A DNA stretch of 28,347 bases from a virus: the IMG/VR virus record IMGVR_UViG_3300041407_000052, positions 1 to 28,347 of that record; one strand, given 5' to 3'. The position numbers and the translations under genes were made by a program. Below, piece by piece: positions 1 through 28,347 of the stretch (positions are counted from its first letter, which is position 1; each line of letters opens with the position of its first letter). Under the pieces are notes generated by a model that saw only the letters and a list, made by a program, of their open reading frames with translations, had not been told where the DNA came from and did not search any database.

Positions 1-1
1 T

Positions 2-487
2 CAGGAGTTTTATTCTCTTGGTGAGGATGGTATTTATTTAAAGAAATGGAGACGAGGTTTTCCAAGAAGTGCCGTAGGGAATCGTGTAGGTAACACGCAC
101 CATTCTGGTTACAAGTATGTAAAGATAGGCGGTAAATTATATGGTGAGCATCAACTTGTTTGGCTTATGACTCATGGTGTTCTTCCCATCGGGGAACTTG
201 ATCACGAGGACACTGATAAGACAAATAACAATATAAGCAATTTGAGGTTGTCAACTCGACGACAAAACACAACCAATAGAAAAGGTTGGTCTAAATCTGG
301 TTTCAAAGGTGTTTACCCTAATAAACGTGGGTTACCGTGGAATGCAAGTATACGAATAAACGGTAGTAACAATAATCTTGGTAATTTTATACTTGTTGAA
401 GATGCAGCAAAAGCGTATGATATAGCGGCAATAAAAGCTAACGGGCTATTTGCCAAACTTAATTTTGAAAGGGAGAGTTACACATGA
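2..487 (+). CDS. HNH homing endonuclease with AP2 DNA-binding domain, 5' end outside window
   Basis: The reading frame is open from the left edge, so the N-terminus lies outside the window. The visible part has a His-Asn-His nuclease core (EHQLVWL, then GELDHEDTDKTNNNISNLRL, then RQNTTNR) followed by an AP2/ERF-like module (SGFKGVYPNKRGLPWNASI ... AAKAYDIAAIKANG). This HNH_3 plus AP2 arrangement is known from freestanding phage homing endonucleases, which cut cognate DNA lacking the element and spread by repair. The stop overlaps the nadV start as ATGA (484-487). An internal ATG at 167 would remove half of the HNH core and is not the real start. It is probably a mobile insertion beside nadV. 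Confidence 0.85.
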   Translation, partial: QEFYSLGEDGIYLKKWRRGFPRSAVGNRVGNTHHSGYKYVKIGGKLYGEHQLVWLMTHGVLPIGELDHEDTDKTNNNISNLRLSTRRQNTTNRKGWSKSGFKGVYPNKRGLPWNASIRINGSNNNLGNFILVEDAAKAYDIAAIKANGLFAKLNFERESYT

Positions 488-2289
488 ATCTTTTCGCAGC
501 ATTTCTGGCTGATGGATACAAGGGTGCGCACGGGATGATGTACGCTACTGGTACAGAAGTTGTTTCGTCAAACCTTACTCCACGCTCTGATCGGATCTAT
601 AAACGCACAGCTACCAAATATTACGACGGAAAACTCGTAGTAGTTGGTCACCAAGGTGCAGTCATGGAAATCGTTGAAAACTGGGATAGTTTCTTCAAGA
701 TGGACAAGGGTATTGCACTTGCGCGATTTAAACTTCTGTGCGATAGCTACTTCGGTTATGACCTGATTCAAGTAGATCATTTGTCGAGGTTGCATGACCT
801 TGGTTATCTACCTCTTGAGATTCGTGCTCTGGATGAAGGCACTAAGGTAAACATGGGAATTCCAGTCCTGACTATTCGTAACACTGTGAAACACGCTTTC
901 TGGCTGGTTAACTTCCTTGAGACTGTAATCAGCAACCTTACTTGGAAGCCAAGCACGGCTGCAACTATTGCTGCTGAATACCGTGCAATGTTGACCGACT
1001 ATGCAATCCGTACAGGTACTGCTCTTGAAGTAGTTAATATTCAAGCACACAGCTTTGCTGACCGTGGTATGTCTGGTCCTGAAGATGCAGCACGTTCTGG
1101 TTTCGGTCACGTTGGTAGTTTCTTGGGTAGTGATTCGCTGGGTACTGTGTTGTACGCACAACAGTATTACAAGGCTGGTAACTTTGTAGCTTGTTCTGTA
1201 CCTGCAACTGAGCACGCTGTAAGCACAAGTAACATTCTGCGAATTGAACAAGAGTTATATGACGGTACTTACAAATTCAAGAATGGAGAACAGATTGTAA
1301 TTCATGGCAAGATGTCGATGAATTGCGAAGACGAACGACTGATTGCTGAAATCATGTTCATGTACGAACTGATGCTCAAGTTCCCTGTTGGCATTCTGTC
1401 GTATGTAGCTGACAGCTTTGACTTCTACGGTTTGATTTCTCGTGGTCTTCCTTATCTGAAAGAAGTTATCCTTCGTCGTCAATCGAATGGTGTTACTCCC
1501 GGTCGATTGGTTATTCGTCCAGATTCTGGTGATCCTGTTGAAGTGATTTGTGGTGTAAAAGTTGTTAGTGTTCCACATACAACTGTTGAGATTCTTGAAG
1601 ACGCAGATGATGCTGTTGATTCAGTAAGTGACGTCGGTTATGAATTCACTAGAGATGATGATGGTGGTTCTGAATTTGAGTTCTTTGTACGATCAACTGA
1701 TGATGATATCATTCGGATTTCTGGTGAAACTTGTGGTAGTCGTAGTTATGGTGGTGCTTATATTAGCGGGTATAGTTCGGAAGTAGTTGATCTGACGGTT
1801 GAGCAGAAAGGTGCTGTTGAAGTGCTGATGGATATCTTTGGTTATACCGAGACTTCCACTGGTCACCACTTGATGAATGACCATATTGGTTTGATCTATG
1901 GTGACTCGATTACTACAAATCGTTGCAATACAATCCTTGAGCGCCTGTTTGACAAGGGTTATGCTTCAGGTAATGCAATGTTCGGTGTTGGTTCTTACAC
2001 TTACCAATGTGTAACACGTGATACGTTCGGTTTTGCAGTTAAGGCAACTTACACCGAAGTTAATGGTAAGGCGATTCCAATCTTCAAAGATCCTAAGACG
2101 GATAGTAAGAAGAAGAGTGCTAAAGGTCTGTTACACGTTGGTTTGGTTGATGGTGAGTATGTATTGACCGATAATGTCACTCGTGAGGTTGAACAGAGTG
2201 AATCCAACATGCTGAAGATTCGATTCTTGGATGGTAGTTTCTACAACCAAACATCCCTTGATGAGATTCGTGCAAAACTGATGGTGTAA
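484..2289 (+). CDS. nadV: Nicotinamide phosphoribosyltransferase (NAMPT/NadV) with internal insertion
   Basis: This enzyme makes nicotinamide mononucleotide from nicotinamide and PRPP, the first step of NAD salvage in the cytoplasm. Family hallmarks run through the protein: the N-terminal FLADGYKGAHGMMY segment, FADRGMSGPEDAARSGFGHV (191-210), PATEHAV with the likely catalytic His244, IRPDSGDPV (344-352) for PRPP binding, IGLIYGDSIT (468-477) and IFKDPKTDSKKK (533-544). At 601 aa it is about 100 aa longer than usual (470-500 aa). Most of the excess sits at about 355-442, an acidic beta-rich stretch between the RPDSGDP loop and KGAVEVLMDIFGYT. In some phages nadV works with PRPP synthetase and NMN adenylyltransferase; neither is in this window. 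A terminator follows the stop. Confidence 0.95.
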   Translation: MNLFAAFLADGYKGAHGMMYATGTEVVSSNLTPRSDRIYKRTATKYYDGKLVVVGHQGAVMEIVENWDSFFKMDKGIALARFKLLCDSYFGYDLIQVDHLSRLHDLGYLPLEIRALDEGTKVNMGIPVLTIRNTVKHAFWLVNFLETVISNLTWKPSTAATIAAEYRAMLTDYAIRTGTALEVVNIQAHSFADRGMSGPEDAARSGFGHVGSFLGSDSLGTVLYAQQYYKAGNFVACSVPATEHAVSTSNILRIEQELYDGTYKFKNGEQIVIHGKMSMNCEDERLIAEIMFMYELMLKFPVGILSYVADSFDFYGLISRGLPYLKEVILRRQSNGVTPGRLVIRPDSGDPVEVICGVKVVSVPHTTVEILEDADDAVDSVSDVGYEFTRDDDGGSEFEFFVRSTDDDIIRISGETCGSRSYGGAYISGYSSEVVDLTVEQKGAVEVLMDIFGYTETSTGHHLMNDHIGLIYGDSITTNRCNTILERLFDKGYASGNAMFGVGSYTYQCVTRDTFGFAVKATYTEVNGKAIPIFKDPKTDSKKKSAKGLLHVGLVDGEYVLTDNVTREVEQSESNMLKIRFLDGSFYNQTSLDEIRAKLMV

Positions 2290-2296
2290 CTGGATG

Positions 2297-2317
2297 GCCC
2301 GCTTCGGCGGGTTTTTC
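2297..2317 (+). terminator. Rho-independent terminator after nadV
   Basis: GC stem CCCGC/GCGGG with a stable TTCG tetraloop (2298-2311) is followed by five T. It separates the homing endonuclease/nadV unit from the long operon to its right. Confidence 0.9.
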
Positions 2318-2345
2318 TACGTCTGTAAATAAGTACGTTTGGTGG

Positions 2346-2373
2346 TTGACAGGCTTAAAAATTCTGGTAGAAT
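2346..2373 (+). promoter_or_regulatory. Sigma70-type promoter for the 15-kb rightward operon
   Basis: Perfect -35 TTGACA (2346-2351), 16-bp spacer and -10 TAGAAT (2368-2373) with an extended TGG. It has the same architecture as the minus-strand early promoters. The leader is short (about 20 nt) and carries a strong AAGGAG Shine-Dalgarno before the ATG at 2398. It is the only strong promoter seen for the genes up to 17239. Confidence 0.8.
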
Positions 2374-2397
2374 AGTCGGACAAACAAGGAGATAAGT

Positions 2398-2868
2398 ATG
2401 AAAAACCAAATGACACTAGCTGTTGAACTCGCAATCGAGAAACACGAAGGACAGATGTATGGTAATCTTCCATACATGGCACACTTGATTGAAGTTGACA
2501 ACCTTGTGACCAAAGTCTACAAGAAAGTTAAATCTCCCGGTGAACCGTATTCAAAAGAACCGGGAGACGAGATGGATTGTCTTCGTGCTATCGCATTCTT
2601 GCATGATATCCTTGAAGACACAGACACCACAACATATGAACTTCTTGACGCCGGTATCTGTCAACAGGTGGTCGATGCTGTTGAAAAGATGTCGAAGGTG
2701 AAAGGTGAAAGTTACTCAGATTATATTGTTGAAGTTAAATCGAATGAACTTGCACGTAAAGTGAAACTGTGCGATACTGCTGCCAACTTGAGGAATAGCA
2801 TCAAAGAAGGCAACATCAAACGTATTAACAAATATAGTAAGCAGCTTCAACTTCTAGGTGGTTTCTAA
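2398..2868 (+). CDS. HD-domain hydrolase, MESH1/SpoT-hydrolase-like
   Basis: 156 aa, the size of stand-alone MESH1-type small alarmone hydrolases. The metal-binding HD pattern is present: His16 (IEKHEGQ), His29 (PYMAHL), His69-Asp70 (AFLHDILEDTDTTTYE) and Asp126 (LCDTAANLRN). SpoT/MESH1 enzymes remove the 3' pyrophosphate of (p)ppGpp with a Mn ion, and metazoan MESH1 also dephosphorylates NADPH. No synthetase, TGS or ACT domain is attached. It is first gene of the operon, directly behind the promoter at 2346, so it would be made at the highest level. Degrading host alarmone, or acting on NADPH beside a NAD-salvage gene, are both inferences; another nucleotide substrate is possible. Confidence 0.8.
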   Translation: MKNQMTLAVELAIEKHEGQMYGNLPYMAHLIEVDNLVTKVYKKVKSPGEPYSKEPGDEMDCLRAIAFLHDILEDTDTTTYELLDAGICQQVVDAVEKMSKVKGESYSDYIVEVKSNELARKVKLCDTAANLRNSIKEGNIKRINKYSKQLQLLGGF

Positions 2869-3030
2869 ATGAAGGTAACAAAAGATACAATTGGTGGGTG
2901 GATGTGGTATAATACAAATGTCAAAGAAGCTGTAGGACGAACACTTAGCGAGAAAGAAGTTAAAGATGTGATGAAGAAATACATTTCAGGCCAATCATGG
3001 CAAACAACAGTAATGGAGATGACTAAATGA
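2869..3030 (+). CDS. Hypothetical 53-aa protein
   Basis: Starts at the base after the previous stop (TAAATG) and overlaps the next gene by ATGA. It reads MKVTKDTIGGWMWYNTNVKE and continues with a charged helix (TLSEKEVKDVMKKYISG). No known domain is recognised. Confidence 0.65.
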   Translation: MKVTKDTIGGWMWYNTNVKEAVGRTLSEKEVKDVMKKYISGQSWQTTVMEMTK

Positions 3031-3197
3031 TTACCCAAAAAGAGATTCGTGAAATTGCACTGGCTGACCTGCTGCAAAGTCTGAAGTCTGCTCGTGTATC
3101 TGCTAAGCTCGCTGGGTTCACCAGTTGGGAAGTTGATGATGCGATTGGTGAACTGATTGACATTGCTGAGTTCCAATACGATCAAGAGCGTGACTGA
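3027..3197 (+). CDS. Hypothetical 56-aa helical protein
   Basis: ATGA overlap with the preceding gene. The sequence (MITQKEIREIALADLLQSLK, then AGFTSWEVDDAIGELIDIA) looks all-helical and acidic, possibly a small helix-turn-helix fold, but no family is recognised. Confidence 0.65.
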   Translation: MITQKEIREIALADLLQSLKSARVSAKLAGFTSWEVDDAIGELIDIAEFQYDQERD

Positions 3198-3198
3198 T

Positions 3199-3468
3199 AT
3201 GAGTGAGATGGAGTACAACAAGGGTATATTGATTCCTACTCATATCGACACTGAACATTTTGGACAGGATGAGTACGAAACATACAGTGAAAACGGCTAC
3301 GTGGTTCTTGATGGTGAAATCTACACTGTTAAGTGGGAAGTTCAACGTGGTGAAATTGATCAGATAAACAACGTTCGTGTTTGTGATGAGACTGGTTACA
3401 TTTTCTTCGAGACTTATCACTACAACGGTGGTGCTCATTGGACTGAAGTTGTTGAGAGTAAATTATAA
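3199..3468 (+). CDS. Hypothetical 89-aa protein
   Basis: Starts one base after the previous stop; an upstream in-frame TTG-type start would run deep into the neighbour and is not preferred. The protein is acidic and beta-strand-rich (GYVVLDGEIYTVKWEVQRGE, GYIFFETYHYNGGAHWTEVV). The stop overlaps the next start as TAATG. Function unknown. Confidence 0.7.
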   Translation: MSEMEYNKGILIPTHIDTEHFGQDEYETYSENGYVVLDGEIYTVKWEVQRGEIDQINNVRVCDETGYIFFETYHYNGGAHWTEVVESKL

Positions 3469-3677
3469 TGTCAGGTGCTATCGTAAGTTGGCAGTCTAAG
3501 CTAGACGCCACAGTTGGAATACAACCTGTTGCACGCAGTCATATTGGTGGTGTACACTATGAAGATTACGAACTGCACGATGGGTATTGGCGTTACACGT
3601 GGACCAACTTCACGTTAGATGATCATCCTGAGTTCATTGAAGTGAATAAGATGGAGGTTGAAGATGTCGCTGCATAA
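3468..3677 (+). CDS. Hypothetical 69-aa protein
   Basis: TAATG coupling to the gene before. It is rich in His, Tyr and Trp (HIGGVHYEDYELHDGYWRYT). Its 3' end overlaps the start of the next gene by 14 bases and supplies that gene's GGAGG ribosome-binding site. No family recognised. Confidence 0.7.
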   Translation: MSGAIVSWQSKLDATVGIQPVARSHIGGVHYEDYELHDGYWRYTWTNFTLDDHPEFIEVNKMEVEDVAA

Positions 3678-3879
3678 CGAAATCATGAATATTCCAGTGC
3701 AATACTCACGCGGTGAGTTCGGTAAAGAAGTTCATTACCTTCATTACTCTGAAGGTCACCGTGACGCTCGTCATTCTGCTGCTGAATTGAGCTTGAAGTA
3801 TGATCGTTTGATTGAAGAGCTTGGCGACCGCTTTGGTAAAGGTACTGTTGATTTATTTAAAAGGAAGTGTGGATTATGA
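3664..3879 (+). CDS. Hypothetical 71-aa protein, tandem paralogue A
   Basis: The ATG at 3664 is chosen because GGAGG lies six bases upstream; an earlier TTG is less likely. It shares layout with the next gene: NIPVQYSRGEFGKEVHYLHY here against NIPANCFTYGDYHEGFYQC there, then a helical half ending in CGL or YGL. The pair looks like a tandem duplication. Function unknown. Confidence 0.75.
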   Translation: MSLHNEIMNIPVQYSRGEFGKEVHYLHYSEGHRDARHSAAELSLKYDRLIEELGDRFGKGTVDLFKRKCGL

Positions 3880-4079
3880 AATTTTCGGAACGGATTGATA
3901 ACATTCCAGCCAATTGCTTTACATATGGTGATTACCATGAAGGGTTCTATCAGTGTCGTGACGAAGCAGCAAGTATTGCTGACAAGGCTGATGAACTAAT
4001 TGTTAAGTTGTTTGATGCACTTTGTAATCGTCACGCTGACGATCTTGTTGATGAATTGAAAGAGGAGTATGGTCTGTGA
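3876..4079 (+). CDS. Hypothetical 67-aa protein, tandem paralogue B
   Basis: ATGA overlap with paralogue A and a good AAAAGGAAG Shine-Dalgarno decide the start at 3876. It has an N-terminal NIPA-type motif, a Tyr-rich centre, then an acidic helix (ADDLVDELKEEYGL). It aligns end to end with paralogue A. Function unknown. Confidence 0.75.
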   Translation: MKFSERIDNIPANCFTYGDYHEGFYQCRDEAASIADKADELIVKLFDALCNRHADDLVDELKEEYGL

Positions 4080-4402
4080 GTGTTATCCCAAATGCAGAAG
4101 CACGCAGTAATGTAATTTATATTGCCGGTCCAATGACTGGGTTGGAAGAGTTCAATTTCCCAGCGTTTAACTCTGCTGCTGACAAGTTTAAATCCGATGG
4201 TTGGGAAGTTAAGAACCCAGCGGAACATGGTGTTGTTGAAGGTGCGACTTGGGAAGATTACATGGCATTCGATCTAACTCAACTAGGTCAATGTGGTGCT
4301 GTCTACATGTTGAAAGGTTGGGAGATGTCACGCGGTGCATGTTTGGAGCAACTGATTGCAATGCGGTTGGGTATGAAGATTATTTATGAGGACCGTGTAT
4401 GA
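4076..4402 (+). CDS. DUF4406 protein, nucleoside 2-deoxyribosyltransferase-like fold
   Basis: 108 aa with the fingerprint YIAGPMTG (15-22), a central FPAFNSAADKFKSDGWEV segment, and LKGWEMSRGACLEQLIA (79-95). These match DUF4406 proteins, small Rossmann-like relatives of nucleoside deoxyribosyltransferases in which a Glu near the second motif (Glu91 here) is the likely nucleophile. A role in breaking or exchanging N-glycosidic bonds of deoxynucleosides is plausible but unproven for the family. The start is a GTG at 4076 overlapping the preceding TGA, with AGGAG upstream. It fits the nucleotide-metabolism theme of the operon. Confidence 0.85.
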   Translation: MSVIPNAEARSNVIYIAGPMTGLEEFNFPAFNSAADKFKSDGWEVKNPAEHGVVEGATWEDYMAFDLTQLGQCGAVYMLKGWEMSRGACLEQLIAMRLGMKIIYEDRV

Positions 4403-4563
4403 CACTTGACCAAGCAGTAGAATATGTAATTGATGCAGCAAAAGCACTTGGTTACAGTCATCATGAATTGCAATTGTTGGCCCCTGATATACGTGAAATG
4501 ATTTATTCGCTTCCTTCTACAGAGAAATCCGACATTGACAACCTGATTGAAGAGAAGTTGTAA
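4399..4563 (+). CDS. Hypothetical 54-aa helical protein
   Basis: ATGA overlap with the DUF4406 gene. It is a short, all-helical acidic protein (TLDQAVEYVIDAAKALGYSH, then STEKSDIDNLIEEKL). No homologue recognised. Confidence 0.65.
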   Translation: MTLDQAVEYVIDAAKALGYSHHELQLLAPDIREMIYSLPSTEKSDIDNLIEEKL

Positions 4564-4564
4564 T

Positions 4565-4855
4565 ATGGCTGAAAAGAAAGTAAAACCGTTGGTAACCGTC
4601 ATCGTTGAATATAAAGAGTTCACTGATTACGAGTTCATTCCACCGGGTAGTTTTTACATTCGACCAGCAAGCGGTGATTACATTTTCTTGAAGACATCTG
4701 ATCGAATGGCTGCCCAATCACATATCGACAAAGAATACGGGAAAGGTAAATACACAGTAGTTCCAGCAAAGATTCAGAAGACAGTTAGTCGATTAGAATC
4801 TGGTGGACTTAGTTGTACTGGAACTGCAACTCGTAAAGGACAACAAAAACGATGA
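4565..4855 (+). CDS. Hypothetical 96-aa basic protein
   Basis: The ATG at 4565, one base after the preceding stop, is preferred over an upstream in-frame start inside the neighbour. The first half is beta-rich (PLVTVIVEYKEFTDYEFIPP); the C-terminus is basic and flexible (CTGTATRKGQQKR), which could contact nucleic acid. Coupled to the next gene by ATGA. Function unknown. Confidence 0.7.
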   Translation: MAEKKVKPLVTVIVEYKEFTDYEFIPPGSFYIRPASGDYIFLKTSDRMAAQSHIDKEYGKGKYTVVPAKIQKTVSRLESGGLSCTGTATRKGQQKR

Positions 4856-5049
4856 TTAGCACGATAAAAAGAATCCAATATGGTGATACTGGATCTGGTG
4901 ATTATGCTGAAGTCACAATTGATTCGATTGAGAATCATGCTATTCTTTTGGGCAATGATAGTATCTCAAGTCGTAAAAAGGTTATATACGCAAGTGAAGT
5001 AGATTCACTTATTGAAGCATTGCAACACCTGAAATATAATTATCTTTGA
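4852..5049 (+). CDS. Hypothetical 65-aa protein
   Basis: ATGA overlap with the previous gene. It has a beta-hairpin-like front (GDYAEVTIDSIENHAILLG) and a C-terminal helix (EVDSLIEALQHLKYNYL). No known family. The GAGGAG at its 3' end serves the next gene. Confidence 0.7.
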   Translation: MISTIKRIQYGDTGSGDYAEVTIDSIENHAILLGNDSISSRKKVIYASEVDSLIEALQHLKYNYL

Positions 5050-5060
5050 GGAGAAAACAA

Positions 5061-5516
5061 ATGAGCATTAATTTGGAAAACATCAAACCTGAATCAGACT
5101 TCGGGCCAGTGGACACTTCCGAAATTCAAGAAGTATCTCTGGTCAACTTCATGGCGGCCATCGGGTACGAGCCAACTTACAAACCAACCGTTGGTGGTGA
5201 GCGCCTTACTGGTTTCTTCCAACCAAAGTTCTTTCGTATCGGTCAGGCTCGTTTGAGCGTTAACACTGCAATCCGACTTCACAACGAATACGCTGAAGAG
5301 TCTTTTGCAGAACTTATTTCGTTTACTCCGAATCAGGAGTTCCGTGACTTCGTTTCTGACTACGATAATATCGATAAGATCACATCGTTGTTTGCAGGAA
5401 CTTGCAAAATTGTTAACTTCGTCAGTGCAACTTACTCTAAGAAGAAAGGTTTTGTTGTTCACAACCACAATGTAAAGTTTATGACTAAACGTGATCAACG
5501 TCGTTACGGTTTCTGA
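5061..5516 (+). CDS. Hypothetical 151-aa protein
   Basis: The start is set by GAGGAG spaced before the ATG at 5061. It is soluble, without signal peptide or membrane segment. Notable stretches are VSLVNFMAAIGYEPTYKPTV, FFQPKFFRIGQARLSVNTA and a basic end (KFMTKRDQRRYGF). G/C-ending codons are more frequent than in its small neighbours, suggesting a well-expressed gene. Function unknown. Confidence 0.75.
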   Translation: MSINLENIKPESDFGPVDTSEIQEVSLVNFMAAIGYEPTYKPTVGGERLTGFFQPKFFRIGQARLSVNTAIRLHNEYAEESFAELISFTPNQEFRDFVSDYDNIDKITSLFAGTCKIVNFVSATYSKKKGFVVHNHNVKFMTKRDQRRYGF

Positions 5517-5518
5517 CC

Positions 5519-5608
5519 ATGGTTGAATTCCTATTCGCAGTTACGGCACTTTCATTTTGTGTATTGATGTTGGCGATTTCATATGGAATCATTAGGGAAT
5601 CACGCTAA
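5519..5608 (+). CDS. 29-aa single-pass membrane microprotein
   Basis: It fills the gap between two coupled genes and ends as TAATG at the next start. The product is one hydrophobic helix (EFLFAVTALSFCVLMLAI) with a basic cytoplasmic-like tail (IIRESR). Support comes from position and composition only. Confidence 0.5.
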   Translation: MVEFLFAVTALSFCVLMLAISYGIIRESR

Positions 5609-6027
5609 TGTTACAACACAAGATGATCAAACCTTACATGGAAACAGCTCGGGCATTTTCTCAGCTGTCTCATGCCAAACGTAAAAGGGTTGGTGCAATT
5701 GCTGTAACGCCACAAGATGTTGTAATCTATTCATGGAACGGAAGACCTTCAGGTGATGATAATTGTTGTGAGTTAACACCTGAACTAACGCACCCTGAAG
5801 TTTTACATGCTGAAGCAAATATTGTATCCAAGGCCGCTCGTGAAGGTATCTCATTGAAAGATGCAGATATCTATGTGACGCTCAGTCCTTGTCTACCTTG
5901 CTCTTTACAGTTGTTCCAAGCCGGTGTAAAGACAGTGACATACGATGAGGAGTACAGATTAACAGATGGTATTGATTTCCTAAAGCGTAAGCAGGTTTCA
6001 GTAATCAAGTATGAGGAGAGTGTATGA
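5608..6027 (+). CDS. Deoxycytidylate (dCMP) deaminase-like zinc enzyme
   Basis: 139 aa of the cytidine/deoxycytidylate deaminase fold. Zinc and catalytic motifs are His68-Ala-Glu70 (LHAEANIVSKAAREG) and Pro94-Cys95-Leu-Pro-Cys98 (TLSPCLPCSLQLFQAG); Glu70 would shuttle the proton. The N-terminal HAKRKRVGAIAV and the Asn-Gly of YSWNGRP are also typical. It would convert dCMP to dUMP for thymidylate synthesis. It is shorter than the T4 enzyme (193 aa) and lacks obvious extra zinc or allosteric segments, so a free deoxycytidine or other cytidine substrate cannot be excluded. TAATG coupling to the gene before, ATGA to the gene after. Confidence 0.85.
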   Translation: MLQHKMIKPYMETARAFSQLSHAKRKRVGAIAVTPQDVVIYSWNGRPSGDDNCCELTPELTHPEVLHAEANIVSKAAREGISLKDADIYVTLSPCLPCSLQLFQAGVKTVTYDEEYRLTDGIDFLKRKQVSVIKYEESV

Positions 6028-6221
6028 GGATTTTAGTTGATAAGTTGTATGGTGATGCGACAGTCTCTATCTACAATAAGAATGGTGAACTGATTCACAC
6101 TGAAGGGTTTTTCGGTAAGTGTGGCTCTGCATATATCCGACAAATTCCAGTTGTAGAAGTTGAATACGGACATTGCCAAGCTGTGTTCTCTGGTGAGTTT
6201 GAATACAAGGTGGTTGCATGA
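6024..6221 (+). CDS. Hypothetical 65-aa protein
   Basis: ATGA-coupled on both sides. Short beta-rich protein (DATVSIYNKNGELIHTEGFF, then PVVEVEYGHCQAVFSGEFEY). No family recognised. Confidence 0.7.
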   Translation: MRILVDKLYGDATVSIYNKNGELIHTEGFFGKCGSAYIRQIPVVEVEYGHCQAVFSGEFEYKVVA

Positions 6222-6406
6222 GTTGTAACTATCGGATTGTCAGAGAAGAATTCAAAAATGGTCGCGTAACTTTCAAGATTGAAAAGAAAGTCGAACATGT
6301 TGAGCGTTGGGTTCATCTAACCAACCGTGACACAATTGGAGATGCTAGATCGGTGATTGCAACTTTGATTGGTGAGGAACTAGTTAGTAGTGAGGTGGTT
6401 GAATGA
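6218..6406 (+). CDS. Hypothetical 62-aa protein
   Basis: ATGA-coupled. Basic beta-strand front (REEFKNGRVTFKIEKKVEHV) followed by a helix (IGDARSVIATLIGEEL). No family recognised. Confidence 0.7.
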   Translation: MSCNYRIVREEFKNGRVTFKIEKKVEHVERWVHLTNRDTIGDARSVIATLIGEELVSSEVVE

Positions 6407-6651
6407 TCGTTAAGCAAGAAGATATCAATGCAATGTTTGAAGCTGCTTCTCAACAAGAGAATGATGTTGAGAAGCGTGAACAACTTCGCAATCAGGCTAT
6501 GAAGTTTCTGTACGACAACCAAGAGTGTTATGTCGCCCAATGGATTCTGCAAAACCCATATGCAAACATTGGTCATTATGCTCTGAAGTTTGTTTACAAT
6601 GATGCTTCCCTTTTGGGTTACACAGTTACAATGGAGAAGATTGATGTTTGA
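6403..6651 (+). CDS. Hypothetical 82-aa helical protein
   Basis: ATGA-coupled to the previous gene and overlapping the ligase start by eight bases. Helical, with many Gln, Asn and Glu (EDINAMFEAASQQENDVEKR) and a hydrophobic C-terminal part (ANIGHYALKFVYNDASLLGY). No known domain. Confidence 0.7.
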   Translation: MIVKQEDINAMFEAASQQENDVEKREQLRNQAMKFLYDNQECYVAQWILQNPYANIGHYALKFVYNDASLLGYTVTMEKIDV

Positions 6652-7900
6652 GAAGAATCTGTTCGGTTTGGAAAAGAATGGTGATGTAAAGGTTTGGTTG
6701 ATCAGAATTGAGGACGTGTTCTGTGATCACCCTGAAGTTATGTTGGTCATCACCCATGGTAAAGAAGGTGGTAAACTCACAGTTAAGAATGAGAGCGTGA
6801 CTCAAGGTAAGCAAGGTCGTACTGTTTACGAACAAGCTGTTTTGCAAGCTGAAGCTCGTATCAAGAAACAATTAGCTAAGAACTATCGTGAGAACCGTGA
6901 CGACCTGTTCGAAGAACTACCCATTATTGCCATGCTTGCTAAAGATGCATCTATGGAGAAACTGGAAAAGGTTAAGTTCAAGTACAAAGAAGGCATACTG
7001 GTTTCTGACAAGCTTGACGGTTTCCGCTGCCTTGCTAAATGCTTTATGTCTCCACACTTCGGTATTAAAACAGTTACGATTGAGTCTCGCACAGGTGAGA
7101 TTTACAAAGTTCCACACATCGAAGAAGAACTTCTTGGGTTCATGGAGCCGGGCGATATCCTCGACGGTGAGCTTTACGTACATGGTCCTGTACTAGAAGA
7201 AATCTCCAGTGCTGTAAAGCGGACAGATCCACAAGAAAAGATCAACGAGACATACCTTAAAGTTGCAAAGCAACTGAATAAACATGGTCCTGATAGTCCT
7301 GAATACGCAAAAGCAAAAACAGAGTATGCTCAAGCAAATGAAATTGCTAAGATTCGTGGCCAGCTTGAGTTCCGTGTATTCGACTTCGTTACTCTGTATG
7401 ATCCATTTGTGGTTCGTCTCGACAAACTGAATAAGTATGCGGATGAGCGATTCATTGACGGTGGTAAAGTATTCAAAGTTGCGTACATTACTGTCTTCTC
7501 GAAAGAGGAACTTCGTGCTGCCCACAAAGATGCTGTAGAACGTGGTTTCGAAGGTGTAATGGTTCGTACACTTGAGGGTGAATACGAGAGCGGTAAGCGT
7601 TCAGGCGGACTGTGGAAGTACAAAGAGTTCATGGATGCAGAATTCCAAATCTTGGATATTGTACCTGACAAACAAGGTCATGCTGTGTTCGTGCTTCGTA
7701 ACAACAAGAATGGTAATGTCTTTCAGTGTGTTATGGGTGATATGGAACAACGTGCTTACTACCTTGCAAACAAGCATCTTTTTATCGGTAAGTGGTTGAT
7801 GGTTAAGTTCCAGTCTCTATACAAAAAGACATTGATTCCGCAATTTCCGACTGGTATCATGTTCCGTGAATGCGATGAACAAGGGAATCCTGTTGAATGA
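6644..7900 (+). CDS. ATP-dependent DNA ligase
   Basis: 418-aa enzyme that seals nicks in duplex DNA through a lysyl-AMP intermediate. Nucleotidyltransferase motifs in order: I SDKLDGFR with nucleophile Lys123; Ia ESRTGEIY; III ILDGELY; IV GFEGVMVR; V LWKYKEFMDAEFQILDI; then an OB-fold part ending GKWLMVKFQSLYKK. The first 80 or so residues (DVKVWLIRIED ... TVKNESVTQGKQGRTVYEQA) resemble a WGR-like DNA-binding module. The start at 6644 has GGAG upstream; an earlier in-frame ATG at 6590 lies inside the neighbour and lacks a site. A charged helical insert between motifs III and IV (EKINETYLKVAKQLNKHGPD ...) is unusual. Confidence 0.93.
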   Translation: MFEKNLFGLEKNGDVKVWLIRIEDVFCDHPEVMLVITHGKEGGKLTVKNESVTQGKQGRTVYEQAVLQAEARIKKQLAKNYRENRDDLFEELPIIAMLAKDASMEKLEKVKFKYKEGILVSDKLDGFRCLAKCFMSPHFGIKTVTIESRTGEIYKVPHIEEELLGFMEPGDILDGELYVHGPVLEEISSAVKRTDPQEKINETYLKVAKQLNKHGPDSPEYAKAKTEYAQANEIAKIRGQLEFRVFDFVTLYDPFVVRLDKLNKYADERFIDGGKVFKVAYITVFSKEELRAAHKDAVERGFEGVMVRTLEGEYESGKRSGGLWKYKEFMDAEFQILDIVPDKQGHAVFVLRNNKNGNVFQCVMGDMEQRAYYLANKHLFIGKWLMVKFQSLYKKTLIPQFPTGIMFRECDEQGNPVE

Positions 7901-8427
7901 TTAATCTACTTGAGCATACAAGTTCGTCATACGGACCACGCACTTGGCACAATGCAGCTCAAGGTGTAACTCTTGCTATTGCCGTGGACTTTTCCACGGC
8001 TGGTGAGAAGCTTACAACTAAAGCAGCACAGAAGAATGGTATTGTCCATCTCGATGCTCGCGTGTTTGCAACCGATTGGATACCAGCAAGTCGTGAGTTG
8101 TATAAACTGCTGAGAGACAGTGATTGTCGAATAGTAAACGTTGCAGGCAACGGGATTTACACGTATAGTAAGCATGGTTTCGACCAACAAGGTGTTAACC
8201 ACATGGTTCAACAAGTACTCAAGCAAGTACACGAGCATTGGAAGCTTGACCATGTGGTAAGTGGTGGTCAGACAGGTGCAGACCTTGCGGGGTTGATTGC
8301 AGCAGCTAAGCTTGACATTGACTGCACAGGTATGTGGCCTAAAGGCTACAAGATGAGATTCGAAAATGGTGTTGACAAGGACCACACACCTAGTCAGATT
8401 ATGGATATAATCAATAAATACGCATGA
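7897..8427 (+). CDS. SLOG-family nucleotide-binding protein (putative molybdenum carrier-like)
   Basis: 176 aa, two parts. The C-terminal half carries VVSGGQTGADLAGLIAA (120-136) and MWPKGYK (146-152), the signature of cpSLOG proteins often named putative molybdenum carrier protein. SLOG folds bind nucleotides or nucleotide-derived ligands, and several are sensors in conflict systems. The N-terminal half (GPRTWHNAAQGVTLAIAVDF, VNVAGNGIYTYSKHG) resembles a module seen in other phage proteins. ATGA overlap with the ligase. A role in handling NAD-derived or ADP-ribose-like ligands would match nadV and the DUF7831-like gene, but is inference. Confidence 0.75.
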   Translation: MINLLEHTSSSYGPRTWHNAAQGVTLAIAVDFSTAGEKLTTKAAQKNGIVHLDARVFATDWIPASRELYKLLRDSDCRIVNVAGNGIYTYSKHGFDQQGVNHMVQQVLKQVHEHWKLDHVVSGGQTGADLAGLIAAAKLDIDCTGMWPKGYKMRFENGVDKDHTPSQIMDIINKYA

Positions 8428-8432
8428 GGTAA

Positions 8433-9053
8433 ATGATGTTCATTTTTGGTAATGTAACAGCACATGGGGTTGTCTATTTGTATCCAGACGTACCACCAAG
8501 TAACCTAGTATGGACAGACCCAAAAGGTCATACAAACTACTGGTGTTCTGTGCAAGGTGATACCTCTGGTTCAAGTAGCAGTCCGCGTACAGAGAGTCGT
8601 CAGACACTTCCTGAATCTGGGGTACCTTACAACTGGCGAGTTGGTGAGTCACTACATGCGATGTTGGGTACGGTAAGAGTTGAATTGGCACCGAGTAGTG
8701 GTAAAGTAATCGTCGGTCAAATCCACGCACACAAAGCACCAAACCCATTTGTGATGGTTACATGGTGGAATGGAGTTGCAAGGATCGACCTGAGACTTAC
8801 ACCAACCAGCTCAGCAAGTAAAGTATTGTCTGTTCCATGTGCACTTGGTGAATCATTTGAATACAGTTTGGTATTGAGTCCAGACGGTATTCTACAGGTT
8901 GCGATCAATGAATCATATTACGTGCTTGACGTAAACCCTCTTTGGGATGAATATCCGTTCTACTTCAAAGCAGGTGCTTACGTGATTGACAATGATGGAC
9001 CTGAAACCGAAGGTGGTTGGGTTGTATACGAAAAGTTTGGTGTGATTAGTTAA
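8433..9053 (+). CDS. Family-7-like polysaccharide (alginate) lyase
   Basis: 206-aa jelly-roll protein with the three PL7 motifs in order: RTESR at 52-56 (PL7 R-T/S-E-L-R), QIH at 96-98 (QIHAH; family Q-I/V-H) and YFKAGAY at 177-183 (family YFKAGxYNQ). The Arg, Gln, His and Tyr that bind and cleave alginate in the family are therefore present. PL7 enzymes beta-eliminate alginate, the exopolysaccharide of mucoid Pseudomonas. There is no signal peptide and no tail-fibre domain, and it sits among metabolic genes, so it is a free cytoplasmic product that would act after lysis or by another export route. GAGGT lies just upstream; the second ATG at 8436 has better spacing and may be the true start. 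Confidence 0.8.
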   Translation: MMFIFGNVTAHGVVYLYPDVPPSNLVWTDPKGHTNYWCSVQGDTSGSSSSPRTESRQTLPESGVPYNWRVGESLHAMLGTVRVELAPSSGKVIVGQIHAHKAPNPFVMVTWWNGVARIDLRLTPTSSASKVLSVPCALGESFEYSLVLSPDGILQVAINESYYVLDVNPLWDEYPFYFKAGAYVIDNDGPETEGGWVVYEKFGVIS

Positions 9054-9063
9054 AGGAGATAAC

Positions 9064-9792
9064 ATGCGTAAAATTATAGGATCGTGCGGACACATCGCAC
9101 AGTATGATCTGCGAGATTTCAAAGGTCGTGTACTCGCTGTGAGTGATTTGCACGGTCACTATGACTTGTTGCATGAATCTCTCAATGAAGTTGCGTTCAA
9201 CGCACAAACAGACTTGTTGTTCGTCATTGGTGATTGGTGTGACCGAGGACCAGACAGTAAACATGTTCTAGATTATGTCAATGAGCCATGGATTCACAGT
9301 CTATGCGGTAACCATGATCAGATGTTTATTGACGGGTTCGATGCTCATTGGCATCCGAACAACAGAAGTGTACTTTGTTTGAAAGCACATGGTGGTGATT
9401 GGATCTGGTCACTGACTGATCTTGAGAAGATACTGATTCATGAAGCATTCAGTGCAATGCCACTTGGTATTGAATTGCTGTTGCCACATGGTCGCAAAGT
9501 TGGACTTGTTCATGCTGAAGTCCCATACCATGACTGGGATAAATGGGTTGACATCGTTGAGACAGAACGCGATCATACACAGGCTGTTGCACAGTGGTCC
9601 AGACGTTGGTATGACTCGCAATTCAAGGGTCAAGTGAAAGGTGTTGATTTTGTTATTGCTGGTCACACACCAACCGACAGCGGTAATATTGAACGTCTTG
9701 GTAACATGCTGTTTATAGACGGTGGTAGTTTCTTTAACGATAAAGTCAACTTGGTTGAGATTGATGACAAACTGTTTAGGAGTATGAAATGA
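9064..9792 (+). CDS. Metallophosphoesterase, lambda-type Ser/Thr protein phosphatase
   Basis: 242 aa with the calcineurin-like metal motifs: SDLHG (Asp28, His30), GDWCDRGPDS (Asp57, Asp60, Arg61), CGNHD (Asn83, His84), then VHAEVP (His150) and AGHTP (His201). Size and motif spacing match bacteriophage lambda phosphatase and bacterial PrpA/PrpB and ApaH-like enzymes. Substrates could be phosphoproteins or dinucleoside polyphosphates. AAAGGAGATAAC precedes the ATG, the strongest internal ribosome-binding site of this operon. The next gene overlaps by ATGA. Confidence 0.9.
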   Translation: MRKIIGSCGHIAQYDLRDFKGRVLAVSDLHGHYDLLHESLNEVAFNAQTDLLFVIGDWCDRGPDSKHVLDYVNEPWIHSLCGNHDQMFIDGFDAHWHPNNRSVLCLKAHGGDWIWSLTDLEKILIHEAFSAMPLGIELLLPHGRKVGLVHAEVPYHDWDKWVDIVETERDHTQAVAQWSRRWYDSQFKGQVKGVDFVIAGHTPTDSGNIERLGNMLFIDGGSFFNDKVNLVEIDDKLFRSMK

Positions 9793-9971
9793 GTTTGGTA
9801 GGAGAAGTACAAAGTCCAGCGGTTAAGAGTCAGATGTTTAAAAGTCTGGAGGCTGCATTGGACTACTGCCTATTTGTCAAACCTGATGAACTTGCGATTA
9901 AGCGAGTGTTCAACGGTGTTGAAGCCATTGGTTGGCAATTACACTTTACAGGTAGCGAGGGACAACGATGA
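9789..9971 (+). CDS. Hypothetical 60-aa protein
   Basis: ATGA-coupled on both sides. It contains a compact helical segment (SQMFKSLEAALDYCLFVKPD). Possibly an accessory of its neighbours; no family recognised. Confidence 0.65.
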   Translation: MSLVGEVQSPAVKSQMFKSLEAALDYCLFVKPDELAIKRVFNGVEAIGWQLHFTGSEGQR

Positions 9972-10126
9972 AACTAGTACAACCTGATGGTCAGGATAAG
10001 AATGTGTTCAACAACTTCAAACGAACACTTCGTGATATCGACAAATTGACGAATGAACAACTTGCACTTATCAATTTTGAAGTATTTCACACTGCACGCA
10101 AACGTGGAGCGGTTGAACCAGAATGA
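9968..10126 (+). CDS. Hypothetical 52-aa protein
   Basis: ATGA-coupled on both sides. A basic helical protein (FNNFKRTLRDIDKLTNEQLA, ending HTARKRGAVEPE). Unknown. Confidence 0.65.
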   Translation: MKLVQPDGQDKNVFNNFKRTLRDIDKLTNEQLALINFEVFHTARKRGAVEPE

Positions 10127-10506
10127 ACATTGAATACACTAACGACTTAACGGTTCGTAAGTGTCGCGAGTTCCCCAGCCACGTATTCGTCTTCGGTGAT
10201 AACCTCGCTGGATACGGTACAGCTGGGCAAGCGTGTATCCGAAAAGAACCCAATGCATTTGGAATACCAACCAAACGTTATCCATCAATGAAAGCTGGTT
10301 CATTCTTCACAGATAGTCCTTGTGAGTTTGAACATGTGAAAGAGGCTTTGAGACGGTTATTCGTTTTAGCAAAGCGACATACGATTGTGTTCCCACATAA
10401 TGGGATTGGAACTGGTATGGCTAAGATGCGTGAAACGAGTCCGAAGTTGTTTGCCGAGATGAATGACATTCTACTAAAGCATTTTGGAGTGAGGAATGGA
10501 CAGTGA
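10123..10506 (+). CDS. DUF7831-like phage protein, macro-domain-like sequence pattern
   Basis: 127 aa containing VFVFGDNLAGYGTAGQACIR (21-40), PNAFGIPTKR (43-52) and IVFPHNGIGTGMAKM (88-102). The N-x-A-G-x-x-x-G-A-like loop, the AFGIPTKR strand and a glycine-rich second loop are the pattern of a phage family related to A1S_2505-type non-structural proteins and recall macrodomains, which bind ADP-ribose. Enzymatic function is not established. With nadV and the SLOG gene in the same window, work on NAD-derived metabolites is a reasonable hypothesis. Confidence 0.7.
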   Translation: MNIEYTNDLTVRKCREFPSHVFVFGDNLAGYGTAGQACIRKEPNAFGIPTKRYPSMKAGSFFTDSPCEFEHVKEALRRLFVLAKRHTIVFPHNGIGTGMAKMRETSPKLFAEMNDILLKHFGVRNGQ

Positions 10507-11027
10507 ACCTTATCAAACATCTACTGACACGGCATTATGATCCAAGTCGGTATGTAAATCAGGTATTGGACGTTGACAACAACGTCCTCACCGTGTATCT
10601 TACCAATCTTGCTGGTCAATTCGCTGGATTTCAACAGTACCGACCTGAAGTTGAATTTAAGAGGTTAAATTTACCAAATGAAGCAAGATATTTTACATAC
10701 AGTCAACGTGGTGTATCGGCCTGTTGGGGACTGGAAACGCTTGACACGAATAAAAAAGACCTATACCTTGTTGAAGGGATCTTCAAAGCGTCTGCATTAC
10801 ATATGCTTGGACATAATGCTTTAGCGTTGTTGACAGCTAACCCTAAACCAATGAAGAGTTGGTTGCACACGTTACCATACAATCTGATTGGAGTGGGTGA
10901 CGGTGATAAAGCTGGTAGTTGGATGCCAAAAATAGCAGGACAAGGTTTCCAGTCTGATTTGGACTTGGATGAATACACGCTAGAAGAACTTAGCGAATTA
11001 CTGGAGAGTAAACCATGGAAAAGATGA
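10503..11027 (+). CDS. Small TOPRIM-domain protein, primase-like
   Basis: 174 aa. A TOPRIM core is seen: LYLVEGIFKASALHMLGHNA with catalytic-type Glu91, a strand ALLTANPKP, and the acidic IGVGDGDKAGSW with Asp133 and Asp135. Upstream (QQYRPEVEFKRLNLPNEARY) resembles the linker before TOPRIM in phage and plasmid primases, but there is no zinc ribbon and no helicase part. Possible roles are primer synthesis, DNA transesterification or an OLD-like nuclease accessory. GTG start at 10503, overlapping the preceding stop. Confidence 0.7.
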   Translation: MNLIKHLLTRHYDPSRYVNQVLDVDNNVLTVYLTNLAGQFAGFQQYRPEVEFKRLNLPNEARYFTYSQRGVSACWGLETLDTNKKDLYLVEGIFKASALHMLGHNALALLTANPKPMKSWLHTLPYNLIGVGDGDKAGSWMPKIAGQGFQSDLDLDEYTLEELSELLESKPWKR

Positions 11028-11245
11028 AGAACCTATTCAACAAACTGTCCTCAAATCAGATTGCACACCTTAAAACAATCAGTTGGATCGCTGGGGTGAT
11101 CTTTACTATCTGGTTGGTGGGGTTCATGCTTGTCAACTTTACAGACCTAACGATTATCACAATTATATTGGCTGTATTTGGTTTCTTTGTATACAATACT
11201 TACATTGCTGTATACACTCTTGTCAAACATAAGAGCAGCAAGTGA
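11015..11245 (+). CDS. Two-helix inner-membrane protein, 76 aa
   Basis: Two membrane helices (about 25-45, TISWIAGVIFTIWLVGFMLV, and about 48-68, TIITIILAVFGFFVYNTYIA) flanked by basic ends (NLFNKLSSNQ and LVKHKSSK). GGAGAG upstream supports the ATG at 11015; the ATG at 11024 is an alternative. Function unknown. Confidence 0.7.
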   Translation: MEKMKNLFNKLSSNQIAHLKTISWIAGVIFTIWLVGFMLVNFTDLTIITIILAVFGFFVYNTYIAVYTLVKHKSSK

Positions 11246-11421
11246 TATGTCCTGAATGTTATAACAATGAAATCAAATATTGGCGTGATCAACCGATGAA
11301 TGAAGAGATTCGAAAGGAACTAACGTTCCAACGACACGCCAATATTTACTATTACACTCTGGATGAGGCAATGACCATCTGGGGAACACAAATTGAAGAG
11401 GAATATTATGTACAAGATTAA
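11242..11421 (+). CDS. Hypothetical 59-aa protein with single zinc knuckle
   Basis: It fills the gap between the membrane-protein gene and the next gene. The start is a GTG overlapping the previous stop (GTGA). It begins MICPECYNNEIKYWRDQP, a CPxC knuckle, and continues with Tyr-rich and acidic stretches. It overlaps the next gene by 14 bases. Coding nature is inferred from position and an open frame. Confidence 0.55.
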   Translation: MICPECYNNEIKYWRDQPMNEEIRKELTFQRHANIYYYTLDEAMTIWGTQIEEEYYVQD

Positions 11422-11608
11422 ATTGGATGACACCTGTACGGTCTTTAGTCTGTATCAGGATGACGTATTCATGGGCACTCAGACTTGGATTGGTCAGCAC
11501 TTGCTCAACATTGGTAAACACCACGGTATCGACTTGAGCAAGTGTGAGAGTGAAAGTCACATGCTTTCAATTCTTGAATGTTATATTGACATTGAGATTG
11601 TTGACTAA
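11408..11608 (+). CDS. Hypothetical 66-aa protein
   Basis: GAGGAA upstream supports the ATG at 11408. Contains VFSLYQDDVFMGTQTWIGQH and an acidic end. TAATG coupling to the next gene. No family recognised. Confidence 0.65.
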   Translation: MYKIKLDDTCTVFSLYQDDVFMGTQTWIGQHLLNIGKHHGIDLSKCESESHMLSILECYIDIEIVD

Positions 11609-11796
11609 TGGACACTGTAGATAAATATATCAGTCGTAAGTTTTGGCTTGCTGTTGTGTTCCAAACAGTATTCACGATCATGTTGTGCTACGGTAAACTT
11701 CCGGTTTCTGCATTTGAGAACCTGACGTACATGTTGCTTGGTGGTTACTTTATTAGTAATGTCACTCAGAAGATATTCGTTAAGGAAATTGTCTAA
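11608..11796 (+). CDS. Two-helix membrane protein, 62 aa
   Basis: Two hydrophobic segments (FWLAVVFQTVFTIMLCYG and LTYMLLGGYFISNV) joined by a short loop, with a basic end (TQKIFVKEIV). TAATG coupling on both sides. The second small membrane protein in this stretch; function unknown. Confidence 0.65.
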   Translation: MDTVDKYISRKFWLAVVFQTVFTIMLCYGKLPVSAFENLTYMLLGGYFISNVTQKIFVKEIV

Positions 11797-12257
11797 TGGT
11801 ATTCTGGAAGACTAAGAAGATCAATCTTGGTGATCAGTCGGTTACCGAACTTACTATTCTCGAATGGAAGCGATTCTTCAGCATTAAGTTGTTCCATTTC
11901 CATAAAACAGATGGTGATCAAGATCGATTCCACACTCACGCCTTCAACGCCGTGAGCATTCTGCTTTCTGGTGATTACATGGAAGAGATTGTTGACCAAG
12001 GTCAGATTGTTCCACTGAAACGCAGTCGTAAACGCTTCCTGTTCATTCCGAAAGATAGTTTTCATCGTATTACCAAGAGTACAGGTTGTCGTACATTGCT
12101 GATCACTGGTCCATGGGGTAAAGAGTTCAAAGAACTTCGCAAGATAAGCGGAACACTTGAACATCCACAAGGAGCAGGTGATTGGCAAGTAGTTGTTTGT
12201 GGTGCACAACGAGTGGACCAACGTTCCGAAGGTATAATTAGACTGGAGAGTATTTAA
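11796..12257 (+). CDS. Cupin-fold protein
   Basis: 153 aa with a cupin pattern: RFHTHAFNAVSILLSGDYME (44-63) supplies His46 and His48 and the glycine-turn strand, and FIPKDSFHRITK (83-94) supplies the second-motif His90. Such proteins bind a metal in a beta-barrel and include dioxygenases, isomerases and sugar-nucleotide enzymes. Substrate cannot be read from the sequence. TITGPWGKEF-like text at 102-111 recurs in phage cupin relatives. Confidence 0.65.
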   Translation: MVFWKTKKINLGDQSVTELTILEWKRFFSIKLFHFHKTDGDQDRFHTHAFNAVSILLSGDYMEEIVDQGQIVPLKRSRKRFLFIPKDSFHRITKSTGCRTLLITGPWGKEFKELRKISGTLEHPQGAGDWQVVVCGAQRVDQRSEGIIRLESI

Positions 12258-12532
12258 TGACGAAAGATGAGTTTGTAAAAACGTTCCTTGAAGGTGCGCA
12301 ACACTCACCAGAAGGTGCCACAATCAGTAACCTTCTGGGTATTGTATACGACTTACGTAAAACAGTTCATTCGAAGAACGATCAAATTGGATTTATGGAT
12401 GATACTGCTCGTGATTGTGGTTGGACACTGAACTGTCGATCATGTGGTGAAAGTTATCAGCCAGATTGTGAACTAAGTGAGATGTATGGTAGTGAAAACT
12501 ATTGCGGGCGTAATGAGTTCTGCACACCATGA
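12257..12532 (+). CDS. Hypothetical 91-aa zinc-binding-like protein
   Basis: TAATG-coupled. The C-terminal part is Cys-rich (CGWTLNCRSCGESYQPDCEL, then ENYCGRNEFC), consistent with one or two zinc knuckles; the N-terminal half is helical. No family recognised. Confidence 0.65.
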   Translation: MTKDEFVKTFLEGAQHSPEGATISNLLGIVYDLRKTVHSKNDQIGFMDDTARDCGWTLNCRSCGESYQPDCELSEMYGSENYCGRNEFCTP

Positions 12533-12819
12533 AAATCATTGGAATGTTCTACAATAACAAACATGACATGATCGAAGCCTTTCGTAAACATTCTCAAAAT
12601 GTCCAAAGCTTGGCACGTTGTTATAGTGTGGTAACTGTAAACCCTTCAGAAATGAAAATCATAGTAGATGACTGTAAATGGTTGTATTACACATTTGAGG
12701 ATGACCGTCGAATTAATGACATTTCTGGAATTCAGTTTGATGCAATCTTTTCAGAGGTAATTGACCCAAAGGCTAAATGGTACATTATGTCTAGATTCCG
12801 ACCGGGACTGAACAAATGA
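12529..12819 (+). CDS. Hypothetical 96-aa conserved-type phage protein
   Basis: ATGA-coupled on both sides. It reads as an alpha/beta protein (HSQNVQSLARCYSVVTVNPS, then SGIQFDAIFSEVIDP, ending WYIMSRFRPG). The last segment resembles short phage proteins of unknown role that decide whether a sequence falls inside a region (G-x-x-F-D-x-I-F), but this link is weak. Confidence 0.65.
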   Translation: MKIIGMFYNNKHDMIEAFRKHSQNVQSLARCYSVVTVNPSEMKIIVDDCKWLYYTFEDDRRINDISGIQFDAIFSEVIDPKAKWYIMSRFRPGLNK

Positions 12820-13295
12820 CAATTACACACGACAGTCTCTGTCTTCAGGCTGAGAAGTTCCTAAAGTCAAATGGTTTCGGTGTTGTATTCCATGATAAGT
12901 TTCGAGCAGTAACCAACAGTGGTGAAATGCCTGATTGCCTTGGTTTCAGAAGTGGTGTATCATGTCTGATCGAATGCAAGACCAGTCGAGCTGACTTCTT
13001 AGCTGATAGGAAGAAGAAGTTCCGTGTAAATCCATCAATTGGTATGGGTGATTGGCGTTTTATGCTCACACCAAAGGGATTAATCAAGGTTGATGAACTT
13101 CCAACAGGTTGGGGCTTGCTTGAGACAACTGGTAAGCGTATAATGAAAGTTCATGGCTTCCCACCAAACACAGCATGGAATGATAAACCATTCCATGCTA
13201 ACAAGCAGGCTGAGAGTGACTATATGTATTCTGCACTACGTCGAATGGTTATCCGTGGTCACTTCAATGAAATATATGAGGGTATTCCAGCATGA
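12816..13295 (+). CDS. PD-(D/E)XK-type nuclease-like protein
   Basis: 159 aa. A restriction-endonuclease-like core is visible: Glu13 on the first helix, Pro39-Asp40 (EMPDCLGFRSG), then Glu53-Cys-Lys55 (CLIECKTSRADFLADRKKKF). MmcB and VRR-NUC style DNA-repair nucleases share this order. It may degrade host DNA or process phage DNA near the ligase. The C-terminal third (FHANKQAESDYMYSALRRMV) is helical and basic. ATGA-coupled on both sides. Confidence 0.75.
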   Translation: MTITHDSLCLQAEKFLKSNGFGVVFHDKFRAVTNSGEMPDCLGFRSGVSCLIECKTSRADFLADRKKKFRVNPSIGMGDWRFMLTPKGLIKVDELPTGWGLLETTGKRIMKVHGFPPNTAWNDKPFHANKQAESDYMYSALRRMVIRGHFNEIYEGIPA

Positions 13296-13510
13296 AACAA
13301 TACAAGATTGTTAAACATTACACCGCACCAGACGATTACATCTATCGTATTTACAAACGTGAGTTTCTGTTCTTCTGGTCGTGGGAAACATCGTATTCAA
13401 CGCTTGAAAGATGTGAAAGTGTTATCGCTGGTTGGAAACAGGATGAGATTGACAAACGTGAATATGTAAAAGCGACCCCTAAACCAACTACTGTTGGTTA
13501 TTATGGTTAA
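13292..13510 (+). CDS. Hypothetical 72-aa protein
   Basis: ATGA-coupled to the nuclease gene. Aromatic and basic (HYTAPDDYIYRIYKREFLFF, then WSWETSYSTLERCESVIAGW). No family recognised. Confidence 0.65.
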   Translation: MKQYKIVKHYTAPDDYIYRIYKREFLFFWSWETSYSTLERCESVIAGWKQDEIDKREYVKATPKPTTVGYYG

Positions 13511-13784
13511 GCGAGTACAGTTGGTGAACAAACACGATGTTGGAATTCATTACGCTCTGTTCACTTGGCGTAAATGTGAATTCTGCAAACAAGACTTCAA
13601 GAAAGAGAGGGGTTATAAATGGCCTGTCTTCCGTTATGGCTATCAGTACTCGTGTGGTGATTGTTCTGCATCTGTGAGTCATTGCAACGATCAAATTGAT
13701 CATCGTCGTGCTTCTGAAGCTGCTCGAATAACAGGCAATCCTCCACCTGCTCCACCAATGCGTACATATGGAGTTAGACGATGA
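13503..13784 (+). CDS. Zinc-finger-like 93-aa protein
   Basis: The ATG at 13503 overlaps the preceding gene by eight bases; an in-frame TTG at 13494 is the alternative. Four Cys in two CxxC pairs (CEFCKQDF and SCGDCSASVSHC) about 25 residues apart suggest one zinc ribbon, followed by a proline-rich tail (GNPPPAPPMRTYG). May bind nucleic acid. ATGA overlap with phaZ. Confidence 0.65.
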   Translation: MVKRVQLVNKHDVGIHYALFTWRKCEFCKQDFKKERGYKWPVFRYGYQYSCGDCSASVSHCNDQIDHRRASEAARITGNPPPAPPMRTYGVRR

Positions 13785-14587
13785 ACATCAGAACAATAAA
13801 TATAGATGGTCAGGTTATTCGGGTAGCAATTCGAGAAGGTTCGTCTGTACCGGTGCTATTCTTTAATGGGATTGGTGCAAGTTTGGAACTAGTACTTCCG
13901 TTCATCGACAGTCTACCACCAGAGTTGTCAGTGATTGCATTTGATGTACCGGGAATTGGTGGGAGTAGTTTACCAACTACAGGTGCGTACACAATGCAGG
14001 GTCTTGCACAGACTGTTAGTAAGATGCTGGACGTACTTCGTGTTCAATATGTGGATGCACTCGGTTTAAGTTGGGGTGGATTCCTTGCTCAGCAATTTGC
14101 ATACTCGTTCCCAACACGCTGTCGTAAGTTGATTCTTGCAGCTACATCACATGGTGTACTCTCTGTTCCACCTAGTTTCAAAGTGCTTGGTTTGATGTCT
14201 AGTCCTAAACGCTACACTGATTTGGAGTTTGCAGCACGCATTACACCAGACATTTATGGTGGTAGCTTCAGACATGACAAACAGTTAGGACTGTCTCACG
14301 CACGTAAGATGATTGCAGATAAGACACCTACATTTGAGCAAGGTTACAAGTATCAAATGGGTGCGTTGTTCGGTTGGAGCAGTTTAACTTGGTTGCATAC
14401 GATTAGACAACCAACATTGGTACTGTGTGGTAATGATGACCCAATCATTCCGCTGGTTAACATGCATGTGTTGTCCAACTTGATTCCTAACAGTGTACAA
14501 CATGTATTTAATGACGGTCATCTGTTTCTACTGACTGACATCGAACGCTGTACACCCATTATCCACTCTTTCTTGGAGTCTGTATGA
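13781..14587 (+). CDS. phaZ: Intracellular poly(3-hydroxyalkanoate) depolymerase (PhaZ-like alpha/beta hydrolase)
   Basis: 268 aa that follow the Pseudomonas intracellular medium-chain PHA depolymerase along their length. Matching blocks are LFFNGIGASLELVLPFI (26-42), VIAFDVPGIGGSS (51-63), GLSWGGFLAQQFAYSFP (95-111), ITPDIYGGSFRHD (154-166), TLVLCGNDDPIIPLVNM (212-228) and NDGHLFLLTDIERCTPII (244-261). The catalytic triad reads Ser97 in the lipase box G-L-S-W-G, Asp220 and His247, at the spacing known for PhaZ (Ser102, Asp221, His248). PhaZ frees hydroxyacid monomers from cytoplasmic PHA granules. The phage copy lacks the C-terminal tail of about 15 residues seen in bacterial PhaZ. ATGA-coupled both sides. 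Another alpha/beta-hydrolase ester substrate is possible but less likely. Confidence 0.85.
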   Translation: MNIRTINIDGQVIRVAIREGSSVPVLFFNGIGASLELVLPFIDSLPPELSVIAFDVPGIGGSSLPTTGAYTMQGLAQTVSKMLDVLRVQYVDALGLSWGGFLAQQFAYSFPTRCRKLILAATSHGVLSVPPSFKVLGLMSSPKRYTDLEFAARITPDIYGGSFRHDKQLGLSHARKMIADKTPTFEQGYKYQMGALFGWSSLTWLHTIRQPTLVLCGNDDPIIPLVNMHVLSNLIPNSVQHVFNDGHLFLLTDIERCTPIIHSFLESV

Positions 14588-14751
14588 ATATCCGTGACCT
14601 GATTGATAATCTTGAAGACATGGTTGTACAATGTGGTGAAAACCAAGTAGTAGAAATCTGGTGTCCAGAAGGTGAAGACTGGTTTCCTATCACTGGGTTT
14701 ACATACGGTGGTGGTGAGAACATTGTTCGTATTTACAATGATGAGGCTTGA
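14584..14751 (+). CDS. Hypothetical 55-aa acidic protein
   Basis: ATGA overlap with phaZ. Acidic, mixed alpha/beta (IRDLIDNLEDMVVQCGENQV, then GFTYGGGENIVRIYNDEA). A similar beta-edge pattern is found in many tiny phage proteins; function unknown. Confidence 0.65.
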   Translation: MNIRDLIDNLEDMVVQCGENQVVEIWCPEGEDWFPITGFTYGGGENIVRIYNDEA

Positions 14752-14754
14752 TGA

Positions 14755-14919
14755 ATGAACAATGTAAGAATGGAAACGATCACTCTTCCCACTTGGTACA
14801 CTCAAGAACAATTGGACCAAGCAGTTGTTAACGCTAAGCTGAAAGCATATGAACTTGGCTACGATTCTGGATTCGAAGAAGGGTATACAGAGGGTAATCA
14901 AAATTGTCAACACCGATAA
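14755..14919 (+). CDS. Hypothetical 54-aa protein
   Basis: Starts three bases after the preceding stop. It has a helical, acidic body (QEQLDQAVVNAKLKAYELGY) and a Gly/Glu-rich end. A competing 26-codon frame starting at 14751 is shorter and less protein-like. Confidence 0.55.
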   Translation: MNNVRMETITLPTWYTQEQLDQAVVNAKLKAYELGYDSGFEEGYTEGNQNCQHR

Positions 14920-15020
14920 TATCAGTCGAAGCGCTAACACTTGCTTTGTCTCATGTGCGTAACTATCAGGACAGAATGTTTCTACAATTCTTGATTGCTG
15001 TTGAAAGGAGAAAACAATAA
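14904..15020 (+). CDS. Possible 38-aa protein with TTG start
   Basis: An open frame from TTG 14904 fills the 100-base gap between its neighbours and ends as TAATG at the next start. It reads MSTPIISVEALTLALSHVRN and then a basic helix (LIAVERRKQ). The site upstream (GAGGG) is weak. Support is the coupled layout only. Confidence 0.4.
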   Translation: MSTPIISVEALTLALSHVRNYQDRMFLQFLIAVERRKQ

Positions 15021-15193
15021 TGGGTGACCGTGAACCATGGGAACACGAACTGACAAGGGTTATTCATATTGCACGACTAGCTGAGTTACCCGAAGTAGTA
15101 TCTGCAATCCAGAATTCAATCTTTCAAATACATCTGTTGAAAGGTAAAGCAAATGACCTTGCTCAAATTAAACAATTGCTGGGGAAGAGATAA
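15020..15193 (+). CDS. Hypothetical 57-aa helical protein
   Basis: A strong AAAGGAG site precedes it. All-helical (WEHELTRVIHIARLAELPEV, then GKANDLAQIKQLLGKR). TAATG coupling both sides. No family. Confidence 0.65.
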   Translation: MGDREPWEHELTRVIHIARLAELPEVVSAIQNSIFQIHLLKGKANDLAQIKQLLGKR

Positions 15194-15345
15194 TGAACAA
15201 ATTATACCAAGTCGTAGGCGAAAGCGATGATGGTTTCTCACTAGATGGTCAGACATTTGATAACTTCACAGATGCTGACATGGAAGCTCATTTGTTGGGT
15301 CTTGAATTCCCAAACAACGAATACTGGGTTGAGAGAATCAAATGA
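15193..15345 (+). CDS. Hypothetical 50-aa protein
   Basis: TAATG-coupled before and ATGA after. Acidic, with YQVVGESDDGFSLDGQTF followed by a helix (DADMEAHLLGLEF). Unknown. Confidence 0.6.
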   Translation: MNKLYQVVGESDDGFSLDGQTFDNFTDADMEAHLLGLEFPNNEYWVERIK

Positions 15346-15590
15346 GCGACAAACAATGTCCTTGCTGTCGTCGTAAACATGTAGGTCCAATCAAGACATG
15401 GAGACGCAACACACAGTACATAGACGATGTTCTAAACTGTATGACAACTTGCGTGCACTGCATTGCAGAAGACGATATCAACTACGCATATCAGTGGGCA
15501 GAATATTACAACGGGACCGGTGCTGGTGGTTACTCACACTACACCGACTTCCTCATCAACAGACGTTGGCCTTGGAGAGAATTACGATGA
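15342..15590 (+). CDS. 82-aa Cys-rich, HNH-fold-like protein
   Basis: Begins with a CPCC knuckle (KQCPCCRRKHVG) and has a second pair (CMTTCVHCIAED); the end is Tyr- and Trp-rich (YYNGTGAGGYSHYTDFLINR). Two CxxC pairs suggest a bound zinc. It could be a minimal zinc ribbon or an eroded HNH protein. ATGA-coupled both sides. Confidence 0.6.
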   Translation: MSDKQCPCCRRKHVGPIKTWRRNTQYIDDVLNCMTTCVHCIAEDDINYAYQWAEYYNGTGAGGYSHYTDFLINRRWPWRELR

Positions 15591-15751
15591 CAATCGATGA
15601 GTTGAAAGAACAAGCCCGCCTACTCAGACAAATTGTAGTCGTGACGGTTAACAACTATGCTCACACTCGCTTCACCATCGAAAGTCGTGAAGCTTATCTG
15701 AATGCAAGTTGGAAGCTGATCAAGGCATGGGAAAGGAAGAATGGATTATGA
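15587..15751 (+). CDS. Hypothetical 54-aa helical protein
   Basis: The ATG at 15587 gives ATGA overlap; a longer frame upstream overlaps its neighbour fully and is rejected. Two basic helices (IDELKEQARLLRQIVVVTVN, then REAYLNASWKLIKAWERKNG). Unknown. Confidence 0.65.
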   Translation: MTIDELKEQARLLRQIVVVTVNNYAHTRFTIESREAYLNASWKLIKAWERKNGL

Positions 15752-16008
15752 CATGGATTGCTGTTGAAGACAGACTACCACCGATAGACAGTTGGGCGTT
15801 AGTTGTTCAAGATTACAACGTCGGAGATTGGTTTGACCGTCAACGTCGTCCACTAAGGCAAGTCTTTGCAGCAAAGTTGACTGGTATTGATGAACTAGGT
15901 TGGTCAGAATGGGCAAAGACTGGAAACAGATATGATGCATTGTATTTGGTAACCCACTGGCAACCATATCCAACAGTAGAGCAACCAGAGGAGAACAATG
16001 ATGAGTGA
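15748..16008 (+). CDS. DUF551 family protein
   Basis: 86 aa matching the DUF551 outline: WIAVEDRLPPIDSWALVVQD at the start, a middle Trp (GWSEWAK) and VTHWQPYP near the end. The family is common in phages and prophages and has no established function. The start at 15748 (ATGA overlap) leaves the DUF551 N-terminus intact. Confidence 0.85.
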   Translation: MTWIAVEDRLPPIDSWALVVQDYNVGDWFDRQRRPLRQVFAAKLTGIDELGWSEWAKTGNRYDALYLVTHWQPYPTVEQPEENNDE

Positions 16009-16093
16009 ACCATGTGATTGTGACTGGTGTGGTAAATGTCGCGACCAACAAAGTAGACAGCGTGAGCTAGAAGAAAGGAGTGATTACGAATGA
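16001..16093 (+). CDS. 30-aa Cys-rich microprotein
   Basis: GAGGAG lies before the ATG at 16001 and the stop overlaps the next start (ATGA). The N-terminus packs four Cys in a zinc-knuckle-like row (EPCDCDWCGKC), followed by a charged helix (RQRELEERSDYE). Confidence 0.55.
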   Translation: MSEPCDCDWCGKCRDQQSRQRELEERSDYE

Positions 16094-16293
16094 ACATTGA
16101 TCTAGGTTGGTTGGGTAAGGTTGTAATGTGTCAATGGGAAGAGGAAGAACACTTCGTTCCTAATGGTGAGGGTTTCATCATTGTCTCTGACGGATATACA
16201 GACTCAGGTATTCGCGTACATGGTGTACTAGATAATCGACCACATATAACTTACCCTTATTGCTGGCAGAATGCCATTTTGATTAAACTGTAA
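16090..16293 (+). CDS. Hypothetical 67-aa protein
   Basis: ATGA-coupled. It has a small beta-barrel-like pattern (WLGKVVMCQWEEEEHFVPN, GEGFIIVSDGY) that recalls SH3-like folds but matches no family I can name. A 24-base gap follows. Confidence 0.65.
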   Translation: MNIDLGWLGKVVMCQWEEEEHFVPNGEGFIIVSDGYTDSGIRVHGVLDNRPHITYPYCWQNAILIKL

Positions 16294-16317
16294 ATTAGAT
16301 ACAATTAGGAGGTGGTA

Positions 16318-16806
16318 ATGCAATGGCATGACCCAAGGTATTGGTATTTCATTACCGAGAAAGATATGGGTGAAACAATGACTCTACATCCTCGTCAACC
16401 TTGGGGAATGTCAGACGATGAACCGAAAACTAAAAGAATATGCGTAGCACCAACAGCTGCACATTGCATGTCAGCAATTGACGTAGGTTCCGATTGTAGG
16501 TCAGGTGAAACAGGTAAGGTGTATGTCTATCGCACACGTAGACAAGTAAAGGCACGTGTTCCATATAGTGTATATGACTCACATATCACAAAAGAACATT
16601 GGTTGATGTCAAGTACTCGCTTTACATTGGTTGATGTTCTTGAACTAAAAACAAATTTGACATGGGCAAGATTTAAATGGGATGAAGATGCACAACGTAG
16701 AGATTTAAAAGCAATCAAGGCATGGTGTACACGTAGGCGACCACAATTAGCGGTTAAAGAACATGCTAATCAACTATGGAAAGCAGATAAAAGGAAAGCA
16801 GCATGA
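16318..16806 (+). CDS. Phage protein of unknown function, 162 aa
   Basis: The best ribosome-binding site of the late operon (AGGAGGT) sets the start at 16318. The core (TKRICVAPTAAHCMSA, then KVYVYRTRRQVKARVP) resembles a widespread phage family with a 'RVCFAPT ... C..AI ... YVY' outline and no known role. The C-terminal third is basic (LKAIKAWCTRRRPQLA), possibly nucleic-acid-binding. Confidence 0.7.
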   Translation: MQWHDPRYWYFITEKDMGETMTLHPRQPWGMSDDEPKTKRICVAPTAAHCMSAIDVGSDCRSGETGKVYVYRTRRQVKARVPYSVYDSHITKEHWLMSSTRFTLVDVLELKTNLTWARFKWDEDAQRRDLKAIKAWCTRRRPQLAVKEHANQLWKADKRKAA

Positions 16807-17036
16807 TGAATAAATATACGATCAAATACACATATGATAACTATGTGGAAAGTTGTGAATGCTGTTCATACAGTGAACAAGAGCTAACTGTATATGATAA
16901 GGAAGGTAATGTACTGATCGACGGGATCAACGCTGGTATGTGGCCAGAGAATGAAAGTGAACTACGTGTATACATTGATGAAACGTATCCTGAGTATAAT
17001 GACTTTGTAGTTCATGATGACACACGGTGGTTTTGA
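16803..17036 (+). CDS. Hypothetical 77-aa acidic protein
   Basis: ATGA overlap with the previous gene. It contains CECCSYSEQELTVYDKEGNV and an acidic C-terminus (DETYPEYNDFVVHDDTRW). Beta-rich; no family recognised. Confidence 0.65.
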   Translation: MMNKYTIKYTYDNYVESCECCSYSEQELTVYDKEGNVLIDGINAGMWPENESELRVYIDETYPEYNDFVVHDDTRWF

Positions 17037-17239
17037 TGACTGATGTACAACGATTTGCACAATCATCATACAGCAATGAACTGTATCCAGCATCAGGCAG
17101 TGACGCACATTACATGTTCTACAAAGATCATACTGTCATTGTCAGCCTGTTACGTGAGCAACTAGCTTGGATGGAAAGACAGTTGACGTTAAGTAACACA
17201 CTTCTCACACAAGCATTGACAACCAATCAGCCTCGCTAA
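17036..17239 (+). CDS. Hypothetical 67-aa protein, last gene of the operon
   Basis: TGATG coupling sets the start at 17036. The C-terminal half is one long amphipathic helix (VIVSLLREQLAWMERQLTLS), coiled-coil-like. Its stop codon lies in the loop of the terminator. Confidence 0.65.
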   Translation: MTDVQRFAQSSYSNELYPASGSDAHYMFYKDHTVIVSLLREQLAWMERQLTLSNTLLTQALTTNQPR

Positions 17240-17255
17240 CGCGGGGTTTTCTTTT
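17231..17255 (+). terminator. Rho-independent terminator of the rightward operon
   Basis: Stem CCTCGC/GCGGGG (17231-17246) with a TAAC loop that holds the last gene's stop codon, followed by TTTTCTTTT. There is no T-tract on the minus strand, so it should not stop leftward transcripts. Confidence 0.85.
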
Positions 17256-17454
17256 ACCCTGAATTTCATTTTCCCCTATTTTGACTTCCCTGATTTACAC
17301 TTTTCCCTGTAAATCCAGTTCCTGAAATCCCGTCTTGTTAGTTATTCAACTGTCGGTAAATCCCTATTCGTTTAACGGAAGTAGCTCTAATGGGTTTAAC
17401 GCCCCGGACTTCAGGCAGCTACCGCCCGTCGGTATAATTCTAAAATCCCTAGAG
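17256..17454. other. Gene-free segment: GGA-rich on minus strand, then a branched fold
   Basis: No gene seen. On the minus strand 17256-17334 has six GGA triplets, one (GGGAAAAG) in the loop of an 8-bp stem (GATTTACA/TGTAAATC, 17292-17315). Further right, GTAGCT (17381-17386) can pair with AGCTAC (17417-17422) around a small GGG/CCC hairpin, suggesting a branched RNA fold. Confidence 0.45.
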
Positions 17455-17471
17455 TTGGCATAAACCTTGCT
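17455..17471 (+). promoter_or_regulatory. Candidate sigma54 (RpoN) promoter
   Basis: TTGGCATAAACCTTGCT has the -24 GG and -12 GC elements exactly ten bases apart and matches most of the TTGGCACG-N4-TTGCW consensus. It would read rightward into the hairpin array. Only about seven positions are strongly fixed, so chance is a real possibility. Confidence 0.35.
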
Positions 17472-17479
17472 AAGTGATT

Positions 17480-18237
17480 CGGTTGATCACCATATGTGAA
17501 TGATTATCATTCAATGTCATTTAACATAATACCTATTACACGCACAGCTGCATCCCCTCCCTTGGTATGCACCGGGAAGGTATTGTCTATCGATGGGTTG
17601 GGTATGAGTGGTTGTCTCTATCTGGCTGCATTGCACAGCCTTACCACAATGTTTCACTATACGCCCATGTGGGCAGAATGTACACCTTTTATTCATTTAT
17701 TTGTGCAGAATGCACGTATTGTTGAATGATAATGATTATTATTTACCTTGATAAATCAAGGGTATTTTATACTCTATCCCATATAATGGGATGATAGTGA
17801 GTGTGGGATGCTTAGATCATTGTCCCAATGTTCAGCATACCCAAGAATAGTAATATTCAGTGAATAGTCAATATTATGTCGTTATTACGACATGTACTGT
17901 CAATGTTATGGCTTGTAAGCCATGATCTATAAGGCTTTGAGAGAAGCGGTATATGATGTGCTATGCACATGGTAGGGGTGCTGCACTGCTATGCAGTGAG
18001 TGGTACTGTAGGAGGTTACAGAGGGTATACTACCGTATACTAAGGAAGAGAACAGGGGTTACTACCCTGTTTCTATATCTGATATGTACGCCTGTTATGT
18101 ATACATAACAATAGGTAATTCTATAACGTTATACGTTATAATAGTATTCTTTAATACATACTCTTTGTTCTTGTGGGGTTTATCCCCACTCTTTCCTGTC
18201 TCTCTAATACCTATTCACCCGTTACTACGGGTGGACA
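17480..18237 (-). ncRNA. Tandem hairpin array, possible large structured non-coding RNA
   Basis: About 20 short inverted repeats follow one another with little spacer. Examples: 17497-17513, 17624-17640, 17663-17674, 17703-17715, 17746-17761, 17772-17801, 17805-17842, 17851-17876, 17876-17893, 17908-17923, 17956-17970, 17984-17998, 18006-18021, 18025-18040, 18051-18071, 18093-18110, 18123-18139, 18173-18189 and 18216-18233. Most stems are 5-8 bp and perfect, with 3-6-base loops. Stem sequences differ, so these are not copies of one repeat. A strong minus-strand promoter at 18244-18273 would place hairpin 18216-18233 at the 5' end of a leftward RNA. There is no terminator on the minus strand, so the 3' end is unknown. 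A replication or packaging site is the main alternative. Confidence 0.55.
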
Positions 18238-18243
18238 TAGGGC

Positions 18244-18273
18244 ATTATAATAAGAAAATGCTGTTTATGTCAA
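18244..18273 (-). promoter_or_regulatory. Strong sigma70-type promoter reading into the hairpin array
   Basis: On the minus strand: perfect -35 TTGACA (18268-18273), 18-bp spacer, perfect -10 TATAAT (18244-18249). No gene lies downstream, only the hairpin array. Confidence 0.7.
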
Positions 18274-18310
18274 TACAGTATGGTTAAAGTACGTTTAAAT
18301 AGGTTGATTC

Positions 18311-18375
18311 TGCTAACAATCTGTGATAATCGGGTACATCATGCTAACAACTGATGATAATGAGAATAATTATTG
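18311..18375. repeat. Short direct repeat and Fur-box-like sequence
   Basis: TGCTAACAA.CTG.TGATAAT occurs twice, about 32 bases apart (near 18311 and 18342). The second copy runs into GATAATGAGAATAATTATTG (18356-18375), which closely resembles a Fur box. No gene is present. Confidence 0.4.
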
Positions 18376-18385
18376 CTTGCATGAG

Positions 18386-18404
18386 AAAGCCCCTTTCGGG
18401 GCTT
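18386..18404 (-). terminator. Bidirectional-type terminator of the leftmost minus-strand gene
   Basis: AAGCCCC/GGGGCTT stem with TTTC loop. On the minus strand it is followed by a modest T-run (TTTCTC). It lies directly beyond the parS site at 18406 and ends the 18423-18632 unit. Confidence 0.75.
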
Positions 18405-18405
18405 G

Positions 18406-18421
18406 TGTTTCACGTGGAACA
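18406..18421. promoter_or_regulatory. parS: parS-like ParB-binding site 1
   Basis: TGTTTCACGTGGAACA is the bacterial chromosomal parS sequence with one asymmetric base (palindrome form TGTTTCACGTGAAACA). ParB loads here as a CTP-dependent clamp and spreads. It lies between a stop codon (18423) and a terminator. Confidence 0.85.
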
Positions 18422-18422
18422 A

Positions 18423-18632
18423 TTAGAAAGGGTTTCCCCACTCTGCAATAACATCAGCATTGGCACGTTCGAAGCATTCAGGCGTGAAACCTTTACCACC
18501 CAACTGCTTAGCCCAATAGTCAAGGCGTTTGCTACGGAATGCAGCCACTTTCATTCCTGTACTAATCGAACCATAGCCTTTCGGTGGATTGCTTTGACTT
18601 GCACAGTGTGACATCAGATTGGAAGATTTCAT
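18423..18632 (-). CDS. Hypothetical 69-aa protein
   Basis: AGGAG precedes the ATG. Sequence: Ser/Gly-rich start (SHCASQSNPPKGYGSISTG) then a basic segment (AAFRSKRLDYWAKQLGGKG). It has its own promoter at 18673-18701. No family recognised. Confidence 0.7.
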   Translation of the reverse strand: MKSSNLMSHCASQSNPPKGYGSISTGMKVAAFRSKRLDYWAKQLGGKGFTPECFERANADVIAEWGNPF

Positions 18633-18672
18633 TTAGAGAACTCCTGTTGTGGTACTTTGGTTTAGATAAGTC

Positions 18673-18701
18673 ATTGTAAGCACTTATCCAACAAGGTGCA
18701 A
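18673..18701 (-). promoter_or_regulatory. Early-type promoter with operator-like inverted repeat
   Basis: -35 TTGCAC (18696-18701), 17-bp spacer, -10 TACAAT (18673-18678), with an A-rich stretch upstream as in the sister promoters. The -10 sits between the arms of an 8-bp inverted repeat (GATAAGT/ACTTATC, about 18665-18689), a typical repressor-operator layout. Confidence 0.65.
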
Positions 18702-18705
18702 TCTT

Positions 18706-18954
18706 TTATTCACTAATTATCTCGGTTGTTTGAATGGTTACAGCCTTGAATGTAACACCTTGAGCCAATTGACCATCAAAACCTATACAACGACTAGTCG
18801 CCTTTAACGCAGCCATTTTTGCATCTTCAAGGTTGTCAAACTTCATTGCATTGTTAATCGATCCCATACATGCGGTTCCCCACTCCTTATCCCATGCATA
18901 AAGGTAGTCAGAATTGGATTTACCGTAGAAGCGTTTGACTACAAAAGTGTTCAT
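18706..18954 (-). CDS. Hypothetical 82-aa protein
   Basis: ATGA overlap with the gene upstream of it. Reads FVVKRFYGKSNSDYLYAWDK and has a helix MKFDNLEDAKMAALKATSRC; similar 'F-x-x-x-x-x-A-x-x-A' helices occur in other proteins of this region. Function unknown. Confidence 0.7.
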   Translation of the reverse strand: MNTFVVKRFYGKSNSDYLYAWDKEWGTACMGSINNAMKFDNLEDAKMAALKATSRCIGFDGQLAQGVTFKAVTIQTTEIISE

Positions 18955-19085
18955 GCTTTCACCTTGTTAGGAATGAGTTTAGTTCCGCAATGCCCACACC
19001 ATGCAAAGCCTTCTGCTACGATTGGTCTGTGCTTGCTTAGCTTACCGTGCAAAGCACCACACTTAGAGCATGGTTTGTATTTCAT
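18951..19085 (-). CDS. 44-aa zinc-ribbon microprotein
   Basis: Two CxxC pairs (Cys6, Cys9 in YKPCSKCGALHG; Cys30, Cys33 in WCGHCGTKLIP) form a complete zinc ribbon. Coupled to both neighbours (ATGA to 18954; two bases after the upstream gene's stop at 19088). Such microproteins in phage early regions often bind host proteins or nucleic acid. Confidence 0.7.
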   Translation of the reverse strand: MKYKPCSKCGALHGKLSKHRPIVAEGFAWCGHCGTKLIPNKVKA

Positions 19086-19087
19086 GA

Positions 19088-19633
19088 TTAAACCCCAGCT
19101 TTGTTGTAAGTGGTCCAAGCTTCTACAAACTCGGGTGATTTAACAAGATCATCCATTAGTGAGTTGATATTGTCTTGATTGACTAGGATCATGTCAACAC
19201 ACCGTTGGGCGGTTGCTTCTGGTGTACCAGTTGCCAACATTTGCTGTTTAACGAATGCTTTAGCAATGTTTAAAGCATTCTGAAATGCATCAGCACGCGC
19301 TTGGAACTTCGCGTTGCTTGCTGCTTCACGGTCTGCATTGCGTTGGTTGGATTCAACCTGAGCCACTTGTTTAGCTTCGAACTGTTCCGAAGTCAGGCGA
19401 TTGAATGTGATTTCGACCTTACCCGAAGTTGCAAGATGTTTTTCAACCCGGACAACACCTGTTGCATCACAGATGTAAAACAAGGTGTAAGAGTTGCGGT
19501 ATACAGCACCACCAGTGACGAATGTATTTTCTTCTTGACATTGTGCCAGAAGAAACTTTGCCTGCGCTTCGGATTTGAAAAAGCCATTGTTAGACTTGAC
19601 AAGCGAAGCGAAAGAAACGGCAATGTTCGACAT
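19088..19633 (-). CDS. Hypothetical 181-aa protein, coiled-coil-rich
   Basis: The largest gene of the minus-strand region. The N-terminal part is globular (VSFASLVKSNNGFFKSEAQA, then VYRNSYTLFYICDATGVVRV); from about residue 80 comes an Ala/Gln/Glu-rich helix (SEQFEAKQVAQVESNQRNAD) likely to coil. TGGAGATT precedes the ATG. First gene behind the promoter at 19682-19709. No family recognised. Confidence 0.75.
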   Translation of the reverse strand: MSNIAVSFASLVKSNNGFFKSEAQAKFLLAQCQEENTFVTGGAVYRNSYTLFYICDATGVVRVEKHLATSGKVEITFNRLTSEQFEAKQVAQVESNQRNADREAASNAKFQARADAFQNALNIAKAFVKQQMLATGTPEATAQRCVDMILVNQDNINSLMDDLVKSPEFVEAWTTYNKAGV

Positions 19634-19653
19634 GGTGAATCTCCAGAAACTTA

Positions 19654-19669
19654 GGAGGCTTTTGCCTCC
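19654..19669 (-). promoter_or_regulatory. 5' leader hairpin of the 19633 unit
   Basis: GGAGGC/GCCTCC stem with four-base loop between promoter and Shine-Dalgarno. Several early units have a leader hairpin at this position with different but complementary stems. Confidence 0.6.
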
Positions 19670-19681
19670 CTTCTGTTAATC

Positions 19682-19709
19682 ATTTTACAGCTTTTAGAGA
19701 AGGGTGCAA
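19682..19709 (-). promoter_or_regulatory. Early promoter of the 19633-18706 unit
   Basis: -35 TTGCAC (19704-19709), 16-bp spacer with the shared CCTTCTCTAAAA block, -10 TAAAAT (19682-19687). AAAATAA lies upstream of the -35. Confidence 0.8.
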
Positions 19710-19711
19710 CA

Positions 19712-19905
19712 ATTATTTTCAATGCTCTATAAGCTCATATAACGCGTTTTGAGCAACGATAATTTGAGGCTTGATGTTGCTATGTCTTTGGGTTTAAAAC
19801 GTCGTACCAATATGTATGCCAACATTGGAAGACAGTGTGGGAAAATTACGTGCCAATGTTAAATAGCAGGCTCCTCTGGTGATTGCCTCTGACCCTCACC
19901 AGTAA
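19712..19905 (-). ncRNA. Non-coding cassette 1 (homologue of cassette 2)
   Basis: About 190 bases without a convincing gene, between a weak promoter (19910-19939) and the next promoter. It starts with hairpin CTGGTGA/TCACCAG (19876-19902), has a long stem AACATTGG/CCAATGTT, and shares with cassette 2 the blocks TTGGTACGACGTTTTAA (around 19794-19810) and CTCAAAACGC (19744-19753). Confidence 0.4.
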
Positions 19906-19909
19906 CTGT

Positions 19910-19939
19910 ATTGTACAACAATTTTTAGAACCATGTCTA
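19910..19939 (-). promoter_or_regulatory. Weak early-type promoter of non-coding cassette 1
   Basis: -35 TAGACA (19934-19939), 18-bp spacer, -10 TACAAT (19910-19915). The AAAATAA upstream block and TTCTAAAA in the spacer match the early promoter family. Confidence 0.5.
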
Positions 19940-19960
19940 TAATTATTTTAGGCAAAGAAA

Positions 19961-19983
19961 AACCCCGACAAAGCGGGGTTATA
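19961..19983 (-). terminator. Terminator after the 20203-19997 gene
   Basis: AACCCCG/CGGGGTT stem on the minus strand followed by TTTTTCTTT. The loop context CGACAAAG recurs in the terminators at 22260 and 26955. Confidence 0.85.
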
Positions 19984-19996
19984 TGTTCAAACGGGT

Positions 19997-20203
19997 TTAT
20001 CCACCATATTTCTGGTTAAGTAGCTCACCGATATGCAATCGATATTCATCGGGCATTGATTCATAGTCTTGAATGGTGAAACGTGAAGACATGGCAAGCG
20101 CAAGACATTCGGCTTTCTCTGCTCGCTCTTCCATCTTCTTAAGTGCTGCCTTCAACTGGTTAACATAAACCCGTGTTAGTTGGACATTGCTAAGCGCTTT
20201 CAT
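19997..20203 (-). CDS. Hypothetical 68-aa helical protein
   Basis: AAAGGAC precedes the ATG at 20203. A longer frame would start at a TTG inside the parS site (20230) and is not preferred. Contains a basic coiled-coil-like helix (VNQLKAALKKMEERAEKAEC) and a second helix ending ELLNQKYGG. Unknown. Confidence 0.75.
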   Translation of the reverse strand: MKALSNVQLTRVYVNQLKAALKKMEERAEKAECLALAMSSRFTIQDYESMPDEYRLHIGELLNQKYGG

Positions 20204-20213
20204 GTTAGTCCTT

Positions 20214-20229
20214 TGTTTCACGTGAAACA
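20214..20229. promoter_or_regulatory. parS: parS site 2, perfect palindrome
   Basis: TGTTTCACGTGAAACA, identical to the canonical 16-bp ParB recognition palindrome. It lies between the stop of the 20233-20430 gene and the start of the 19997-20203 gene, overlapping no likely coding sequence. Confidence 0.92.
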
Positions 20230-20232
20230 ACT

Positions 20233-20430
20233 TTAAAAGATTATTTCTTGACGAATGATAATGATGTCAGCTACTTCAATCTGTTCTCTTGACCACAACT
20301 CACCATACCACAACTTAGATGTTGCCTCATCATGTGAATCAGTGTGCAACAAATCTAACATGTTGCATTCAAACTGTTCACGTTCGCCTGTACTCTTGTT
20401 ATAGGCTGTGAAAGTTATTTTGGTAATCAT
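20233..20430 (-). CDS. Hypothetical 65-aa acidic protein
   Basis: GGGGG lies upstream of the ATG. It begins with a beta-strand pair (ITKITFTAYNKSTGEREQFE) and ends hydrophobic (VADIIIIRQEIIF). Second gene of the 20665 unit. No family. Confidence 0.7.
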   Translation of the reverse strand: MITKITFTAYNKSTGEREQFECNMLDLLHTDSHDEATSKLWYGELWSREQIEVADIIIIRQEIIF

Positions 20431-20452
20431 GTACGTACCCCCAGTACCTCAA

Positions 20453-20665
20453 TTATTGACCTTTGCACATTTTACCAGCATACATGATGTAACTGGCTTT
20501 ACCTTCTGCGCAAGCTTTAACAGCATTTTCATGTTGCTGAGCTTTGAATACAACAGCATTTGCAGCAACTTCTTTTGCACGGTAATGATCACCAACAACA
20601 GGGGCCACTTGCGAGATTGCCATGATCAGACCAAAGAACAGTGCAATACCGGAAAAGAAGTTCAT
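20453..20665 (-). CDS. 70-aa secreted or membrane-anchored protein
   Basis: The first 22 residues are hydrophobic (MNFFSGIALFFGLIMAISQV), a signal peptide or single membrane helix. The rest is soluble with two Cys (ACAEGKASYIMYAGKMCKGQ) that could form a periplasmic disulfide. Leader AAAGGAATACGCAC before the ATG is the conserved early ribosome-binding leader. Confidence 0.7.
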   Translation of the reverse strand: MNFFSGIALFFGLIMAISQVAPVVGDHYRAKEVAANAVVFKAQQHENAVKACAEGKASYIMYAGKMCKGQ

Positions 20666-20685
20666 GTGCGTATTCCTTTAGTAGT

Positions 20686-20705
20686 GGGAGGCTGTTTCGC
20701 CTCCC
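20686..20705 (-). promoter_or_regulatory. 5' leader hairpin of the 20665 unit
   Basis: Perfect GGGAGGC/GCCTCCC stem, six-base loop, beginning a few bases after the predicted transcription start. Confidence 0.65.
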
Positions 20706-20715
20706 TATGTGTTGT

Positions 20716-20743
20716 ATTCTACAGCTTTTAGAGAAGGTTACAA
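20716..20743 (-). promoter_or_regulatory. Early promoter of the 20665-19997 unit
   Basis: -35 TTGTAA (20738-20743), 16-bp spacer containing CCTTCTCTAAAA, -10 TAGAAT (20716-20721). The -35 lies next to the stop codon of the upstream gene (20747). Confidence 0.75.
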
Positions 20744-20746
20744 GCT

Positions 20747-20917
20747 TTATTTGTAGTTGTTCAAAGCCTTTTGCATGGCTTTATAACCATTGGCTTGCTC
20801 TGTGAGGTTGGAGTATGTGACAACTTTAGTAGCGTCAGCGTGCATCACGGAACCGAAAGGACCATAAACAACGAAACCGTTAGTGCCTTTGATTACTTGA
20901 ATTTGATTAGCGTTCAT
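20747..20917 (-). CDS. Hypothetical 56-aa protein
   Basis: AAGGTGAT precedes the ATG at 20917. Reads MNANQIQVIKGTNGFVVYGP, then a helix (TEQANGYKAMQKALNNYK). It is the only gene between the promoters at 20968 and 20716. Unknown. Confidence 0.65.
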   Translation of the reverse strand: MNANQIQVIKGTNGFVVYGPFGSVMHADATKVVTYSNLTEQANGYKAMQKALNNYK

Positions 20918-20937
20918 ACTATCACCTTGAGCTGTTT

Positions 20938-20957
20938 GAGTGGCTGTCTTGCCTCTC
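20938..20957 (-). promoter_or_regulatory. 5' leader hairpin of the 20917 unit
   Basis: GAGTGGC/GCCTCTC stem with one mismatch and a six-base loop, at the same place as the other leader hairpins. Confidence 0.5.
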
Positions 20958-20967
20958 TATGTGTCCA

Positions 20968-20995
20968 ATTCTACAGTGTTTAGAAAACCATGCAA
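20968..20995 (-). promoter_or_regulatory. Early promoter of the 20917 gene
   Basis: -35 TTGCAT (20990-20995), 16-bp spacer with TTTTCTAAA, -10 TAGAAT (20968-20973). AAAATAA upstream of the -35. Confidence 0.75.
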
Positions 20996-20999
20996 GTAT

Positions 21000-21218
21000 T
21001 ATTTTCAATCTTTTAGAAAAGAATTCATAGGCTCTGTAACGCTCTATAATGCGTTTTGAGCGACGTTATAACCTACCCTTCACACTGCCATGTCTTTTGG
21101 ATTAAAACGTCGTACCAAGAAGCGTGCCAAGTCTGCTCTCTATATTGTATGCTATTATCATGCCAACTAGGAACGTCACCCACTCTCCCTGTTTGTCTCG
21201 TGCTAAATTCCACACCAT
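21000..21218 (-). ncRNA. Non-coding cassette 2 (homologue of cassette 1)
   Basis: About 220 bases between the promoter at 21225-21252 and the promoter at 20968. It shares blocks with cassette 1: TTGGTACGACGTTTTAA (around 21102-21118) and CTCAAAACGC (21051-21060), 57-58 bases apart in both. CGACGTT can pair with AACGTCG to give a long hairpin. A 38-codon frame begins at an ATG exactly at the predicted transcription start (21218) and ends inside the conserved block; coding or non-coding is open. Confidence 0.45.
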
Positions 21219-21224
21219 GACAAT

Positions 21225-21252
21225 ATTCTATCAGTATGTGACTGGAATGCAA
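21225..21252 (-). promoter_or_regulatory. Promoter of non-coding cassette 2
   Basis: -35 TTGCAT (21247-21252), 16-bp spacer, -10 TAGAAT (21225-21230). The first downstream ATG lies seven bases after the -10. Confidence 0.65.
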
Positions 21253-21271
21253 GGAATATTAACACATAGGT

Positions 21272-21295
21272 AAAAGCCCCAATCAAGGGGCTTTC
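21272..21295 (-). terminator. Terminator after the 22163-21297 unit
   Basis: AGCCCC/GGGGCT stem (21275-21292), loop TTGATT, T-run on the minus strand (TTTTA). It follows the stop at 21297 directly. Confidence 0.8.
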
Positions 21296-21296
21296 T

Positions 21297-21434
21297 TCAA
21301 GGTAGACGGTTTGGATTGAAGGTTAATCGATGGGCTAACAATTGTTTGTACAACTGTACTCTATCCGGTGATACCCGTGCATCAATCCAATTACGCATGA
21401 TGTACTTGCGTTTGAGCATTTGAATAGCGTTCAT
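21297..21434 (-). CDS. Hypothetical 45-aa basic protein
   Basis: ATGA overlap with the gene before it. Very basic (IQMLKRKYIMRNWIDARVSP, ending LAHRLTFNPNRLP), likely to contact nucleic acid or an acidic host protein. Last gene before the terminator. Confidence 0.65.
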   Translation of the reverse strand: MNAIQMLKRKYIMRNWIDARVSPDRVQLYKQLLAHRLTFNPNRLP

Positions 21435-21754
21435 CGTAAACCCTTTTCTATGTAGTCAGTATGCCAGTCAATAATGTCCTTCAATGCCTTCTCAGTCCTG
21501 AAACTGTAATCAGTCAGTACCTGATTCCCGTCAAGGTCAAAGGCATAAAACATACTGTTCCACACACCTTTGACAATTTCAATTCGCTTATAGAGTGCTG
21601 TACTCCTTACAAGCTCATACGCTTGAGAAGCGGCATATGTACTGGCTTCTTCTTCGGAATCAAAACAGGTAGACACAAGTAACCCTTTATCTTTACCTGT
21701 AAGCATTCGCAATGACCAGTGTGTGCGGTACTTTTCAATCTTTACTAACAACAT
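21431..21754 (-). CDS. Hypothetical 107-aa protein
   Basis: GGTGAG upstream. Mixed fold: VKIEKYRTHWSLRMLTGKDK, a helix (EEEASTYAASQAYELVRSTA), then strands and a second helix (EKALKDIIDWHTDYIEKG). The pattern of repeated strand-helix units fits an early host-modulating protein but no family is recognised. Confidence 0.7.
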   Translation of the reverse strand: MLLVKIEKYRTHWSLRMLTGKDKGLLVSTCFDSEEEASTYAASQAYELVRSTALYKRIEIVKGVWNSMFYAFDLDGNQVLTDYSFRTEKALKDIIDWHTDYIEKGLR

Positions 21755-21755
21755 G

Positions 21756-22163
21756 TTAGTTACTCACCTTCTGAAGCGTCAAACCAACAATACCACCAGC
21801 GTTATAAATCACACGTTCAATAGTTGTCATTGGAACGTTGCAACACACAGTACCATCAAAATATTGCTCTAGCTCTTTAGGGAATTCACCAGAACAATGC
21901 AGTAGTTCGAACGATTCGTATAACGAATATTGTTGATTGGTTCGTGGCGTGCAGTAATGAAAATCGCTCGCCTGAATGCTAACCCTGTCACCGTTGGCGA
22001 GTTGCAAAGGTGGAACAACACGGACAGAACGAAGCACCCCACTTTTAGTTTGCAGGCTTTCCTGCATCCATGTAGTGAAGTGCTTTTGACTTCCATCCGT
22101 GTATTGAGAAACTACAGCTGGATAGGATTCGTCTTTAGCAATGTACACTTGTTGACCGTTCAT
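21756..22163 (-). CDS. Hypothetical 135-aa protein
   Basis: Conserved early leader AAGGAATACGAAT before the ATG. Beta-rich, no membrane segment (YIAKDESYPAVVSQYTDGSQ; PPLQLANGDRVSIQASDFHY; NAGGIVGLTLQKVSN). First gene behind the promoter at 22191. Unknown. Confidence 0.7.
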   Translation of the reverse strand: MNGQQVYIAKDESYPAVVSQYTDGSQKHFTTWMQESLQTKSGVLRSVRVVPPLQLANGDRVSIQASDFHYCTPRTNQQYSLYESFELLHCSGEFPKELEQYFDGTVCCNVPMTTIERVIYNAGGIVGLTLQKVSN

Positions 22164-22190
22164 ATTCGTATTCCTTGGTTAGTGACACCT

Positions 22191-22218
22191 ATTTTACAGG
22201 CTTTAGAAAAGGTTGCAA
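22191..22218 (-). promoter_or_regulatory. Early promoter of the 22163-21297 unit
   Basis: -35 TTGCAA (22213-22218), 16-bp spacer with CCTTTTCTAAAG, -10 TAAAAT (22191-22196), AAAATAAAG upstream. Confidence 0.8.
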
Positions 22219-22259
22219 GCTTTATTTTCAGACGTTTTGAAAGAAAATGTAGACGAAGG

Positions 22260-22283
22260 AAAGCCCCGACAAAGCGAGGCTTT
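22260..22283 (-). terminator. Terminator after the 23839-22301 unit
   Basis: AAAGCC(T)CG/CGGGGCTTT stem with the recurring CTTTGT loop, then a T-run on the minus strand. It lies directly beyond the third parS site. Confidence 0.75.
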
Positions 22284-22284
22284 G

Positions 22285-22300
22285 TGTTTCACGTGGAACA
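22285..22300. promoter_or_regulatory. parS: parS-like ParB-binding site 3
   Basis: TGTTTCACGTGGAACA, identical to site 1. It sits immediately after the stop codon (22301-22303) of a small gene and before a terminator, the same placement as site 1. Confidence 0.85.
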
Positions 22301-22510
22301 TCACACGGTTATGGTGATTCGTGTTCCTTTGACTTCAAAGTCTAGTAAGAAAAGTTGTAGAAGTTCCTCACGGCTGAAAACTTTTGACGTATAGATGTCA
22401 TGTCGGTTAATGCCAAGATCGGCAACCAACTGTAAAGCCGAAGGACAAGGTTCACGACCTAAGACAATATAGACAGACCATTCAAACTGTGAAACGTCAG
22501 GGTTTGACAT
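22301..22510 (-). CDS. Hypothetical 69-aa protein
   Basis: GAGGTGTAAC before the ATG, one base after the previous stop. Alpha/beta (QFEWSVYIVLGREPCPSALQ, then FSREELLQLFLLDFEVKGT). Last gene of its unit. Unknown. Confidence 0.7.
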   Translation of the reverse strand: MSNPDVSQFEWSVYIVLGREPCPSALQLVADLGINRHDIYTSKVFSREELLQLFLLDFEVKGTRITITV

Positions 22511-22511
22511 G

Positions 22512-22829
22512 TTACACCTCAGTGGTTAGAGCCAGTGCAATTGCCTTATCAAAGGCTGCTAGCACTTCGTCATGCGTGTGACTGTCGTTGTATGGTGCAA
22601 AGGTGCAGTCTTTTGGTATTTCACCTTCCACAACACGCGCTAGAAGCTTAGCAGGCATACCATTAAGAACATCACCATACCAGTCAACACCAACCACTTC
22701 ACCAATGGCACCCAATGAACAATAACAAGTAGGCTCATTCTCAGCCTCTTTTATATAGTCGCCTTGCATCCAATGCAAAGGGTTTTCGATCAAAGCACGA
22801 GCGCTTACCAGAATTTCAGAAGTTTTCAT
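22512..22829 (-). CDS. DUF6197-like protein
   Basis: The ATG at 22829 with GAGGAACGT upstream is chosen over a longer frame. 105 aa with the outline of DUF6197: SARALIENPLHWMQGDY, then CYCSLGAIGEVVG, and near the end PYNDSHTHDEVLAAFDKAI. This family occurs in phages and actinobacteria and has no assigned function. Confidence 0.75.
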   Translation of the reverse strand: MKTSEILVSARALIENPLHWMQGDYIKEAENEPTCYCSLGAIGEVVGVDWYGDVLNGMPAKLLARVVEGEIPKDCTFAPYNDSHTHDEVLAAFDKAIALALTTEV

Positions 22830-22836
22830 ACGTTCC

Positions 22837-23148
22837 TCATTTACTACGAAGTTGATTGATCTTTTGAGTAATAACCTTTGCACTCTCTTTACCACCATGT
22901 TTATCAGGGTGTACGAGTTGCAACAGGCTCTTTAGTTCGTTGTCTGTGAACTGACTACCGGAATGACACGCTAGAAACTGTTGACCACCTTTGGCGTTAA
23001 CATCTCTAACCAGTTCATTCCATCGCTCAAGCAAGCCTTTATATTTAATGTCAAGGTATTCATGCTCACGCTTAAGTTCCCAATATGCATTGGCATTAAT
23101 CTTGCGCTGACGTTCTGACTTGTCGTAAGTTGATTGCCTTACAAACAT
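22837..23148 (-). CDS. J-domain-like protein
   Basis: 103 aa. The C-terminal 40 residues are a minimal J-domain: NELKSLLQLVHPDKHGGKES with the invariant HPD at 80-82, then a helix (AKVITQKINQLRSK). J-domains stimulate the ATPase of DnaK/Hsp70 chaperones. The N-terminal half is a charged helix (KSERQRKINANAYWELKREH) that may bind a client. It probably recruits host DnaK for replication or disarms a host protein. Overlaps the previous gene by ten bases. Confidence 0.75.
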   Translation of the reverse strand: MFVRQSTYDKSERQRKINANAYWELKREHEYLDIKYKGLLERWNELVRDVNAKGGQQFLACHSGSQFTDNELKSLLQLVHPDKHGGKESAKVITQKINQLRSK

Positions 23149-23306
23149 TGGTGCTCAACCTGACGAGTTGAAACAATAGGCAACGCCCATTCATTAATCG
23201 CCAGCTTACCAGCTTCGTTTGCATTACGAGCAGGATATACAACAGCAAATGTAAACTTGTTACCTTGTACACTATCAGTCATTGCAACACGATACATATT
23301 GGACAC
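23139..23306 (-). CDS. Hypothetical 55-aa protein
   Basis: A strong AAGGAG points to the GTG start at 23306 rather than the ATG at 23297. Reads MSNMYRVAMTDSVQGNKFTF and then VYPARNANEAGKLAINEWAL. Unknown. Confidence 0.6.
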   Translation of the reverse strand: MSNMYRVAMTDSVQGNKFTFAVVYPARNANEAGKLAINEWALPIVSTRQVEHQCL

Positions 23307-23316
23307 TTTTATCTCC

Positions 23317-23484
23317 TTAGACTTGTACGATATAACCGAGGGTTTTTAATAGAACAACCGTATTCAAGGTTGTTGCACAGATTAGACCAAACTTAATCAA
23401 ATAGTTTAACCAACTACTTGTAGACCACACAAGAGCAAGAAAAGCAATAATAACTAAGTTCATTATCATAATATACATAACCAT
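23317..23484 (-). CDS. 55-aa two-helix membrane protein
   Basis: AGAAGG lies five bases before the ATG at 23484. Two hydrophobic segments (MNLVIIAFLALVW and LIKFGLICATTLNTVVLL) separated by a short polar loop. It follows a long inverted repeat (23495-23543). Confidence 0.65.
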   Translation of the reverse strand: MVMYIMIMNLVIIAFLALVWSTSSWLNYLIKFGLICATTLNTVVLLKTLGYIVQV

Positions 23485-23494
23485 TACCTTCTAG

Positions 23495-23543
23495 TACATT
23501 GCTCGAAAGTTCTCATTAGTTCTTAGAACTTTCTGACAATGTA
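23495..23543 (-). promoter_or_regulatory. 49-base inverted repeat in front of the 55-aa membrane gene
   Basis: Outer arms TACATTG/CAATGTA and inner arms GAAAGTTCT/AGAACTTTC, separated by symmetric three-base internal loops, with an 11-base apical loop. The downstream Shine-Dalgarno starts seven bases after it, so the fold could regulate translation or process the mRNA. Confidence 0.6.
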
Positions 23544-23544
23544 A

Positions 23545-23739
23545 TTAAACAATACGTTGCACCAACTTCAATGCATTAAGCGCACAACTAACACCGTCGT
23601 CTTTACATATCCAAACAGTATTGTCATGTGCAACTACCATAACAAGATCGTCGGACATAGCTGCATAATCTAGGCTGTTTTCCAGAAGATGCAAGGCTTT
23701 TGCAATATTGAAAACATTAAGAAAGTTATGGGCTTTCAT
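23545..23739 (-). CDS. Hypothetical 64-aa protein
   Basis: Starts one base after the previous stop. Contains a helix (NVFNIAKALHLLENSLDYAA) and beta strands with one Cys pair (VWICKDDGVSCALNALKLVQ). Unknown. Confidence 0.65.
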   Translation of the reverse strand: MKAHNFLNVFNIAKALHLLENSLDYAAMSDDLVMVVAHDNTVWICKDDGVSCALNALKLVQRIV

Positions 23740-23740
23740 A

Positions 23741-23839
23741 TTAAACCGCCGTCGCCAAGATGGAACCATAGTTAATCATAGCAAACAGAGCTACAGTAAT
23801 CAGTACACCAACAGGAAGTGCAACCATATATTTGTTCAT
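23741..23839 (-). CDS. 32-aa single-pass membrane microprotein
   Basis: First gene behind the promoter at 23892. One membrane helix (VALPVGVLITVALFAMIN). An in-frame ATG at 23854 would add five residues. No strong Shine-Dalgarno (GATGAGA). Confidence 0.5.
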   Translation of the reverse strand: MNKYMVALPVGVLITVALFAMINYGSILATAV

Positions 23840-23859
23840 GATAATGTTTCTCATCTTGA

Positions 23860-23879
23860 GGAGAAAACCATTTCTCTCC
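23860..23879 (-). promoter_or_regulatory. 5' leader hairpin of the 23839 unit
   Basis: GGAGA/TCTCC stem between promoter and first gene. Confidence 0.5.
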
Positions 23880-23891
23880 TTCTTGTCCTCA

Positions 23892-23919
23892 ATTCTACAC
23901 CAGTTAGAGAAGGTGTCAA
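23892..23919 (-). promoter_or_regulatory. Early promoter of the 23839-22301 unit
   Basis: -35 TTGACA (23914-23919), 16-bp spacer with CCTTCTCTAAC, -10 TAGAAT (23892-23897). Overlaps the stop of the upstream gene. Confidence 0.85.
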
Positions 23920-24107
23920 CCTTTATTTTGCATTCTTTTCATCTGGTGTCGTCTGTCTATTGCCGAAAAGGTATTAGCATTTAACCGCCGTTTGTCAACC
24001 CTTTCAGTAGTCCAATACCCATCAAGGTACATGAGAATACCAACCGCAACAGCTGAACCAATGATGATAATGATTATCAGTTGTGCAAACTGTTCCCAAG
24101 GCATCAT
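23916..24107 (-). CDS. 63-aa single-pass membrane protein
   Basis: A run of six Ile leads into one membrane helix (QLIIIIIIGSAVAVGILMYL); the rest is basic (RVDKRRLNANTFSAIDRRHQ) and probably cytoplasmic. ATGA overlap with the lipoprotein-like gene upstream, so the two may act together at the envelope. Confidence 0.7.
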   Translation of the reverse strand: MMPWEQFAQLIIIIIIGSAVAVGILMYLDGYWTTERVDKRRLNANTFSAIDRRHQMKRMQNKG

Positions 24108-24355
24108 GGTGCATCATCCTCTACAATCTCTTTCGTTTCCATTTCAAGCGAGACGATTTCGAAAACAGTCTCACCAATCTTAAACTCTGTGAGCCAATCG
24201 GTCAACAACTTTTCATCGCCCCACGAGGCTAGAAAACGATCATCTTGTGCATGGGTGTTAGTGTTCGCATCTTGCACGTTCTGTGCTGTATCTATCACAT
24301 AGTCATTACAAGCTGACATTGTACAAACTACAGCAATGGTTGCCCATATTGACAT
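24104..24355 (-). CDS. Lipoprotein-like 83-aa protein
   Basis: AGGTGA before the ATG. The N-terminus (MSIWATIAVVCTMSACNDYV) has a hydrophobic core ending in a lipobox-like M-S-A-C (Cys16), consistent with an early lipoprotein. The rest is acidic and soluble (ETVFEIVSLEMETKEIVEDD). Early phage lipoproteins often block superinfection at the receptor; no such evidence here. Confidence 0.6.
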   Translation of the reverse strand: MSIWATIAVVCTMSACNDYVIDTAQNVQDANTNTHAQDDRFLASWGDEKLLTDWLTEFKIGETVFEIVSLEMETKEIVEDDAP

Positions 24356-24413
24356 CTTGTCACCTATTGTTAGTTGGTTATTCCTACTGACTTAGCCCAA
24401 TTAAGGGCTTTTA

Positions 24414-24647
24414 TCACTTGTGTGATTCTACAGGAACAAAACCCATGTCGCAAAGTAAACAGTATGTTTCCTGCATCAGTTGAGATTGTTCATCCTTACC
24501 AAATGCCAACCAAAACTCACGACCTACGCAATCAGCAAAGGACTCATCACCAGCGGTCCCATCGATCAACCGATATCGATATGCAGCCGCTTCCATGATG
24601 TCAGCAAGCTTTGCAAGCTTTGTATCTTTTTCATCAAGTGGTAACAT
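24414..24647 (-). CDS. Hypothetical 77-aa protein
   Basis: Textbook early cassette: promoter, leader hairpin, AAAGGAGATACGAAC, ATG. Helical, acidic (DTKLAKLADIMEAAAYRYRL, then SQLMQETYCLLCDMGFVPVE). Unknown. Confidence 0.7.
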   Translation of the reverse strand: MLPLDEKDTKLAKLADIMEAAAYRYRLIDGTAGDESFADCVGREFWLAFGKDEQSQLMQETYCLLCDMGFVPVESHK

Positions 24648-24662
24648 GTTCGTATCTCCTTT

Positions 24663-24680
24663 GGGAGAACAATTTCTCCC
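24663..24680 (-). promoter_or_regulatory. 5' leader hairpin of the 24647 unit
   Basis: Perfect GGGAGAA/TTCTCCC stem, CAAT loop region (24670-24673). Confidence 0.65.
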
Positions 24681-24692
24681 TTCTTGACGCCC

Positions 24693-24720
24693 ATTCTACA
24701 GGCTTTAGAAAAGGTGTCAA
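24693..24720 (-). promoter_or_regulatory. Early promoter of the 24647-23916 unit
   Basis: -35 TTGACA (24715-24720), 16-bp spacer with CCTTTTCTAAAG, -10 TAGAAT (24693-24698). Confidence 0.85.
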
Positions 24721-24724
24721 GCGT

Positions 24725-24895
24725 TTATTTTGTTTCTTTTTCTGGTGGTTTTGATGGGTTGGTATCACCACAACCAGTACAGCAATATCCACGTTTCACA
24801 GCGGAACCACATTTCTTACACTGTGTGATAATCAGATACTTATGAGCTAGGTTAATCACTGAGCGTGTCCACTCTTTAGAGCCGTGTTCGATCAT
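24725..24895 (-). CDS. 56-aa zinc-ribbon protein
   Basis: GAGGTGTAAC before the ATG at 24895. Cys pairs CKKC and CCTGC (about 26-42) form a zinc ribbon after a helical start (WTRSVINLAHKYL). Pro/Lys-rich tail. Last gene of its unit. Confidence 0.65.
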   Translation of the reverse strand: MIEHGSKEWTRSVINLAHKYLIITQCKKCGSAVKRGYCCTGCGDTNPSKPPEKETK

Positions 24896-24906
24896 GTTAC
24901 ACCTCA

Positions 24907-25152
24907 TTAGTCTGGTTTAAATTTACAAAGAATGTGAGACGGTGCAATAAACTGAAGCGCATAACACTGTGCATCTTGCAAGGTTTTGAATGGTTTAAAC
25001 TCCCAATCAACACCAACGCCACCAGAGTGTGTACTAACTTCAAAACAGCAACCTCTAAACACTGGTGTTTCACTTTCGTATATACGTGCTATACGATCAA
25101 CAGGAAGGTTGTACACATGGCTATTGCTTGAGTATGTGCAAAGCTTTTTCAT
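24907..25152 (-). CDS. Hypothetical 81-aa protein
   Basis: ATGA overlap sets the start at 25152. Contains CTYSSNSHVYNLPVDRIARI, GGVGVDWEFKPF and a helix TLQDAQCYALQFIA resembling the 'F-x-x-L-x-x-A' helix of neighbours. Unknown. Confidence 0.65.
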   Translation of the reverse strand: MKKLCTYSSNSHVYNLPVDRIARIYESETPVFRGCCFEVSTHSGGVGVDWEFKPFKTLQDAQCYALQFIAPSHILCKFKPD

Positions 25153-25397
25153 GGCTGTGCTACCTCTACACTCTCTTCTGTGTTCTCTACAACAGTTGAC
25201 AGGTTGTTGAACCATGTTGCATAAGCGCGTTTACCCATCTTGCGTTCAAGTGCGTCATTCATGGCGTCAAACAGCACAGAAGGCCATTGTGGGTTAATCC
25301 AGTCAGCTTTAATACTCTCTTGTAGACCATCAACGCTCATGCTCATAGCGCTGTTACGCAAAGCTACACGGTGTTTCTTGTATTCACGAATATCCAT
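25149..25397 (-). CDS. Hypothetical 82-aa helical protein
   Basis: GAGGT at suitable spacing favours the ATG at 25397 over 25418. Helical (REYKKHRVALRNSAMSMSVD, then WPSVLFDAMNDALERKMGKR). No family. The 87 bases upstream hold no gene. Confidence 0.65.
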   Translation of the reverse strand: MDIREYKKHRVALRNSAMSMSVDGLQESIKADWINPQWPSVLFDAMNDALERKMGKRAYATWFNNLSTVVENTEESVEVAQP

Positions 25398-25484
25398 TTG
25401 GCAAACCTCATTCATCAATTAAGTATATAAAAGAGTCATCCGGCAGCTACTGCGAACTTTCATGCTGTCTTGTACGGTGTTAGA

Positions 25485-25817
25485 TTAGCACGTTTGGGAC
25501 TGTTGTACACTACCATTCGTCGGTGTTTTAAGGAACACTGACATCAGTTGTGGGCAGGTACGACGACGATACAGACGAGGAGGACGACCAACGCCGCAAC
25601 CATCCTCTAAACTACCTTGTGTGCTTATCAGCTTACCAATGTACTCAAGCCTTACCAGTTCATTGCTGACAGCCTTGGACACATCAACGCCGTCTAAGCT
25701 CGTGTGCTTCTCTTTAAGGTCGTATATCACATCTGCTACAGACCATTGCGTCTGTACTGTTCCGGCAAGCCACAGAGCCACACAGGACCGTACAAACGGT
25801 GTATGTTCGTTTGCCAT
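25485..25817 (-). CDS. Winged-helix DNA-binding-like protein
   Basis: 110 aa. A helix-turn-helix with wing can be read: WSVADVIYDLKEKHTSLDGV, recognition-like helix SKAVSNELVRLEYIGKL, then a basic wing GRPPRLYRRR. Likely a transcription regulator of early genes or a host-regulator mimic. AAAGGAAG before the ATG. No ligand domain. Confidence 0.65.
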   Translation of the reverse strand: MANEHTPFVRSCVALWLAGTVQTQWSVADVIYDLKEKHTSLDGVDVSKAVSNELVRLEYIGKLISTQGSLEDGCGVGRPPRLYRRRTCPQLMSVFLKTPTNGSVQQSQTC

Positions 25818-25820
25818 GGT

Positions 25821-25922
25821 TCAATCTTCCTTTACATGACAGTAACGGCAAAACATACCGGGGTAGTTACTAAACATGGCACCACAACCCATGCACTTCT
25901 TTTTACGCTTTAGAATCGCCAT
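25821..25922 (-). CDS. 33-aa zinc-ribbon microprotein
   Basis: CMGC and CRYC (Cys10, 13, 25, 28) flank a short loop; the N-terminus is highly basic (ILKRKKK). Overlaps the previous gene by 20 bases and ends four bases before the next start. Confidence 0.6.
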   Translation of the reverse strand: MAILKRKKKCMGCGAMFSNYPGMFCRYCHVKED

Positions 25923-26094
25923 TTAGTTTATCCATCACTTTAAACAAGTTTTTATCTTTTGTGATAGTAACACCACAAACGTCACTTTCCATCATTGCGT
26001 ATATAAGACTTCGCAAGTCTACCGACTCAAGGTCACCAATTTTCAATTGGCTTGATTCACCATTATATCTATCTAGTGTGATTATTACACGCAT
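25903..26094 (-). CDS. Hypothetical 63-aa protein
   Basis: AGAGGTA before the ATG. Alpha/beta (VIITLDRYNGESSQLKIGDL, then VCGVTITKDKNLFKVMDKLN). Unknown. Confidence 0.65.
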   Translation of the reverse strand: MRVIITLDRYNGESSQLKIGDLESVDLRSLIYAMMESDVCGVTITKDKNLFKVMDKLNGDSKA

Positions 26095-26124
26095 TTGTAG
26101 TACCTCTGATTAATTGGCTTACTA

Positions 26125-26451
26125 TTACAAATCTCTTTTACGGTTGACATCGATAACTTTGTTGTGAATATTCAAGTTTTCACGCTCACTCCAATTAGGT
26201 GTGTTGTAGCTCCCGTTTGAGTTGCGAGTGATGTTCAACCAACCATCGGCACTCAAAGCCGCCCAAGCGCGTTGCATGTAATAATCACCATACCCGTATT
26301 CCATAGGTAGTAATATTTCAAAAACACCAGCATCTGTAAAGATTTCGATTTCAACAGTATTGTAAGTATTACCATAAGACTTCTGGAACCAACGACGACC
26401 TACAATGCTGATGGAGTTGAACGGCTGGTTGGTACGGAATTCAGTAGTCAT
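26125..26451 (-). CDS. Hypothetical 108-aa protein
   Basis: First gene of a seven-gene unit. Aromatic-rich (ISIVGRRWFQKSYGNTYNTV; LLPMEYGYGDYYMQRAWAAL). The block YGNTY plus WFQKS is seen in other phage proteins of unknown role. No membrane segment. Confidence 0.7.
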   Translation of the reverse strand: MTTEFRTNQPFNSISIVGRRWFQKSYGNTYNTVEIEIFTDAGVFEILLPMEYGYGDYYMQRAWAALSADGWLNITRNSNGSYNTPNWSERENLNIHNKVIDVNRKRDL

Positions 26452-26484
26452 GTTGGTAGTTCCTAATTGCTTGAATGTGTGATT

Positions 26485-26512
26485 AGTCTAACAGGTTTAG
26501 AGAAGTGGTCAA
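26485..26512 (-). promoter_or_regulatory. Early promoter of the 26451-24725 unit
   Basis: -35 TTGACC (26507-26512), 16-bp spacer with ACTTCTCTAAAC, -10 TAGACT (26485-26490). No leader hairpin. It overlaps the stop of the upstream gene. Confidence 0.75.
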
Positions 26513-26838
26513 GCTTTATTTTCACGTCGAATGTATTTGTGAAGCGCAGCACCGCACGCTTGCCAGTATTTGTCAAGCAATGTCTGTTGTGCTTTCTCAG
26601 ATTTGACTGTGATTCCGTATTCTTTAAGGATCTCTAGGATTTCATTGTTATAGAATGGAACTGTGCACATCGATGGTAACCCTTGCAAGTAGTCTTTGCA
26701 GGATGTATCAGTCAAACCTTTATAACCATATTCAGCTTGGTACACTTCACCGACAGTATTCTTACCACAGTCCTTGACATAATCAAGATCAATGTTTTCT
26801 TTTACAATCTTTTCAGCTACTTGTCCAATGGTAGTCAT
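26509..26838 (-). CDS. Hypothetical 109-aa conserved-type phage protein
   Basis: Conserved early leader before the ATG. Contains GEVYQAEYGYKGLTDTSCKD, GLPSMCTVPFYNNEILEILK and a Gln/Trp helix (QQTLLDKYWQACGAALHKYI). I recall similar proteins in other phage early regions; no function known. Confidence 0.7.
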   Translation of the reverse strand: MTTIGQVAEKIVKENIDLDYVKDCGKNTVGEVYQAEYGYKGLTDTSCKDYLQGLPSMCTVPFYNNEILEILKEYGITVKSEKAQQTLLDKYWQACGAALHKYIRRENKA

Positions 26839-26860
26839 GTTCGTATTCTCTTTAGTGGTG

Positions 26861-26878
26861 AAAGAGGTTTTCCCCTTT
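26861..26878 (-). promoter_or_regulatory. 5' leader hairpin of the 26838 unit
   Basis: AAAGgGG/CCtCTTT stem with one G-T pair and a four-base loop. Confidence 0.5.
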
Positions 26879-26888
26879 CTTGACGCTC

Positions 26889-26916
26889 ATTCTACACCGT
26901 TTAGAAAATGAGTCAA
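26889..26916 (-). promoter_or_regulatory. Early promoter of the 26838 gene
   Basis: -35 TTGACT (26911-26916), 16-bp spacer with ATTTTCTAAAC, -10 TAGAAT (26889-26894). Confidence 0.8.
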
Positions 26917-26954
26917 CAACTATTTTCAAAGATTTGCATTTATTTCAGGCAATG

Positions 26955-26980
26955 AAAAGCCCCGACAAAGAGGGGCTCAT
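26955..26980 (-). terminator. Terminator after the 27497-26997 unit
   Basis: AGCCCC/GGGGCT stem on the minus strand with CTTTGT-type loop, followed by TTTTCATT. Confidence 0.8.
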
Positions 26981-26996
26981 TACATAATCTGTTCTG

Positions 26997-27365
26997 TTAG
27001 TCGTACCAGTGACCGAAATATGACTCACTCAGCTCGACAGGGTTTCGATCAAGCCATTTGGAATAAACACCAGCATGGGCATTTGCCGCTTTCTTGCTAC
27101 GGAACAGGCTGCATTTACGGTCATCGTATGCAAAACCCGGAACACCTAAATCACCCGGAAAAATGTAGTCTTCACGACCAACGCAAAACGAGTAACATTT
27201 GTCAGAGTCAGTACACAAGACTTTGACCTTTTCAATCCCGCCGTTAATTTCAACCGGCGAAAGAACAGTTAGCGTTTTACCGCCGAAGAACTCACAAGTG
27301 AACAGTTGGTCACCAACGTTAAACTTGAAAGGCTTGCTTGACACTACAATACTTTTGATAGTCAT
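26997..27365 (-). CDS. Hypothetical 122-aa beta-rich protein
   Basis: Three bases after the previous stop. N-terminal strands (FKFNVGDQLFTCEFFGGKTL), two Cys near the middle (TDSDKCYSFCVGREDYIFPG) and a helix (FRSKKAANAHAGVYSKWLDR). No family. Confidence 0.7.
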   Translation of the reverse strand: MTIKSIVVSSKPFKFNVGDQLFTCEFFGGKTLTVLSPVEINGGIEKVKVLCTDSDKCYSFCVGREDYIFPGDLGVPGFAYDDRKCSLFRSKKAANAHAGVYSKWLDRNPVELSESYFGHWYD

Positions 27366-27368
27366 GTG

Positions 27369-27497
27369 TTATACTACCTTATTGATCAGGAAGCCCCAGC
27401 GACGACCTACAGGCGCGTCCGTACCATGATCAACCACCTTACCGTTGGTGCCAGTGAATTGGCGGGCAAGTGTGCGGCTCTTGAAGAACAAAGTCAT
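27369..27497 (-). CDS. Hypothetical 42-aa basic protein
   Basis: AAGGAT before the ATG at 27497. Basic (MTLFFKSRTLARQFTGTNGK, then GRRWGFLINKVV); the 'LFFKSR' start resembles the helix in its neighbour. Unknown. Confidence 0.6.
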   Translation of the reverse strand: MTLFFKSRTLARQFTGTNGKVVDHGTDAPVGRRWGFLINKVV

Positions 27498-27542
27498 TAC
27501 GATGAATCCTTAACAAATGATTAGTGGTTTGGTACGTGGTTG

Positions 27543-27570
27543 ATTCTACAGCAATGCATCAGAGTGTCAA
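27543..27570 (-). promoter_or_regulatory. Early promoter of the 27497-26997 unit
   Basis: -35 TTGACA (27565-27570), 16-bp spacer, -10 TAGAAT (27543-27548), AAAATAATTG upstream. The spacer differs from the sister promoters. Confidence 0.8.
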
Positions 27571-27573
27571 CAA

Positions 27574-27957
27574 TTATTTTAGCTGTGTTGTCATCTTTTC
27601 AATACTGGCGAACATTCTTACAGCATCTTTAACCGTCAAGAAAGTGCTAGGATCTTCAAACACACTTTTGATATTGTTTGCAGCATGGCAAACGGAAATA
27701 ACATTTCCCTTGACATACCCACGACTGTTGTCAACACGTTCGATTGACAAGTCAGTATTAGATTGGTTGCCTTGTGTGTGTAACGTCAGTGGAATACCGG
27801 TATACGCGCAATTCTTACGCATAAGCAACTGTCGGAACTCATTCAACGACAGTTTAAATTCAATGTTGCGAGTCTTTGAACTTGTTACCTTGTCGCGATA
27901 CTTGCGAGCAACTAAGCATTCAAAATCAACTAACGGCATACCTTTGACTTGTTGCAT
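27574..27957 (-). CDS. HNH-like endonuclease-fold protein
   Basis: 127 aa. The core CAYTGIPLTL (50-59) and SIERVDNSRGYVKGNVISVC (71-90), then HAANNIKS (91-98), match a phage family with a degenerate HNH or His-Me finger fold ('ERIDNSKGYxxGNV ... H.AN.IK'). The final His91 and Asn94/95 could be catalytic. It may nick DNA or merely bind it. Second gene of the rightmost unit, with AGAAAGAG upstream. Confidence 0.65.
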   Translation of the reverse strand: MQQVKGMPLVDFECLVARKYRDKVTSSKTRNIEFKLSLNEFRQLLMRKNCAYTGIPLTLHTQGNQSNTDLSIERVDNSRGYVKGNVISVCHAANNIKSVFEDPSTFLTVKDAVRMFASIEKMTTQLK

Positions 27958-27992
27958 TGTCTTACTCTTTCTGTCTAATTGTTAATGGGGTT

Positions 27993-28304
27993 TTACAAAC
28001 CTTGTTCTTTCAGCTCTGCAATCATATCGCGCCAGAATGCAACACGCATGTTGTAACACGCTTTAGACTCATGTGACCAACGAGTGTAATAACCACGGTA
28101 CTTCGTGTTTGTAAACTTCAAGTAACTGCAGAGTACGGTTGTGTCTTCTTGATTCAACAACGTTTCAATCTTATTGATCAAGAAAAGTCGAGCATTATCA
28201 CAATAACGCAGTGAGTCAGCAACTTCGGAAATACAGTGGCACATATAATTGTAACGATCGTATTTTGTTTCGAGTGCCAACGTCAACAGTTCAGAAGCTT
28301 TCAT
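27993..28304 (-). CDS. Hypothetical 103-aa protein
   Basis: The conserved leader AGGAATACGAAC fixes the ATG at 28304; a frame starting at 28340 is longer but would begin inside the promoter. All-helical, Cys- and Tyr-rich (YDRYNYMCHCISEVADSLRY; WSHESKACYNMRVAFWRDMI). Unknown. Confidence 0.7.
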   Translation of the reverse strand: MKASELLTLALETKYDRYNYMCHCISEVADSLRYCDNARLFLINKIETLLNQEDTTVLCSYLKFTNTKYRGYYTRWSHESKACYNMRVAFWRDMIAELKEQGL

Positions 28305-28338
28305 GTTCGTATTCCTGTTTGCTTGGTTGGTGTTGACC

Positions 28339-28344
28339 ATTCTA
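28339..28344 (-). promoter_or_regulatory. -10 element of an early promoter cut by the window edge
   Basis: TAGAAT in the early-family context (CTGTAGAAT) ends the window; the -35 lies outside. It drives 28304-27574. Confidence 0.6.
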
Positions 28345-28347
28345 CAG

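Follow-up and report, generated by a model that had tools for sequence, protein, structure and literature searches.

Hairpin array between converging gene blocks

The stretch of DNA analysed here (the window) comprises positions 1-28,347 of an IMG/VR virus record that is 104,392 bp long. Its terminase is 78% identical to that of Pseudomonas phage phiPMW (Plaisancevirus), for which the published description gives a distant relation to the FelixO1 group (PMC5587285), and 69% identical to that of phage SYP. Plus-strand and minus-strand gene blocks converge on the locus and both end there: the plus-strand block with a terminator-like stem at 17229-17248 (plus strand), the minus-strand block with a stop at 18423 and a terminator-like stem, AAGCCCC-N4-GGGGCTT, at 18387-18404 (minus strand), upstream of the array promoter. 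Between them lies an array of small hairpins at 17480-18237, a predicted non-coding RNA read leftwards from the minus strand, with a putative start near 18237 as judged from the position of the -10 box.

The interval 17480-18273 is the hairpin-densest 800 bp of the genome. When the whole 104,392-bp record was scanned in 800-bp intervals for perfect hairpins (stem of at least 6, loop of 3-8), coverage was 28% at the array, against a genome mean of 3.6% (sd 3.6%). Perfect stems of 6 bp or more number 13 in the array, compared with ~0.9 in mononucleotide shuffles; among ten arrays compared, nine have 10-17 such hairpins and M1 has 5, where 0.8-1.5 are expected. With stems of at least 5 bp, 19 non-overlapping hairpins are found in 724 nt. 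The initial annotation was correct in the coordinates of the array, its number of hairpins, the diversity of their stems and the presence of a promoter. Its statement that almost every base belongs to a hairpin holds for a dense array but is overstated as to every base, because perfect hairpins of at least 5 bp cover, loops included, 306/724 nt (42%), the remainder being linker. The folding z of the whole region is -5.8 on the minus strand and -5.4 on the plus strand.

Numbered from the promoter and given on the minus strand, hairpin 1 (18216-18233) is CACCCGT-AGTA-ACGGGTG, whose loop is kept and whose stem is replaced in relatives (CTGTGCT-AGTA-AGCACAG, CTGTGGT-AGTA-ACCACAG, CTCCCGT-ATTA-ACGGGAG and CGCCGGT-AGCT-ACCGGCG). 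It is followed by GTGGGG-ATAAA-CCCCAC (hairpin 2, 18173-18189), TATAACGT-ATA-ACGTTATA (hairpin 3, 18122-18140), TGTTATG-TATA-CATAACA (hairpin 4, 18093-18110) and AACAGGG-N7-CCCTGTT (hairpin 5, 18051-18071), the last having the most conserved stem (helix 4 of the alignment, 100% paired). Next come GTATAC-GGTA-GTATAC (hairpin 6, 18025-18040), CACTGC-ATA-GCAGTG (hairpin 7, 17984-17998), ATGTGC-ATA-GCACAT (hairpin 8, 17956-17970; the ATA loop is constant while the stems covary), ATGGCT-TACA-AGCCAT (hairpin 9, 17908-17923) and ATGTCGT-AATA-ACGACAT (hairpin 10, 17876-17893). Hairpin 11, ATCCCAT-TAT-ATGGGAT (17776-17792), lies in a slot that in G003, G007 and SYP is taken by a parS-like site, and hairpin 12 is CCTTGA-TTTA-TCAAGG (17746-17761). 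At the left edge stands a Fur-box-like palindrome without assigned strand, TGAATGA-TTA-TCATTCA (17497-17513). Fur-box-like palindromes with 14-16/19 matches are found at the array edges (17496-17514, 17722-17746 and 18356-18374 of the window); Fur boxes there were rejected, since the genome has similar palindromes at a few other places (G000 29088, 24060 and 95704).

When phage records were searched by plain nucleotide comparison, phiPto-bp6g was the sole match, and further relatives were traced through terminase, ligase and DNA matches; the nearest, G001, is 94% identical in DNA. Arrays with a hairpin density far above their own background are present in G001, phiPto-bp6g, G003, G004, G007, SYP, G002 and phiPMW, and G005, G008, G009, G011, G013 and G018 likewise have regions dense in hairpins. 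At least 14 related phages, including phiPMW, phiPto-bp6g, SYP and IMG/VR contigs, carry a dense array, which is weak or absent in M1, G014, G020 and the parts examined of G006 and G010. In most aligned arrays the order of the hairpins is kept, as is the distance of ~712-763 bp between the promoter and a left anchor (TTTAACATAAT). A non-coding stretch of ~750 bases with ~20 small hairpins is kept by a family of ~100-kb Pseudomonas-type phages; no mention of it was found in the accessible text of the phiPMW paper.

Several conventional identities for the region were considered and rejected. No conserved ORF is found: across 12 arrays the longest ORFs measure 45-85 aa and lie at unrelated positions, which speaks against a coding region. 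The window contains no tRNA, so that tRNA remnants are excluded, and direct repeats are too few, short and imperfect for a direct-repeat or CRISPR-like array. A host-derived element was discounted because an array motif with 19 specified bases has 0 matches in a bacterial and archaeal genome collection of 84,980 species. No Rfam family matches the window at gathering thresholds, and below threshold there are only chance-level matches to unrelated families (E up to 5); a known RNA family was rejected on this basis. The GOLLD and ROOL covariance models likewise gave no hit at the gathering score.

Conservation and covariation of the stems

Plain MAFFT, which is blind to structure, was used to place 13 window hairpins on five other phages, with the expectation taken from shuffled segments; a perfect stem of at least 5 bp is present at 56/65 places, against 6.5 expected. 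A separate test took 12 helices predicted by RNAalifold, with 75 pairs in all; pairing holds in 92.1% of cells, compared with 79.6% after shuffling, a percentage that leans towards structure because RNAalifold used the same alignment; the mapping test is free of that bias. Changes on both sides occur in 34/75 of these pairs, a number reached in 0/500 shuffles (16.5 +/- 2.5), and in a slid control, where the partner was moved by 1-3 columns, only 3-11 pairs have both-side changes. Compared with G001, stems of at least 6 bp carry 0/158 substitutions and linkers 45/520 (Fisher p = 5e-6).

The locus thus combines a conserved non-coding position with a covarying secondary structure, one general mark of a large phage non-coding RNA. 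The proposal that selection acts on structure rather than sequence is supported by the compensated pairs and by the conservation of stems between near relatives, where a loss of hairpins would have spoken against it. RNAalifold returns local hairpins and a sole long-range helix (columns 62-70 with 891-899); the latter was rejected as RNA, as it includes the -10 box, which is untranscribed, and so it would not be part of the transcript.

Promoter-like elements and parS-type sites

At 18244-18273, on the minus strand, lies a sigma70 promoter, TTGACA-N18-TATAAT (12/12), followed by a GC-rich GCCCTA. In the window, G001, phiPto-bp6g, G003, G004, G007 and SYP, hairpin 1 is closely preceded by a promoter with the 18-nt spacer, and weaker variants in phiPMW, G008, G009 and G018 bring the total to 11 phages; in most of them GCYCT or a similar sequence directly follows the -10 box. 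Promoters of stable RNAs typically have a GC-rich discriminator. A strong minus-strand promoter with no gene behind it had been described from the sequence, and this description stands, since no conserved ORF lies downstream. Upstream of the promoter are two 29-bp direct repeats with 31-bp spacing (18302-18361, minus strand), with related sequence in phiPto-bp6g. A different promoter-like sequence, TTGACA-N16-TAGAAT, recurs in the minus-strand gene block at 27570, 24720 and 23919 of the window (minus strand) and in relatives; such sites are possibly a phage-wide promoter type, unlike the array promoter with its 18-nt spacer.

Strand-specific signs modestly favour the minus strand. Linkers are G-poor on this strand in 11/12 arrays, and loops are A-rich. 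One-sided stem changes read on the promoter strand amount to 45 G-U against 18 A-C when summed over six references, which are not independent, and an earlier count of single-mismatch stems gave 17 G-U and 22 A-C. The folding z is lower on the minus strand in 9/12 arrays, the window being an exception (plus strand -6.9, minus strand -6.3 in the 12-array comparison). There are few G-U pairs in the conserved stems, and their triloops are short and symmetric; DNA hairpins would share both features. A search for an intrinsic terminator at the left (3') end gave none in nine relatives.

The left end of the array is marked by a conserved anchor, TTTAACATAATACC (17520-17533, plus strand), whose first 11 bases are exact in phiPto-bp6g, G003, G004, G007, G002, SYP, phiPMW, M1, G009 and G011. 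Farther left, a sigma54-like motif, TTGGCA-N6-TTGCT (GG-N10-GC; 17455-17471, plus strand), points into the array. Counting TTGGCA-N6-[TA]TGCT or a one-base variant, it occupies the same strand and place in eight phages (the window, G001, phiPto-bp6g, G003, G004, G007, phiPMW and G009), and these show, at the level of sequence, the GG-N10-GC spacing in a TTGGCAC/TTGCW context expected of a sigma54 promoter; TTGGCA-N6-[TA]TGCT has a single match in the 104-kb record, the one at 17455-17471. The array is thus flanked by two conserved promoter-like elements, this motif and the sigma70 promoter, both pointing into it. A second conserved element, GGGTTTAACGCCCC (17392-17405, plus strand), is also found in G003, G007, G002 and phiPMW. 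On the minus strand, 17250-17480 contains several AGGGA-type repeats and a conserved element, GGGGCGTTAAACCC; this segment is a possible protein-binding or 3'-end region.

Three exact GTTNCACGTGNAAC palindromes, the sequence pattern of parS, lie within 4 kb: GTTTCACGTGGAAC at 18407-18420 (without strand), GTTTCACGTGAAAC at 20215-20228 and GTTTCACGTGGAAC again at 22286-22299; the 104-kb record has none besides these, and relatives show similar clustering. In P. aeruginosa, parS2/3 reads TGTTCCACGTGGAACA (PMC4368675), and the phage sites match this sequence or close versions of it. Besides the window, ten related records have 1-5 parS-type sites each, mostly in the array or within several kb of it (inside it in G003, G007, SYP and G002), and a reversed control pattern gave 0 in 29 records. 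The motif is nevertheless common in viral contigs generally (at least 120 stretches). No ParB_N domain was detected in nine of these phages, although the same search was positive in 11/14 control genomes. Compared with the chromosomal ParABS system of Pseudomonas, the sites thus lie on phage DNA without a detectable ParB, and known parS loci are without hairpins. Array and sites do not always coincide: phiPMW has only degenerate parS sites, and G009 and G011 have none, yet all three keep arrays, whereas G010 has parS sites and few hairpins. In the latter, a 44-bp perfect palindrome, ACAGGAAGCGTAAAGGTTCCACGTGGAACCTTTACGCTTCCTGT, is centred on a parS core (C1, 94605-94648), with few hairpins nearby. 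In the SYP record, an exact direct repeat of 351 bp at the termini falls within the hairpin array; this repeat may be a physical genome end or an assembly overlap. A replication origin, raised in the initial annotation, gains no support and was rejected: cumulative GC skew has its maximum, not its minimum, near the array, a maximum that gene orientation alone predicts. Both the parS-type sites in or beside the array of phages without a detected ParB domain and the conserved sigma54-like motif opposite the sigma70 promoter are new observations.

A candidate large phage RNA and its alternatives

We interpret the array as a previously undescribed structured non-coding RNA gene of ~720 nt, read leftwards, which would be transcribed from the sigma70 promoter, fold into a string of hairpins and bind protein; we put the probability of this reading at roughly 0.6. 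The suggestion of a new large structured phage RNA made in the initial annotation is strengthened by the covariation, the conservation of stems and promoter, and the lack of an Rfam match, and the array is probably a large phage RNA not described before. We infer the transcription, strand, length, timing and abundance of this RNA from sequence. In the proposed mechanism, a strong promoter of the stable-RNA sigma70 type on the minus strand would drive a non-coding transcript of ~720 nt, which a terminator-like stem would insulate from the minus-strand gene block. Unmodified host RNA polymerase would make the transcript early in infection, and it would fold while being made into ~20 short Watson-Crick hairpins on G-poor linkers. 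Selection would preserve the fold and many of the loops (AGUA, AUA, AUAAA), stem letters drifting as compensated pairs, and the abundant RNA would bind one or more proteins through the kept loops, as a scaffold or a sponge. Such binding is the likeliest job that we can propose for the array RNA, but as a specific role it is tentative. A decoy for host RNases or RNA-binding proteins, suggested in the initial annotation, is a hypothetical role. An RsmA sponge of the RsmY/Z type was rejected: repeated GGA in loops, the mark of RsmA/CsrA sponges, is confined to a single window hairpin, CATTG-GGA-CAATG (minus strand), and an RsmY match in Rfam is far below the gathering score and outside the array.

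One competing reading concerns the strand. A functional RNA could be made from the plus strand, running from the sigma54-like motif at 17455-17471 to the stem at 18387-18404, which could end a rightward transcript, or from both strands as a sense-antisense pair or collision zone. The motif's constant place and strand in eight phages, its uniqueness in the 104-kb record and the closeness of the G009 version to the sigma54 consensus, as generally known, speak for this reading, and a transcription-collision buffer, as once suggested for the locus, is compatible with the setting insofar as the motif faces the sigma70 promoter. The motif is, however, missing in G002, G008, G011, G018 and M1, SYP has it only elsewhere, and the G-poor linkers, A-rich loops and G-U counts favour the minus strand; we consider a plus-strand or two-strand RNA unlikely.

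Less likely still, in our view, is that the array acts as DNA, its hairpins mattering as DNA structure or protein sites. It would then be a region of extruded hairpins or of nucleoprotein that serves segregation, replication or the ends used in packaging, with host ParB loading at parS. The exact parS-type sites that most array-bearing members have within or close to the array, the clean reversed control, the failure to find ParB_N in nine phages, the position of the SYP terminal repeat and the almost entirely perfect Watson-Crick pairing of the stems speak for this reading, but the discordance of sites and arrays in phiPMW, G009, G011 and G010, the frequency of the motif in viral contigs and the chance that the SYP repeat is an assembly overlap weaken it, and it leaves the conserved sigma70 promoter with its GC-rich start unexplained. 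A neutral origin is the least probable. Template-switch (quasipalindrome) correction would, with no selection acting, yield double changes as well as stems of perfect Watson-Crick pairing, and could in principle keep creating inverted repeats in a non-coding gap; it was rejected, and is largely refuted, by stems that are frozen against G001 while linkers vary, by the hairpin order and loops kept across phages, and by the conserved promoter and anchors.

As a candidate RNA, the array can be compared with GOLLD and ROOL, likewise large structured RNAs in many phage genomes, which are characterized by a multi-helix, long-range fold that forms homo-oligomers. The array is instead predicted to be a series of local hairpins, for which no long-range helix within the transcript is supported, and it has no tRNA genes next to it, the window containing none. 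The closest functional precedent is an ~800-nt non-coding RNA of phage ICP1, the most abundant ICP1 transcript, made from an ORF-less gap of ~1 kb; in the accessible part of that report its authors compare it in length with GOLLD and ROOL, give no function and do not describe a hairpin-array architecture (mSystems 2020, PMC7567579). The likeness is one of size and ORF-less gap, and the ICP1 RNA serves as a precedent rather than a demonstrated relative. The virulent Pseudomonas phage PAK_P3, from the wider PAK_P1/FelixO1-related group, also has non-coding RNAs, sRNA1 and sRNA2 (PMC4933390), but these two are ~100 nt each and lie in short intergenic regions, unlike the array, and the likeness is by kind alone.

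There are few large phage RNAs, and for none of them is the function settled; on its sequence we rate the array as a candidate large phage non-coding RNA with an unusual architecture. Cultured representatives exist in phiPMW (P. putida), SYP (P. plecoglossicida) and phiPto-bp6g (P. tolaasii), and with these phages, the strong covariation and a defined promoter, expression and deletion are therefore directly testable. It is also conceivable, although more doubtful than the protein-binding role, that the locus is a composite, in which a beads-on-a-string hairpin RNA between facing sigma70 and sigma54-like promoters is coupled with host-type parS sites; if so, the phage would make an abundant structured RNA and take over or titrate host ParB in one place. 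Through the parS-type and sigma54-like sites, these phages may be linked to the chromosome-segregation and RpoN systems of their hosts, a connection that can be tested.

Follow-up and report, generated by a model that had tools for sequence, protein, structure and literature searches.

The early region and its three parS sites

The window analysed here, a stretch of 28,347 nucleotides, forms the start of an IMG/VR virus record of 104,392 bases. According to the ORF layout, a rightward block encoding NAMPT, a DNA ligase, a phosphatase, an esterase and many small genes ends near 17.24 kb. It is followed by about 1.1 kb of noncoding DNA and then by a leftward block of small genes. Three exact matches to the 16-bp parS palindrome TGTTYCACGTGRAACA lie beside genes of this leftward block. 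The features of the region are as follows:

17240..18400, no strand: noncoding stretch between the converging gene blocks (ORF layout; matches the terminal region of relatives with known ends)
18386..18404, minus strand: GC-rich, terminator-like hairpin just past site A (read from the sequence; strong GC stem, weak T tail)
18406..18421, no strand: parS site A, TGTTTCACGTGGAACA (exact match; 1 base past the stop codon of the 18423-18632 gene)
18423..18632, minus strand: small gene, 69 aa, first leftward gene, ending at site A (ORF list; no family match in Pfam or PHROGs)
19997..20203, minus strand: small gene, 68 aa from the ATG at 20203, starting after site B (sequence; no family match in Pfam or PHROGs)
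20214..20229, no strand: parS site B, TGTTTCACGTGAAACA, a perfect palindrome (exact match; 3 bases past the stop codon of the 20233-20430 gene)
20233..20430, minus strand: small gene, 65 aa, ending at site B (ORF list; no family match in Pfam or PHROGs)
22260..22283, minus strand: GC-rich, terminator-like hairpin just past site C (read from the sequence; partly flagged by a terminator scan at 22268-22254)
22285..22300, no strand: parS site C, TGTTTCACGTGGAACA (exact match; abuts the stop codon of the 22301-22510 gene)
22301..22510, minus strand: small gene, 69 aa, ending at site C and missing in the relative G001 (ORF list, comparison with relatives)

A preliminary description of the window had reported these three 16-mers and considered them improbable by chance, and both claims held. 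A motif scan of the whole record found no other exact match in its 104,392 bases, and only three further places came within three mismatches of TGTTYCACGTGRAACA. Markov models of order 1-4, built from this genome, predict about 0.0004 matches per genome. The sites are also clustered, spanning 3.9 kb, a distance within which three random points of this genome would fall with P ~0.004. It is likely, in the absence of binding data, that sites A–C are genuine, selected parS sites.

The claim that each site lies within three bases of a minus-strand stop codon was likewise confirmed, with gaps of 1, 3 and 0 bases for sites A, B and C. Site B sits between its stop codon and the following gene's ribosome-binding site, just ahead of the latter. 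The proposal that two of the sites are followed by a terminator held only in part, since the hairpin at site C was partly flagged by the terminator scan, whereas the one at site A, with its weak T tail, was not flagged at all.

Conservation in relatives and proximity to genome ends

The preliminary description had stated that a lack of conservation in relatives would refute its interpretation, and this outcome did not materialise. A near-identity BLAST of the site region matched no named phage, and 44 further IMG/VR records, found through the NAMPT protein, were scanned for the exact motif. Eight of the 44 carried exact sites (none with the reversed-pattern control), located in the region that holds them in this phage, roughly 12 to 21 kb downstream of NAMPT (contig coordinates, with contigs treated as circular where needed). 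Among the named relatives, SYP has five exact sites, of which two are terminal-repeat copies of a single site, plus a sixth that carries one mismatch. Exact sites are also found in Ep020 (three), in REC and phiPsa267 (two each, one per terminal repeat) and in Pyxpy01 (one). Allowing one mismatch adds G007, G010, PPSC2 and phiPMW as carriers, the last with a single variant, TGTTCCACATGGAACA or its complement, present three times. No site within one mismatch was found in G005, VCM, 16Q, Psxphi15, UNO-G1W1, phiK7A1, Kremar or PAK_P1, and the sites are therefore dispensable for the lineage.

The strongest evidence for selection is that the 16-mer is kept at orthologous places while the flanking genes are replaced. 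Site C is identical at 16/16 positions in this phage, G001, G002 and G009, yet the upstream gene differs in each of them and the homology of the region ends at the motif edge. In G001, which lacks the 22301-22510 gene, site C and the hairpin come after the next gene's orthologue instead; this hairpin is also retained beside parS in G002 and G009. In G033, site C shows one mismatch. Orthologues of site A are present in G001, where homology stops at 18424 and the 18423-18632 gene is not aligned, and in G004, where the flanks are only ~67% identical and the sole change in the motif is T to C at degenerate position 5. The stem of the hairpin past site A is retained in G001 and rebuilt with altered bases in G004. 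The site B orthologue of G033 is altered at a degenerate position only, so that substitutions at orthologous sites A and B are confined to two degenerate positions. Sites also occur at non-orthologous places, such as a parS of G002 inside the stretch homologous to 17240-18400, which indicates that they have been gained and lost.

The noncoding stretch at 17240-18400 corresponds to the genome ends in relatives whose ends are defined, and sites A–C are therefore terminus-proximal. Relatives have their sites in this terminus-proximal early region too, frequently within direct terminal repeats. The direct terminal repeats of SYP (351 bases) and REC (548 bases) both contain parS, and in the phiPsa267 group parS falls in the annotated DTR. 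Placement next to stop codons is also repeated in SYP, with three of its four intergenic sites lying 0 to 2 bases past a stop codon (P ~1e-5 under random intergenic placement).

Probable host ParB recruitment and competing explanations

The observation that no parB is visible in the window was extended to the whole record and held. Neither PF02195 nor PF17762 matched anywhere in it, even at E 1, and a PF02195 search of 20 records from the group (19 besides this one) stayed empty at E 10, with control genomes positive. A profile derived from 50 chromosomal ParB proteins of Pseudomonas, searched at maximum sensitivity against all six-frame ORFs of this phage, Ep020 and the available SYP stretches, produced a best E of 1.9. 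The ParA-type model PF01656 was absent in 14 records (this one and 13 others), whereas 14/14 control genomes were positive. A self-contained ParABS system has a ParB and a ParA-type ATPase on the same replicon, and neither criterion was met. The simple alternative offered in the preliminary description, a phage-borne ParB elsewhere in the genome, was thus not supported, and a phage-coded ParB was rejected as the reader of the sites on the basis of the two Pfam models and the Pseudomonas profile. Because this is a linear, metagenomic record, part of the genome could still be absent from it, although its length agrees with that of complete relatives.

The relatives of this phage infect Pseudomonas, which does not sporulate. 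Infection of Pseudomonas by this phage itself is inferred from its named relatives only. The motif was sought in 80 dnaA loci, nearly all from Pseudomonas and close kin, fetched with a DnaA fragment. It was present in 77 of these 80 origin loci, with a total of 96 sites, 91 of the form TGTTCCACGTGGAACA and five of the form TGTTCCACGTGAAACA. The palindromic form of site B was never found at the origin regions of the 80 loci. Whole host genomes hold 1-3 exact sites each (20 genomes), compared with three in this phage. P. aeruginosa ParB reportedly binds either half-site, GTTCCAC or GTTTCAC (PMC7022226), and the TTTC form found in the phage should therefore be readable, a prediction untested for the phage's own unknown host.

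The explanation that best fits these data, and which appears likely, is that parS recruits the host chromosomal ParB to the phage genome, with a benefit that is most probably exerted in cis. That ParB binds in vivo and slides, that the benefit acts in cis, and which host is infected are all inferred. According to this model, host ParB would load at parS as a CTP clamp after entry and would slide over the terminus-proximal early region. The phage molecule would then bear a partition-type complex able to engage host ParA, SMC or the polar machinery. The putative benefit could consist of genome tethering or positioning, SMC loading, or the coating and protection of the newly entered end. A role in cis is favoured because several relatives have a single site and the sites gather at genome ends. 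The inference of host ParB recruitment made in the preliminary description is supported as the best reading, whereas the effects proposed there (positioning, transcription, titration) cannot be separated from sequence. Which consequence applies, whether positioning, SMC loading, protection, titration or early-gene control, has not been shown.

Several observations speak against recruitment. There are no binding or phenotype data. Several relatives do without any site, even with one mismatch allowed. As the sites are embedded in transcription units, ParB might be stripped from them by RNA polymerase. Pseudomonas origins nearly always use TGTTCCACGTGGAACA and never the palindrome of site B.

Two rival explanations also invoke host ParB; both are unlikely and remain open. 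In a titration scenario, the phage sites would act as decoys, with replicating phage DNA drawing ParB off the chromosome and stopping host segregation and SMC loading. One phage genome would match or exceed the 1-3 exact 16-mers of the host, replication would multiply the excess, and SGI1 destabilises its helper plasmid in such a way (PMC10954446). However, many relatives carry a single site and the sites cluster near the genome ends, not in arrays. Moreover, ParB is non-essential in Pseudomonas, its loss giving only 2-10% anucleate cells (PMC7022226), so titration would gain little. Under local gene control, ParB spreading from parS would dampen or time early transcription, or reinforce termination at the hairpins. 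This idea draws on the location of the sites 0-3 bases past stop codons, often before hairpins, in this phage and its relatives, on the similar placement in unrelated phages and in SYP (P ~1e-5), and on the repression by P. aeruginosa ParB of promoters adjoining parS3 and parS4 (PMC5521831). Against it, the adjoining genes differ among relatives while the site stays, and some sites are far from genes, in terminal repeats.

A reader encoded by the phage, be it a highly diverged ParB or the DndB-like protein with a ParB fold seen in relatives, is considered very unlikely. DndB has been described as ParB-like (PMC12704722), and a PF14072 protein adjoins parS in SYP and G018 and lies nearby in UAVern, NoPa, Ep020 and Pyxpy01. 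Nevertheless, no ParB domains were found, and DndB has no homologue in this phage (E 8.4 for the best tblastn match). Furthermore, VCM, Kremar and Psxphi15 have DndB without parS, while phiPsa267 has parS and is not among the DndB matches. The DndB-like protein was rejected for this phage, being absent from it and not tracking with parS. A site that acts without a protein is all but excluded, whether as a chance match, as an RNA hairpin behind the stop codon or as a recombination seam at which gene cassettes are swapped. The homology to G001, G002 and G009 does break exactly at parS, as a seam would predict, and the symmetric forms can fold as RNA. Chance, however, is ruled out by the Markov expectation of ~0.0004, and a seam could do without both the exact chromosomal consensus and the restriction of changes to positions tolerated by ParB. 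The mRNA-strand sequence of sites A and C, UGUUCCACGUGAAACA, has no fold (0 kcal/mol); the RNA hairpin was rejected, as two of the three sites remain unfolded on that strand.

Known systems and the motif in other phages

Recruitment of host ParB, the preferred reading, can be set against several known systems. The phi29 genome is trapped in spores of B. subtilis with the help of the host Spo0J (ParB) (Meijer et al. 2005, cited in PMC9437464). The two cases are alike in being virulent phages with exact parS and no ParB match, and host Spo0J has been tied to the handling of the phi29 genome. They differ in that phi29 needs sporulation, which is absent in Pseudomonas, and the phage families are unrelated. 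SGI1 mimics the parS of the IncC plasmid and uses the plasmid ParB for its stability (PMC10954446). The mimicry of another replicon's parS is common to both, although SGI1 is a resident mobilizable element using a plasmid ParB and not a phage using a chromosomal one. The phage sites resemble the chromosomal parS clusters of Pseudomonas in their 14 fixed positions, in C/T and A/G at the degenerate positions and in the presence of several sites within a few kb. Unlike those clusters, they reside on a ~104 kb phage without parAB and mostly use the TTTC half-site instead of the host TTCC. Finally, P1-type phage or plasmid ParABS systems also place centromere-like sites on an extrachromosomal genome, but this phage genome has no parA or parB.

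The principle therefore has precedents in phi29 and SGI1; what is new here, as judged on the searchable literature, is its probable presence in phages whose relatives infect non-sporulating hosts. No natural parS in lytic Pseudomonas phages was found by title or abstract in the literature searched, a scope that did not include the phi29 primary paper or the 2007 parS survey. If host ParB does load on the phage DNA, the chromosome segregation machinery would be a direct player in the infection of common non-sporulating bacteria.

The breadth of the phenomenon was explored by using the 16-mer, padded with N, as a BLAST query against 50,697 phage records. The three motif forms were found in 147, 58 and 286 records, compared with about one chance match per form expected in that much random sequence and no match for the reversed-sequence control in the 50,697 records. 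Duplicates and near relatives are among the records counted, and ParB may be encoded by some of the carriers. No ParB_N match above the cut-off was found in seven carriers from other lineages or genera, the only ones tested. With hundreds of phage records from many lineages, the scan suggests that phi29 is one case of a much wider phenomenon. A bolder reading is that unrelated virulent phages have converged on placing host-type parS in or beside terminal repeats, where DNA enters at an end, as a way of seizing host ParB, and perhaps SMC, at the very onset of infection in hosts without spores. This proposal is a tentative one, and the balance tips slightly against it.

The position of the motif was compared in some of these phages. 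In phi29, which carries four exact parS 16-mers and no ParB match, the examined site lies inside a structural gene, unlike the sites of this phage, which abut stop codons near the genome ends. Placement next to a stop codon is common to unrelated phages, and no explanation for it is offered here. KPP25 and Vibrio phage phi 3, both likewise ParB-less, are further unrelated carriers of exact parS. KPP25 has one site abutting a stop codon. Vibrio phage phi 3, a T5-like phage, carries two sites in both of its terminal repeats, the first adjoining a stop codon and the second located between the A1 and A2 genes.

Promoters and promoter-like segments

A perfect sigma-70 promoter (TTGACA, 18 bases, TATAAT) points into the noncoding stretch where the genome is inferred to end. 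No clear gene lies downstream of it, and its product may be a small RNA or a terminal transcript. Short promoter-like segments also recur between small genes across relatives, an arrangement typical of a cassette-type early region.

Promoters and promoter-like segments in the window
18273-18244, on the minus strand: sigma-70 promoter
20661-20752: promoter-like repeated segment
24645-24733: promoter-like repeated segment

Fur-box-like 19-mers

The studied phage record contains an excess of Fur-box-like 19-mers (motif GATAATGATAATCATTATC, ≤4 mismatches), while a reversed control gave 0 matches. Roughly 30 bases separate one of them from parS site A, one of the exact host-type parS 16-mers of the window, and another Fur-box-like 19-mer is found about 24 bases from the terminal parS of the relative SYP. 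These 19-mers may be host Fur sites or else a repeated phage element.

Fur-box-like 19-mers (match to GATAATGATAATCATTATC, ≤4 mismatches)
Window: 17728, 18356, 24060, 24066
Record, outside the window: 29088, 95704

parS and DndB-family genes in other phages

The early region of the relative phiPMW carries three copies of a variant, TGTTCCACATGGAACA or its complement, differing from parS at one position; this triple variant suggests altered specificity or parallel change. In the T5-like Vibrio phage phi 3, both terminal repeats contain parS, close to the transfer genes A1 and A2. DndB-family proteins (PF14072, phrog_36010) are present in 21 Pseudomonas phage records; the gene adjoins parS in several Pseudomonas phages, and DndB is present also in phages without parS.

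Features in other phages
phiPMW NC_041880.1, 15422, 20515, 20735: one-off parS variant (TGTTCCACATGGAACA or complement)
Vibrio phage phi 3 NC_028895.1, 821, 2934, 109190, 111303: parS
L134, 7671-9125: DndB-family protein (PF14072, phrog_36010)
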